Origin: Solirubrobacterales bacterium
GTDB lineage: Bacteria > Actinomycetota > Thermoleophilia > Solirubrobacterales > Solirubrobacteraceae
Direction: 5' to 3'
DNA length: 45,437 bases
NCBI GenBank assembly: GCA_019244745.1
Contig: JAFASF010000063.1
Location: 1 to 45,437 of the forward strand
Under the pieces are notes generated by a model, which made no database searches, had not been told where the DNA came from, and saw only the letters and a program-made list of their open reading frames with translations. This document shows positions 1-45,437 of this stretch, piece by piece. The translations under genes and the position numbers were made by a program. The stretch's first letter is position 1; each line of letters opens with the position of its first letter.

Positions 1-875
1 GACGCCGTCCCCACGCGATACGCCTGACGGGAGGCCACGAGCAGCGCGGTCGGCCCCAGCAAAACCTCGCCGTCGATCCGCCGCGTCAGGTGCACGCCCA
101 GGAAGGGCAGCGCCGGGTCGGGCACCGGGTAGATCAGCCCCCGCACGTGGTGCCGCTGGCCCGGGCGCAGCTTCAGATATCCACCCCGGAAGGGAACGAT
201 TCGCGGATCCGGCGGGGCGCCGGCCAAGACCGCTAGACGATCTGACCACAACCCGGCGCACAGGACCGCCCGTGACGCCTGCACGGCGTCCCCGTCCGGC
301 CCCAGCAGCCGGAGGCTGCGTGCGTTGGTGCTCACGCCGCCGACTCTCCAGCCCAGGCGAATATCGCCGCCCGCCTCGCGAACGTCGCGCGCTATCCGCT
401 CGCATACGGCATGGAAGTCGACGATGCCCGTGTTCGGCGAGTGCAGCGCCGCCACCCCGGCGGCGTGAGGTTCAATCTCGGCGATCTCTTCGCCCGTCAC
501 GCGACGGATGCCAGGCACCCCGTTCGCACGCGCCCGGCGCTCGAGCTCCCCGAGCGCCCCCAGCTCGCGCTCCGACGTCGCGATGATCAGCTTTCCGACG
601 CGCTGACAGTCGATGCCGTGGCGCGCGCAGTAGTCATACATCCGCGCAGCGCCGTCGACGCACAGACGGGCCTTGAGCGAACCCGGAGCGTAGTAGACCC
701 CGGCATGGATCACGCCGCTGTTGTGGCCGGTTTGATGAGCTCCGACCGTGTCCGCCTGGTCGACCACGATCACCCGACTGCCCGCATTCCGGACGAGCAG
801 CTCACGGGCCACCGCGAGCCCGAGAATGCCGGCGCCGACGATCGCCGTGTCGTATCCCTCGCCGGACATGTCCAT
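1..875 (-). CDS. lhgO: L-2-hydroxyglutarate oxidase (LhgO family), 5' part of gene, cut by window edge
   Basis: Reading the minus strand from the ATG at 875 gives an open frame to the window edge, about 291 residues. The N-terminus carries the FAD-binding Rossmann motif VGAGILGLAVARELL, then HQTGHNSGVIHAGVYY and PGSLKARLC, which are hallmarks of the LhgO/YgaF family. This family oxidises L-2-hydroxyglutarate to 2-oxoglutarate and passes electrons to the membrane quinone pool. The C-terminal part lies outside the window. The gene is divergent from murE, with about 70 bases between the starts. A second in-frame ATG lies at 869, and neither start has a clear ribosome binding site. Related FAD-dependent amino acid oxidases share the fold, but the HNSGVIHAG signature makes LhgO the best call. 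Confidence 0.88.
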   Translation of the reverse strand, partial: MDMSGEGYDTAIVGAGILGLAVARELLVRNAGSRVIVVDQADTVGAHQTGHNSGVIHAGVYYAPGSLKARLCVDGAARMYDYCARHGIDCQRVGKLIIATSERELGALGELERRARANGVPGIRRVTGEEIAEIEPHAAGVAALHSPNTGIVDFHAVCERIARDVREAGGDIRLGWRVGGVSTNARSLRLLGPDGDAVQASRAVLCAGLWSDRLAVLAGAPPDPRIVPFRGGYLKLRPGQRHHVRGLIYPVPDPALPFLGVHLTRRIDGEVLLGPTALLVASRQAYRVGTA

Positions 876-932
876 CACAACGATCGCGCATGCGGCCGAT
901 CCGCGGGATCCCGACTCGTCCCAGACCCTAAG

Positions 933-938
933 TACCCT
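933..938 (+). promoter_or_regulatory. TACCCT hexamer, likely -10 box of murE
   Basis: TACCCT ends 7 bases before the murE ATG, with no Shine-Dalgarno between them. The same layout recurs before many genes in the window, so this is read as a promoter giving leaderless mRNA. No clear -35 box is seen. Confidence 0.5.
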
Positions 939-945
939 CTCGGCC

Positions 946-2388
946 ATGCGTCTGGACGAGGTGATGCCCGGCGTCCCGGCAGGGGCAGGGGCAGGGGAGA
1001 TCGAGGTCACCGATCTTGCCTACGACAACCGGGCCGTCGAGCCCGGCACGCTCTTCTTCTGCGTGCCAGGGTTCACCCGTGATGGACACGACTACGGAGC
1101 CGATGCGGCCGCCGGCGGCGCAGTGGCTCTGGTGGTGCAGCGACCGGTCAACGCGGGCGTCCCGGAGGTGCTCGTGGAATCCGTTCGCGCCGCCATGGGT
1201 CCCGCCGCCGCCAGGTTCCACGGCGATCCGACCGCCCACCTTCAGGTGGCCGGCGTCACCGGCACCAACGGCAAGACCACCACGGCGTTTCTGATACGGG
1301 AGCTGCTCGAGGCCGGCGGACGCCAGACCGGGCTGCTCGGCACCGTCAAGAGCGTGATCGGCGGAGAGGAGCGCGCGGTCGAACGGACCACCCCGGAGGG
1401 GATCGATCTCCAGCGCACCTTCCGCGAGATGCTCGATGGGGGCGATGTCGCGTGCGCAATGGAGGTCTCCTCGCACGCGCTGGAACTCCACCGGACCGAT
1501 GGCATCCATTTCGCCGTAGCGATCTTCACGAACCTGACCCAGGACCACCTCGACTTCCATCCGACGATGGAGGACTACTTCAACGCCAAGCGGCGGCTGT
1601 TCACGACGAGCCGCCCTCGCATCGCCGTGGTCAACGTCGACGACCCCTACGGCGGGCGGCTGGCGGCCGAACTCGACGAGCCAGTCACCTTCGCGCTCGA
1701 CCGCGAGGCCGTCTACCGGGCAGAGAACGTCCAGATCGGTTTGCAGGGGTGCCAGTTCACGGTGCGGACACCAGAAGCCGAGATCGAGGTGAGCTCCCCG
1801 CTCCGGGGCCGGTTCAACGTCTACAACATCCTCGGATCGCTCGCCGCCGCAAGGGCGATGGGGGTGTCCCTCGACACCGCGGCAGCGGCGGTCGAGACCG
1901 CCGGGCAAGTCCCAGGCCGCTTCGAGCCCGTCGAGGAGGGCCAGGATTTCGCGGTTCTCGTCGATTACGCGCACACCCCGGACTCGCTCGAGAACGTGCT
2001 TCGTGCCGCGCGAGCACTCACCGACGCCCGAGTGCACGTGGTGTTCGGGTGCGGCGGCGATCGCGACCGGGGCAAGCGTCCGCTGATGGGGGCCATCGCC
2101 GCGCGGCTGGCCGACCACGTGATCGTCACCTCCGACAATCCCCGCTCGGAGGATCCCGAGGCGATCATCGAGGAGATTCTCACCGGCACCGGGCCCGGAG
2201 TGCGATCGGATCCGGACCGTCGAGCGGCCATCGCGGAAGCGATCAGCGGCGCCGACCGTGGCGACGTCGTGGTCATCGCCGGCAAGGGACACGAGCAGGG
2301 CCAGGAGTTCGCGGGCGGCCGCAAGATCCCGTTCGACGACGTGACGGTCGCGCGCGACGCGCTGCGCTCCGCGGCGCTTTCACGATGA
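946..2388 (+). CDS. murE: UDP-MurNAc-L-Ala-D-Glu:meso-diaminopimelate ligase MurE
   Basis: Cytoplasmic Mur ligase that adds the third residue of the peptidoglycan stem peptide. The 480 residues show the N-terminal uridine-binding domain (DLAYDNRAVEPGTLFFC), the ATP loop GTNGKTTTAF near residue 106, the central SSHALELHR block, and NLTQDHLDFHPTMEDYF. The C-terminal domain carries DNPRSEDP from residue 397; in this family DNPR marks specificity for meso-diaminopimelate rather than lysine. The ATG at 946 was chosen because it opens exactly at the start of the family homology and follows the TACCCT hexamer; the frame is open further upstream to 748 but without homology. It is the first gene of the wall cluster and overlaps murF by 4 bases (ATGA). 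Confidence 0.96.
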   Translation: MRLDEVMPGVPAGAGAGEIEVTDLAYDNRAVEPGTLFFCVPGFTRDGHDYGADAAAGGAVALVVQRPVNAGVPEVLVESVRAAMGPAAARFHGDPTAHLQVAGVTGTNGKTTTAFLIRELLEAGGRQTGLLGTVKSVIGGEERAVERTTPEGIDLQRTFREMLDGGDVACAMEVSSHALELHRTDGIHFAVAIFTNLTQDHLDFHPTMEDYFNAKRRLFTTSRPRIAVVNVDDPYGGRLAAELDEPVTFALDREAVYRAENVQIGLQGCQFTVRTPEAEIEVSSPLRGRFNVYNILGSLAAARAMGVSLDTAAAAVETAGQVPGRFEPVEEGQDFAVLVDYAHTPDSLENVLRAARALTDARVHVVFGCGGDRDRGKRPLMGAIAARLADHVIVTSDNPRSEDPEAIIEEILTGTGPGVRSDPDRRAAIAEAISGADRGDVVVIAGKGHEQGQEFAGGRKIPFDDVTVARDALRSAALSR

Positions 2389-3740
2389 GGCTCTGGGGTC
2401 CCGACCGGGTCGCGCAGGCCGCGGGGGCACGGCTTCTCTCGCCGGCACCGACCGCCGCCGGTCCCGAATGCGCGGTGATCGACTCCAGGCAGGCCGGACC
2501 CGGCGCGCTGTTCGTGGGCTTACCGGGCGCGAGCGTCGACGGTGGCCGATTTGCTGCCCAGGCTCTGGCGGCCGGCGCCTGGGGGGTGCTGACCACCCTC
2601 GAGCACGCCGAAGCGGCGCGATGCGCGCCACCTGGGGTCGTGCTCGCGGCCGAGGATCCGCTTCGGGCGCTGCATCGGCTGGCCAACGCGTGGCGGCGGG
2701 AGCTGGGCGCGAAGGTCATCGGCGTCACCGGCTCGACCGGCAAGACCTCGACCAAGGACCTCCTGCGGGCGGTCCTCTCACCCCACCGCCGCACGGTCGC
2801 CTCGCGGGTCAACTTCAACACCGAGATCGGGGTTCCGCTCGAGCTCCTCGGGGCGCCGGCAGGCACCGAGGTACTCGTGCTCGAGATGGCCATGCGCGGA
2901 ACCGGCCAGATCGCCGAGCTCGCACGGGTCGCCGAGCCTGACGTCGGGGTGATCGTGACCATCGGGCCCGTGCACCTCGAGCTGTTGGGAACGGTCGAGG
3001 CGATCGCCGCCGCCAAGGCCGAGCTCCTCGCCGCGCTTCCCGCGGGCGGGACCGCGGTCGTGCCGGTGGATGAACCGCTGCTCACCCCGTACCTGCGTCC
3101 GGGGCTCGAGGTCGTGACGTTCGGCGAGGGCGGCGACGTCGCACTTCTGGACGCGCAGGACGGCCGGGTCGAGATCGATCTTGCGGGACGGCCGATCACG
3201 CTGGAAACCCCGTTTACGCAGGCGCATTTGCGGCACGACCTGCTCGCCGCGGTGGCGGGGGCGAGCGCCGTGGGCGTGATCGCCCACGGGCGCGTCGAGC
3301 TCGAGCTCTCTCCGGGGCGCGGACAGCGGGTGCAGCTCCCCGACGGGGTGATCCTCATCGACGACTGCTACAACGCCAATCCGATGTCGATGCGCGCCGC
3401 CCTCGACGACCTGGCCGCGACGGCGGAGCGCCACCAGCACTCCCGCCGGATCGCGGTGTTGGGCGACATGCTCGAGCTCGGCCCGGCCGAGCGCGAGTTC
3501 CACGTGGAGATCGGCGAGCACGCGGCCGCCAGCGGAGTCGACCTGCTCGTGACCGTCGGTCCGCTCGCAGCCGCGATCGCCGAGGGTTTCGACGGCGAAG
3601 CCCGATGCGTGGCCGACGCCGCCGAAGCCGCCGCACTCGTGCCCGAGCTCCTCGCTCCCGGAGACGCCGTGCTGGTCAAGGCCTCGCGCGGGATCGGGCT
3701 CGAGCTGGTGTGCCGGGCGCTGAGCGCAGGGGCGGCGTGA
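2385..3740 (+). CDS. murF: UDP-MurNAc-tripeptide:D-Ala-D-Ala ligase MurF
   Basis: Adds the D-Ala-D-Ala dipeptide to complete the cytoplasmic UDP-MurNAc pentapeptide. The protein has 451 residues. The N-terminal domain shows IDSRQAGPGALFVGLPG, then the P-loop GVTGSTGKTSTKDLL, the block VNFNTEIGVPLELL, and the C-terminal IDDCYNANPMSMRAAL with VLGDMLELG. These are standard MurF motifs in standard order. The ATG at 2385 overlaps the murE stop (ATGA), implying translational coupling. The end overlaps the mraY GTG start (GTGA). Confidence 0.96.
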   Translation: MRLWGPDRVAQAAGARLLSPAPTAAGPECAVIDSRQAGPGALFVGLPGASVDGGRFAAQALAAGAWGVLTTLEHAEAARCAPPGVVLAAEDPLRALHRLANAWRRELGAKVIGVTGSTGKTSTKDLLRAVLSPHRRTVASRVNFNTEIGVPLELLGAPAGTEVLVLEMAMRGTGQIAELARVAEPDVGVIVTIGPVHLELLGTVEAIAAAKAELLAALPAGGTAVVPVDEPLLTPYLRPGLEVVTFGEGGDVALLDAQDGRVEIDLAGRPITLETPFTQAHLRHDLLAAVAGASAVGVIAHGRVELELSPGRGQRVQLPDGVILIDDCYNANPMSMRAALDDLAATAERHQHSRRIAVLGDMLELGPAEREFHVEIGEHAAASGVDLLVTVGPLAAAIAEGFDGEARCVADAAEAAALVPELLAPGDAVLVKASRGIGLELVCRALSAGAA

Positions 3741-4783
3741 CTCTGAGGGTGGGATCGAGCCGGGCGATCGCGCCCGCGGCGGTGAGCGCCTCCGGGCACC
3801 TGACGGGGTCGATATCCGGGCGGGCCCTCATCGCCGGCACCGTGGCGCTCCTCCTCAGCCTGTTCCTGAGCCCCAAGTTCATCGAGTTCCTGCGCCGCCG
3901 CTCGTTCGGCCAGAACATCCGAGAAGAGGGCCCCCAGGGTCACCAGACCAAAGCCGGAACCCCGACCATGGGCGGGATCATCATCATCGCCGCGGTCGCC
4001 ATTCCGTTCCTGATCCTCTCGCACCGTGACTGGCGCTCGATGGGGGTCTTCGGTGCGGCCGTCGCGTGCGCGCTGCTCGGCTTCGCCGACGACTACACGA
4101 AGATCGTCAGGCGCCGCTCGCTCGGGCTGCGCGCGCGCACCAAGCTCGTGGTGACGATTGCGATATCTGTCGGCCTCTGGTGGGTCGCGACCCAGAAGGC
4201 CGGCCTCTCCTCGACGGTCCGCTTTCGCTTCGTCGACGTGAGCGTCGATCTCGGGCCGGCGTTTCCCGTGTTCATCTACCTGGTGGTCGCCGGAACCTCC
4301 AGCGCGGTCAACCTGACCGACGGTCTTGACGGCCTCGCCGCCGGGTGTGCCGCGATCGTGATGCTGACCTACATCGGAATCACGTTCATCGCCGGCGAGA
4401 CCGACCTGACGTTTCTCGCCGCGTGCCTGGTCGGTGCGTGCATCGGCTTTCTGTGGTTCAACAGCTTCCCGGCGAGCATCTTCATGGGCGACACGGGTTC
4501 GCTGGGGATAGGCGGGGCCATCGCCGGCATGGCGGTCATGACGGACACCGAGGTGCTCTTGCTCCTGCTCGGCGGGATCTTCGTGATCGAGGCGCTGTCG
4601 GTGCTGATCCAGGTGTTCTCGTTCCAGGCATTCCGCAAGCGGGTGTTCCTGATGGCGCCGATCCACCACCACTTCGAGCTGCAGGCCTGGTCGGAAACGA
4701 AGATCATCCTGCGCTTCTGGATCATCGCGGCGGCGTGCGCGGCGATCGGCTTCACCGTGTACCAGCTCAGCATCCGTGGGTGA
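3737..4783 (+). CDS. mraY: Phospho-MurNAc-pentapeptide transferase MraY
   Basis: Integral membrane enzyme that transfers phospho-MurNAc-pentapeptide to undecaprenyl phosphate to make lipid I. The 348 residues include about ten hydrophobic segments and the family motifs: GTPTMGG after the first membrane segment, the Asp-Asp pair in FADDYTKI, NLTDGLDGLA, FMGDTGSLGIGG, and PIHHHFELQAWSE near the C-terminus. The GTG at 3737 overlaps the murF stop, as elsewhere in this cluster, and gives about 25 extra residues before the first membrane segment. The stop is directly followed by the murD GTG. Confidence 0.96.
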   Translation: MTLRVGSSRAIAPAAVSASGHLTGSISGRALIAGTVALLLSLFLSPKFIEFLRRRSFGQNIREEGPQGHQTKAGTPTMGGIIIIAAVAIPFLILSHRDWRSMGVFGAAVACALLGFADDYTKIVRRRSLGLRARTKLVVTIAISVGLWWVATQKAGLSSTVRFRFVDVSVDLGPAFPVFIYLVVAGTSSAVNLTDGLDGLAAGCAAIVMLTYIGITFIAGETDLTFLAACLVGACIGFLWFNSFPASIFMGDTGSLGIGGAIAGMAVMTDTEVLLLLLGGIFVIEALSVLIQVFSFQAFRKRVFLMAPIHHHFELQAWSETKIILRFWIIAAACAAIGFTVYQLSIRG

Positions 4784-6124
4784 GTGAAGCCCCGCCCGCC
4801 GCTGACACCGGGGCCGTTTCTCGTCGTCGGTCTCGCGCGGTCGGGCGCGGCCGCCGCTCTTGCCCTCCGTGCCCGCGGAGAGGAGGTGATCGGCTGTGAT
4901 GCGGGCACGGCGCGCTCGCCACAATTGGCGCAGGCCGCAGGGAGGCTTTCGGCAGCGGGCGTCGAAGTTCACCTGGATGCGTCAGGCGACGTTCTTGCCG
5001 CCCGCGCCGGGACGCTCATCAAGAGCCCGGGCGTACCCCAGACCGCACCCGCGGTGCGGGCGGCCCGCGCCCGCGGTATCCCCGTGCTGGGCGAGCTCGA
5101 GCTCGCGTGGCGGCTCATCCCGAACGAGTTCGTCGCGGTGACGGGGACGAACGGCAAGACCACGACGACGGAGTGGATCGGGCACATATACCGCGAGGCC
5201 GGTCTGCCCGTGGGAGTCGCCGGCAACGTGGGAACCGCCGCGTCCTCCCTCGTCGGCCGGCTGGCGCCCGACGTCACCGTGGCGTGCGAGGCGTCCTCGT
5301 TCCAGCTCGAGGACAGCGTCGCGTTTGCACCGGAGGCAGCGGTGTTACTTAATCTGTCTCCCGACCACCTCGACCGCCACCCCAGCTACGCGGAATACGT
5401 CGCGGCCAAGCTGCGGGTGTTCGCGAACCAGTCAGGCGACGATGTCGCGGTCGCTGCCGCCGACCTCGACGTCGAGGATCTCGGCGGGTGCGCCCGACGG
5501 GTGCTGTTCGGTGCCGGTCCGGGCCCCGAGCTATCGGAGCGGGCGGGGTATCTGTGGTGGGACGAGGAGGCGTTGGTGCGCGTCGAGGAGATCGGTCTCC
5601 CCGGCGAGCACAACCGCCAGAACGCGATGGCCGCCGCGGCGGTCACCCTGGCTCGCGGAGTAGCGCCCGAGGCCGTGGCAGCCGGACTGCGGACGTTCCC
5701 CGGGGTCCCGCACCGGCTCGAGCTGATCGCGGTGATCGACGGCGTCTCCTGGGTCAACGACTCCAAGGCGACGAACGTGGCCAGCACGATCGTGGCGATG
5801 CGGGCATATGACGGCGGGGTTCACCTCATCGCCGGCGGTCTCGGCAAGCGGCAGGACTTCTCCCCGCTCGCGCCACTGGTGGCCAGGCGATGCCGGGCGG
5901 TGTACCTGATCGGGGACGCAGCGGGGGAGCTGGGCAGCGCCCTGAGGGGGACCGGGGTGCCACTGCATGGTGTGGGCGACCTCGAGCGTGCGGTCGCCCA
6001 GGCGCGAGCCGCCGCGCAGCAGGGAGACGTGGTCCTTCTGTCGCCGGCGTGCGCGAGCTTTGATCAGTACCGCGACTTCGAGGCGCGGGGCGAGCACTTC
6101 CGCGAGCTTGTGGAGGGTCTGTGA
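4784..6124 (+). CDS. murD: UDP-MurNAc-L-alanine:D-glutamate ligase MurD
   Basis: Cytoplasmic Mur ligase adding D-glutamate to UDP-MurNAc-L-alanine. The 446 residues begin with a dinucleotide-like fold (VVGLARSGAAAALAL), then SPGVPQ, the ATP loop VTGTNGKTTTTEWIG, EASSFQLED, LNLSPDHLDRHPSYAEY and the C-terminal WVNDSKATN. The GTG start at 4784 abuts the mraY stop with no gap, so translation is probably coupled. The end overlaps ftsW in GTGATG. Enzymatically it acts before MurE and MurF although it is encoded after them, which is the usual order in mur clusters. Confidence 0.95.
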   Translation: MKPRPPLTPGPFLVVGLARSGAAAALALRARGEEVIGCDAGTARSPQLAQAAGRLSAAGVEVHLDASGDVLAARAGTLIKSPGVPQTAPAVRAARARGIPVLGELELAWRLIPNEFVAVTGTNGKTTTTEWIGHIYREAGLPVGVAGNVGTAASSLVGRLAPDVTVACEASSFQLEDSVAFAPEAAVLLNLSPDHLDRHPSYAEYVAAKLRVFANQSGDDVAVAAADLDVEDLGGCARRVLFGAGPGPELSERAGYLWWDEEALVRVEEIGLPGEHNRQNAMAAAAVTLARGVAPEAVAAGLRTFPGVPHRLELIAVIDGVSWVNDSKATNVASTIVAMRAYDGGVHLIAGGLGKRQDFSPLAPLVARRCRAVYLIGDAAGELGSALRGTGVPLHGVGDLERAVAQARAAAQQGDVVLLSPACASFDQYRDFEARGEHFRELVEGL

Positions 6125-7440
6125 TGGCCGGGGCAGCGGCGGCGCGCGAAGCTCCCGGTCCGGCGGCAGAGCGATCCGCGGCTCGTCGCGCCGGACGGCG
6201 GCAGGCCTCGAGACGCGTGCCCCCGCCGCTCGAGCATCGCATTCTGATGACCGCGACCTTGTGCCTGCTGGCGTTCGGAGCGGTCATGGTCTACAGCGCG
6301 TCGTCGCCCCTGGGCGTGCTTGGCGGCCCGGGGGGCAGCAGCGGCACCGGCGACTTCCTGCGCTATCTGATCTTCGGCGCCCTCGGCCTAGCGGCGATGC
6401 ACGTGCTCTCGAGGCGGGGGGTGGCGCTGCTGGATCGGCGGCTGGTGAGCATCCTCCTGCTGGTGTCTTTCGTCTTGCTGGTGTTGGTTATGGCTCCCGG
6501 GTTCGGGGTGCGGGTCAATGGCGCGCGCCGCTGGTTCGCCGCCGGCCCGATTCAGTTCCAGCCCTCGGAGCTGATGAAGCTGGCGCTCGTCCTGTACGTG
6601 GCCCGCTACCTGGCCGAGCACCCCAAGCGGATGCGGGGATTTCGCCAGGCCGTGGCGCCGATCGTGGTCGTCGCGGCTCCCGCGTGCCTGCTGATCGTCG
6701 TCGAGCCCGACCTCGGCACCGCGCTCGTGATCACGTTCGCGATCGCCGCACTGCTGGTGGCCGCTGGCATGCCGCTGCGCTACCTGCTGGCGCTTGTGGG
6801 AATCGGCGCGCTGATCGTGTTCATCTTGGTGCTCCTGCAGCCCTATGAGCGGGCTCGCCTGGGCTCGTTTCTCCATCCGTGGGCGTCGGCGACCAAGGCG
6901 GGAGCCGGCTACCAGGCGGTACAGGGCCAGATCGCGCTCGGCTCCGGCGGGCTGTTCGGCGTGGGGCTCGGCCGGTCGGTGCAGAAGATCTTCTACCTCC
7001 CCGAGGCCCAAACCGACTTCATCCTGGCGGTGATCGGGGAGGAGCTGGGCGTGCTCGGCATCTTCGGCGTGGTGTTCCTCTACGGGATGATCGCCTACGC
7101 CGGACTCAGAACCGCGCGCCGAGCCGCGGGCCGGTATGCGAAGCTGCTCGCGACCGGGCTCACTTCACTCATTCTTTGCCAGGGGCTTCTCAACATCTTT
7201 GTGGTCCTGGGGCTCGCGCCGCTGACCGGCGTGCCCCTGCCGTTCATCTCCTACGCGCCGACGAACCTGTGCGTGATGCTCGCCGCGGTCGGCGTGCTGC
7301 TCAACATCGCGCTCCCCGGAGAGAGCCGCCTGCGGGTGGTGGGGACCGAGCGTGACGACGCCTCGGATCGTGATCGGCGCCGGCGGGACGGCCGGCCACG
7401 TCGTGCCCGCGCTGGCGGTGGCGGACGCGCTGCGCGCTGA
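6121..7440 (+). CDS. ftsW: Lipid II polymerase FtsW (SEDS family), with odd C-terminal extension
   Basis: Polytopic SEDS-family glycosyltransferase for septal peptidoglycan. Family blocks present are GARRWFAAGPIQFQPSELMKLAL, VEPDLGTALV, GAGYQAVQGQIALGSGG, GVGLGRSVQKIFYLPEAQTDFI and IGEELG. Starts are GTG 6121 (overlapping the murD stop) or ATG 6124. The N-terminus has about 35 basic cytoplasmic residues. The last 29 residues (from about 7352) are Arg- and Asp-rich and are only the shifted reading of the murG 5' end, so the 89-base overlap with murG is unlike the 4-base overlaps elsewhere. In another frame a TGA at 7353-7355 would stop exactly at the murG GTG, so a small frameshift near the 3' end is possible. 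Confidence 0.92.
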   Translation: MMAGAAAAREAPGPAAERSAARRAGRRQASRRVPPPLEHRILMTATLCLLAFGAVMVYSASSPLGVLGGPGGSSGTGDFLRYLIFGALGLAAMHVLSRRGVALLDRRLVSILLLVSFVLLVLVMAPGFGVRVNGARRWFAAGPIQFQPSELMKLALVLYVARYLAEHPKRMRGFRQAVAPIVVVAAPACLLIVVEPDLGTALVITFAIAALLVAAGMPLRYLLALVGIGALIVFILVLLQPYERARLGSFLHPWASATKAGAGYQAVQGQIALGSGGLFGVGLGRSVQKIFYLPEAQTDFILAVIGEELGVLGIFGVVFLYGMIAYAGLRTARRAAGRYAKLLATGLTSLILCQGLLNIFVVLGLAPLTGVPLPFISYAPTNLCVMLAAVGVLLNIALPGESRLRVVGTERDDASDRDRRRRDGRPRRARAGGGGRAAR

Positions 7441-8428
7441 GGGCGCCGTGGTCACATTCGTCGGCGGCGAGCGAGCCGAGCTCGAACTGGTGCCGGCCGC
7501 CGGCTATGAGCTGCGAACGCTGCGGCTCGAGCCGCTGCACAGCGGAAACGCGTTTCGGGACGCACGGGCGGCGGCGATCGCCGGGATGGCTCTCGTCCGC
7601 GCGCGCCGGCTCCTGCGCGAGCTGCGAGCGGACGGGGTGATGGGCGCCGGCGGGTACGTGGCCGGCCCGGTCGGCGCTGCCGCCGCGCTGGGGCGCCGTC
7701 CGCTCGTGCTGAGCGAAGCCGACAGCCACCTGGGGCTGACGAACCGAGTGCTGGCGCCGTTCGCGCGCCGGGTGTGCCTGGCGTTTCCGGTCGAGGGGCG
7801 CGACGGGCGGCGCTACCGCGTGACCGGGCGGCCGGTGCCGCCGCCGGCAACCGATCGCAACGCCGCCCGGGCACGGTTCGGGATACCGGCGGAGGAGACG
7901 TGCGTGCTCGTGTTCGGAGGCTCCCAGGGCGCGCGGTCGATCAACCTCGCGGCGGTCGAGGCCTTCGCCGGCGCGCAGTTCCGCGTCCTTCACGCCGCCG
8001 GCGAGCGCGACCTCCCCGATCTGCCCGCACCCGGCCCGCACTACGACCTCCGCGGATATATCCCGCGGTTCGGCGAGGCGCTGCTCGCGAGCGACTTGGT
8101 GGTGGCACGATCCGGCGGCTCGATCTTCGAGATCGCCGCCGCCGGCCGGCCGGCGCTGCTGATCCCGTACCCGTACGCCACCGCGGATCACCAGACCACG
8201 AACGCGCGGTGGATGGAACGGGCCGGCGCCGCCGCAGTGATCCCCGACGATGAGCTCACGGGCCCCCGGCTGGCCCAGGAGGTGGGCCGGCTCCTCGCCG
8301 ATCCCGGGAGGCTGGCGGCGATGGCGCGGGCATCTGCCGCCCTTGCCAGACCCGACGCCGCTCGCGAGATTGCGGAGGAAGTATTGGCAGCAGCGTCTAC
8401 GCATCCGAGAGATGTCGCGTTTTGGTAG
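7352..8428 (+). CDS. murG: Lipid II synthase MurG (UDP-GlcNAc transferase)
   Basis: Peripheral membrane GT28 glycosyltransferase that adds GlcNAc to lipid I on the cytoplasmic face. The 358 residues show the N-terminal G-loop GAGGTAGHVVPALAVADAL, GAGGYVAGPVG, the inter-domain VTGRPVPPP, the second G-loop FGGSQGARSINLA, and the C-terminal donor site VVARSGGSIFEIAAAGRPALLIPYPYATADHQTTNA. The GTG at 7352 places the first G-loop at the usual distance from the N-terminus. The start lies inside the annotated ftsW end. The stop is TAG, followed by 51 bases before murC. Confidence 0.95.
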   Translation: MTTPRIVIGAGGTAGHVVPALAVADALRAEGAVVTFVGGERAELELVPAAGYELRTLRLEPLHSGNAFRDARAAAIAGMALVRARRLLRELRADGVMGAGGYVAGPVGAAAALGRRPLVLSEADSHLGLTNRVLAPFARRVCLAFPVEGRDGRRYRVTGRPVPPPATDRNAARARFGIPAEETCVLVFGGSQGARSINLAAVEAFAGAQFRVLHAAGERDLPDLPAPGPHYDLRGYIPRFGEALLASDLVVARSGGSIFEIAAAGRPALLIPYPYATADHQTTNARWMERAGAAAVIPDDELTGPRLAQEVGRLLADPGRLAAMARASAALARPDAAREIAEEVLAAASTHPRDVAFW

Positions 8429-8479
8429 CGCTCAGCGCAGCGGAACAGCGACACCTCCTCGGTTGCGCGCACGAGCACC

Positions 8480-9790
8480 ATGACTGAGAAGCGCTGGTCG
8501 GGGCGCCGATTGCACTTCGTGGGGATCGGAGGGGCTGGCATGAGCGGCCTCGCGCTCGTCGCCAAGGCGCTCGGCGCCGAGGTCACAGGTTCGGATCGGT
8601 CGGACTCCAGCTACACGGCGCGCCTTCGGGCGCACGGGATCGAGCCGGTGATTGGCCATCGCGCTGGGAACGTCCCCGCCGGCGCGGAGGTCGTCTATTC
8701 AACCGCGGTGCCGCCCGAGAACCCCGAGCGACGCGCGGGCGCCGAAAACGAGCTTCACCGCGCGGACCTCCTCGCGCAGATCGCGGTGCTGCGGCGCTGC
8801 CTGGCCGTGACGGGTACGCACGGAAAGACCACCACCGCCGGGATGGCCGTTCGCGCGCTCCGGGGATCCGGGCTCGATCCGTCCTACGTGATCGGCGGCG
8901 AGCTTCGCTGCACCGGCGCGAACGCGGGCTGGGGGCGAGGCGAATGGATCGTGATCGAAGCCGACGAGTCGGATCGATCGCTGTTGAAGCTCGAGCCCGA
9001 GATCGCCGTGCTCACGAACGCCGAGCTCGACCATCACGCAACCTACAGCTCGCGGCTCGAACTCGAAGATACGTTTCGCAGGTTCATGGCCGGCGCCCGT
9101 CGGACGGTCGTGTGGGACCGGCCGGACCTCCGAGCGCTGTGTCCTCCCGATTCCGTCGGCTACGACGCGCCGCACCCGCTGCTGTCGGCGCAGGGTTCAC
9201 GCTTTCAGTGGCACGGCGTCGACGTCGAGCTGAGCGTGCCCGGCGCCCACAACGCGATCAACGCCGCCGGCGCATTGACGGCCTCGGTCCTCGCGGGCGC
9301 GGACGGGGCCCGCGCGGCGGCCGCGCTCAGGGAGTTCGGTGGCGCGCGCCGACGGTTCGAGCGGCTGGGTGAGACCGCCGGCGGGGCGGTCGTGTACGAC
9401 GACTACGCCCACCATCCCACGGAGGTGGCAGTAGAGATCGCCGCCGCGCGCACCCTCGAGCCACGGCGCGTGATCGCGGTCTTCCAGCCCCACCTCTACT
9501 CTCGCACGAAAGCGCTGGCCAGAGAGTTCGGCGTCGCGCTCGCGACCGCAGATGTCTCCGCGGTGCTCGACGTGTATCCGGCACGCGAGCGACCCGAAGA
9601 CTTCCCCGGCGTCGACGGCCACCTGATAGCGGCGGCCACGGCCGACGCGGCCCGGGGACGGCTGGTCGGCTGGGTCCCCACATTCGAGGATGCCCGGCAC
9701 TTTCTGGACGCGCTCTTGCGGGGAGGGGACCTGTGCCTTCTGATGGGCGCGGGGGATATCGACGCGCTGGGGCGCTCGCTCGTCGGATGA
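8480..9790 (+). CDS. murC: UDP-MurNAc:L-alanine ligase MurC
   Basis: First of the Mur ligases, joining L-alanine to UDP-MurNAc in the cytoplasm. The 436 residues contain the N-terminal LHFVGIGGAGMSGLALV, YSTAVPPENPE, the P-loop VTGTHGKTTTAGM, the acidic block EADESDRSLL, NAELDHH, VYDDYAHHPTEV and FQPHLYSRTK, all diagnostic for MurC. The ATG lies 51 bases after murG. Normally murB follows or is fused; here no murB-like FAD domain is seen between murC and ftsQ. Confidence 0.95.
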   Translation: MTEKRWSGRRLHFVGIGGAGMSGLALVAKALGAEVTGSDRSDSSYTARLRAHGIEPVIGHRAGNVPAGAEVVYSTAVPPENPERRAGAENELHRADLLAQIAVLRRCLAVTGTHGKTTTAGMAVRALRGSGLDPSYVIGGELRCTGANAGWGRGEWIVIEADESDRSLLKLEPEIAVLTNAELDHHATYSSRLELEDTFRRFMAGARRTVVWDRPDLRALCPPDSVGYDAPHPLLSAQGSRFQWHGVDVELSVPGAHNAINAAGALTASVLAGADGARAAAALREFGGARRRFERLGETAGGAVVYDDYAHHPTEVAVEIAAARTLEPRRVIAVFQPHLYSRTKALAREFGVALATADVSAVLDVYPARERPEDFPGVDGHLIAAATADAARGRLVGWVPTFEDARHFLDALLRGGDLCLLMGAGDIDALGRSLVG

Positions 9791-9813
9791 GCGGATCGGT
9801 CCGGGTGGCCGTC

Positions 9814-9935
9814 TACGCTGGCCCCGCTCCCCCTCCGGCTTGAGGTAGGGGTCGCCCGAAGGGGGTCGAACCTTCAAGAGCGGGCCTCGCAGTCCGAGAT
9901 ATGCAAGTGACACAGAACCAGGACGCCCAACTCGC
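9814..9935 (+). promoter_or_regulatory. Structured region upstream of ftsQ with TACGCT hexamer
   Basis: The 145-base gap between murC and ftsQ holds TACGCT (9814-9819), a possible -10 box, followed by nested inverted repeats: 9820-9829 with 9878-9886 (one bulge), 9839-9846 with 9870-9878 (one bulge), and a tight CCC-GAA-GGG hairpin at 9855-9863. The outer arm begins right after the hexamer, so it may be only partly transcribed if this promoter is used. With read-through from murC the whole element would be in the mRNA. Function unknown; it matches no riboswitch class I can recognise. Confidence 0.35.
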
Positions 9936-9939
9936 ATGA
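9901..9939 (+). CDS. Possible 12-codon upstream ORF overlapping the ftsQ start
   Basis: An ATG at 9901 opens a 12-residue frame (MQVTQNQDAQLA) whose TGA (9937-9939) overlaps the ftsQ ATG (9936-9938) in the same ATGA arrangement used by the real gene pairs of this cluster. No strong ribosome binding site precedes it. It could couple ftsQ translation to a short peptide, or it could be chance. Rated low. Confidence 0.25.
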   Translation: MQVTQNQDAQLA

Positions 9940-10892
9940 TCGCCGAAGGCCTGCTCGGCAGGCTTCGAGCGAAGGACGCACGACGCCGGGGCCGTGGAGC
10001 GGTGGCCAGCCGCCCGGGCGACCGCGATCGAGTCAGGAGCCGCGCCCGAAGCGGCCGCCGCCGAGTCGGACGGCGCGCCCGGCTCTCGCTCCTTTGCCTG
10101 GCGGTTCTCGTGGCGCTGCTCGGCGCCGGTTGGTTGTGGTTCCGCGACTCCTCGCTGGTGGCCGTCGACCATGTGACCGTGACCGGACAGACAGGGCTCG
10201 ATTCCGGGCAGATCCGGGCGGCGTTGGTCGCGGCCGCTCGGAGCATGACGACGCTCGATGTGCGCACGGGCCGGCTTCGAACGGCTGTGGCCCCCTACCC
10301 GGTCGTCCGAGACCTGAGGGTGAGCGCCGAATTCCCGCACGGGATGCGGATCGAGGTGATCGAGCGGTCTCCGGTCGGGGCGGTGCTCGTCGGTGGCCGC
10401 AGTATTGCGGTGGCCGGCGACGGCACATTCCTGTACGACGTTCCCGTGTCGTCGAGCCTGCCAATGATCCCGCTGCCGGTCCCGCCGGGCGGCAAACGGG
10501 TGACCGACGCGAAGGTAGGCGAGGAGATTGCCTTGCTCGCAGCGGCACCCCAGCCGCTGCTGGCGAAGGTGAGCCAGGTGACCACGGACGGCCCGCACGG
10601 GCTCGTCGCTCAGATCCGCGGCGGGCCGAGCGTCTACTTCGGCGCGGCCAGCCAGCTCGAGGCAAAGTGGGTGTCGGCCGAGGCGGTGCTCGCGGATCCA
10701 GGATCCGCGGGCGCGCAGTACATCGACGTGACCGATCCGCAGCGTCCGGTCGCCGGAACGGCTACCGCCCAGTCGCCGACGTCCGCCGCAGCAGCGGCAA
10801 GTTCGCAGTCGCCGGCATCCCCAGGGGGAGCGGGCTCGTCGCAGTCAACGGCGTCCGGCTCGACTGGTTCTGCCGGCGTCGGCGGGGGCTAA
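9936..10892 (+). CDS. ftsQ: Cell division protein FtsQ/DivIB (POTRA domain) with Ser/Ala/Gly tail
   Basis: Bitopic membrane protein of the divisome. The 318 residues comprise a basic cytoplasmic N-terminus of about 45 residues, one transmembrane segment (LSLLCLAVLVALLGAGWLWF), the POTRA domain starting VAVDHVTVTGQTGLDSGQIRAAL with VVRDLRVSAEFPHGMRIEVIERSPVGAV, and the beta domain ending at YIDVTDPQRPVAG. The family homology stops there. About 50 further residues are almost only Ser, Ala, Gly, Thr, Gln and Pro, an exported low-complexity tail not usual for FtsQ. The position before ftsZ fits the assignment. Confidence 0.88.
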   Translation: MIAEGLLGRLRAKDARRRGRGAVASRPGDRDRVRSRARSGRRRVGRRARLSLLCLAVLVALLGAGWLWFRDSSLVAVDHVTVTGQTGLDSGQIRAALVAAARSMTTLDVRTGRLRTAVAPYPVVRDLRVSAEFPHGMRIEVIERSPVGAVLVGGRSIAVAGDGTFLYDVPVSSSLPMIPLPVPPGGKRVTDAKVGEEIALLAAAPQPLLAKVSQVTTDGPHGLVAQIRGGPSVYFGAASQLEAKWVSAEAVLADPGSAGAQYIDVTDPQRPVAGTATAQSPTSAAAAASSQSPASPGGAGSSQSTASGSTGSAGVGGG

Positions 10893-10895
10893 CCC

Positions 10896-10910
10896 TCAAC
10901 TAGAGGTTGA
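10896..10910. other. Short palindrome between ftsQ and ftsZ
   Basis: TCAAC-TAGAG-GTTGA begins 3 bases after the ftsQ stop. It could be a small hairpin or a binding site of a dimeric regulator. No T-run follows, so it is not a classical terminator. Confidence 0.3.
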
Positions 10911-10988
10911 AGGTCCTAAAATCCCGAGTCTCGTGCTCCCGTCGAGAATTCCGGCTTCTGCAACGAGTGTTGCGAACGCAGGAAGACG

Positions 10989-11018
10989 TTGACTTAGCGC
11001 ATCACCAGCGCTTAACGT
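10989..11018 (+). promoter_or_regulatory. Candidate ftsZ promoter, TTGACT-18-TAACGT
   Basis: TTGACT (10989-10994) and TAACGT (11013-11018) are separated by 18 bases. This is the best two-box promoter in the window and would give ftsZ a leader of about 60 bases. It lies in a locally less GC-rich gap of 192 bases between ftsQ and ftsZ, which also has a second hexamer TAGATC near 11062. A separate promoter for ftsZ is common, since it is needed in higher amounts than its upstream neighbours. Confidence 0.5.
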
Positions 11019-11084
11019 GCGAAACTCCGCTCAGAGCGTTAGCCGAGAAAACACTCAACGCTAGATCGAGGGTCGGACGGGATC

Positions 11085-12170
11085 ATGGAAAGCGGCAGTT
11101 ACCTAGCAGTCATCAAGGTCGTCGGGGTCGGCGGCGGGGGCACCAACGCGGTAAACCGCATGGTCGATGCCGGCCTGCGCGGAGTCGAGTTCATCGCCTG
11201 CAACACGGACGCGCAGGCGCTCGCGATGTGCGACGCGGACATCAAGCTGAACATCGGCCACGAGCTCACGAAGGGTCTCGGGGCAGGCTCGAATCCCGAG
11301 ATCGGCCAGGGTGCGGCAGCCGAGTCGCGGGACGAGATCAAGGAGGCGCTGAAGGGGGCCGACATGGTGTTCGTCACCGCCGGAGAGGGCGGCGGCACCG
11401 GCACGGGCGCGGCGCCGGTGATCTCGGACATCGCCAAAAACGAGATCGGGGCGCTGACCGTGGGCGTGGTGACGAGACCGTTCGCCTTCGAAGGATCGCA
11501 GCGTGCCCGCCAGGCCCAGGAGGGGATCCAGCGCCTGCGCGAGGACGTCGACACGCTGATCGTGATCCCGAACGAGAAGTTGCTCGCGATCGTCGAGCGC
11601 CGCACCTCGATTCTCGACGCGTTTCGCGAGGCGGACAACGTCCTGCGCCAGGGCGTCCAGGGGATCACCGATCTGATCACGATCCCCGGCCTGATCAACC
11701 TCGACTTCGCCGACGTGCGCACGATCATGCACGAAGCCGGCAGCGCGCTGATGGGGATCGGCACGGCCGCCGGCGAGAACCGCTCCGCCGAGGCGGCCAA
11801 GGTCGCGATCTCGTCGCCGCTCCTGGAGGAGTCGGTGGAAGGGGCTACCGGAATCCTGCTCAACATCACCGGAGGCCACGACCTCGGGCTGTTCGAGGTC
11901 AACGAGGCGGCCGAGATCGTCCAGAGCGCCGCGGACGCCAACTCGAACATCATCTTCGGCGCGGTGATCGACGATTCGCTGGGCGACGAAGTCCGCGTCA
12001 CGGTGATCGCCACGGGCTTCGACCACGGTCACGCCCGCCCAACCACCGCCCGCGAGACCACGAGGCGCGCCCGGCGGGATCGCGACGTCACAATGGACGA
12101 CACTCAGCGCTCTTCGCTCGAGATTCGCGACGACGAGATCGACATTCCGGAGTTCTTGAAAGACAGGTGA
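11085..12170 (+). CDS. ftsZ: Cell division GTPase FtsZ
   Basis: Tubulin homologue forming the Z ring. The 361 residues begin with [18 protein letters not shown], followed by the tubulin signature [11 protein letters not shown], the T7 loop block [11 protein letters not shown], and [16 protein letters not shown] short linker of about 40 residues leads to the C-terminal peptide DIPEFLKDR, the docking site for membrane anchors and regulators. The usual actinobacterial followers (pgeF/ylmE/sepF) are not adjacent; the next gene encodes an unrelated exported protein, so the cluster ends here. Confidence 0.98.
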
Positions 12171-12243
12171 CGCGCCACGGCGCCGGCGCGGCCGGCGCCG
12201 CTCTGCGGGGTGCGGTGCGGTTCGGGCCCTCGAAAGGCCGCGA

Positions 12244-12329
12244 GGCCGGCCGTTGCCGGCGCCCGCGGCGCTCTTCGGGCGTCCGTGGGCCGGCCGCTGC
12301 CGGCGCCCGCGGCGCTCTTCGGGCGTCCG
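12244..12329. repeat. Tandem repeat, 2 x 42 bp with period 44
   Basis: Copies at 12244-12285 and 12288-12329 differ at one base. They lie in the 189-base gap after ftsZ, which also has GGCGCCGGC-rich palindromic DNA at 12179-12200. The GC-rich arms could fold and act as a terminator or processing site for ftsZ mRNA. No coding role is seen. Confidence 0.8.
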
Positions 12330-12346
12330 ACGTCCTGGCGCAACCT

Positions 12347-12352
12347 TAGGCT
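12347..12352 (+). promoter_or_regulatory. TAGGCT hexamer, likely -10 box of leaderless gene
   Basis: TAGGCT ends 7 bases before the ATG at 12360. It supports that start over the upstream open frame to 12210, which runs through repeat DNA. Confidence 0.45.
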
Positions 12353-12359
12353 GGCGGCG

Positions 12360-14375
12360 ATGTTTCTAGCTTGCGTCAGACCGGCGAGCGACAGGGAATC
12401 GGGTCCACGGGCGGGCAGCCCGCGTGCGCGCACGGCGTTCCGTGCCGCCGCGATCGTGGTGGCCCTGCTCCTCCTGCCCGCCGGCAGCGCGCTCGCCCAG
12501 CCCACCCCCGCGCCGCCGGGAGTCATCGACGGCCCGAGCGCCGGCATCGTAGGTCTGTCGGGCATGTCGATCGCCCGCGACGGGAGCGGGGGGCTCGCGT
12601 ACGTCAAGCAGGTGGCGGGCGTGGCGCACGTGTTCGTCTCGCGGTTGATCGGAGGGGTGTTCCAGACCCCGCAAGAGGTCGACGCGACCCTCGCGGGCGC
12701 CTCCTCTCAGCCGGTAATCGCCGGCGGAGACGGCGGCGTGCTGCTGGTCGCATTCATCAACTCCGGCGGCCTGTACATCGCGCAAACCGGGGGACCGTCG
12801 ACTCCGTTCTCCCCGCCGGCGCCGATCGCCGGCGGCGCGAGCAACCCGTCCCTGGAAATGTCGAACTTCGGCAAGGCGTATCTCGCCTTCACGGTGGCCG
12901 ACGGCGCCGGCCACGACGTGCGGGCGGCCTACTACTACCAGGGAAGATGGGCGCTCGAGTCCGCTCCCCTGAACGCGGTGCCCGGAGATGAGGCCGGGAC
13001 GGGCAGCGGTCGCCCCGCGGTGGCGGCAGCGGGCGATGGTGTGGGGATCGTGGTGTGGGGCGAGGGTGGGCGCGTCTACTCGCGCCGCGTCTGGGGCACC
13101 TCTCCGAGCATCGTCTTCGGCCAGGCCGACGGCCCGCTCCCCGGCTGCACCGAGGGCTCGGCCGATGATCCGGTGGTCGGGGCCGGCGGCGACTCATCGT
13201 GGGTCGGAGTGGCATTCCACGAGGTGCTCCGGTGCGGCTCCGTGCAGGAGCAACGGGTGCTGATGAACCGCTGGCAAGGGTCGATCTACGATGGCCTGAC
13301 CCAGCCGGACGGGCTGGGCTCCTCCGCGGCGGACGGCGCCGATCAGCCGGAGATCTTGATGAACGAGTACGGCCGGGGTTACGTCACCTCCGCCCGGATC
13401 ACGTCCCACCTACTTTTCGGGACCGTGCTCGGCACCGACGGAGGCAGCGGCGGGCTTCTGCTGGCCGACGACTCCGGACTGCCTCAGGCCAGCCCGCCGT
13501 TCGGCGTTCCCGCGGCGGCCGGGCTTTCCTCGGAGATGATCGCCTGGCAGCAGGATCCAGGAACGGCTGGTTTGCCCGAGATCCGGCTTCGGTACGCGCC
13601 GGGCGGCGGCCCGCTCGGCCCCGACGTGGTCCTGTCGGCGCCCGCGCAGGGGCCCACGGCGGCCGCCAACGGGCTAGCCGCGGGCGGCGACGTCGATGGC
13701 GACGCCGCGGTCGCGTGGGTGCAAGGCTCGGGGGCCGCGTCCCTGATCGTCGCCGACCAGCTCTACCAGCCGCCGGGTTCGGCCAGCCCGGTGCATGCCT
13801 CGGCGTATGCGCGCACGCTTCAACCACGGCTGGCGTGGTCGCCGGCGCCCGCCCGCTGGGGGCCTTTGCGCTACCTGGTGTCCGTGGACGGCGCCCCGGT
13901 CGCCCAAACGCTCGCCACCTCCCTGACCGCTCCGGCGCCGCTGACCAACGGCCGCCACTCCTGGCGGGTGACCGCGATCAACCCGGCGGGCGTGCAGCAC
14001 ACGGGCGAGTCCGGCTCGGTGTTCGTGGACACGGTCCGACCAACCGTCCGCTTCTCGCTCTCCGGCAAGCGCCAGGTCGGCGCGTCGCTGCACGTGTATG
14101 TCTCGGCACGCGACCTCCCGCCGCTCGGGCTGCCGGCGGCCGCCGCCTCCGGAATCGCGAGCGTGACGCTGAAGTGGGGCGACCGGACCATCGTGCCGCT
14201 CAAACCCGGCCAGCACCGAAGCGCTCACGCCTACCGCCGCGCCGGCCGCTACCGGATCACCGTGGTCGCGGTCGACCGCGCCGGAAACTCCACCACGGCC
14301 ATCCTCCGCATCAAGCTGACGCCCCCGCCACCGGCCCCGCCCAAACGTCCCCCAGCGCGCCGCAAGGGAACCTGA
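12360..14375 (+). CDS. Exported beta-propeller-like protein with C-terminal Ig-like domains
   Basis: Unrecognised family, 671 residues. A Sec signal is clear: a basic N-terminus, hydrophobic FRAAAIVVALLLLPAG, and cleavage after ALA before QPTPAPP. Residues of about 50-480 are a run of Gly/Ala-rich strands with recurring phrases such as GGGSNPSL, GRPAVAAAGDGVGIVVW and DDPVVGAGGDSSWVGVAF, resembling blades of a beta-propeller. The C-terminal part reads like a fibronectin or Ig-like domain (YLVSVDGAPVAQT ... GRHSWRVTAINPAG) followed by a PKD-like strand set (RYRITVVAVDRAGNST). It ends in a Pro/Arg/Lys-rich tail. Two bases separate it from the glycoside hydrolase gene, so they probably share an mRNA and act outside the cell. 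The substrate is unknown. Confidence 0.75.
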   Translation: MFLACVRPASDRESGPRAGSPRARTAFRAAAIVVALLLLPAGSALAQPTPAPPGVIDGPSAGIVGLSGMSIARDGSGGLAYVKQVAGVAHVFVSRLIGGVFQTPQEVDATLAGASSQPVIAGGDGGVLLVAFINSGGLYIAQTGGPSTPFSPPAPIAGGASNPSLEMSNFGKAYLAFTVADGAGHDVRAAYYYQGRWALESAPLNAVPGDEAGTGSGRPAVAAAGDGVGIVVWGEGGRVYSRRVWGTSPSIVFGQADGPLPGCTEGSADDPVVGAGGDSSWVGVAFHEVLRCGSVQEQRVLMNRWQGSIYDGLTQPDGLGSSAADGADQPEILMNEYGRGYVTSARITSHLLFGTVLGTDGGSGGLLLADDSGLPQASPPFGVPAAAGLSSEMIAWQQDPGTAGLPEIRLRYAPGGGPLGPDVVLSAPAQGPTAAANGLAAGGDVDGDAAVAWVQGSGAASLIVADQLYQPPGSASPVHASAYARTLQPRLAWSPAPARWGPLRYLVSVDGAPVAQTLATSLTAPAPLTNGRHSWRVTAINPAGVQHTGESGSVFVDTVRPTVRFSLSGKRQVGASLHVYVSARDLPPLGLPAAAASGIASVTLKWGDRTIVPLKPGQHRSAHAYRRAGRYRITVVAVDRAGNSTTAILRIKLTPPPPAPPKRPPARRKGT

Positions 14376-14377
14376 CG

Positions 14378-16315
14378 GTGCTCGCTCGTCCGCCGAGAGT
14401 CTTACTTGACGTCTCGCTGCCGGGCGTGCTGTTGGGGCTCGCGCTGCTCCTGACGATCCCCGGCACGGCATCGGCGCAGGGCCCTGGCTACGCGCCGTCG
14501 CCGCCGACCAAGGGGGCGCTCTACACCGACGGTCAGACCGGCCGCTACCTGCTCGGCGGCACGTGGCTCTATCGAGCCGATCCCGGCGACGCCGGCGTCG
14601 CGCAGGGCTGGTGGCGCGGGGCCGCCGCGACCGTCGGGTGGTCTCCGGTCAGCGTGCCCAACGCGTACAACACGGGAGACTTTTCCAGCACCAGCATGAC
14701 CGGGTCAGTCGGCTGGTACCGGAGAGACTTCACCGTTCCGACCGGCGCATTCTCGCCCTCGGTCCCGAACAGGTTCAGGAAGTGGATCATCCGCTTCGAC
14801 TCGGTCAACTACGCCGCGACGATATGGCTGAACGGGCACCGGATCGGGTCCCACGCCGGCGCTTACCTGCCGTTCGAGTTCGATCTGAACGGGCTGCGGC
14901 CCGGCGTGAACCGGCTCCTCGTCCGGGTCGACGACCGCCGGGGGCTGGGGGATCTGCCCCCCGGACCGGGCGGAGGCTGGTGGAACTTCGGCGGCCTTCT
15001 GCAGGAGGTGTACCTGCGCGCGGTCCAGCGCGCCGACCTCACGCAGGTCGTCGTTCGACCGCTGCTGGCATGCCGCACTTGCGCCGCGACGATCCAGGAG
15101 ACCGCGCTCGTTCGCAACGTCACCGGACAGCGCCAGGCGGTGCGGCTCACCGCTCGCTTCGGGGCGGCGCGACTCGACTTCGGCTCCGCGACGATCGCTC
15201 CCCACGCCACCTGGACCGCGCAGGCCCGAGCGCGCCTCTCCCACCCGCGCCTCTGGTCGCCGGATGACCCCGCGCTCTACCGTGCCACCTCGACGTTGTC
15301 GGACTCGAACGGCCGCCCGATCGGCGGCTATGTGAGCCTCAGCGGAATCCGGAGCATCGAGGTCACCTCGGGCGGACGGCTCGAGCTGAACGGCAGGCTC
15401 CTGAACCTCCGCGGGGTCAACCTCCACGAGCAGAACATCAACCACGGAGCAGCGCTCGACCAGGCCGATGACCGCAACCTGATCGGCTGGGTTCGGTCGC
15501 TGGGAGCCACCTTGATCCGAGCGCACTACCCGCTCAACCCGGAGATCGAGGAGATGGCCGACCGCGACGGGATCCTGCTCTGGTCGGAGGTTCCCGTCTA
15601 CCAGGTCGGCAACGCATACCTGAACCAGCCGGGCTGGAAGGCGCGTGCCTACGCTCTGCTGCAGACCAATATCACGACCAACGAGAACCATCCGTCGGTG
15701 CTGCTTTGGAGCATCGCGAACGAGTTGCCCACCCCGCCGGGCGCGGCGGAGGGAGCCTATATCGCGGGTGCGGCCGCGCTCGCTCGCCGCCTGGACCCCA
15801 CCCGACCCGTGGCCATGGCGATCAGCGACTGGCCGGGGGTCTCGTGCCAGTCGGCGTACGCCCCGCTCGACGTGATCGGCTTCAACGACTACTTCGGATG
15901 GTTCGACGCGGGCGGTGGCTCGACCGATGATCGCGACGCGCTCGGTCCTTTCCTGGACAGCTTCCGCGCCTGCTACCCCACCAAGGCGCTGATGGTCACC
16001 GAGTTTGGTTTCGAGGCCAACCGGCACGGTCCCGTCGAGGAGCGCGGGACCTATGAATTTCAGTCCAACTCGGTCGCCTACCACCTGGGGGTGTTCGCGA
16101 CCAAGTCGTGGCTGTCGGGCGCCATCTACTTCGCGCTGCAGGACTTCGCCGCTCGGCCGGGGTGGGGCGGAGGCGATCCATGGCCGGATCCACCGTTCGT
16201 GCAAAAGGGCCTGGTCGACCTCTCCGGCAACCCCAGGCCGGCGTTCAGCGTCGTCTCGGCCATCTACCACTCCACGATTCAGGTCGCGCCCGCCCACCCG
16301 TCTCGGTCGCTTTAG
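14378..16315 (+). CDS. Exported glycoside hydrolase family 2 (beta-glucuronidase/beta-galactosidase-like)
   Basis: The 645 residues start at a GTG two bases after the previous stop, with AAGGGA as a possible ribosome binding site. An N-terminal signal (VLLGLALLLTIPGTASA) precedes the family 2 jelly-roll sugar-binding domain (VGWYRRDFTVP, FDSVNYAATIWLNGHRIG, HAGAYLPFEFDL), an Ig-like middle domain (LSHPRLWSPDDPALYR) and the TIM barrel (LRGVNLHEQN, IRAHYPLNPEIEEMADRDGILLWSE). The acid/base is Glu449 in LLWSIANE and the likely nucleophile is Glu542 in MVTEFGFEA, where family 2 enzymes carry them. The substrate cannot be told from sequence. It is secreted, whereas many family 2 enzymes are cytoplasmic. 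Confidence 0.9.
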   Translation: MLARPPRVLLDVSLPGVLLGLALLLTIPGTASAQGPGYAPSPPTKGALYTDGQTGRYLLGGTWLYRADPGDAGVAQGWWRGAAATVGWSPVSVPNAYNTGDFSSTSMTGSVGWYRRDFTVPTGAFSPSVPNRFRKWIIRFDSVNYAATIWLNGHRIGSHAGAYLPFEFDLNGLRPGVNRLLVRVDDRRGLGDLPPGPGGGWWNFGGLLQEVYLRAVQRADLTQVVVRPLLACRTCAATIQETALVRNVTGQRQAVRLTARFGAARLDFGSATIAPHATWTAQARARLSHPRLWSPDDPALYRATSTLSDSNGRPIGGYVSLSGIRSIEVTSGGRLELNGRLLNLRGVNLHEQNINHGAALDQADDRNLIGWVRSLGATLIRAHYPLNPEIEEMADRDGILLWSEVPVYQVGNAYLNQPGWKARAYALLQTNITTNENHPSVLLWSIANELPTPPGAAEGAYIAGAAALARRLDPTRPVAMAISDWPGVSCQSAYAPLDVIGFNDYFGWFDAGGGSTDDRDALGPFLDSFRACYPTKALMVTEFGFEANRHGPVEERGTYEFQSNSVAYHLGVFATKSWLSGAIYFALQDFAARPGWGGGDPWPDPPFVQKGLVDLSGNPRPAFSVVSAIYHSTIQVAPAHPSRSL

Positions 16316-16319
16316 GGAC

Positions 16320-16386
16320 CACCTCGATAGGAGGTGCGTCCCGCCTCGCTCGCCCAAACCGGGCAATGCTCCGCAGGCTGGGACGC
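16320..16386. terminator. Hairpins after the glycoside hydrolase gene, possible terminator
   Basis: CACCTC-GATAG-GAGGTG (16320-16336) starts 4 bases after the stop. A second inverted repeat pairs GCGTCCC (16336-16342) with GGGACGC (16380-16386). No T-run follows. The location between unrelated genes fits a terminator, but intrinsic function is unproven. Confidence 0.4.
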
Positions 16387-16406
16387 GGGGCCGCTGTGGC
16401 GAGCGC

Positions 16407-16412
16407 TAACGT
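16407..16412 (+). promoter_or_regulatory. TAACGT hexamer, likely -10 box of gcvT
   Basis: TAACGT ends 8 bases before the GTG at 16421. With so short a leader there is no room for a glycine riboswitch, which often controls gcv operons. Confidence 0.45.
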
Positions 16413-16420
16413 GGTGCGGC

Positions 16421-17500
16421 GTGGCCCAGACCACCGAGACCTCACTGCGCCGCACGCCGCTCTACGAGCGCCACGCGGCGGCGGGAGCAAAGCTCGTCCC
16501 GTTCGCGGGCTGGGAGATGCCGGTGCAGTACTCGGGCATCCGCGAGGAGCACGTGACTGTCCGGCGAGACGCGGGGGTGTTCGACGTATCGCACATGGGG
16601 CAGGTCGAGACCCGGGGACCCGATGCCCTCCCCTTCCTGCAGCGGATGCTGTCCAACGATCTTCGCCGGCTGCCGGAGGGCGGTGCCCAGTACAGCGTGA
16701 TGACCCGCGAGGACGGGGGTGTGCTCGACGACCTCTTCACCTACAGGCTCTCCGAGTGCGTGTTCCTGACGGTCACGAACGCCGCCAACCACGAGCGTGA
16801 CCTGGCCTGGCTTCGGTCCCACGCCGCCGATTTCGACGTGGACGTGATCGACGCCGCGACCCAGTTTGCGATGCTCGCGGTCCAGGGCCCTCGCGCCCGG
16901 AGCCTGGTGCACGCGCTGTCCGACGGGCTGACCCCGTCGCGGATGCGCTGCTGCGAGCGGACGGTGGCGGGTGCCGGGACGCTCGTGTGCGCCACCGGCT
17001 ACACGGGCGAGGACGGAGTGGAGCTGCTTCTGGATCCGACTGCGGCCCTGGAGGTGTGGGATGCGCTCCTCGCCGCCGGCGCCGCGCCGGTCGGACTGGG
17101 CGCCCGGGACACCTTGCGACTGGAGGTTTGCTTTCACCTCTACGGCAACGACCTGAGCGAGGATCGCGGACCGATCGAGGCCGGTCTTGGCTGGTGCTGC
17201 CGTGAGCAGACGGGCTTCATCGGCTCGGAGGCGGTGGCGGCGGTGCGGGCGAACGGCCCAGCGGAGAAGCTCGTCCCGTTCGTGATCGACGGGCCCGGGA
17301 TCGCGCGCCAGGGCAACCCCGTGGTCGGCGGCGGCGTCGTCACCAGCGGGACTTTCTCGCCCTGCTTGGAGCGCGGGATCGGCATGGCGTACGTTTCGCC
17401 GGAGCGGGCCGAGCCCGGCACGCGCATCGAGATCGATGTGCGCGGGACCGTCCGGCCCGCGGTGATCGAGCGAAAGCCTCTGTACCGAAAGGGAAGCTGA
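16421..17500 (+). CDS. gcvT: Glycine cleavage system T protein (aminomethyltransferase)
   Basis: Transfers the methylene group from the aminomethyl-lipoyl H protein to tetrahydrofolate, releasing ammonia. The 359 residues show LYERHAAAGAKLVPFAGWEMPVQY at the N-terminus, FDVSHMGQ, GGVLDDLFTYRL (with the conserved Asp103), GYTGEDGVEL, GLGARDTLRLE and the C-terminal GxVTSGTFSPCLERGIGMAYV. GTG 16421 gives the usual N-terminus; the frame is open to 16334. It is the first gene of gcvT-H-PA-PB, which is spaced or overlapped by a few bases throughout. Confidence 0.96.
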   Translation: MAQTTETSLRRTPLYERHAAAGAKLVPFAGWEMPVQYSGIREEHVTVRRDAGVFDVSHMGQVETRGPDALPFLQRMLSNDLRRLPEGGAQYSVMTREDGGVLDDLFTYRLSECVFLTVTNAANHERDLAWLRSHAADFDVDVIDAATQFAMLAVQGPRARSLVHALSDGLTPSRMRCCERTVAGAGTLVCATGYTGEDGVELLLDPTAALEVWDALLAAGAAPVGLGARDTLRLEVCFHLYGNDLSEDRGPIEAGLGWCCREQTGFIGSEAVAAVRANGPAEKLVPFVIDGPGIARQGNPVVGGGVVTSGTFSPCLERGIGMAYVSPERAEPGTRIEIDVRGTVRPAVIERKPLYRKGS

Positions 17501-17501
17501 A

Positions 17502-17888
17502 ATGCCCGACCCAAGCTATCCGGACGACCTCCTCTACCACCCCGAGCACGACTGGGCGCGCGTCGACGGCGACACGGCGACGTTCGGTATCACCTGGTAC
17601 GCCCAGGATGCCCTCGGCGAGGTCGTGTTCTTCGACCCGCCCAAGGTGGGCGCGAAGGCGTCCAAGGATGAGGCGTACACGGAGATCGAGTCGGTCAAGG
17701 CGGTCTCGGATGTGATCGCGCCGCTGTCGGGGGAAATCACGGCCGTCAACGACGCTCTCGCCGAGAACCCGGAGCTCGTAAACGACGATCCGTATGGTGC
17801 CGGTTGGCTGGTACAGGTGAGGCTGGCGGACCCCTCCGAGACGCAGTCGCTGCTGAGCGCCGAAGCGTACGAGGCGATGTTGGAATGA
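17502..17888 (+). CDS. gcvH: Glycine cleavage system H protein
   Basis: Small lipoyl carrier of 128 residues that shuttles the aminomethyl group between the P, T and L proteins. The lipoylation site is Lys66 in the motif EIESVKAVSD, within a typical hammerhead fold (YHPEHDWARV, LGEVVFFDPPKVG, GWLVQVRL). The ATG at 17502 follows AGGGAAGCTGAA, so it has a fair ribosome binding site, and lies one base after the gcvT stop. It overlaps gcvPA by 4 bases. No lipoate synthesis or lipoamide dehydrogenase gene is in the window. Confidence 0.97.
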   Translation: MPDPSYPDDLLYHPEHDWARVDGDTATFGITWYAQDALGEVVFFDPPKVGAKASKDEAYTEIESVKAVSDVIAPLSGEITAVNDALAENPELVNDDPYGAGWLVQVRLADPSETQSLLSAEAYEAMLE

Positions 17889-19249
17889 CGACCTACACCT
17901 CCGTCACCGATTCGGACCGGAACGAGATGCTTCGGGCGATCGGCGTGGAGTCGATCGAGGACCTGTTCGCGGACATCCCCGCGGCGCTCCGCCTGAACAG
18001 ACCGCTCGCGCTCGACGACGGCCTCGCAGAGCAGGAGGTGTTCGAGGAGCTGCGCGCGCTGGCGGCGAGGAACGTCAGCACCGACGATGAGCTGTCGTTC
18101 GTGGGCGCCGGCATGTACGACCACTACATCCCGGCGTTGGTCGACTCGATCATCCTGCGCTCCGAGTTCCTGACCCCGTACACGCCCTACCAGCCGGAGA
18201 TCTCCCAGGGCGGCCTTCAGGCGATGTTCGAGTACCAGACGGCGATCTCGGAACTGACCGCCCTGCCGGTGTCAAACGCCTCGGTGTACGAGGGCCCGAG
18301 CGCCGTGGCGGCGGCCGGCTACGTGGCCAAGCTCACCAACGGCCGGCGAAGGTTCGTCGTCTCCCGGGCCGTCCACCCGCACTCGCGAGAGGCGCTGGGC
18401 ACGCTCGCCCACGCCTGGGGGATGGAGCTCGCCGAGGCTCCGCTCGTCGACGGCGTCACCGACCTCCCGGCGCTCGACCAGGATGTCAGCGCAGTCGTCG
18501 TGCAGCAGCCGAACTTCCTCGGGGCGGTGGAGGACCTGGCCGCGCTCGCGGAGCCCGCCCGCCAGGCGGGCGCGCTGACGATCTGCGCATGCGACCCGCT
18601 GCCCCTCGCGCTGCTCAGGCCACCGGGCGAGTGCGGCGTCGACATCGCGGTGGGAGAGGGGCAGACGCTCGGCAACCGCCTGGACTTCGGCGGTCCCTCG
18701 TTCGGGTTCTTCGCCGCCACCGAGGCGCTCATGCGCCAGATGCCGGGCCGGATCGCCGGCGAGACGCGCGATCTCGACGGCAAGCGCGGATTCGTGCTCA
18801 CCCTCCAGACGCGCGAGCAGCACATCCGCCGAGAGAAGGCCACCTCCAACATCTGCACCGCCCAGGCGCTGAACGCGCTCGCCGGGGTGATCTACCTGAG
18901 CTGGCTCGGGCGCCGGGGGATCGTCGAGCTCGCGGAGCTGATGCTCCAGCGCACCGCTTACGCCCGTCAGCGCGTGTCGGAGATCCCCGGGGTGCGTCTT
19001 CACAACGAGCAGCCGGTGGTACGGGAGTTTGCGCTCCGGCTCGACGCCCCCGTCGATAGGGTGATCGCTCGCTGCCGGGAGGAGGGCCTGAATCCCGGCT
19101 ACGCTCTCGCCCGCGACTACCCGGAGCTAAAGGACGGGCTGCTGGTCGCGATCACCGAGCGCCGCACCCGCGCTGACATCGACCGCCTCGCCGACGTGCT
19201 GGCGAACGCCGTGGCGGGGGAGCGCCAACCGGCCGAGGCATGCGCGTGA
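17885..19249 (+). CDS. gcvPA: Glycine dehydrogenase (decarboxylating) subunit 1
   Basis: N-terminal half of a split P protein, 454 residues, forming an alpha2beta2 complex with GcvPB. Seen: SFVGAGMYDHYIPALVDSI, FLTPYTPYQPEISQGGLQAMFEYQTAI, NASVYEGPSAVAAAGY, and EGQTLGNRLDFGGPSFGFFA. The split form is usual in Firmicutes, Thermotogae and some deep actinobacterial lineages, whereas Mycobacterium and Streptomyces carry one long GcvP. The ATG at 17885 overlaps the gcvH stop (ATGA) and the end overlaps gcvPB by 10 bases. Confidence 0.96.
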   Translation: MTTYTSVTDSDRNEMLRAIGVESIEDLFADIPAALRLNRPLALDDGLAEQEVFEELRALAARNVSTDDELSFVGAGMYDHYIPALVDSIILRSEFLTPYTPYQPEISQGGLQAMFEYQTAISELTALPVSNASVYEGPSAVAAAGYVAKLTNGRRRFVVSRAVHPHSREALGTLAHAWGMELAEAPLVDGVTDLPALDQDVSAVVVQQPNFLGAVEDLAALAEPARQAGALTICACDPLPLALLRPPGECGVDIAVGEGQTLGNRLDFGGPSFGFFAATEALMRQMPGRIAGETRDLDGKRGFVLTLQTREQHIRREKATSNICTAQALNALAGVIYLSWLGRRGIVELAELMLQRTAYARQRVSEIPGVRLHNEQPVVREFALRLDAPVDRVIARCREEGLNPGYALARDYPELKDGLLVAITERRTRADIDRLADVLANAVAGERQPAEACA

Positions 19250-20751
19250 TCGGCGCCGCCGACGACGAGCTGACGATCTTCGAGCGCTCGAGCCCCGGTC
19301 GCCGGGCGTTCGTCGCGCCCGCACTCGACGTCCCCGAACGGCCCCTCGACGCACTCCTCCCGGAAACGCTGCGGCGCAACCAACCACCCCGGCTCCCCGA
19401 GGTCTCAGAACCCGAGATCGTGCGCCACTTCAACCGGCTCTCGAAGCGCAACTTCGACCTGGACACCGGCTTCTATCCGCTCGGGTCGTGCACGATGAAG
19501 CACAACCCCAAGGTGCACGAGCGGATCGCGGCCCTTCCCGGCCACTCGAAGCTCCATCCGCTCCAGGATCCCCGCTACGCGCAGGGCGCGCTCGAGCTCA
19601 TGTGGCGCCTGCAGGAGGCCCTATCGGAGATCGCTGGTCTTCCGCACGTGTCGTTGCAGCCGAGCGCCGGCTCGCACGGCGAGCTGGCCGGGGTGCTCCT
19701 GACCCGTGCGTTCCACGAGGACCGCGGTGAGCGCCGCACCAAGGTGTTGACGCCCGACACCGCGCACGGGACCAACCCGGCGACGGTGACGATGGCGGGA
19801 TACGAGTTGGTCAAGGTCGGCACGGACGCAAGAGGCAATATCGACCTCGACGACTTACGGGACAAGGCGAGCGACGACGTCGCCTGCCTGATGCTCACCA
19901 ACCCTTCGACCCTCGGGCTGTTCGAGCCCGGGATCGAGGAGATCGAGCGGATCGTGCACGGGACTGGAGCCACGCTCTACTACGACGGCGCCAACCTGAA
20001 CGCGATCATGGGGATCTCGCGTCCGGGCGACATGGGCTTCGACATCGTCCACTTCAACCTGCACAAGACGTTCACCCAGCCCCACGGAGGCGGGGGCCCG
20101 GGCGCCGGGCCGGTCGCGGTCTCGGAGCGGATCGAGCCCTACCTCCCCCGGCCACAGGTCGTGAAGCGACCACCCGGAGCCGGCAACGGCGCCTCGGGCC
20201 CGTTCTACGACCTCGACTACGATCGCCCCAAGTCGATCGGGCGTTTGCGCGGTTTCCAGGGCAACTACGGCGTGTTCGTGCGCTCCTACGCTTACATTCG
20301 CTCGCTCGGGGCGGCCGGCCTTCACGAGGCCTCCCAGGTCGCTGTCCTGAACGCCAACTACCTGCTCGCGAGGCTGCGACGAGAGGGCGTTGCGGAATAC
20401 CTCCCGGCGGCCTACGACCGGCTGTGCATGCACGAGTTCGTCCTCTCCGGCGCGCCGATGAAGAGCGAGCTTCAGATCAGGACGCTCGATCTGGCCAAGC
20501 GCCTCCTCGATCACGGGGTGCACCCTCCGACCGTCTACTTCCCGCTGATCGTGGAGGAGGCGTTGCTGGTCGAGCCGACCGAGACCGAGACCAAGGAGAC
20601 GCTCGATCACTTCGCCGACATCGTGGCCGGGGTCCTCCGCGAGGCCCGGGAGGACCCGGAGATCGCCCGCCACGCGCCGTACACGACACCGGTTCGACGC
20701 CTCGACGAAGCCGCGGCCGCCCGCCACCCGGTCGTGCGCCAGCCGCTGTAG
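19240..20751 (+). CDS. gcvPB: Glycine dehydrogenase (decarboxylating) subunit 2
   Basis: Catalytic, PLP-bearing half of the split P protein, 503 residues, which decarboxylates glycine and loads the aminomethyl group on GcvH. The Schiff-base lysine is Lys276 in HFNLHKTFTQPHGGGGPG. Other family blocks are FYPLGSCTMKHNPK, QPSAGSHGELAG, DTAHGTNPATV and NPSTLGLFE. Start is ATG 19240 or GTG 19246; the latter overlaps the gcvPA stop as GTGA. The stop is TAG, followed 15 bases later by the M20 peptidase. Confidence 0.97.
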   Translation: MRVIGAADDELTIFERSSPGRRAFVAPALDVPERPLDALLPETLRRNQPPRLPEVSEPEIVRHFNRLSKRNFDLDTGFYPLGSCTMKHNPKVHERIAALPGHSKLHPLQDPRYAQGALELMWRLQEALSEIAGLPHVSLQPSAGSHGELAGVLLTRAFHEDRGERRTKVLTPDTAHGTNPATVTMAGYELVKVGTDARGNIDLDDLRDKASDDVACLMLTNPSTLGLFEPGIEEIERIVHGTGATLYYDGANLNAIMGISRPGDMGFDIVHFNLHKTFTQPHGGGGPGAGPVAVSERIEPYLPRPQVVKRPPGAGNGASGPFYDLDYDRPKSIGRLRGFQGNYGVFVRSYAYIRSLGAAGLHEASQVAVLNANYLLARLRREGVAEYLPAAYDRLCMHEFVLSGAPMKSELQIRTLDLAKRLLDHGVHPPTVYFPLIVEEALLVEPTETETKETLDHFADIVAGVLREAREDPEIARHAPYTTPVRRLDEAAAARHPVVRQPL

Positions 20752-20766
20752 CGAGCCCCTGCCGCG

Positions 20767-21906
20767 ATGGATCCGCTGATCGCCTCGGGCGCCGCCGATA
20801 TCGCCGCCCAGGCCGAGGCCCAGCTCGAGTCGCTGGTGGGCGTGTCCTCCCCCTCGGGCGACCTCGACGGAGCCGAGCGAGCGATATCGCTCTGTGAGGA
20901 GATGCTTCCCGCGGGCGCCACCGTCGGGCGCGTCCCATGCTCCACTCCCGGGAGCGCCCCCGACCTCCTGGCCAGCATCGCAGGCCGGGGCTCCCGCCGG
21001 GTCCTGCTGCTGGGCCACCTGGACACGGTCGTCGAGCACGGATCGCACGCGCCGCTCCGCCGCGACGGCGATCGCCTGTACGGGACCGGCACCGCGGACA
21101 TGAAGGGCGGAGTGGTGCTCGCGCTCGGGGTGGCCCGCGCGCTGGCCACTCACCCGGACCGGTTCGCGGAGCTGTCGGTTCTGCTCGTCACCGACGAGGA
21201 GTGGCGCACGGCCGAGTTTTCGCACGTGTCTCGATTCCCCGGGTACGACGCCTGCCTGTGCTTCGAGGCGGGCGAGCTGACTCCCGACCAACACGAGGCC
21301 GTGATCGTGCGCAGGAAGGCCGCCGGGACCCTGCGCGTCGGCGCCACGGGCCGGGCATCGCACTCCGGCAGCGCCCCCGACCGCGGCCGCAACGCGCTTC
21401 TCGGACTGGCACGGATTGCCCTCGACGTCGCCTCGCATCACCAGCCGGACGGCCCCGAACATCTCAGCGTCGTGCCGACGATCATCCGCTCGGGCGATGC
21501 GTTCAACGTCGTCCCCGCGTCCGGGGAGCTGTTGTTCGACCTGCGCGCCGACGGCGTCCATTCGTTCGAGCCCGTGCTCACGGCGGTTCCCTCGGAGCTG
21601 AACGGAGTCTCGGTCGAGGCGCGCCTGGAGCGCCGGTGGCCGGGAATGGACACCCGGGATCTGACGCGCGAGGTGCTCGAGCGAGCGAGTGCCCGCCTCG
21701 GCCGGCCGGTGGTCGGCGTGGCGCGCGGCGGCGCGAGCGACGCGAGTCATTTCGCAGTCACGATTCCGCTCACCCTCGACGGCCTGGGTCCTCGGGGCGG
21801 GGGCGCCCACACTCCGGAGGAGTTCGTGCTGGCGGGCTCGCTCAAGGAGCGGGCGGAGGTCGCGCTGGCCCTCGTCACCCAGGTCCTCGACCCTGGCATG
21901 CTTTGA
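20767..21906 (+). CDS. M20 family metallopeptidase (carboxypeptidase G2/ArgE-like)
   Basis: Two-zinc hydrolase of 379 residues. Metal ligands and catalytic residues are visible: His84 and Asp86 in GHLDTV, bridging Asp111 in GTADMKGG, catalytic Glu144 and ligand Glu145 in TDEEW. The lid domain (VGATGRASHSGSAPDRGRNAL) and the final His-bearing block GASDASHF are present. Members cleave amide bonds of N-acyl amino acids or C-terminal residues; substrate cannot be assigned. No signal peptide, so cytoplasmic. It is 15 bases after gcvPB and 2 bases before a rhomboid gene, which suggests one transcript. Confidence 0.85.
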   Translation: MDPLIASGAADIAAQAEAQLESLVGVSSPSGDLDGAERAISLCEEMLPAGATVGRVPCSTPGSAPDLLASIAGRGSRRVLLLGHLDTVVEHGSHAPLRRDGDRLYGTGTADMKGGVVLALGVARALATHPDRFAELSVLLVTDEEWRTAEFSHVSRFPGYDACLCFEAGELTPDQHEAVIVRRKAAGTLRVGATGRASHSGSAPDRGRNALLGLARIALDVASHHQPDGPEHLSVVPTIIRSGDAFNVVPASGELLFDLRADGVHSFEPVLTAVPSELNGVSVEARLERRWPGMDTRDLTREVLERASARLGRPVVGVARGGASDASHFAVTIPLTLDGLGPRGGGAHTPEEFVLAGSLKERAEVALALVTQVLDPGML

Positions 21907-21908
21907 CC

Positions 21909-22577
21909 ATGAGCACGCGGACCATGAGCAGTCGGGCACCCGATCCCCGGCGCCGGCAAGCCACGGCGCGCCGGCGCCGCGCGGGAATGCAGATCGAGGG
22001 CATCCAGCTGCTCGCGGTCATTCTGGCCCTGATGTGGATCGTCGAGGTGATCAACTCGCTCGACGGGCAGCACCTCAACAGCGACGGGATCCACGCCCGC
22101 GATCCCGGGCGGCTGTGGGGCGTCCTCACCTCGCCGTTCGTGCACGCCAGCTTCGCGCACCTGATCTCGAACACGATTCCGCTCGTGTTCATGGGGCTGA
22201 TCATCGCCATGCGCGGCGCCGGCCGGGTGGCGCTGGTGACGCTCATCGTGGTGGTCGTCGGGGGCCTGGGCACCTGGTTGATCGCGCCGGGGCACACCAG
22301 CACGATCGGCGCGAGCGGCCTCGTGTTCGGATACGCCGCCTATCTCCTGACTCGCGGGCTGTTCGATCGCAGCCTGCTCGAGCTGCTGACCGGGATGGTC
22401 GTGGCGGTGATCTGGGGCGGCGCGCTGCTCTCGAGCCTCATCCCCCGCTACGGCATCTCCTGGCAGGCCCATGCCTGCGGCGCCATCGGCGGGATAGTGG
22501 CGGCGTGGCTGCTGTCCGACCAGCGCGCCCGTCAGCGGGGCACGAGCGGACCGCCGGCGCGGGCGCTCGCCAAGTAG
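21909..22577 (+). CDS. Rhomboid family intramembrane serine protease
   Basis: The 222 residues have a basic N-terminus and about six transmembrane segments. The rhomboid features are the HxxxN block ASFAHLISNTIPLVFMG, the catalytic Ser136 in TIGASGLVFGYAAYLL and the catalytic His188 in QAHACGAIGG. It would cleave membrane proteins within or next to the bilayer; the substrate is unknown. ATG 21909 lies 2 bases after the peptidase stop; a second ATG is at 21924. The stop TAG lies in a TAGCCT hexamer upstream of trpS. Confidence 0.88.
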   Translation: MSTRTMSSRAPDPRRRQATARRRRAGMQIEGIQLLAVILALMWIVEVINSLDGQHLNSDGIHARDPGRLWGVLTSPFVHASFAHLISNTIPLVFMGLIIAMRGAGRVALVTLIVVVVGGLGTWLIAPGHTSTIGASGLVFGYAAYLLTRGLFDRSLLELLTGMVVAVIWGGALLSSLIPRYGISWQAHACGAIGGIVAAWLLSDQRARQRGTSGPPARALAK

Positions 22578-22595
22578 CCTCCAGACCTTCGTCGC

Positions 22596-23600
22596 ATGCG
22601 CATCTTCTCGGGCATCCAGCCGACCGGGCGAAAGCACCTGGGCAACTACATCGGGGCGATCAGGCAGTACGTCGCGGGCCAGGACCGCGGCGAAGCGATC
22701 TACTGCATCGTCGACCTGCACGCCATCACCGTCGCCTACGAGCCGGCGGTGCTCCGCGAGTCGGTCTACGACACCGCGGCGATCCTGCTCGGGGCCGGGC
22801 TCGACCCGAACCGCTGCATCTTCTTCCGCCAGAGCGACGTGGTAGAGCACCCCGAGCTGTGCTGGCTGCTCTCGAGCGTCACCTCGTACGGGGAGCTCAA
22901 CCGGATGACGCAGTTCAAGGAGAAGGCCGGCGCCCAGCGCGACCTGGTCTCGGGCGGCCTGTTCTTCTACCCGGTGCTTCAGGCCGCCGACGTGCTCGCC
23001 TACCGGGCCGACGAGGTGCCGGTGGGGGAGGACCAGCGCCAGCACGTCGAGCTGATGCGCGACGTCGCCGAGCGCTTCAACGCCCGCTTCGGCGAGACGC
23101 TCGTCGTCCCCGAGGTCCGGGTGCCCGAGGTGGGCGCGCGGATCATGGACCTCCAGCAACCCGACCGCAAGATGTCCACCACCGGCGGTACTCCGCAGGG
23201 CACGGTCTACGTGCTCGACGCGCCGGACCAGGTCGCGAGGAAGATCCGCTCCTCGGTCACCGACTCAGGAACCGAGGTCGTGAGAGCCCCGGACAAGGCG
23301 GGCATCTCGAACCTGATCGACATCATCGCGGCGGTTCGCGGCACCGCGCCGGAGGAGATCGAGCGGGAGTTCGACGGCTCGGGCTACGGGGCCTTCAAGC
23401 AGGCGGTGGCGGACGCGGTGATCGAGTATCTGGCGCCGGTGCGCGAGCGCTACACCGAGCTCCGCAGCGACGAGGCCGGACTCGAGCGGACGCTCGCCGA
23501 GGGAGCCGAGAAGGCGCGGGCCATCGCGTCGGACACGCTGCGCGACGTGCGCGAGGCGATGGGGGTCGGCAGTGGGCACGAGGTCCGGTCCGGACAGTAG
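22596..23600 (+). CDS. trpS: Tryptophanyl-tRNA synthetase
   Basis: Class I aminoacyl-tRNA synthetase charging tRNA-Trp, 334 residues. The HIGH-type motif is in GIQPTGRKHLGNYIGA and the KMSKS-type loop is DRKMSTTGG, so the second lysine is replaced by Thr; TrpS proteins tolerate variation here. The block FFYPVLQAADVLAY and VGEDQRQHVELMRD are typical of bacterial TrpS. TAGCCT at 22575-22580 lies 15 bases upstream of the ATG. Its own TAG stop forms part of the next hexamer before scpA. Confidence 0.96.
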   Translation: MRIFSGIQPTGRKHLGNYIGAIRQYVAGQDRGEAIYCIVDLHAITVAYEPAVLRESVYDTAAILLGAGLDPNRCIFFRQSDVVEHPELCWLLSSVTSYGELNRMTQFKEKAGAQRDLVSGGLFFYPVLQAADVLAYRADEVPVGEDQRQHVELMRDVAERFNARFGETLVVPEVRVPEVGARIMDLQQPDRKMSTTGGTPQGTVYVLDAPDQVARKIRSSVTDSGTEVVRAPDKAGISNLIDIIAAVRGTAPEEIEREFDGSGYGAFKQAVADAVIEYLAPVRERYTELRSDEAGLERTLAEGAEKARAIASDTLRDVREAMGVGSGHEVRSGQ

Positions 23601-23603
23601 CCT
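23598..23603 (+). promoter_or_regulatory. TAGCCT hexamer, likely -10 box of scpA, overlapping the trpS stop
   Basis: The TAG of TAGCCT is the trpS stop codon. The hexamer ends 7 bases before the GTG at 23611, matching the leaderless pattern of the window. Confidence 0.45.
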
Positions 23604-23610
23604 GGGCCGG

Positions 23611-24393
23611 GTGCGCACCCCGGACGCCAACGCGGGCATGCGGCTGGTAGACCTCGAGCTCGACCTCGACGTCTTCGCCGGCCCCTTCGACCTCCTGCTG
23701 ACGCTGATCCTCCGTGAGGAGATCGACCTCCTCGAGGTCGACCTGGCCGAGATCGTGATCGCCTACATCGACCACCTCGAGCGGCGGGGCGAGCTCGAGC
23801 TCGAGGCCGCGACCGAGTTCCTGGTGCTGATCGCCGCCCTGCTCGAGCTGAAATCGCGGCTGCTGCTTCCCGGCGTGGAGCCGGAGATGATCGAACTCGA
23901 TCCAGGTGAGGCGGCGGAGGAGCTCCTGGTCCGCCTGCTCGACGCCCACCGCTACCGCGCCACCGCGGCATATCTTCAAGGGCGCCTGGCGTCGCAGTCC
24001 GGTCACCGCTTCCGCTCGGCGCCGCCCCCGGCCGCGCTCCGGCGGGCCGTGCTCCCAGACGCGACCGCGGTCTATGACCCGGCGATGCTCGCGGCGGCCA
24101 TCGGCGGCTTGCTGCGAATACCAGAGCCGGTCGACGTCCGCCACATCACGGTGCCGAAGGTAACGGTCGCCGAACGGCTGGCCCACCTGCGGGCGCTCCT
24201 GCGGCGCGGGGGATTCAGCTTCGACGAGGCGGTCGCGCGCGCGGACCGGGTGACGGTCGCCGTGACCCTGTTCGCGCTGCTCGAGCTCCACAAGCGCGGG
24301 GAGGCGACATGGACGCAGGACGAGCCGTTCGGCGACATCCTGATCGAGCGGCCGGCGACGGTGCAGGCCGGGAGGCTGACGGTCGCGCGATGA
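23611..24393 (+). CDS. scpA: Segregation and condensation protein A (kleisin)
   Basis: Kleisin subunit bridging the SMC ATPase heads, 260 residues from GTG 23611. The N-terminal helix that binds the SMC neck reads FAGPFDLLLTLILREEIDLLEVDLAEI, the ScpA signature, followed by EAATEFLVLIAALLELKSRLLLP. The C-terminal winged helix is VTVAVTLFALLELHKRGEATWTQDEPFGDILI. An alternative ATG at 23638 would remove 9 residues that carry no homology; the GTG was preferred for its spacing to TAGCCT. The end overlaps scpB (ATGA). Confidence 0.94.
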   Translation: MRTPDANAGMRLVDLELDLDVFAGPFDLLLTLILREEIDLLEVDLAEIVIAYIDHLERRGELELEAATEFLVLIAALLELKSRLLLPGVEPEMIELDPGEAAEELLVRLLDAHRYRATAAYLQGRLASQSGHRFRSAPPPAALRRAVLPDATAVYDPAMLAAAIGGLLRIPEPVDVRHITVPKVTVAERLAHLRALLRRGGFSFDEAVARADRVTVAVTLFALLELHKRGEATWTQDEPFGDILIERPATVQAGRLTVAR

Positions 24394-24977
24394 GCCAGGA
24401 CCTCGAGCAGACGCTCGAAGCGCTCCTGTTCCTGAGCTCCGAGCCGGTGCACGCGGCCGTGTTCGCCGAGGCCACCGGTGCCGAGTTGCACGAGGTCGTG
24501 ACCGGGCTCGAGCGGCTCCGAGAGCACTACGAGTTCGAGCGGCGCGGGCTCGTCCTGCGCGAGCTCGCCGGCGGCTATGCCCTCTCCACCCATCCCGATA
24601 CCGAGCCGGCCGCCCGGCGGCTGCTCGCGCGTCCGCGCACGCCTCCGCTCACCCCGGCCCAGGCCGAGACGCTCGCGATCGTGGCCTACCTGCAACCGGT
24701 GTCGCGTCCGGAGATCGCCCGGATCCGCGGCGTCAACGCCGAGTCGGCCGCCTCGACGCTGCTCGAGCGGGAAATGATCGAAGAGGCCGGCCGCTCCCAG
24801 TTCGGCGCGGTGCTGTACCGGACCACCGATCTGTTCCTCAAGTTGTTCGGGCTGGGCTCGCTCCAGGAGCTTCCGGACATCGCCACCTTCGACCCCGCGC
24901 CCGAGGTGGAGGCGGAGTTGCGCGAGCGTCTCCTCCGCGCCGGCGAGGCGCGCGCGAGCGCCATCCCCGGGCCCTGA
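24390..24977 (+). CDS. scpB: Segregation and condensation protein B
   Basis: Kite-type partner of ScpA in the SMC condensin complex, 195 residues with two winged-helix domains. Motifs: LEALLFLSSEPVHAAVFAEATG at the N-terminus, GGYALSTHP, LTPAQAETLAIVAYLQPVSRPEIARIRGVNAESAASTLLE and the end block LYRTTDLFLKLFGLGSLQELPD. Start overlaps the scpA stop. In mycobacteria scpB is followed by rluB, cmk and der; here the frameshifted secreted gene and rlmN come between scpB and rluB. Confidence 0.95.
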   Translation: MSQDLEQTLEALLFLSSEPVHAAVFAEATGAELHEVVTGLERLREHYEFERRGLVLRELAGGYALSTHPDTEPAARRLLARPRTPPLTPAQAETLAIVAYLQPVSRPEIARIRGVNAESAASTLLEREMIEEAGRSQFGAVLYRTTDLFLKLFGLGSLQELPDIATFDPAPEVEAELRERLLRAGEARASAIPGP

Positions 24978-25028
24978 CAGATTCGACGCCGCCGGCGCGA
25001 GGCGTGTACGAACGCACCGGTCGCCCGA

Positions 25029-25034
25029 TACGGT
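25029..25034 (+). promoter_or_regulatory. TACGGT hexamer, likely -10 box of the DUF11 secreted gene
   Basis: TACGGT ends 9 bases before a TTG at 25044 that opens in the signal-peptide frame, so it helps to place the original start of the broken gene. Confidence 0.35.
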
Positions 25035-25043
25035 CCCGCTCTC

Positions 25044-26342
25044 TTGGCTGCTCGATTCGCGCCCTTTGCGGTTCGCGGCCTCAGGTACCCGGCGCGAGGC
25101 ACCATCCGGCTGCTCACGCCTTCGGGCTTTCTGTGCCTCTTCTGGCTCGCGCCGGCCGCCGCCCCGGCCATGGCCCAGCCGTCGGGCGGGTCGGGCTATT
25201 TCGTCACGTTCGCAGCCCGGTGACGCCGACGTCGGGCACGGGTCACACACACCGCGCGAGAGCCACGACCAACGAGCCAAACGTCCCCGTCAACGCGCAG
25301 CCGTCGCTGGTGACGCTCGCCCTTGGTACGTACACGATCCGCGAGCGCGCGCCACTTCGCCGGACGGCCGCTGGCGGCTGCGCAGCGTCACCTGCAACGA
25401 CGTGAGCCGGTCAACCACGCGGCCCATCCAGGTGACGATCCGCAGCGGCGCGGAGGTGACGTGTCTGTTCACGAACGCGTTCATCCCCCGGGGGGCGATC
25501 TCCCTGGCAAAGATCACCGAGGGGAACACGGGCACGACGAGCTTCCAGGTGACCCCGGTGACGGGCAAGCCGGCGCACTACGTGCAGATCGCGGTCTCGT
25601 CGAGAATCGGGGTTCCGGTCGACGCGGTACATGTGGGTCCCACGGACGCGACCGATCACCTGCGCCTGGGCGCCCACCGGATCATCGAGCAGCACCCCCA
25701 CGACATCCCCGCCGGCGGATGGACCCTCACCAAGGTGGTGTGCAACGGCGTGGACGTGCCATTCGCCCAGGGCATCGTGGTCACGCTGACGAGGAGTCAG
25801 CCGTCCGCGCGTTGCGTGTTCACCGACACGTTCACGCGAACGCCCCCGCCCGAGCCGCCCCCCGAGCCCCCCGCGCCGCCCCCGCCCGAGCCCCTGCCCC
25901 GCCCGGACCGAACCCCGACCAGCCGAGCGCACCGTACGCCGACCTATCCATCACCAAGCACGCCTCGCCGTCGACCTTGACCCGGGGGCAGGTCGTCACG
26001 AACCGGATGACGGTCACCAATCACGGACCGGACGACGCGGCGCGGGTCGTGGCAAACGACCAGCCTCTCGGATCCGCGGTTCTCGTCTCGGTCCATACCG
26101 ACGCGGGAAACTGTCACGCGAGCCTGCCGCTGGTCTGCCTGCTCGGAGCGCTTAAGCCCGGGACCCAGGTCCACATCACCGTTCGCGTGCGGCTGGGCAC
26201 GCGTTCCTCGCGGTTCACGAACCGCTCCGTCGTCGGGACCGCGACCTACGACCCCAACCTGTCCAACAACGTGGCCCAGGCGACGGTCGCGGTGCTCCCG
26301 CCCCCGCCGCCACCGCCGCCGCCACCGAGCGGGCTGGGCTGA
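25044..26342 (+). pseudogene. Secreted DUF11-domain protein gene broken by three frameshifts
   Basis: From TTG 25044 one frame encodes a signal peptide (RLLTPSGFLCLFWLAPAAAPAMA, cleavage before QPSGG) and stops at 25221. Homology-like sequence resumes in a second frame (about 25224-25355, ending LGTYTIRERAP), moves to a third frame (about 25362-25860; two units ending CLFTNAF and CVFTDTF, then a Pro/Glu linker), and returns to the first frame for a DUF11 domain (ADLSITKHASPSTLTRGQ ... YDPNLSNNVAQATVAVLP) ending in a poly-proline tail. All three shifts have the same sense, as if one base were missing each time. This may be real decay or sequencing error in C-rich runs. Intact, it would be a cell-surface protein. 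Its 3' end is antisense to rlmN. Confidence 0.7.
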
Positions 26343-27334
26343 CCCCGCCGGCTCGACCGCGCCGCCAGCTGCCCGCAGGCCGCGTCGATCTCCCTGCCCC
26401 GGGTCAGCCGGACGGTGGCGCTGATCCCCTCACGAGAGAGCACCCGCCGAAACGCCTCGATCGCCTTCGGCGAGGAGGCGTCGAAGCGCGACCTCGTCGG
26501 GTTGAACGGGATCAGGTTCACCTTGTAGACGCGCGGGTCGAGCAGCCGAGCGAGCTGCACGGCTTGGGCGTGGGAGTCGTTGACTCCCGCCAGCATCACG
26601 TACTCCACGAACACCCGGCGCCGCTTGCGCTCGTAGTGGCGCTCGCACGCCGCCAGCACATCCGCCAGCGGGTACCGGTCGTTGACCGGCATCAGCTCTG
26701 AGCGCAGTGCCTCGTCGGCAGCGTGCAGCGAGAACGCCAGCCGGATCGGCATGGGGCTCTCGGTCAGCCGTTCGATCCCCGGGATCCAGCCCACGGTCGA
26801 GATCGCCGTCCGCCGGTTGGCAACACCCACGTCCGGAAGGAGCGAGCAGGCCCCGAGCACGGCATCGAGGTTCATCATCGGCTCGCCCATCCCCATGAAC
26901 ACCGCGTGATCGACAGCCCCGGCGTGCCGGCGGAAATGGAGCGCCTGATCGAGGATCTCCGACGCGGTCAGGTTGCGTCCGAAGGACATCTGCCCGGTGG
27001 CGCAGAACGAGCAGGTCAGCGGGCAGCCCGACTGGGAGGACAGGCACAGCGAGCGCCGCCCATCCCGGTAGCGCATCAGCACGGCCTCGACCGGCTTTCC
27101 GTCCCCGGTGAGAAACAGAGCCTTGACGGTCCCGTCGCGAGCCCGCGCCTCCCGCTCGAGCGCCAGCGTCGAGAACGGCACCGTTTGCTCCAGAGCGTCT
27201 CGGAGCGCCGCCGGAACGTCGGTCATCGACCCGAACCGGTCGGCGCCTCGCGCCGCCCATCGCCAAACCTGCCCGGCGCGGTACGCGGGCTCTCCGAGCT
27301 CGGCGAGCGTTCGCTCCAGCAGCTTCAGATCCAT
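26246..27334 (-). CDS. rlmN: 23S rRNA A2503/tRNA methyltransferase RlmN (radical SAM), extended C-terminus
   Basis: Methylates C2 of adenosine 2503 in 23S rRNA and A37 of some tRNAs. The radical SAM cluster motif CxxxCxxC is Cys104, Cys108, Cys111 in GCPLTCSFCATGQ. Also seen: GMGEPMMNLDAV, STVGWIPGIERL, LAFSLHAADEALRSELMPVN, and near the end GREIDAACGQLA with the conserved Cys that forms the methyl intermediate. Length is 362 residues. After GQLAARSSRRG the frame continues for about 34 residues with ten glycines, antisense to the poly-proline end of the plus-strand gene. The start is 20 bases from the divergent rluB ATG. Confidence 0.94.
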   Translation of the reverse strand: MDLKLLERTLAELGEPAYRAGQVWRWAARGADRFGSMTDVPAALRDALEQTVPFSTLALEREARARDGTVKALFLTGDGKPVEAVLMRYRDGRRSLCLSSQSGCPLTCSFCATGQMSFGRNLTASEILDQALHFRRHAGAVDHAVFMGMGEPMMNLDAVLGACSLLPDVGVANRRTAISTVGWIPGIERLTESPMPIRLAFSLHAADEALRSELMPVNDRYPLADVLAACERHYERKRRRVFVEYVMLAGVNDSHAQAVQLARLLDPRVYKVNLIPFNPTRSRFDASSPKAIEAFRRVLSREGISATVRLTRGREIDAACGQLAARSSRRGQPSPLGGGGGGGGGGSTATVAWATLLDRLGS

Positions 27335-27340
27335 CAGGTC

Positions 27341-27346
27341 TATGGT
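27341..27346 (+). promoter_or_regulatory. TATGGT hexamer, likely -10 box of rluB
   Basis: TATGGT ends 8 bases before the rluB ATG. The rlmN and rluB starts are only 20 bases apart, so this box lies almost at the 5' end of rlmN and the two promoters must overlap. Confidence 0.45.
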
Positions 27347-27354
27347 GGCAGCCG

Positions 27355-28101
27355 ATGCGTCTCGCCAAGTTCCTCGCCTCCGCCGGCGTCGCCTCGCGGC
27401 GCGGCGCCGAGCAGCTGATCCGGACCGGGCGGGTGACGGTAGGCGGCGCCAGGGTCACCGACCCGGCCGCGACCGTGAGCCTCGATGCGGGCGACCGGGT
27501 CGCGCTCGACGGCAAGCCCGTGACCGGCTCGCCGACCCGCGTCGTCTACGCGGTCAACAAGCCCCCCGGGGTGGTCTCGACCGCGCGCGATCCTCAGGGC
27601 CGCCACACTGTGGTCTCGCTCGTTCCCGGCGAGCTCCGCCTGTATCCCGTGGGCCGACTCGACATCGACACCACGGGCTTGATCCTGCTCACCAATGACG
27701 GCGAGCTCGCGCACCGCCTCACCCATCCGCGCTTCGAGGTGCCCAAGACCTACCGGGCCACGGTCGCCCATCCGCCGGTCAAGGACGCTGCGCTGAGCGC
27801 CTTGCGCGGGGGCGTGCCGCTGGACGACGGCGTCACCGCGCCCGCCCGCGTACGTCTGCTCGGCCCCGGCACGCTCGAGCTCACGATCCATGAGGGCCGC
27901 AAGCGCCAAGTCAAGCGGATGTGTGACCACGTCGGACATCCGGTGCGGCGACTTGAGCGCGTTGCGTTCGGGCCCCTGAGGCTCGGCGACCTGAAGTCCG
28001 GCGCGCATCGCGTCCTCACCGCCGGCGAGCTCGAGGCGCTCGCCGACGCGACCGCCCGCGCTAGCGCTGGATCAGAAGCTCGTCGTTCCGAAACCGCGTA
28101 G
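27355..28101 (+). CDS. rluB: rRNA pseudouridine synthase, RsuA/RluB family
   Basis: Isomerises a uridine in 23S rRNA (or 16S for RsuA). The 248 residues have an N-terminal S4 RNA-binding domain (MRLAKFLASAGVASRRGAEQLI), NKPPGVVSTARDP, the catalytic Asp in GRLDIDTTGLILLTNDGELAHRL, and HEGRKRQVKRMCDHVGHPV. RluB is the likeliest member because mycobacterial scpAB operons carry such a gene here, but RsuA or RluE cannot be excluded from sequence. The last 41 bases overlap the convergent glycosyltransferase gene. Confidence 0.9.
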   Translation: MRLAKFLASAGVASRRGAEQLIRTGRVTVGGARVTDPAATVSLDAGDRVALDGKPVTGSPTRVVYAVNKPPGVVSTARDPQGRHTVVSLVPGELRLYPVGRLDIDTTGLILLTNDGELAHRLTHPRFEVPKTYRATVAHPPVKDAALSALRGGVPLDDGVTAPARVRLLGPGTLELTIHEGRKRQVKRMCDHVGHPVRRLERVAFGPLRLGDLKSGAHRVLTAGELEALADATARASAGSEARRSETA

Positions 28102-29695
28102 TCCTCAGCACCCGCGCGACCTCGGCCGGGGTCAGCTGCACGGGCCTCGATGACACCATCTTCAGCACCGTGAACTGAAGCGCGCGCCGCCGTGAGACCT
28201 CGTGGAACCCCGGCACGGGATACGCGGCCTGCATGACCGACGGCCACAGGTTGCAGGCCGAGCCCCACCAGCAGAAGCCGGCGCTCGCCGGCGAGGTGAA
28301 CGACACGACGTAGAACTCCCTCACCCGGGCGCCATGGCGCGGCATGAACTTCAGTCCCGGGGTGTAGAGCGACAGCGGCAGCAGGTCGCGGTAGTGCTGA
28401 ACGAGGATCGCGCGCGTGGGGCTGCCGGCGCCGGCCGGTCTCCCGGCGCCCGCGAGGCTCCCGGCGCCCGTGGGGCTCCCGCCGCCCGCGGGGCTCCCGA
28501 AAGTCGGTGCGGGGCCGAGCACGCGAGCAACCACCCGCCAGTCGGGACGCTGGTAGTTGCGATCGACGGCGACGCCGATCGTGGTGACCACGCCGATCAG
28601 GCACAGCGCGGCCGCAGCGACGAGCCCGACCGCTCGCGGCCGCGGAGCCGCCAGCCCCCCCGCGACCACGAGCGCGGCGGGCAGCCACAGCGCGAGCAGG
28701 TTGCGCGTGAGGAGGTCGTCGAAGCCGAGCGCGATCAGCACGAGGCTGATCACCAGGCCGGCGAGCGCCAGCGACCCCGCGACCAACGCGCCCCGACGCT
28801 CCGCTGCGCGGGCGCACGTCGCCAGCAGCACGAGCGCGAGCACGATGATCGCGATCGCGAGCGGCTCGAGCACGCCGCGCCCAGGCCCCTCGAAGCTGAC
28901 CGCGAACTGGGGGACGACCTGGCCGAGGCGCCGGCCGAGCGGGGCCCCGGCGATCCACCGATCCCGCCCGTTCGCGTTCTGGGCCAGCGCCAGCGCCAGG
29001 AGCCCCAGGCCGCACAGGCCCACGAACCCGAACGCGATCTGCACTTCCCGGCGGCGTCGATGCATCGCGAGCAGCCAGAGCGCCTCGGGCGCGACGATGA
29101 GGACCGCGTAGTAGTGGGTCGCGAGCGCCAGGGCCGAGGTGATGACCCAGACGGCGAGAGCCCGAGGCGTGGGGTCGTCCCGCGCGTAGGCGAAGGCGAG
29201 CAGCGAGGCGCTCGCCAGGAAGGCCAGCATCTCGTAGGAGCGGGCCTCCTGCGAGTACCAGTTGAGCAGCGGGCTGCACGCCACCAGCGCCGCCGCGATA
29301 AGTCCCGCACGGCGCGAGGAGAGCTTCGCGCCCGTCGCGAACGCGACCGGCACCAGCGCTACTCCGAGCACCGCCGACAATGAGCGCAGACCCGCCTCGC
29401 CGTAGCCGAACACCCTCGCCCAGATCCACGCCACCGAGTAGTAGAGCGGGGGCGTCGACTCGGATTGAGGGATAAGGCCGAGCATCTTGCCGGGCGAGAA
29501 GTGGACCAGCTGCGCCGTGTTCGCCTCGTCGAACCAGAACCCCTGGTGCCCGATCCGGGTGAAGCGAAGCACCGCGGCGAGCAGCGTGAGCGCCGCTACC
29601 GTCGCCGCGGTCGGTCCCGATAGCGTTCGCGCGCGCGGAGCGGCCGCGCCGGCGCCGGGGCGGCGCAGCTCACCGGCGACCGTACCGACGCTCAC
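28061..29695 (-). CDS. Membrane glycosyltransferase, GT39/ArnT-like (GT-C fold)
   Basis: Polytopic protein of 544 residues with about ten to twelve hydrophobic segments. The first outside loop has the acidic pair typical of GT-C enzymes in GFWFDEANTAQLV, followed by STPPLYYSVAWIWARVFG, LRSLSAVLGVAL and YSQEARSYEMLAFLASASL, all usual in family 39 proteins that use polyprenyl-phosphate sugars. The start is taken as GTG 29695, 8 bases after TACCAT on the minus strand; the frame is open to 29971 but that part only translates repeat DNA. A Gly/Ser/Pro/Ala 6-residue repeat lies near residues 402-425. Sugar and acceptor unknown. Confidence 0.82.
   Translation of the reverse strand: MSVGTVAGELRRPGAGAAAPRARTLSGPTAATVAALTLLAAVLRFTRIGHQGFWFDEANTAQLVHFSPGKMLGLIPQSESTPPLYYSVAWIWARVFGYGEAGLRSLSAVLGVALVPVAFATGAKLSSRRAGLIAAALVACSPLLNWYSQEARSYEMLAFLASASLLAFAYARDDPTPRALAVWVITSALALATHYYAVLIVAPEALWLLAMHRRRREVQIAFGFVGLCGLGLLALALAQNANGRDRWIAGAPLGRRLGQVVPQFAVSFEGPGRGVLEPLAIAIIVLALVLLATCARAAERRGALVAGSLALAGLVISLVLIALGFDDLLTRNLLALWLPAALVVAGGLAAPRPRAVGLVAAAALCLIGVVTTIGVAVDRNYQRPDWRVVARVLGPAPTFGSPAGGGSPTGAGSLAGAGRPAGAGSPTRAILVQHYRDLLPLSLYTPGLKFMPRHGARVREFYVVSFTSPASAGFCWWGSACNLWPSVMQAAYPVPGFHEVSRRRALQFTVLKMVSSRPVQLTPAEVARVLRTTRFRNDELLIQR
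28420..28491. repeat. 18-bp minisatellite, 4 units, inside the GT39 gene
   Basis: Four 18-base units (28420, 28438, 28456, 28474) and a partial fifth encode a 6-residue repeat of the type GSPAGA on the minus strand, in the extracytoplasmic part. Units vary at a few positions. Copy number probably varies between strains without breaking the frame. Confidence 0.85.
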
Positions 29696-29703
29696 GCTCG
29701 CGG

Positions 29704-29709
29704 ATGGTA
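29704..29709 (-). promoter_or_regulatory. TACCAT hexamer (minus strand), likely -10 box of the GT39 gene
   Basis: On the minus strand TACCAT is 8 bases from the GTG at 29695. It supports that start rather than the open frame beyond it. Confidence 0.45.
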
Positions 29710-29751
29710 ATGGTCCCCGCCCGCGAAATACGGTCGCATTCGAGCGCTCTG

Positions 29752-29812
29752 GCTTGCGGCCCGCTTGGCATCCTGCCTCGCCTGAATGGGCCGCGCCAGA
29801 GTCATCCAGCTG
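29752..29812. repeat. 61-bp palindromic repeat, copy 1
   Basis: Copy of the element at 29863-29923, same length and about 85 percent alike. Its arms GCGGCCC and GGGCCGC can form a stem around a loop of about 26 bases. Confidence 0.75.
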
Positions 29813-29862
29813 GGCGGCGCCTGGCTTCGTCCTCGTCGGCTCGCGCAGCGCTGCTGCCTCGG

Positions 29863-29923
29863 GCTTGCGGCCCGCTCGGCATCCAGCCTCGCTTAACCGG
29901 GCCGCGCCCGAGTCATCCGGCTG
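29863..29923. repeat. 61-bp palindromic repeat, copy 2
   Basis: Starts 111 bases after copy 1. Here the stem is one pair longer (GCGGCCCG with CGGGCCGC), while the loop differs more, so the pairing arms are better kept than the loop. Confidence 0.75.
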
Positions 29924-30118
29924 CCTCCTGCGTCCTCGCCAGGCATCCGCCCGTGACCACTCTCGGTGCAACCGTATTCACGGGCGGGAACCATCGGCAC
30001 GGTCTCCGACGCCCGCTATCCTCCGGCGTCGCCCGGCGTCGCGCCCCCAATCTCTTAACCCAATCGCAATCGGCGCGTTTAGCGACGCCGTGTCTCGCCG
30101 GGCACCATCTTTCTGTAA

Positions 30119-31627
30119 ATGAGACAGGACTCGAGCTCCGCCGACAGCCGGGTCGTGCTCGCGACGACGACGCCTCTGGGCGAGGCCGGCGTCGGCCACG
30201 GCGACGCGACCGTGACGCTTCCAGCCGTGCCGACGCTGGAGGCCGGCCGCGCCCTGCCGCGGGCGCGCGCGCGCCTCGCCTCGGACCGCCGCGCCGGGAG
30301 GATCGCGCTCGGCGCGCTGCTCCTTGGCGCGCTCATCGTCACCGCGTTCGCGACCGCGCATCCGAACACGCTCGTGCCGACCAGCAACCGGTCGTTCCCG
30401 CTGTGGGAGGCCGGGCCGCTGCACTACATCGATAAGGCGCTGCCGAACGACTGGAGAGCGCTGCAGATCGGTTTCAGCGTGATCGTGGTCGCGATGCTCA
30501 TCGCATACCTGGTCGTGCTGCAGTCCGTGCGGACGCTGTCGATGCGCACGATCGCGATCTTCGCGCTCGCCGCCCACGCGATCCTGCTGCTCAGCCCGCC
30601 CGGCCAGCTCACAGACCTTTTCAACTACCTGGGCTACGCCCGGCTCGGAGGCCTTCACCACCTCAACCCATACACCCACGTGATCGCCGAGGAAATACAC
30701 GATCCCGTGTTCCGCTTCACCACCTGGCATCACCTCCACAGCCCGTACGGGCCGCTGTTCACCGCGCTCACCTACCCGCTCGCGCTGATGTCGCTGCCGG
30801 CCGCCTACTGGACGCTCAAGACGATCACGGTGCTCCTGAGCCTCGCGTTCATCGCGCTGGTCTGGTACTGCGCCCGCCGACTCGGGCGCGACCCGCGATT
30901 CGCCGTGCTGTTCGTGGCGGCGAACCCGATCTTCCTCATGTACGCAATCCCCGCGTTTCACAACGACTTCTTCATGCTGGTGCCCTCGACCGCCGCGGTC
31001 GCGTTGCTGCTCGCGCGCCGCGACCGCTCCGCCGGCGCGATTCTGATGCTCGCGGTGGCGGTCAAGTTCACCGCGATTCTGCTGCTGCCGTTCCTGCTGA
31101 TCGGCGTCCGCCTGCCGCAGCGACGCCGCCGGATCCTCGAAGGTGCCGCGGTGGGCGCGATCCCGCTGATCGCGATGAGCCTCGCTCTGTTCGGATTCTC
31201 GATCCCGAATCTGCAGGATCAGAGCACGCTGCTGACGCCGTTCAGCATCCCGAACCTGACCGGTCTGGTCATCGGCGTCGGCGGGGGGGCGCCCGGGTTG
31301 CTGAGGCTCGGCACCGTGGCGCTCGTGGTCGCGGTCGCACTGTTGATCCGGCACCGGGGCGATTGGCTCTCCGGGGCCGGGTGGGCCACCTTTGCCCTCA
31401 TCGCGAGCCTCGCCTGGCTGGTGCCGTGGTACGTGGTGTGGCTGCTACCGTTGGCCGCGCTGGGCTCCAGCCTCCGTCTGCGGCGCATGGCGCTGTGGCT
31501 GACCGTGTTCCTCGTGATCGCGTTCATCCCGGCGACCGGCATGGTGCTCTACCCGGCCGGACTGAATCCGCTCGGCACGCCGGTCGGGTACGCATCTCAG
31601 GCGCTCCAGAAGAAGCTCGAGCAGTAG
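30119..31627 (+). CDS. Polyprenol-phosphate mannosyltransferase-like membrane protein (GT87/MptB-like)
   Basis: The 502 residues include about 11 hydrophobic segments after a 60-residue cytoplasmic N-terminus. The first large loop has an aspartate in QLTDLFNYLGYARLGGLHHLNPYTH, then WHHLHSPYGPLFTALTYPLAL and FHNDFFMLVPSTAAVALLLARR. This layout fits the GT87 family and the actinobacterial alpha-1,6-mannosyltransferases MptA/MptB, which extend cell-envelope glycans using polyprenyl-phosphate mannose. The exact sugar is not readable from sequence. It is divergent from the GT39 gene. No clear promoter or ribosome binding site marks the ATG. Confidence 0.72.
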   Translation: MRQDSSSADSRVVLATTTPLGEAGVGHGDATVTLPAVPTLEAGRALPRARARLASDRRAGRIALGALLLGALIVTAFATAHPNTLVPTSNRSFPLWEAGPLHYIDKALPNDWRALQIGFSVIVVAMLIAYLVVLQSVRTLSMRTIAIFALAAHAILLLSPPGQLTDLFNYLGYARLGGLHHLNPYTHVIAEEIHDPVFRFTTWHHLHSPYGPLFTALTYPLALMSLPAAYWTLKTITVLLSLAFIALVWYCARRLGRDPRFAVLFVAANPIFLMYAIPAFHNDFFMLVPSTAAVALLLARRDRSAGAILMLAVAVKFTAILLLPFLLIGVRLPQRRRRILEGAAVGAIPLIAMSLALFGFSIPNLQDQSTLLTPFSIPNLTGLVIGVGGGAPGLLRLGTVALVVAVALLIRHRGDWLSGAGWATFALIASLAWLVPWYVVWLLPLAALGSSLRLRRMALWLTVFLVIAFIPATGMVLYPAGLNPLGTPVGYASQALQKKLEQ

Positions 31628-31642
31628 CGCCACCCCGGCCGC

Positions 31643-31661
31643 GCCGGCGAAGCCCGCCGGC
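31643..31661. terminator. GC-rich hairpin after the GT87-like gene
   Basis: GCCGGCG-AAGCC-CGCCGGC, a perfect 7-bp stem starting 15 bases after the stop. No T-run follows. It lies before a fresh promoter-like region, which suits a terminator. Confidence 0.45.
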
Positions 31662-31711
31662 CGCACCGTGCGCGGCCCGCAAAGCCTTATGTCGTGATTA
31701 TTAGCGTTTTG

Positions 31712-31718
31712 TTAGCTT
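31712..31718 (+). promoter_or_regulatory. TTAGCTT, likely -10 region of the next membrane protein gene
   Basis: It lies in a locally AT-rich stretch (31686-31720), 7 bases before a TTG (31726) and 10 bases before the ATG (31729). Confidence 0.4.
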
Positions 31719-31728
31719 CCGCCGATTG

Positions 31729-33339
31729 ATGCGCCTCGAAGTTGAATCGCCTGAAACCACTCTCGTAGTTCCCGAGTACCCGCCGGCGCCCCCCGTGGCG
31801 CCGCCACGACGGCGTCGACTCGATCGCTTCGAGCTCTCGATGCTGGCGCTGTTCGGGGCGATCTCTCTCTGGGTACTGTTGCTCGATCTCTTTCAGGTGG
31901 TGGCGCATGGTCGGGTCTGGACCGGAACCGACGGCGTCTACCTCGTCGACCAGATGCAGTACCTGGCCTGGATCCACGACGCGGCCAGCCACGGGCTCGC
32001 CTCGAACCTGTTCGTTGTGCAATCCACTCCCGCGGACTACTTCCAGCCGGCGATCATGATCTCCGGGGGAATCGCCGCGCTCGGCGTCGCGCCGTGGCTG
32101 GCGCTGCTCTTGTGGAAGCCGGTCGCGGTCATCGCCGCTTTCTTCGCCGTCCGGGCGTACATGTACCGCGCCCTCGACGGGCGGTGGCCGCGCCGCGCGG
32201 CCCTCGTGATCGGGCTGTTCTTCGGCGCCATGACGTTCAGCGCGGGGGCCGTGACCGCGTTCGGCGACCTGTTTCTCGGCTTTCTGTCGTGGGGGTACAC
32301 GTTCGGCCTGCTCGCGGTCGCGGCCATGGCCGGCGCGCTTCTGTCGTACGACCGCGCTCGAACCGCGAACCGGCTCCGGTGGGCGCCCGGCGTCCTCGGA
32401 GCGATCGCCAGCCTCCTACACCCGTGGCAGGGGGAGCTCTTGATCATCCTCATCATCGGGGGCGAGCTGATGATCGAGCTCCGGCGCCGGCAGGCGTTGA
32501 CGCGCCGGCGGCTGATGCAGGCGGGAGCGACGATCCTCCTGACCGCGCTGCCGCTGTTCTACTACGTGGTCCTCACCCGCGTCGACCTCTCCTGGCACCT
32601 GGCCCGGGGGGCGAGCAAGCACTCGTTCCCGCTGCTCCCGGTCCTGCTGGCGATCGCACCGCTGGCGGTCGCGGCGATCCCCGCCTACCGGGTGCGCCCC
32701 CGCAGTTTCATCGGCGCCGCCACGCGCTTCTGGCCGCTGGCCGCCCTCGTGGTGTTCATACTCTCTGGGACGGGCTTCGCGGCCACGCCGCTGCACGCCT
32801 TCCAGGGGATCTCGATACCGCTCGCCGTGCTCGCGGTCGAGGGGGTGCAGCTCGTGCGCTGGCGCCGCTTGCGGCGCCCGAGGCTCGTGGCGGTGCTGGC
32901 CGTGCTGGCGGTCACCGTTCCCTCGCTCGTCGTGGAACTGAACAGCGCGCGCACGCTCGCCGCTCCCACCGTCGACAACGCGAACTTCATCACGAAGGAC
33001 GAGCGCGACGCGATCGGCTACCTGACCAACGACCCGCGGCCCGGCGGGGTTATGACGCGCAGCTACCTCGGCGCGATCATCCCGGGGGCGACGGGCCGCC
33101 ACACGTACGTCGGCGATTGCCTGTGGTCCGAGCCCCAGTGCTACTGGCGCGTCGGCACCACCCAGGAGCTATTCGACGGAACGCTCGGGACCGCGTTCTC
33201 CCGGAAGCTCGTGCTGGGCAGCGGCGCCCGCTTCGTGCTCGCCGACTGCAAGACCCAGGCCGACCTCGAGCGGATCCTCGGCCCGGTCGTCCGCTCCGTG
33301 CGGCACTTCGGCTGCGCTGCCGTTTACACCGTCCAGTAG
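31729..33339 (+). CDS. Polytopic membrane protein, GT-C glycosyltransferase-like, function unknown
   Basis: I do not recognise the exact family. The 536 residues start with a Pro/Arg-rich cytoplasmic stretch of about 35, then about ten transmembrane segments. The first outside loop has aspartates in WTGTDGVYLVDQMQYLAWIHDAASHG, as GT-C enzymes do, and later SLLHPWQGELLIILI. A soluble C-terminal part of about 130 residues ends with FVLADCKTQADLERIL and three cysteines. The start may also be the TTG at 31726. Between the GT87-like gene and the aromatic cluster it completes a trio of likely envelope-glycan enzymes. The TAG stop is part of the hexamer before aroH. Confidence 0.6.
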   Translation: MRLEVESPETTLVVPEYPPAPPVAPPRRRRLDRFELSMLALFGAISLWVLLLDLFQVVAHGRVWTGTDGVYLVDQMQYLAWIHDAASHGLASNLFVVQSTPADYFQPAIMISGGIAALGVAPWLALLLWKPVAVIAAFFAVRAYMYRALDGRWPRRAALVIGLFFGAMTFSAGAVTAFGDLFLGFLSWGYTFGLLAVAAMAGALLSYDRARTANRLRWAPGVLGAIASLLHPWQGELLIILIIGGELMIELRRRQALTRRRLMQAGATILLTALPLFYYVVLTRVDLSWHLARGASKHSFPLLPVLLAIAPLAVAAIPAYRVRPRSFIGAATRFWPLAALVVFILSGTGFAATPLHAFQGISIPLAVLAVEGVQLVRWRRLRRPRLVAVLAVLAVTVPSLVVELNSARTLAAPTVDNANFITKDERDAIGYLTNDPRPGGVMTRSYLGAIIPGATGRHTYVGDCLWSEPQCYWRVGTTQELFDGTLGTAFSRKLVLGSGARFVLADCKTQADLERILGPVVRSVRHFGCAAVYTVQ

Positions 33340-33342
33340 GCT
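33337..33342 (+). promoter_or_regulatory. TAGGCT hexamer, likely -10 box of aroH, overlapping the upstream stop
   Basis: The first three bases are the stop codon of the membrane protein gene. The hexamer ends 9 bases before the aroH ATG. Confidence 0.4.
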
Positions 33343-33351
33343 GCCGCGCCG

Positions 33352-33717
33352 ATGCGGCTCTTCGCCCTGCGGGGCGCCAACCAGGTCACGGCGAACGAGG
33401 GCGAAGAGATACTCGCCGCGACCGGCGAGCTGATGCGCGAGCTGATGGCGCGCAACGAGCTCGCCCCTGACCGCATGGTGAGCTGTCTATTCACGGCCAC
33501 CGAGGACCTCGACGCCGAGTTCCCGGCGGTGGCGGCCCGCAACCTCGGCCTTGACCGGGTGCCGCTCCTGTGCGCGCGGGAGATCCCTGTCCCGGGGTCG
33601 ATGCCGCGGGTGATCCGCGTTCTGGTGCACTACTACGCACCCGAGGACCACGAGCCGCGCCACGTGTACCTCGGCGACACGCAGGCGCTCCGCGCCGACC
33701 TCGAGTCGGCACAATAG
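33352..33717 (+). CDS. aroH: Chorismate mutase, AroH class
   Basis: Converts chorismate to prephenate, the branch point to Tyr and Phe. The 121 residues match the trimeric AroH fold known from Bacillus: FALRGANQVTANEGEEILAATGELM at the N-terminus, LFTATEDLDAEFPAVAAR, VPLLCAREIPVPGSMPRVIRVLVHY and the end RHVYLGDTQALRADL. The Arg of the RGA motif and the Arg in PRVIRVL are active-site residues in the family. Together with the next genes it makes a near-complete route from DAHP synthase to tyrosine. Confidence 0.93.
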   Translation: MRLFALRGANQVTANEGEEILAATGELMRELMARNELAPDRMVSCLFTATEDLDAEFPAVAARNLGLDRVPLLCAREIPVPGSMPRVIRVLVHYYAPEDHEPRHVYLGDTQALRADLESAQ

Positions 33718-33725
33718 GAGCCCTC

Positions 33726-34808
33726 ATGCCCCTGGAGTTTGCTGAGCGGATCCGGCGGATCCCGGTCTACCCGGTGGCGGCTGGCTACGACCTCGGGGCC
33801 GAGGTCGCGATGCTCGCCTCGAACGAGTGCTGCTTTGCGCCGCATCCGGCCGTGATCGAGGCCGCTTCCCGAACGCTGGCCGGCGCCCACCGCTATCCCG
33901 ACCCGTACTACACGCCGCTGCGCCGCGCCCTGTCGGAGCGCTACGGCATCCCCGCCGAGCGGATCGCGGTCGGGAACGGCTCGTGCGACATCCTGCTCGC
34001 CGCCGGCGAGGCGCTGCTCGAGCCGGGGGCCGAGGTCGTGTACGCCTGGCCGGCGTTCAGCGTCTACCCGCACCTGGCCGCCTCGTCGGGAGCGCGGGCG
34101 ATCGAGGTTCCGCTCGACTCCGAGGCGCGCCACGACCTCGACGCGATGGCCGACGAGATCACGGTCGCCACCCGGCTCGTGCTCGTCTGCAACCCCAACA
34201 ACCCGACCTCCACTGCGCTCGGCCTCGACGCGATCGAGGCGTTCCTGGAGCGGGTGCCTTCGCACGTGTGCGTGATCCTCGACGAGGCGTACTGCGAGAT
34301 CTCGCTGAGCCTCGGCGACACGTACGCCTCGCTCGACCTGCTGCGCCGGTTCGGGAACCTGGTCCTGTTGCGCACGTTCTCGAAGGTGTACGGGCTGGCC
34401 GCGCTGCGGGCCGGATACGCTCTGTGCGCCTCGGAGGACTTTCGGGTGGCGGTCGACCAGGTCCGCCAGCCGTTCTACCTGAACGCTGCCGCCCAGGCTG
34501 GGGCGGTGGAGGCGCTCAGGCACCAGGACGAGGTCGAGCGGCGGGTGGCCCAGACCATCGCGGCGCGCATGACTCTCGAGGAAGGGGTGCGGGAGCTCGG
34601 GCTCTGGCTCGCGGAGTCGGACGCCAACTTCGTGTGGCTGCGGTTGCCGGATGGTGTTGATGAGGGCGACGTAGTGACTGGTTTACGGGCCCGGGGCGTT
34701 CTCGTCCGCGCCGGAGCTTCCCTTGGCCAGCAGGGGGCGCTGCGGGTAACCGCGGGGACGGAGCGTGAGAACGAGCGCTTCGTTGGCGCCCTCCGCGATC
34801 TCGTCTGA
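33726..34808 (+). CDS. hisC: PLP aminotransferase, HisC family (histidinol-phosphate or aromatic)
   Basis: Fold-type I aminotransferase of 360 residues. Motifs are LASNECCFAPHPAVIEA, HRYPDPYYTPLRRALSERYG, VCNPNNPTSTAL, ILDEAYCEI and the PLP lysine Lys220 in LRTFSKVYGLAALRAGY. HisC family members make histidinol phosphate, but several also act on phenylpyruvate, hydroxyphenylpyruvate or prephenate. Here the neighbours are chorismate mutase, DAHP synthase and prephenate dehydrogenase, so an aromatic role is likely. ATG 33726 follows AGGAG at a good distance, one of the few clear Shine-Dalgarno sites in the window. Confidence 0.85.
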   Translation: MPLEFAERIRRIPVYPVAAGYDLGAEVAMLASNECCFAPHPAVIEAASRTLAGAHRYPDPYYTPLRRALSERYGIPAERIAVGNGSCDILLAAGEALLEPGAEVVYAWPAFSVYPHLAASSGARAIEVPLDSEARHDLDAMADEITVATRLVLVCNPNNPTSTALGLDAIEAFLERVPSHVCVILDEAYCEISLSLGDTYASLDLLRRFGNLVLLRTFSKVYGLAALRAGYALCASEDFRVAVDQVRQPFYLNAAAQAGAVEALRHQDEVERRVAQTIAARMTLEEGVRELGLWLAESDANFVWLRLPDGVDEGDVVTGLRARGVLVRAGASLGQQGALRVTAGTERENERFVGALRDLV

Positions 34809-34815
34809 GGGCTGC

Positions 34816-34854
34816 GTCCGAGATTTGCCGCCAATATCGCGGCTTTTCTCGGAC
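34816..34854. terminator. Strong hairpin after hisC, probable terminator
   Basis: GTCCGAGA (34816-34823) pairs with TCTCGGAC (34847-34854), and inside it GCCGC pairs with GCGGC. It begins 8 bases after the hisC stop and lies before the leader promoter, so it can separate aroH-hisC from the aroF transcript. Confidence 0.6.
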
Positions 34855-34868
34855 CGCTGGCGGTGTGG

Positions 34869-34874
34869 TACAAC
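34869..34874 (+). promoter_or_regulatory. TACAAC, likely -10 box of the aroF leader transcript
   Basis: Preceded by TGTGG (a TGN-type extension) and ending 10 bases before the leader ATG at 34885, so the leader ORF would begin almost at the mRNA 5' end. A weak TTCTCG lies about 17 bases upstream. Confidence 0.5.
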
Positions 34875-34884
34875 TGAGCGCGAG

Positions 34885-34950
34885 ATGACCGGATGCAGCC
34901 GCACCTACGCCACCCACAGCGGCTGCCTCTACTTCTGGCGATTTAGCTAG
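34885..34950 (+). CDS. Leader peptide of the DAHP synthase operon (aromatic attenuator)
   Basis: A 21-residue ORF from ATG 34885 to TAG 34950. Residues 16-21 are YFWRFS and another Tyr is residue 8, so 5 of 21 residues are aromatic and all three aromatic amino acids occur within four codons. That is far from chance and lies directly before the first enzyme of the aromatic pathway. The coding part has a perfect 8-bp inverted repeat, GCAGCCGC (34895-34902) with GCGGCTGC (34919-34926). By analogy with ribosome-dependent attenuators, stalling at 34930-34944 when charged tRNA-Tyr, -Phe or -Trp is scarce would change downstream folding and raise aroF expression. A comparable leader before an aroF gene is known in Corynebacterium. 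The mechanism is inferred. Confidence 0.75.
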   Translation: MTGCSRTYATHSGCLYFWRFS

Positions 34951-35075
34951 GCGCTCGGCCAAGCACTTCCCGCGCCCCCGAACCGGGCGCCTTCGGAGGT
35001 CGAGCGCCGCGGTCTCCCACCGACCTTCGGGCACCAGCCCTTCCGTACAGTTCCCAAGCGTTGAAGGACGAGCAG
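34951..35075 (+). promoter_or_regulatory. Attenuator region between leader peptide and aroF
   Basis: 125 bases with competing pairings. GGCGCTCG (34950-34957), next to the leader stop, is exactly complementary to CGAGCGCC (35001-35008). AGGTCG (34997-35002) can instead pair with CGACCT (35021-35026); the two helices share bases and exclude each other. Further hairpins are 34972-34990 (GCGCCC/GGGCGC) and 35029-35040 (GGGC/GCCC). CCTTC at 35024-35028 and 35039-35043 could each cover the aroF ribosome binding site GAAGG (35063-35067). No T-run is present, so translation control or Rho-dependent ending seems likelier than an intrinsic terminator. Confidence 0.55.
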
Positions 35076-36179
35076 ATGACGACAGCGATCAAACCGACAA
35101 CACGCGTCAGGGTGGTCGACCCGGTCCGCGACCAGCGGATCGAACGGGTCTTGCCGCTCGTGGCCCCCATGACCCTGCTCCGAGAGCTGCCGCTGACCCC
35201 CGAGCACTCCCGCGTCGTGCTGCACGGCCGCGCGGACGTTCACGCGATCCTGAGCGGCGAGGACGACCGGCTACTCGTGGTGGTGGGTCCGTGCAGCGTG
35301 CACGACGTCGAGGCCACCATTGACTACGCGCGGCGACTCAGCGAGAAGGCCTCGAGCCTCCAGGACGACCTGTGCGTCGCGATGCGCGTCTACTTCGAGA
35401 AGCCGCGCACCACGACCGGGTGGAAGGGCCTCATCAACGATCCTCACCTGAACGGATCCGGCGACGTCAACGCCGGCCTGCGCCTGGCACGGCGGGTGCT
35501 GCTCGAGGTGCTGGCGCTGGGCCTGCCGGTCGGGTGCGAGTTCCTCGACCCGATCACCCCGCAGTACATCTCCGATGCCGTGTGCTGGGGCGCGATCGGA
35601 GCCCGAACGGCCGAGAGCCAGATCCACCGCCAGCTCGGGTCCGGGCTCTCGATGCCGGTCGGGTTCAAGAACCGCACCGACGGAAACGTCCAGGTGGCCG
35701 TGGACGCAGTGCGGGCCGCCGCGGTTCCCCACGCGTTCGCGGGCATCGACGAGAACGGCGCTTCGGCGATCCTCTATACGCGAGGCAACCGCGACTGCCA
35801 CATCATCCTGCGCGGGGGCAAGGACGCCCCGAACTACGGCCCCGACGAGGTCGCCCGAGCGCTGGCGCTGTTGCGCGGCGCCGATCTGGAGGAGCGGGTG
35901 ATGATCGACGTCTCACACGACAACAGCCGCAAGGACCCCGCCCGCCAGCCCGAGGTGGCGGCTGACATCGGGCGTCAGATCGCGTCTGGCAACCGCGCGA
36001 TCGTCGGCGCGATGCTCGAGTCGTTCCTGGTCGGGGGCCGCCAGGACCTCAATGGCGACCCCGAGCTCGTCTACGGCCAATCGATCACCGACGCGTGTCT
36101 CGACTGGGAGACGACCGTGCACGTGCTCGACGGTCTTGCCGGCGCGGTGAGAACACGCCGCGCGCGCGCAGCCGGCTGA
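35076..36179 (+). CDS. aroF: 3-deoxy-7-phosphoheptulonate (DAHP) synthase, class I
   Basis: First enzyme of the shikimate pathway, condensing PEP and erythrose 4-phosphate. The 367 residues are of the AroFGH type: VVVGPCSVHDVEATIDYA, MRVYFEKPRTTTGWKGLINDPHLNGSGDVNAGL, LPVGCEFLDPITPQY, GARTAESQIHRQLGSGLSMPVGFKN, HIILRGGKDAPNY and IDVSHDNSRKD. Metal ligands Cys (in GPCS), His and Glu/Asp are present. ATG 35076 has GAAGGA at 8 bases spacing; a TTG at 35061 is in frame but would include the ribosome binding site. Feedback type (Phe, Tyr or Trp) is not readable. Class I enzymes are less common in actinobacteria than class II. Which of aroF/G/H it matches best is not determined. Confidence 0.95.
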   Translation: MTTAIKPTTRVRVVDPVRDQRIERVLPLVAPMTLLRELPLTPEHSRVVLHGRADVHAILSGEDDRLLVVVGPCSVHDVEATIDYARRLSEKASSLQDDLCVAMRVYFEKPRTTTGWKGLINDPHLNGSGDVNAGLRLARRVLLEVLALGLPVGCEFLDPITPQYISDAVCWGAIGARTAESQIHRQLGSGLSMPVGFKNRTDGNVQVAVDAVRAAAVPHAFAGIDENGASAILYTRGNRDCHIILRGGKDAPNYGPDEVARALALLRGADLEERVMIDVSHDNSRKDPARQPEVAADIGRQIASGNRAIVGAMLESFLVGGRQDLNGDPELVYGQSITDACLDWETTVHVLDGLAGAVRTRRARAAG

Positions 36180-36181
36180 CG

Positions 36182-37285
36182 GTGGCTGGCGCCGGCCTCG
36201 GCGACGTCGAAGGGATGCGCATCGGCGTGGCCGGCGTCGGTCTGCTGGGCGGCTCGATCGCGCTGGCGGTTCGCGAGCGGCTGGGCGCGACGGTGTGCGG
36301 CTACGACACATCGAGGGAGGCGCTCCAGGACGCGATCGACCGGGGCGTAATCGATCGCGTCGGGGGCTCCATCGGCGAGGCGGCACGGGACGCCCAGGCG
36401 GTGTTCGTCGCGGTGCCCGTGGGCGCTCTGGCCGTCGTTATCGGTGAGGCCCTGAGCGCGGCGTCCACGGAGTGCGTGGTCACCGACGTCGGCTCCACCA
36501 AGCGGGCGATCGTGGCCGCGCACGACGACCCTCGGTTCGTCGGCGGCCATCCCCTCGCCGGCGCCGAGACCGCCGGCGTCAGGTACGCGCGAGCGGACCT
36601 GTTCGACGGCGCCACCTGGTTTCTGACCCCGGCCGCCACCACTTCCGGGATCCTGTACGAGCGGCTGCACCGCCTGCTCCGGGGTATCGGCGCTCGCCCG
36701 ACCGCGATCGAGCCCGAAACCCACGACACGATTCTCGCCACCGTCTCCCACCTCCCCCACGTGCTCGCGAACGTATTGGTCTCGCAGGCCGCCCGGGCGC
36801 TCGCCGCCGGCGACGAGCGACTGCCCGCGACCGGCCCGAGCTTTCGGGATGCCACGCGCGTGGCGGGCGCTCCGGGTGAGGTGTGGACGGACATCTACCT
36901 GTCCAATGCCGACGCGCTCACGGCCGAGATCGACCGGACCGTGGCGCGGCTGGGCGAGGTCCGCGACGCGCTGGCGCGCGGGGACCGCGCTCGGATCGGG
37001 GCCTGGAACGAGGAGGCCGCGGCCGACCGCCGGCGCCTCCTCGAGGCGCAGCTCGCGGGCGGCCCGGTGTTCGAACTCCGTGCGTCGGTGCCCAACCGGC
37101 CGGGGGTGATCGCGCAGCTGGCGCTCGAGCTCGGGCGCTCGGGTGTGAACATCACCGACATGGCGCTGTACCCCGCCCCCGATATGAGCGAGGGCGTGGT
37201 GGCGCTGTGGATCGCGGGCGAGGCCCCGGCGAGGCGGGCCGAGGAGCTCGTGGTGCGGCTGGGATTCCCGGTGGCGCGAGCGTGA
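36182..37285 (+). CDS. tyrA: Prephenate dehydrogenase with C-terminal ACT domain
   Basis: Oxidatively decarboxylates prephenate to 4-hydroxyphenylpyruvate. NAD-binding Rossmann motif GVAGVGLLGGSIALAVRERL, then TDVGSTKRAIV, GGHPLAGAETAGV and the catalytic region ETHDTILATVSHLPHVLA with the conserved His in SHLPH. The last 70 residues form an ACT domain (FELRASVPNRPGVIAQLALELGRSGVNITDMAL), probably binding tyrosine as feedback inhibitor. Start is GTG 36182, 2 bases after the aroF stop, or ATG 36215, directly at the Rossmann strand; the first fits the tight spacing of the operon. The end overlaps aroA (GTGA). Confidence 0.93.
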   Translation: MAGAGLGDVEGMRIGVAGVGLLGGSIALAVRERLGATVCGYDTSREALQDAIDRGVIDRVGGSIGEAARDAQAVFVAVPVGALAVVIGEALSAASTECVVTDVGSTKRAIVAAHDDPRFVGGHPLAGAETAGVRYARADLFDGATWFLTPAATTSGILYERLHRLLRGIGARPTAIEPETHDTILATVSHLPHVLANVLVSQAARALAAGDERLPATGPSFRDATRVAGAPGEVWTDIYLSNADALTAEIDRTVARLGEVRDALARGDRARIGAWNEEAAADRRRLLEAQLAGGPVFELRASVPNRPGVIAQLALELGRSGVNITDMALYPAPDMSEGVVALWIAGEAPARRAEELVVRLGFPVARA

Positions 37286-38586
37286 GCGCCCGGTTTGACC
37301 CCTCGGGGCCGCTCCGCGGGCGCCTGCGCGTGCCGGCCGACAAGTCGGTGTCTCATCGCGCGGCGATCGTCGGCGCGATGGCCTCGGAGCCCGTCCGGGT
37401 TCGCAACTACCTGGAGGCGGCCGACACCCGTTCCACGCTCGGCGCGATCCGGGAGCTCGGAGCGATCGTCGAGCGGCGCGACCACGAACTGGTGATCCGC
37501 GGCTGTGGGCTCCGCCACGCCCGGGCGCCGGCGGAGCGGATCGACGTCGGCAACGCGGGCACGCTGATGCGCCTCCTTCCAGGATGGCTCGCGTTCCAGG
37601 AGGGGTCGAGCTTCGAGCTCGACGGCGACGCCTCGATTCGCCGGCGGCCCGTCGACCGGATCGCCGAGCCGCTGCGACTGATGGGGGCGCAGATCGATGC
37701 GCGCGAGGGACGGTTCCCGCCGTTCACCGTGCACGGAGCGGCGCTGAGCCCGATCGAGTACGAGCTACCGGTCGCCAGCGCCCAGGTCAAGTCGTGCCTG
37801 CTGCTCGCGGGGCTGGCCACCGGAGAGACGACCGTGATCGAGCCAATCCCCACCCGCGATCACACCGAGCGGATGCTGCTGCGCGCCGGCGCGACGGTCG
37901 AGCGCGCCCAGGATCGCACCGGCGCCTGGCGCTCGACCGTGGGCAACGCCGACGAGCTCGAACTCGACGACGTGGAGATCCCTGGAGACCTGTCTTCCGC
38001 GGCGTTCCTGATCGCGGCCGGCGTGCTCGTGAAGGGCTCGAGCCTGGTCCTCGAAGGAGTGGGCGTCAACTGGACGCGCACGGGGTTCCTTCGCATCCTC
38101 GAGCGGATGGGCGCGACCGTGCTGACCGACGCCGAGCCGGTGGGGTCGTTCGAGGCCGAGGAGCCGGTCGCCGAGCTCGACGTTCGCCACGGCCCGCTCG
38201 AGGCGACCACGGTGGGGGCCGGCGAGGTCCCGCTCGCGATCGACGAGCTGCCGCTGGTCGCGCTGCTCGGGTGCTTCGCCGAAGGGGACTCGGCCGTGAC
38301 CGGCGCTTCCGAGCTGCGGGTCAAGGAGTCCGATCGCATCGCGACCGTGGTTGACGGCCTGCGTGGGCTCGGGGCGGACATCGAGGCGACCGAGGACGGA
38401 TTCGTCGTCCGCGGCGCGGGTGGCCTGCGCGGGGGCGTACTGAACGCCCACGGCGATCACCGCCTGGCGCTCCTCGGCGCGGTCGCGGGCCTTGCATCGA
38501 GCGAGGGTGTGGAGGTCGAGGGCATCGAGGCCGCCGCGGTCTCATATCCGGGCTTCGCGGACGATCTGGCCGCGCTCGCGTCGTGA
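37282..38586 (+). CDS. aroA: EPSP synthase (3-phosphoshikimate 1-carboxyvinyltransferase)
   Basis: Sixth step of the shikimate pathway, joining PEP to shikimate 3-phosphate. The 434 residues show PADKSVSHRAAIVGAMA (PEP/S3P-binding Lys, Ser), VGNAGTLMRLLPG (with the Gly that in the family keeps glyphosate sensitivity), GDASIRRRPVDRIAEPLRLMGA, VASAQVKSCLLLAGL, PGDLSSAAFLIAA, ELRVKESDRI and the end GDHRLAL. GTG 37282 overlaps the tyrA stop, and the end overlaps cmk, so aroF-tyrA-aroA-cmk are most likely one mRNA. Confidence 0.96.
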   Translation: MSARFDPSGPLRGRLRVPADKSVSHRAAIVGAMASEPVRVRNYLEAADTRSTLGAIRELGAIVERRDHELVIRGCGLRHARAPAERIDVGNAGTLMRLLPGWLAFQEGSSFELDGDASIRRRPVDRIAEPLRLMGAQIDAREGRFPPFTVHGAALSPIEYELPVASAQVKSCLLLAGLATGETTVIEPIPTRDHTERMLLRAGATVERAQDRTGAWRSTVGNADELELDDVEIPGDLSSAAFLIAAGVLVKGSSLVLEGVGVNWTRTGFLRILERMGATVLTDAEPVGSFEAEEPVAELDVRHGPLEATTVGAGEVPLAIDELPLVALLGCFAEGDSAVTGASELRVKESDRIATVVDGLRGLGADIEATEDGFVVRGAGGLRGGVLNAHGDHRLALLGAVAGLASSEGVEVEGIEAAAVSYPGFADDLAALAS

Positions 38587-39197
38587 CCGTGGTGGCGATC
38601 GACGGGCCCGCGGGCGTCGGCAAGTCGAGCGTCGCCCGCGCTGTGGCTCGGGAGCTCGGATTCACGTACCTCGACTCGGGGTCGATGTACCGCAGCGTGG
38701 CGCTCGCCGCCGCGGAGCGTGGGCTTAGCCCGGCCGAGGTGGCGCCGCTGATCCGCGTGCAGCCCGGCGACCGCGTGCTGCTCGACGGCCGCGACGTGAC
38801 GACCGCGATTCGCGACCCCGCCGTGTCCGAGGGCGCATCGCGCGCGGCCGCCGACCCGGCGGTGCGGGCGGCGATGGCCGCCGAGCAGCGGCGCCTGCTC
38901 GCCCACGGCGACTGGGTCGCCGAGGGCCGGGACATCGGCACGGTGGTCGCCCCGGACGCCGACCTGAAGGTGTTCCTGACCGCCGATCCCGAGGAGCGCG
39001 CGCGCCGGCGCGCGAGGGAGCTCGGCGTCGATCCGACCACCGTGCTGGCGGAGCAGGCGATTCGCGACGAGCGCGATCGTTCGCGCGAGCACTCGCCGCT
39101 GAGGCCCGCGGACGGCGCCGTCGTGATCGACACCACCGACGTGACCTTGCCGGACGTCGTTCGGCGCGTGGTCGAGCTGCTCCGCGACCGCCGCTAG
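38583..39197 (+). CDS. cmk: Cytidylate kinase
   Basis: Phosphorylates CMP and dCMP. The 204 residues begin with the P-loop [20 protein letters not shown], then [15 protein letters not shown] (nucleotide monophosphate site), [31 protein letters not shown] and [13 protein letters not shown]. It is about 20 residues shorter than the E. coli enzyme, mainly in the NMP-binding insert. GTG 38583 overlaps the aroA stop. The aroA-cmk pairing occurs in many bacteria and cmk-der in actinobacteria. Its TAG stop is part of the hexamer before der. Confidence 0.95.
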
Positions 39198-39200
39198 TCT
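39195..39200 (+). promoter_or_regulatory. TAGTCT hexamer, possible -10 box of der, overlapping the cmk stop
   Basis: TAG is the cmk stop. The hexamer ends 11 bases before the der ATG, a little longer than the other cases, so a short untranslated leader is possible. Confidence 0.35.
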
Positions 39201-39211
39201 CGAACCCTGTC

Positions 39212-40555
39212 ATGAAGGTCGCGGTCGTCGGATATCCAAACGTCGGGAAGTCGTCACTGGTCAACCGGCTCACGCAGTCGCGCGAGGCGGTGGTGCACGA
39301 GCTCCCCGGAGTCACGCGCGACCGAAAGGAGCTGAAGACCGAGTGGAACGGACGGCCGCTCACGCTCATCGACACCGGCGGGGTGGATCTCGAGGACGCG
39401 ACCGAGCTCGCCGGCCAGGTCCGTGACCACGCCCGGGCGGCGCTCGCCGACGCCGACGCCGTCGTGCTCGTCGTCGACGCCAGGGCGGGAATGCGGCCCG
39501 GCGACCACGACCTGGCCGACCTGCTGCGCCGGCAGCCGCTGCCGGTGATGGTCGCCGCGAACAAGATCGACACGGCGTCGGATCTGCCGCTCGCCGCCGA
39601 GTTCCACGCGCTCGGACTGGGGGAGCCGGTTCCGATCTCTGCCACCCAAGGGCTCGGCACCGGAGATCTGCTCGATCGGATGACCGCCCTCGCGCCCGAC
39701 ATCGACGTCGCGGGTGAGGATGCCGACGACGCGGTGCGCCTGGCGGTGATCGGGCGCCCGAACGTCGGCAAGTCTTCGCTTGTCAACCGGTTCCTCGGCG
39801 CCGAGCGGGTGATCGTCTCCCCGGACGCGGGCACGACCCGAGACGCGATCGACCTGCCGATGACCTTCGAGGGCCGCGAGCTGATCCTGATCGACACCGC
39901 CGGCCTGCGCCGGCAGGCCAAGGTGGGCGAGTCGCTCGAGTACTACACCGCGCTGCGATCCCGCCGAGCGGCGGAGCGCGCGGACGTGGCGCTCGTCGTC
40001 TGCGACGCCATCGACGGGATCACCTCGCAGGACCTGCGGATCGCCGAGCTGGCCATGAAGAGCGGCTGCGCGACCGCGCTCGTCCTCAACAAATGGGATG
40101 TCGCCGAAGACGTCGACCTCGACCACGAGCGTGCTCGTGCCGCCGCGAGGTTGAGGCTGCGGCCGCGCGTCCTCACAGCGAGCGCGAAGACCGGCAGGCA
40201 CGTCGAGCGGTTGCTGGTGGAGGCGACCGCGCTCGCTGAACGGGCGCGGGCGCGGATCCCCACGCCGCAGCTCAACCGCTTTCTGTCCGACGCGATCGCC
40301 GCGCGCCAGCCGCCCGCCGGCGCGGGACGGCGAGGGTCCGGACGGCTGAAGCTCTTGTTCATGACCCAGACCGGCGAGAGGCCCCCCCGATTCTCCATCC
40401 AGGTCAACTCCCGAGGGCGCGTCACGCGTGACTACGCCTACTACCTGGAGAACCGGCTGCGGGAGCGCTACGGGCTGGAAGGCGTCCCGCTCATCATCGA
40501 CTTCGTCGAGCGCAGCGAGCGGCGGGAACGCGGGACACGCGGGGCCGCGGCGTAA
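39212..40555 (+). CDS. der: Ribosome assembly GTPase Der (EngA)
   Basis: Tandem GTPase of 447 residues needed for 50S subunit maturation. Domain 1 has [14 protein letters not shown] (Tyr where most Der proteins have Arg), TDR-type switch GVTRDR, DTGG and NKID. Domain 2 has [41 protein letters not shown] and NKWD. The C-terminal KH-like domain reads [20 protein letters not shown] ... [21 protein letters not shown]. The first-domain Asp/Gly pattern is intact, so both sites should bind GTP. The stop is TAA, inside TAACCT. Confidence 0.96.
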
Positions 40556-40565
40556 CCTTTCCCGC

Positions 40566-40682
40566 TACCCTTTCTCGACTTCAAGCACGTTTCTCGGTTC
40601 GGCGGGCAGGCGGCATCGACGCGCGCAGCACGCGACGAGCGAGAAGCCCGAACACGACCTCGGAGCTCCGCCCCAAGATCCC
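40566..40682 (+). promoter_or_regulatory. metK promoter (TACCCT) and long structured leader, riboswitch candidate
   Basis: TACCCT at 40566-40571 (and TAACCT around the der stop) implies an mRNA leader of about 100 bases, unusual in a window of very short leaders. Within it TTCTCG (40591-40596) is complementary to CGAGAA (40640-40645), and GTTCGG (40597-40602) to CCGAAC (40648-40653). The two pairings cross, so they form a pseudoknot or exclude each other. A second TTTCTCG at 40571-40577 competes for the same partner. As metK makes SAM, a SAM-sensing element is possible, but I cannot match it to a known SAM riboswitch class. Confidence 0.35.
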
Positions 40683-41915
40683 ATGAGCACACTCTCAGAT
40701 CACGAATATCTATTTACGTCCGAGTCGGTGACGGAGGGTCACCCCGACAAGGTCGCCGATCAGATTTCTGACGGTGTGCTGGATGCCGTATTGCGGGACG
40801 ACCCCCAAGGGCGGGTGGCGTGCGAGACGTTGGTGAACACCGGGTTGGTCGTCGTGTCGGGTGAGATCACCACCTCCACCTGGGTGGATATTTCGGATGT
40901 GGCGCGGGAGACCGTTCGCCGCATTGGTTACACCGACGCGGAGTTCGGTTTTGACTGCAAGACGTGTGCGGTGATCAACGCGATCGACAAGCAGTCACCG
41001 GATATTGCACAAGGGGTCGATCGCGCGTGGGAGGCGAGGATGGATCCCGCCGACGACGATGAGCTCGACCTGGCCGGCGCCGGCGATCAGGGAATGATGT
41101 TCGGTTACGCCACCGATGAGACCGATGAGCTGATGCCGCTGCCGATCTCGCTGGCGCACAAGCTGGCCAAGCGCCTGGCCGACGTGCGCAAGGCGCAGCT
41201 CGTTCCGTACCTGAGACCGGACGGCAAGACGCAGGTGACAGTGCGCTACCGGGACGGGCGGCCGGTCGAGATCGAGAAACTGCTGATCTCCACCCAGCAC
41301 CGGGATGGCGCGGAGTCACTGATCAAGGAGGATCTGTGGGAGCACGTGATCGAGCCGGTGTTACCGGATGATCTGTACGACGCGCGCAAGTTGCACAAGC
41401 AGTTGTTGGTCAATCCCACCGGGCGGTTCGTGATCGGAGGACCCATGGGGGATTGTGGGCTGACCGGGCGCAAGATCATCGTCGACACGTACGGCGGTAT
41501 GGCGCGCCACGGGGGTGGAGCATTCTCCGGCAAGGACCCGTCCAAGGTCGATCGCTCGGGGGCCTACGCGGCCCGCTACGTGGCCAAGAACGTGGTTGCG
41601 GCGGGCCTGGCGGCGCGCGCCGAGGTCCAAGTGGCCTACGCGATCGGCGTCGCCCATCCGGTGTCGGTGATGGTCGAGACGTTCGGCACCGAGGCGATCC
41701 CGCGCACCCAGATCCAAGAGCTGATCCTCTCGCAATTCGACCTGCGCCCGGCCGCGATCCGCCAGAACCTGCGTCTGCACCGCCCCATCTACCAGAAGAC
41801 CGCCGCCTACGGTCACTTCGGCCGCGAGGATCACGACTTCACCTGGGAGCGGACGGACAAGGCGGCGGATTTGCGCGCCGCCGCTGGCCTAGGGGCCGCG
41901 ACCATCGGGGCCTGA
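40683..41915 (+). CDS. metK: S-adenosylmethionine synthetase
   Basis: Makes SAM from methionine and ATP. The 410 residues contain [20 protein letters not shown] at the N-terminus (ATP-binding His), [16 protein letters not shown], the PPi loop [39 protein letters not shown] and the C-terminal [15 protein letters not shown]. The ATG at 40683 is set by homology; the frame is open upstream only by overlap with der. The first two thirds use more A- and T-rich codons (GATATT, TTG, GTT) than neighbours, perhaps from high expression. The final codons are part of a 49-bp tandem duplication. Confidence 0.96.
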
Positions 41916-41990
41916 CGGCTTCGCTCGGCCAGTCGCGACACGCGCGGCGGCCATCGGCGCATGAGGGCTTCGATCGGCCGGTCGCGGCAC
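41896..41990. repeat. Tandem repeat, 2 units with period 49, spanning the metK 3' end
   Basis: Units 41896-41941 and 41945-41990 share blocks such as CCATCGG (41902 and 41951) and CTTCGNTCGGCCNGTCGCG. The first unit contains the last metK codons and the stop, the second is non-coding. They look like a local duplication that has since diverged. Confidence 0.75.
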
Positions 41991-42001
41991 CCTCGCCACC
42001 G

Positions 42002-42046
42002 GGTGTTCGAGATAAGGCCCCCAGGCGGGGCCTTATCTCGGACACC
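42002..42046. terminator. Very strong hairpin between metK and priA
   Basis: A perfect 14-bp stem pairs 42008-42021 with 42027-42040 around a 5-base loop (CAGGC), extended outside by GGTGT/ACACC after one mismatch. No T-run follows. Its arm ends (CGAGAT and ATCTCGGAC) resemble those of the hairpin after hisC. Most likely the metK terminator. Confidence 0.75.
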
Positions 42047-42086
42047 GGTCGGGGCTAGGCCAGGTGCGGGCATCCGAGGGGGGCTC

Positions 42087-42092
42087 TACGGT
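42087..42092 (+). promoter_or_regulatory. TACGGT hexamer, likely -10 box of priA
   Basis: TACGGT ends 7 bases before the ATG at 42100. This decides the priA start against the GTG at 42064. Confidence 0.5.
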
Positions 42093-42099
42093 CTTCAAG

Positions 42100-44346
42100 A
42101 TGATTGCCCGCGTCCAACCCCTCACCACGACGCGCGCGATCCGGGGGCCGTTCGACTACCGACTGCGCCCCGAGCAGGCCGACGTCGAGATCGGCGCGCT
42201 ACTCCGAGTCCCGTTTGCCAGGCGGCGCGCGCTCGGAGTGGTCGTCGACCTTGCCGGCGAGTCCGAGCTCCCGCCCGAGCGGCTCCTCGAGCCGGACACG
42301 GTGCTGCCAGCCGGCGTTCCGCCGGACCTCGTCGCGCTGGCGGCTTGGATGGCGCGGGAGTACTGCTCGACCATGGCGCGCTGCCTCTCGCTGATGCTGG
42401 CGCCGGGGGCGACCGGCGGGGTCCTCCCCGCCGAGGCGCTGGTCGCCGAAGTCACCGACGCCGGGCGCCGGCTGCTCGCGGGCGCCGGCGATGGAGCCCT
42501 CTCGTCGGGCGCCGGCAACGGAGCCCGCGCGTCCGGCGCCGGCGCCGGCTCGCCCGCGACCAACGGCGCCCGCCCGCTGACCGCCCGCCAGCTTGAACTG
42601 CTCGCGCGCCTCCAACATCACGGCCCGACGGTCGCTGCCTCGCTCGGCACGCCGGCGCTCCGCCGGCTCGAACGGCGGGGACTCGTCGAGATCGTGTCCG
42701 GCAAGCGCGAGCGGCGACCGGTCCGGCACAGCGTCGGGGCGGGCCTCGGTGCCGCGCCGGCGCTGAACGCCGAGCAGCAGGAGGCTCTCGAGCGGATTCT
42801 GGAGGCGCTGGAAGGGGCCGGAGATCGACGCGGCTTCCTGTTGCACGGCGTCACCGGCTCCGGCAAGACCGAGGTGTATCTGCGCGCGGTCGAGGCGACG
42901 CTGGAGGCCGGGGCGAGCGCGATCGTGCTGGTGCCCGAGATCGCCCTCACGCCCCAGACGCGCGCCCGCTTTCAAGCCCGTTTCGGCGACGTCGTGGCGG
43001 TGCTCCACTCGGCGCTCGGGCAGGGCGAGCGCTACGACGAGTGGCTGCGGCTGCGTGATGGCGAGGCTCGGGTATGCGTGGGGCCGCGCTCCGCGGTGTT
43101 CGCCCCGCTGAAGGACATCGGGCTGATCGTCATCGACGAGGAGCACGATCGCTCCTACAAGCACGAGAGCGACCCCCGCTACGACGCGCGCACCGTGGCC
43201 GCCCGGCGGGCCCAGGACCACGGAGCCATTCTGGTCGCCGGCAGCGCCACCCCGCGGCCCGAGAGCACCGTGTCGCTAAACCGCCTTCGGCTCTCGCAAC
43301 GCGTCGATCGCCGTCCGCTGCCACCGGTGGAGCTGCTCGACATGCGCGGATCCCATCACCCGTTGCACCCCGAGACCCGGCTCGCGCTCGCCGACGTCCG
43401 CCGCGCGCGGGGGAAAGCGATCGTTCTGCTCAACCGCCGCGGATGGTCGAACTTCCTCACCTGCCGGGCGTGCGGTCAGGTATGGATGTGCCCCGACTGC
43501 GACGTCGCGCTTGTTCTCCACCGGAGTTCCGCAAGCACCCCAGCCTACGTCGCCTGCCATCACTGCGGTCATCGCGAACGCGTGCCGGAACGCTGCACGT
43601 CGTGCCGGTCGGTGGCGGTCGCCCGCCACGGCGCCGGCACCGAGCGGCTCGAGCACGAGCTGCGCCTGGCGATCGGCGACTCGGGCTTTCCGGTGTTCCG
43701 TCTGGATGCGGACGTGGCCGCCGGAAAGGACCGGGTGGCGCGGGAGCTCACCGCCTTCGAGGCGGCGCCCGCGGGAGTGCTGGTCGGAACCCAGATGGTG
43801 GCCAAAGGTCACGACTTTCCCGACGTCACGCTCGGCGTCGTCCTCGACGCCGACCAGACGCTGCGGTTCCCGGACTTCCGGGCCGAGGAGCGGACGTTCG
43901 CGCTCATCACCCAGCTCGCCGGGCGGGCGGGAAGGGGCGACCGCGGTGGTCGGGTGCTGGTGCAGACGATGGCGCCGTCGGCGCGAGCCATCGTGTTTGC
44001 CGCCCGGCATGACGCGGACGGATTCCTGGCCGACGAGCTGCGCCGGCGCACGGCGCTGCGGTATCCCCCCGCCGGCTCCCTCATCCGGATCACTTGCTCC
44101 GCGGCCGAACTCGCAGCGGCGCTGTCGGAGACCCGGAGCGTCCGCGATCAGATCCTCTGCCCGAGCGCGACCGTGCTCGGCCCGGCGCCGCTCTTCCGGC
44201 TCCGTGGCAAGGCCCGGGCACAGCTGGTGATCAAGACCACCGACCGCCAGGCCGCGATCCGCGCGGTCGGAGCGGCCGTCGACCGAGTCGGCGCCGGCGC
44301 CGCGCAGCGTGGTGTCAGCGTCAGCGTCGACGTCGACCCGCAGTGA
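42100..44346 (+). CDS. priA: Primosomal protein N' (PriA replication-restart helicase)
   Basis: Superfamily 2 helicase of 748 residues that reloads the replisome at stalled forks. The N-terminal 3'-end-binding domain reads RAIRGPFDYRLRP. The helicase core has Walker A GVTGSGKTEVYL (Lys256), LVPEIALTPQT, the DEEH box at 346-349 and AGSATPRPES. The zinc-binding insert has eight cysteines in four pairs (CRACGQVWMCPDCD; CHHCGH; CTSC). The later motifs GTERLEHEL, GTQMVAKGHDFPDVTLGVVLDAD and QLAGRAGRGDRGG are intact. A Gly/Ala/Ser-rich 27-bp minisatellite fills residues about 128-154, between the DNA-binding domain and the winged helix. Confidence 0.95.
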   Translation: MIARVQPLTTTRAIRGPFDYRLRPEQADVEIGALLRVPFARRRALGVVVDLAGESELPPERLLEPDTVLPAGVPPDLVALAAWMAREYCSTMARCLSLMLAPGATGGVLPAEALVAEVTDAGRRLLAGAGDGALSSGAGNGARASGAGAGSPATNGARPLTARQLELLARLQHHGPTVAASLGTPALRRLERRGLVEIVSGKRERRPVRHSVGAGLGAAPALNAEQQEALERILEALEGAGDRRGFLLHGVTGSGKTEVYLRAVEATLEAGASAIVLVPEIALTPQTRARFQARFGDVVAVLHSALGQGERYDEWLRLRDGEARVCVGPRSAVFAPLKDIGLIVIDEEHDRSYKHESDPRYDARTVAARRAQDHGAILVAGSATPRPESTVSLNRLRLSQRVDRRPLPPVELLDMRGSHHPLHPETRLALADVRRARGKAIVLLNRRGWSNFLTCRACGQVWMCPDCDVALVLHRSSASTPAYVACHHCGHRERVPERCTSCRSVAVARHGAGTERLEHELRLAIGDSGFPVFRLDADVAAGKDRVARELTAFEAAPAGVLVGTQMVAKGHDFPDVTLGVVLDADQTLRFPDFRAEERTFALITQLAGRAGRGDRGGRVLVQTMAPSARAIVFAARHDADGFLADELRRRTALRYPPAGSLIRITCSAAELAAALSETRSVRDQILCPSATVLGPAPLFRLRGKARAQLVIKTTDRQAAIRAVGAAVDRVGAGAAQRGVSVSVDVDPQ
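42481..42561. repeat. 27-bp minisatellite, 3 units, inside priA
   Basis: Three units (42481, 42508, 42535) each start GGCGCCGGC and encode 9-residue repeats GAGDGALSS, GAGNGARAS, GAGAGSPAT. They lie in a linker, so copy-number change would be tolerated. Confidence 0.85.
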
Positions 44347-44385
44347 CGGCCCCTGCCGCGCCGCAACGGGCAACTGGGCAGCTTC

Positions 44386-44391
44386 TAGACT
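44386..44391 (+). promoter_or_regulatory. TAGACT hexamer, likely -10 box of def
   Basis: TAGACT ends 6 bases before the GTG at 44398, with no Shine-Dalgarno sequence between them. Confidence 0.45.
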
Positions 44392-44397
44392 GAAAGC

Positions 44398-45003
44398 GTG
44401 GCCGACCGAGCGATCGAGCCGCCCCAGCTGGAGCCGGAGCAAGAGCTCGAGAACCAAGAAGAAGAAGAGCAGCTCGACCCCGAGGTCGCGGCGAGGCGCG
44501 CCGCGGCGCTCGCGCAGCTGCGCACTTTCGGCGATCCGGTGCTCAGGACTCGGGCGCGTGCCGTCGATCGGTTCGACGACGCCCTGCGCTCGGAGATCGC
44601 CCACATGGCCGAGTTGATGAACGACGCGCTCGGGGTGGGGCTCGCGGCCACGCAGCTGGGTGTGCTCAACCGGGTTCTGGTCTACCGCGTACAGCAGGAG
44701 GCTCCGGTCGTCGCGCTCATCAACCCCGAGCTCGAGTGGTCCGGCAAGGAGAGCGAGACGGCCGAAGAGGGATGCCTCAGCCTGCCCAAGGTCCTCGTCG
44801 AGGTGGATCGTCCGGTGCATGTGCGGGTTCGCGCCCGGGACGAGCAGGGCGAGCAGATCGTGGTCGAGGCCTCCGGCCTCGAGGCGCGGGTGATCCAGCA
44901 CGAGATCGACCATCTCGACGGCGTGCTGATCCTCGACCGCACCACGCGCGATCAGCGCAAGGAGGCGATGCGGGCGCTGCGCGAGGCACAGCAAGCGGCC
45001 TGA
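44398..45003 (+). CDS. def: Peptide deformylase with acidic N-terminal extension
   Basis: Removes the formyl group from nascent N-terminal methionine; a ferrous or zinc metalloenzyme. The 201 residues show the three motifs: GVGLAATQLG, EEGCLSLP with ligand Cys126, and QHEIDHLDG with ligands His168 and His172 and catalytic Glu169. The first 35 residues are rich in Glu and Gln (EPEQELENQEEEEQLDPE), an extension absent from E. coli Def and of unknown use. It is followed directly by fmt, which adds the formyl group, the classical def-fmt pairing. Confidence 0.96.
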   Translation: MADRAIEPPQLEPEQELENQEEEEQLDPEVAARRAAALAQLRTFGDPVLRTRARAVDRFDDALRSEIAHMAELMNDALGVGLAATQLGVLNRVLVYRVQQEAPVVALINPELEWSGKESETAEEGCLSLPKVLVEVDRPVHVRVRARDEQGEQIVVEASGLEARVIQHEIDHLDGVLILDRTTRDQRKEAMRALREAQQAA

Positions 45004-45437
45004 GTGCGCACCGCCTTCCTGGGGACGTCGCCGTTCGCGGTCGCGGTGCTGAGGCGACTCGCCGCCTCCCCTCACCGCCCCGTGCTCGTAGTCACCCGTC
45101 CCGACCAACCGCGAGGTCGCGGCCGGCTCATGTCACCGCCGCCGGTTGCGGTGGCGGCCCGCGAGCTCGGCATTGCCCTCGACCAGCCCGCATCGGTTAA
45201 CGACGACGCGGCCCGCCGGCGGATCGCCGAAGCCCGACCGGACATGATCTGCGTGGTCGCGTTCGGCGCATTGGTCAGGGAGCCTCTTCTCACGGAGCAC
45301 CCGATCCGGAACGTGCACCCGTCGCTGCTTCCCCGCTGGCGCGGCGCGGCTCCGATCGAGCGCGCGATCATGGCCGGCGACGAGGTGACCGGGGTGTCCA
45401 TCATCCAGATGACCGCCGGCCTGGACAGCGGGCCGGT
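45004..45437 (+). CDS. fmt: Methionyl-tRNA formyltransferase, 5' part of gene, cut by window edge
   Basis: Formylates Met-tRNA of the initiator using 10-formyl-THF. The first 144 residues are present: the N-terminal TAFLGTSPFAVAVLRRL, VVTRPDQPRGRG, and the folate and catalytic region NVHPSLLPRWRGAAPIERAI with the active-site Asn and His, then GVSIIQMTAGLDSGPV. GTG 45004 directly follows the def stop. The C-terminal tRNA-binding domain lies beyond the window. Confidence 0.95.
   Translation, partial: MRTAFLGTSPFAVAVLRRLAASPHRPVLVVTRPDQPRGRGRLMSPPPVAVAARELGIALDQPASVNDDAARRRIAEARPDMICVVAFGALVREPLLTEHPIRNVHPSLLPRWRGAAPIERAIMAGDEVTGVSIIQMTAGLDSGP

What the first reader, a model, noticed from the sequence alone, without database searches (positions are those of the whole stretch)
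34885..35075. Leader peptide ending in Tyr-Phe-Trp-Arg-Phe before DAHP synthase: candidate attenuator sensing all three aromatic amino acids
The sequence shows a 21-codon ORF with codons for Tyr, Phe, Trp and Phe at 34930-34944, its own promoter-like box 10 bases upstream, a terminator-like hairpin behind it, and 125 bases of mutually exclusive pairings ahead of aroF. The arm next to the leader stop (34950-34957) is exactly complementary to 35001-35008, which overlaps the arm of the alternative helix 34997-35002/35021-35026. Short CCTTC segments could mask the aroF ribosome binding site. Trp leaders and a Corynebacterium aroF leader are known, but a leader with all three aromatic codons clustered, in this lineage, would integrate the whole end-product set of the pathway. 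Mechanism is inferred.
Basis: partly seen in the sequence, partly recalled or inferred. Interest (0 to 1): 0.8.

Follow-up and report, generated by a model that had tools for sequence, protein, structure and literature searches.

The report
Aromatic-amino-acid leader before DAHP synthase
Just ahead of the gene for the first enzyme of aromatic amino acid synthesis lies a tiny gene rich in tyrosine and tryptophan codons plus an RNA stem, kept almost letter for letter in most sampled relatives, so these bacteria very probably sense their aromatic amino acids by how fast a ribosome reads it.

Summary
The leader is real. The ORF 34885-34950 (MTGCSRTYATHSGCLYFWRFS*) has close relatives in 141 of 181 genomes of its order. 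All 94 non-redundant loci examined lie directly before a DAHP synthase: 43 of type I-alpha, as here, and 51 of the distantly related type I-beta. All 72 diverse leaders carry Tyr shortly before a shared Trp-Arg-Phe-x-stop. An extended -10 box about 9 nt before the start codon implies a leaderless mRNA. A 9-11 bp stem (34950-34960/34998-35008) starts 14 nt after the Trp codon and covaries.

An equivalent leader and stem, with the same 14-nt spacing, precedes this gene in Streptomyces, Mycobacterium, Nocardia and other Actinomycetota, there usually followed by a strong terminator hairpin. Best reading: ribosome-mediated attenuation sensing Tyr and Trp. Phe is uncertain, because its only universal codon lies where a stalled ribosome would cover the stem. 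The output step (Rho? other?) is unknown.

Odd feature: CGA TTT NNN TAG is frozen at the nucleotide level, although the Trp codon and the last codon vary. The closest known system is Corynebacterium aroR. New variant of a known kind, absent from the Rfam and NCBIfam copies searched.

The parts
34866..34874 (+). Extended -10 promoter element (TGGTACAAC) of the leader transcript; start codon 10 nt further on, so a leaderless or nearly leaderless mRNA
   Evidence: equivalent TGNTANA element in 45 of 72 related loci vs 1.7 expected, median 9 nt before the start codon
34885..34950 (+). Leader ORF MTGCSRTYATHSGCLYFWRFS*; aromatic codons TAC 34930, TTC 34933, TGG 34936, TTT 34942
   Evidence: homologous leaders in 94 non-redundant loci
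34936..34953 (+). Nucleotide-frozen core TGG CGA TTT AGC TAG GCG (W R F S stop)
   Evidence: 87 genomes exact; 141 of 181 genomes with up to 2 mismatches; CGATTT in all but one
34950..34960 (+). 5' arm of the conserved stem P1 (GGCGCTCGGCC); begins with the G of the stop codon, 14 nt after the first base of the Trp codon
34998..35008 (+). 3' arm of stem P1 (GGTCGAGCGCC)
35046..35051 (+). -10-like box TACAGT (candidate second promoter P2) between P1 and aroF
   Evidence: TAnnnT at -28 to -40 of the DAHPS start in 23 of 37 I-beta loci vs 6.3 expected; a TACAGT box is kept in L005, which lacks the leader
35063..35068 (+). Ribosome binding site GAAGGA of aroF
   Evidence: sequence
35076..36179 (+). 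aroF, DAHP synthase type I-alpha (regulated gene), followed by tyrA, aroA, cmk
   Evidence: NCBIfam TIGR00034 486 bits, cut-off 173

Best explanation
A leader-peptide attenuator of the DAHP synthase gene. A promoter at about 34869 makes an mRNA that begins at or next to the leader ATG. When Tyr- or Trp-tRNA is scarce, the ribosome waits at the Tyr/Trp codons up to 34938. Its leading edge then just reaches the stop codon, so the 5' arm (34950-34960) is free and pairs with the 3' arm (34998-35008) as soon as that is transcribed; this keeps the aroF operon on. When aromatic amino acids are plentiful, the ribosome runs on to the UAG and covers the 5' arm, the stem cannot form, and expression falls. 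In most Actinomycetota relatives the off step is probably the intrinsic terminator behind the stem. In this lineage there is no terminator and no consistent RBS masking, so Rho-dependent termination in the C-rich spacer is my best guess for the off step. Shown here: leader, codons, stem, spacing, gene association. Inferred: stalling, direction of control, Rho. A second promoter next to aroF may give a basal level.
For: 94 of 94 non-redundant loci precede a DAHP synthase of one of two distantly related types (family checks), so the association follows the enzyme's function and not one gene lineage. Tyr lies within 12 codons of the Trp codon in 72 of 72; aromatic frequency rises from a background of a few per cent to 62% and 54% at codons -3 and -4. 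TAT makes up 60 of 139 Tyr codons in that stretch against 9 of 355 in the downstream genes. Stem covariation with many G-U pairs, expected for RNA rather than DNA. The 5' arm starts exactly 14 nt after the Trp-position codon in Thermoleophilia and at +14 in 22 of 23 Actinomycetia loci. A strong hairpin follows the stem in most of the 26 non-Thermoleophilia loci (mean z -3.2). Spacer C 39%, G 31%, C>G in 64 of 72, against 35%/37% in upstream coding DNA.
Against: No terminator, no competing helix and no consistent RBS effect in this lineage, so the output step is missing from the evidence. The universal Phe codon sits where a stalled ribosome would cover part of the stem. I found no expression, ribosome-profiling or starvation data for this lineage.
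Confidence: 0.8

Rival explanations
1. Translation attenuation: the leader and stem control access to the aroF ribosome binding site (as the reader's CCTTC segments suggest, and as in the LEU element, where leader codons pair with the Shine-Dalgarno box).
For: CCTTC segments complementary to the RBS exist in the window; the RBS is partly paired in the fold.
Against: Removing the 5' arm changes mean RBS accessibility by 0.00 over 59 loci, with changes in both directions; no conserved partner for the RBS was seen.
Confidence: 0.15
2. Arrest peptide (TnaC-like): the nascent ...WRFx peptide itself stops the ribosome at UAG in response to a free aromatic amino acid.
For: C-terminal R-F-x-stop is nearly invariant; stalling at a stop codon followed by a C-rich spacer resembles tnaC (from memory).
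Against: Arg is CGA in every relative listed and Phe is TTT in all but one, which a peptide constraint does not require; the Trp is replaced by Tyr, Arg, Pro, Leu or Ser in a few relatives and the last residue is free.
Confidence: 0.12
3. Upstream DNA element: the core and inverted repeat are operator sites for a regulator acting on the -10-like box next to aroF, and the ORF is incidental.
For: A -10-like box is enriched next to the gene and persists in a relative without the leader.
Against: Frame-specific aromatic enrichment in otherwise unrelated peptides, a promoter placed for a leaderless ORF, and G-U pairs in the repeat argue for a translated RNA.
Confidence: 0.06
4. Chance ORF without function.
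For: The ORF is only 21 codons.
Against: One copy per genome in 141 of 181 genomes of the order, always before an aromatic-pathway gene where checked, apart from three evident chance matches of the loosened pattern.
Confidence: 0.01

Closest known systems
aroR leader peptide of Corynebacterium glutamicum aroF (Neshat et al. 2014, as summarised in PMC11802643 and PMC4046766)
   Same: Short leader upstream of a DAHP synthase gene in an actinobacterium, with aromatic codons; ribosome stalling raises transcription.
   Different: aroR carries Phe-Tyr-Phe and responds to Phe, not Tyr (PMC11802643). Here Tyr and Trp dominate, the core CGA TTT NNN TAG is frozen, and no terminator is found. The aroR sequence itself was not compared.
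trp attenuators and LEU element of Actinobacteria (Seliverstov et al. 2005, PMC1262725)
   Same: Leader ORF with control codons near conserved RNA pairing; some actinobacterial attenuators there also lack terminators.
   Different: That survey found no conserved structure for phenylalanine or tyrosine operons; LEU pairs its Leu codons with the leuA RBS, which is not seen here.
Classical trpL/pheL attenuators of enterobacteria
   Same: Control codons at ribosome distance from the 5' arm of a stem.
   Different: No terminator with a U-run and no conserved alternative helix in this lineage.
Streptomyces lividans leader peptides (PMC8079986, Table 4)
   Same: Leaderless leader ORFs before amino acid genes are common in Actinobacteria.
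   Different: None of the eight listed precedes a DAHP synthase, although L048 and L075 show that other Streptomyces carry one.

Membership tests
Ribosome-mediated attenuator (trpL/pheL type) | Short ORF with clustered codons for the pathway's end products | tested here: met
Ribosome-mediated attenuator (trpL/pheL type) | Conserved RNA stem within reach of a ribosome on the control codons | tested here: met
   covariation; +14 spacing
Ribosome-mediated attenuator (trpL/pheL type) | Intrinsic terminator downstream | tested here: not met
   for this lineage; a strong hairpin is present in most Actinomycetia loci
Ribosome-mediated attenuator (trpL/pheL type) | Mutually exclusive second helix | tested here: not met
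   3' arm versus downstream duplex z +0.20 over 72 loci
Ribosome-mediated attenuator (trpL/pheL type) | Expression rises on starvation for the coded amino acids | not testable with these tools
   needs reporter or RNA-seq
C. glutamicum aroR attenuator | Leader upstream of a DAHP synthase gene | tested here: met
   94 of 94 loci
C. glutamicum aroR attenuator | Common descent with the aroR element | not tested
   aroR sequence not fetched; the Sinomonas relative (L110) has RWYAYF with a GGCTC arm at +14
LEU element | Pairing of control codons with the RBS of the next gene | tested here: inconclusive
   no consistent RBS effect of masking the 5' arm and P1 uses other bases; codon-RBS pairing and a pseudoknot were not tested directly
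Arrest peptide (TnaC type) | Conservation at peptide rather than nucleotide level | tested here: not met
   CGA and TTT codons frozen, last residue and Trp variable
Known Rfam family | Match at gathering score | tested here: not met
   window and 8 loci from Actinomycetia and Thermoleophilia
Known NCBIfam leader peptide | Profile match | tested here: not met
   8 leaders, no match up to E 10; the peptides are very short, so sensitivity is low

The most novel reading that the evidence does not exclude
The frozen CGA-UUU-NNN-UAG stretch is a timing device set by codon identity, not by the peptide. A slow Arg codon, a rare Phe codon and a UAG followed by G would hold the ribosome over the 5' arm in well-fed cells until RNA polymerase has passed the 3' arm. 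This would replace the through-reading frame that does the job in Actinomycetia, and control would need no terminator hairpin.
Probability: 0.3. Interest if true: 0.75.

Novelty: new variant of a known kind. Interest (0 to 1): 0.6.

Why it matters
The entry enzyme of the shikimate pathway appears to be under leader-peptide control across much of the Actinomycetota, where a 2005 survey saw no conserved RNA structure for phenylalanine or tyrosine genes (PMC1262725), and the library copies searched here have no model for it. It ties Tyr and Trp supply directly to the first committed step in both types of DAHP synthase. It also offers a natural comparison: the same leader geometry with a terminator in one class and without one in another. 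That is a way to ask how attenuation works when terminator hairpins are lost, and why two codons are frozen at the nucleotide level.

Tried and rejected
(1) First scan seemed to show close relatives without the leader (L002-L004, L006-L008). Rejected: these loci were either in reverse orientation or carried a type I-beta DAHP synthase between leader and aroF. (2) Terminator or 3:4 helix in this lineage: shuffle tests negative. (3) RBS sequestration: no consistent effect; RBS choice for some type I-alpha genes in that script was uncertain. (4) Frameshift from the leader into the gene (slippery CGATTTA before a stem): rejected because the spacing to the gene varies without regard to frame. (5) tRNA-like 5' end (GGCGAUUUAGCU): rejected because the fourth codon varies. 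(6) Pseudoknot with CGAUUU: no conserved complement was seen by eye in the alignment or spacer. (7) Trp leader before trpE in the own genome: none visible; trpE follows directly on another gene. (8) D'Halluin 2023 could not be read. (9) Invariance of the core is partly by construction; the freer search and the loci found by aroF homology were used for the claims about conservation.

Full report
What is in the sequence. Gene order is chorismate mutase (33352-33717), a HisC-type aminotransferase (to 34808), the leader, aroF (35076-36179), tyrA, aroA, cmk. A terminator-like hairpin at 34827-34843 separates the leader unit from the aminotransferase. The leader ORF reads MTGCSRTYATHSGCLYFWRFS*. An extended -10 box TGGTACAAC ends 10 nt before its ATG.

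Conservation. An aroF-homology search of 61 genomes and a scan of named genomes gave loci in which leaders ending in [aromatic]..WRF[S/I/T]* lie upstream. The 23-nt pattern TGGCGNTTTANCTAGGCGNNCGG occurs once each in 87 of 399 genomes of the class, all but one in the window's order; the reversed pattern has none. With up to two mismatches it occurs in 141 of 181 genomes of the order. After removing duplicates, 94 of 94 loci are followed by a DAHP synthase: 43 type I-alpha and 51 type I-beta (NCBIfam identities). Of 20 variant hits taken out separately, 16 precede DAHP synthase, 3 are chance matches elsewhere, and 1 (L197) precedes tyrA, with drift to TTC.

Coding evidence. The N-terminal parts of the leaders are unrelated to one another, but the last dozen codons are rich in aromatics: Tyr occurs in 72 of 72, further Trp in 39, further Phe in 31. 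Aromatic frequency by codon before CGA is 62% at -3, 54% at -4 and 33% at -5, falling to a few per cent beyond -11. Tyr is written TAT in 60 of 139 cases against 9 of 355 in the downstream genes. The extended -10 box occurs in 45 of 72 loci (1.7 expected), median 9 nt before a start codon: a leaderless mRNA, a common form in mycobacteria (PMC4633059).

The frozen core. CGA and TTT hold in all but one of the relatives (the exception is the tyrA case), though these codons make up about 5% of Arg and 3% of Phe codons in the downstream genes. TAG holds except for two CAG cases. The Trp codon before it is replaced by TAT, CGG, CCG, TTG or TCG in a few genomes, and the codon after TTT is free (AGC, ATC, ACC, CGC, AGT, ACT, ACA). 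So selection acts on nucleotides or codons rather than on the peptide. TAG is understandable, because its G is the first base of the stem; CGA TTT is not explained.

The stem. GGCGYYCGG(CC) pairs with (GG)CCGRRCGCC; the 3' arm begins about 50-90 nt after the Trp codon. On 72 diverse sequences 94.7% of pair cells are standard, with both-sided changes in four pairs (CG to UA at columns 25/101 and 26/100 above all) and G-U intermediates; sliding the partner drops this to 32-48%. Folding z-score is -2.9. RNAalifold finds the same helix.

What is missing. Behind the stem there is no excess hairpin (z -0.06), the 3' arm has no excess pairing with what follows (z +0.20), and the RBS is not consistently exposed or hidden by the 5' arm. 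The spacer is C-rich (39% C, 31% G; C>G in 64 of 72), which allows but does not show Rho.

Wider family. Among the named loci, my count by eye is that 31 of 36 from Actinomycetota carry an aromatic leader before DAHP synthase, against one (Thermobaculum, Chloroflexota) of 44 from other phyla. Streptomyces has RWYWRYEPAPGGAG, Mycobacterium RAYWRFIVAPGGA, Nocardia AYFWFSKPAPGG. Their DNA, TATTGGCGCTTTANCNN|GGCTCCGGGTG, lines up with the window lineage's TGGCGATTTANCTA|GGCGYYCGG; the stem arm starts at +14 in 22 of 23 Actinomycetia loci. There the ORF reads on through the arm, and a strong hairpin such as GGCAGAGACGACCGTCTCTGCC-TTTCG follows the stem in most loci (mean z -3.2 over 26). So one ancestral leader design probably exists in two forms, with and without a terminator; common descent is inferred from sequence and spacing, not proven by a tree.

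Mechanism. With a waiting Trp codon in the A site the ribosome's leading edge lies about 12-13 nt on (established toeprint geometry, from memory), just short of the arm at +14; at the stop codon it covers the arm. A paper on the M. tuberculosis ilvB1 attenuator likewise gives about 26 nt masked at the stop codon (PMC13236596). Hence stall = stem forms, run-through = stem blocked. By analogy with trpL, the stem state should be ON. The codons at or before the Trp sense Tyr and Trp; a ribosome waiting at TTT would cover about five bases of the arm, so Phe sensing through it would be weak or reversed.

A second promoter. A TAnnnT box lies 28-40 nt before the DAHP synthase start in 23 of 37 I-beta loci (6.3 expected); in this window it is TACAGT 35046-35051. 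Relative L005 has lost the leader altogether yet keeps TTTCGTACAGTGTCC right after the aminotransferase gene.

Known or new. The kind (leader-peptide attenuator) is known, and an aroF leader is known from C. glutamicum (aroR; PMC4046766, PMC11802643). A 2005 survey found no conserved structure for Phe/Tyr genes in Actinobacteria (PMC1262725), a Streptomyces catalogue lists no DAHP synthase leader (PMC8079986), and the Rfam and NCBIfam copies give no match. The literature library holds open-licence papers only, so earlier reports may exist elsewhere.

Noticed in passing
window 34827-34843: GCCGC-loop-GCGGC followed by TTTTC: a terminator-like site right after the aminotransferase gene, suggesting that the leader-aroF unit is transcribed on its own.
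   Followed up: partly
window 35046-35051 and -28 to -40 of DAHP synthase in related loci: Conserved -10-like box, often followed by TTCCAGGC, between attenuator stem and gene; possible second promoter that bypasses the attenuator.
   Followed up: partly
L005: A same-genus relative whose aroF has no leader but keeps the TACAGT box directly after the aminotransferase gene: a natural leader deletion.
   Followed up: yes
L197: A decayed leader (TTC in place of TTT, Cys/Trp/Phe codons) now standing directly before tyrA, with no DAHP synthase seen next to it there.
   Followed up: yes
L063 (Thermobaculum MAG, Chloroflexota): Similar leader (NYAWFTFRPAPDG) before a type I-beta DAHP synthase, with a hairpin and seven T behind it; transfer, shared ancestry or contamination not resolved.
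   Followed up: partly
L061, L044 (Rubrobacter and relative): Leaders with ERFYYR before DAHP synthase, a downstream stem and a terminator hairpin with a T-run; they also contain CGATTT.
   Followed up: partly
L017 (G012) and L198 (G243): Stop codon of the leader changed from TAG to CAG so the frame runs on into the stem; possible drift or sequencing error.
   Followed up: no
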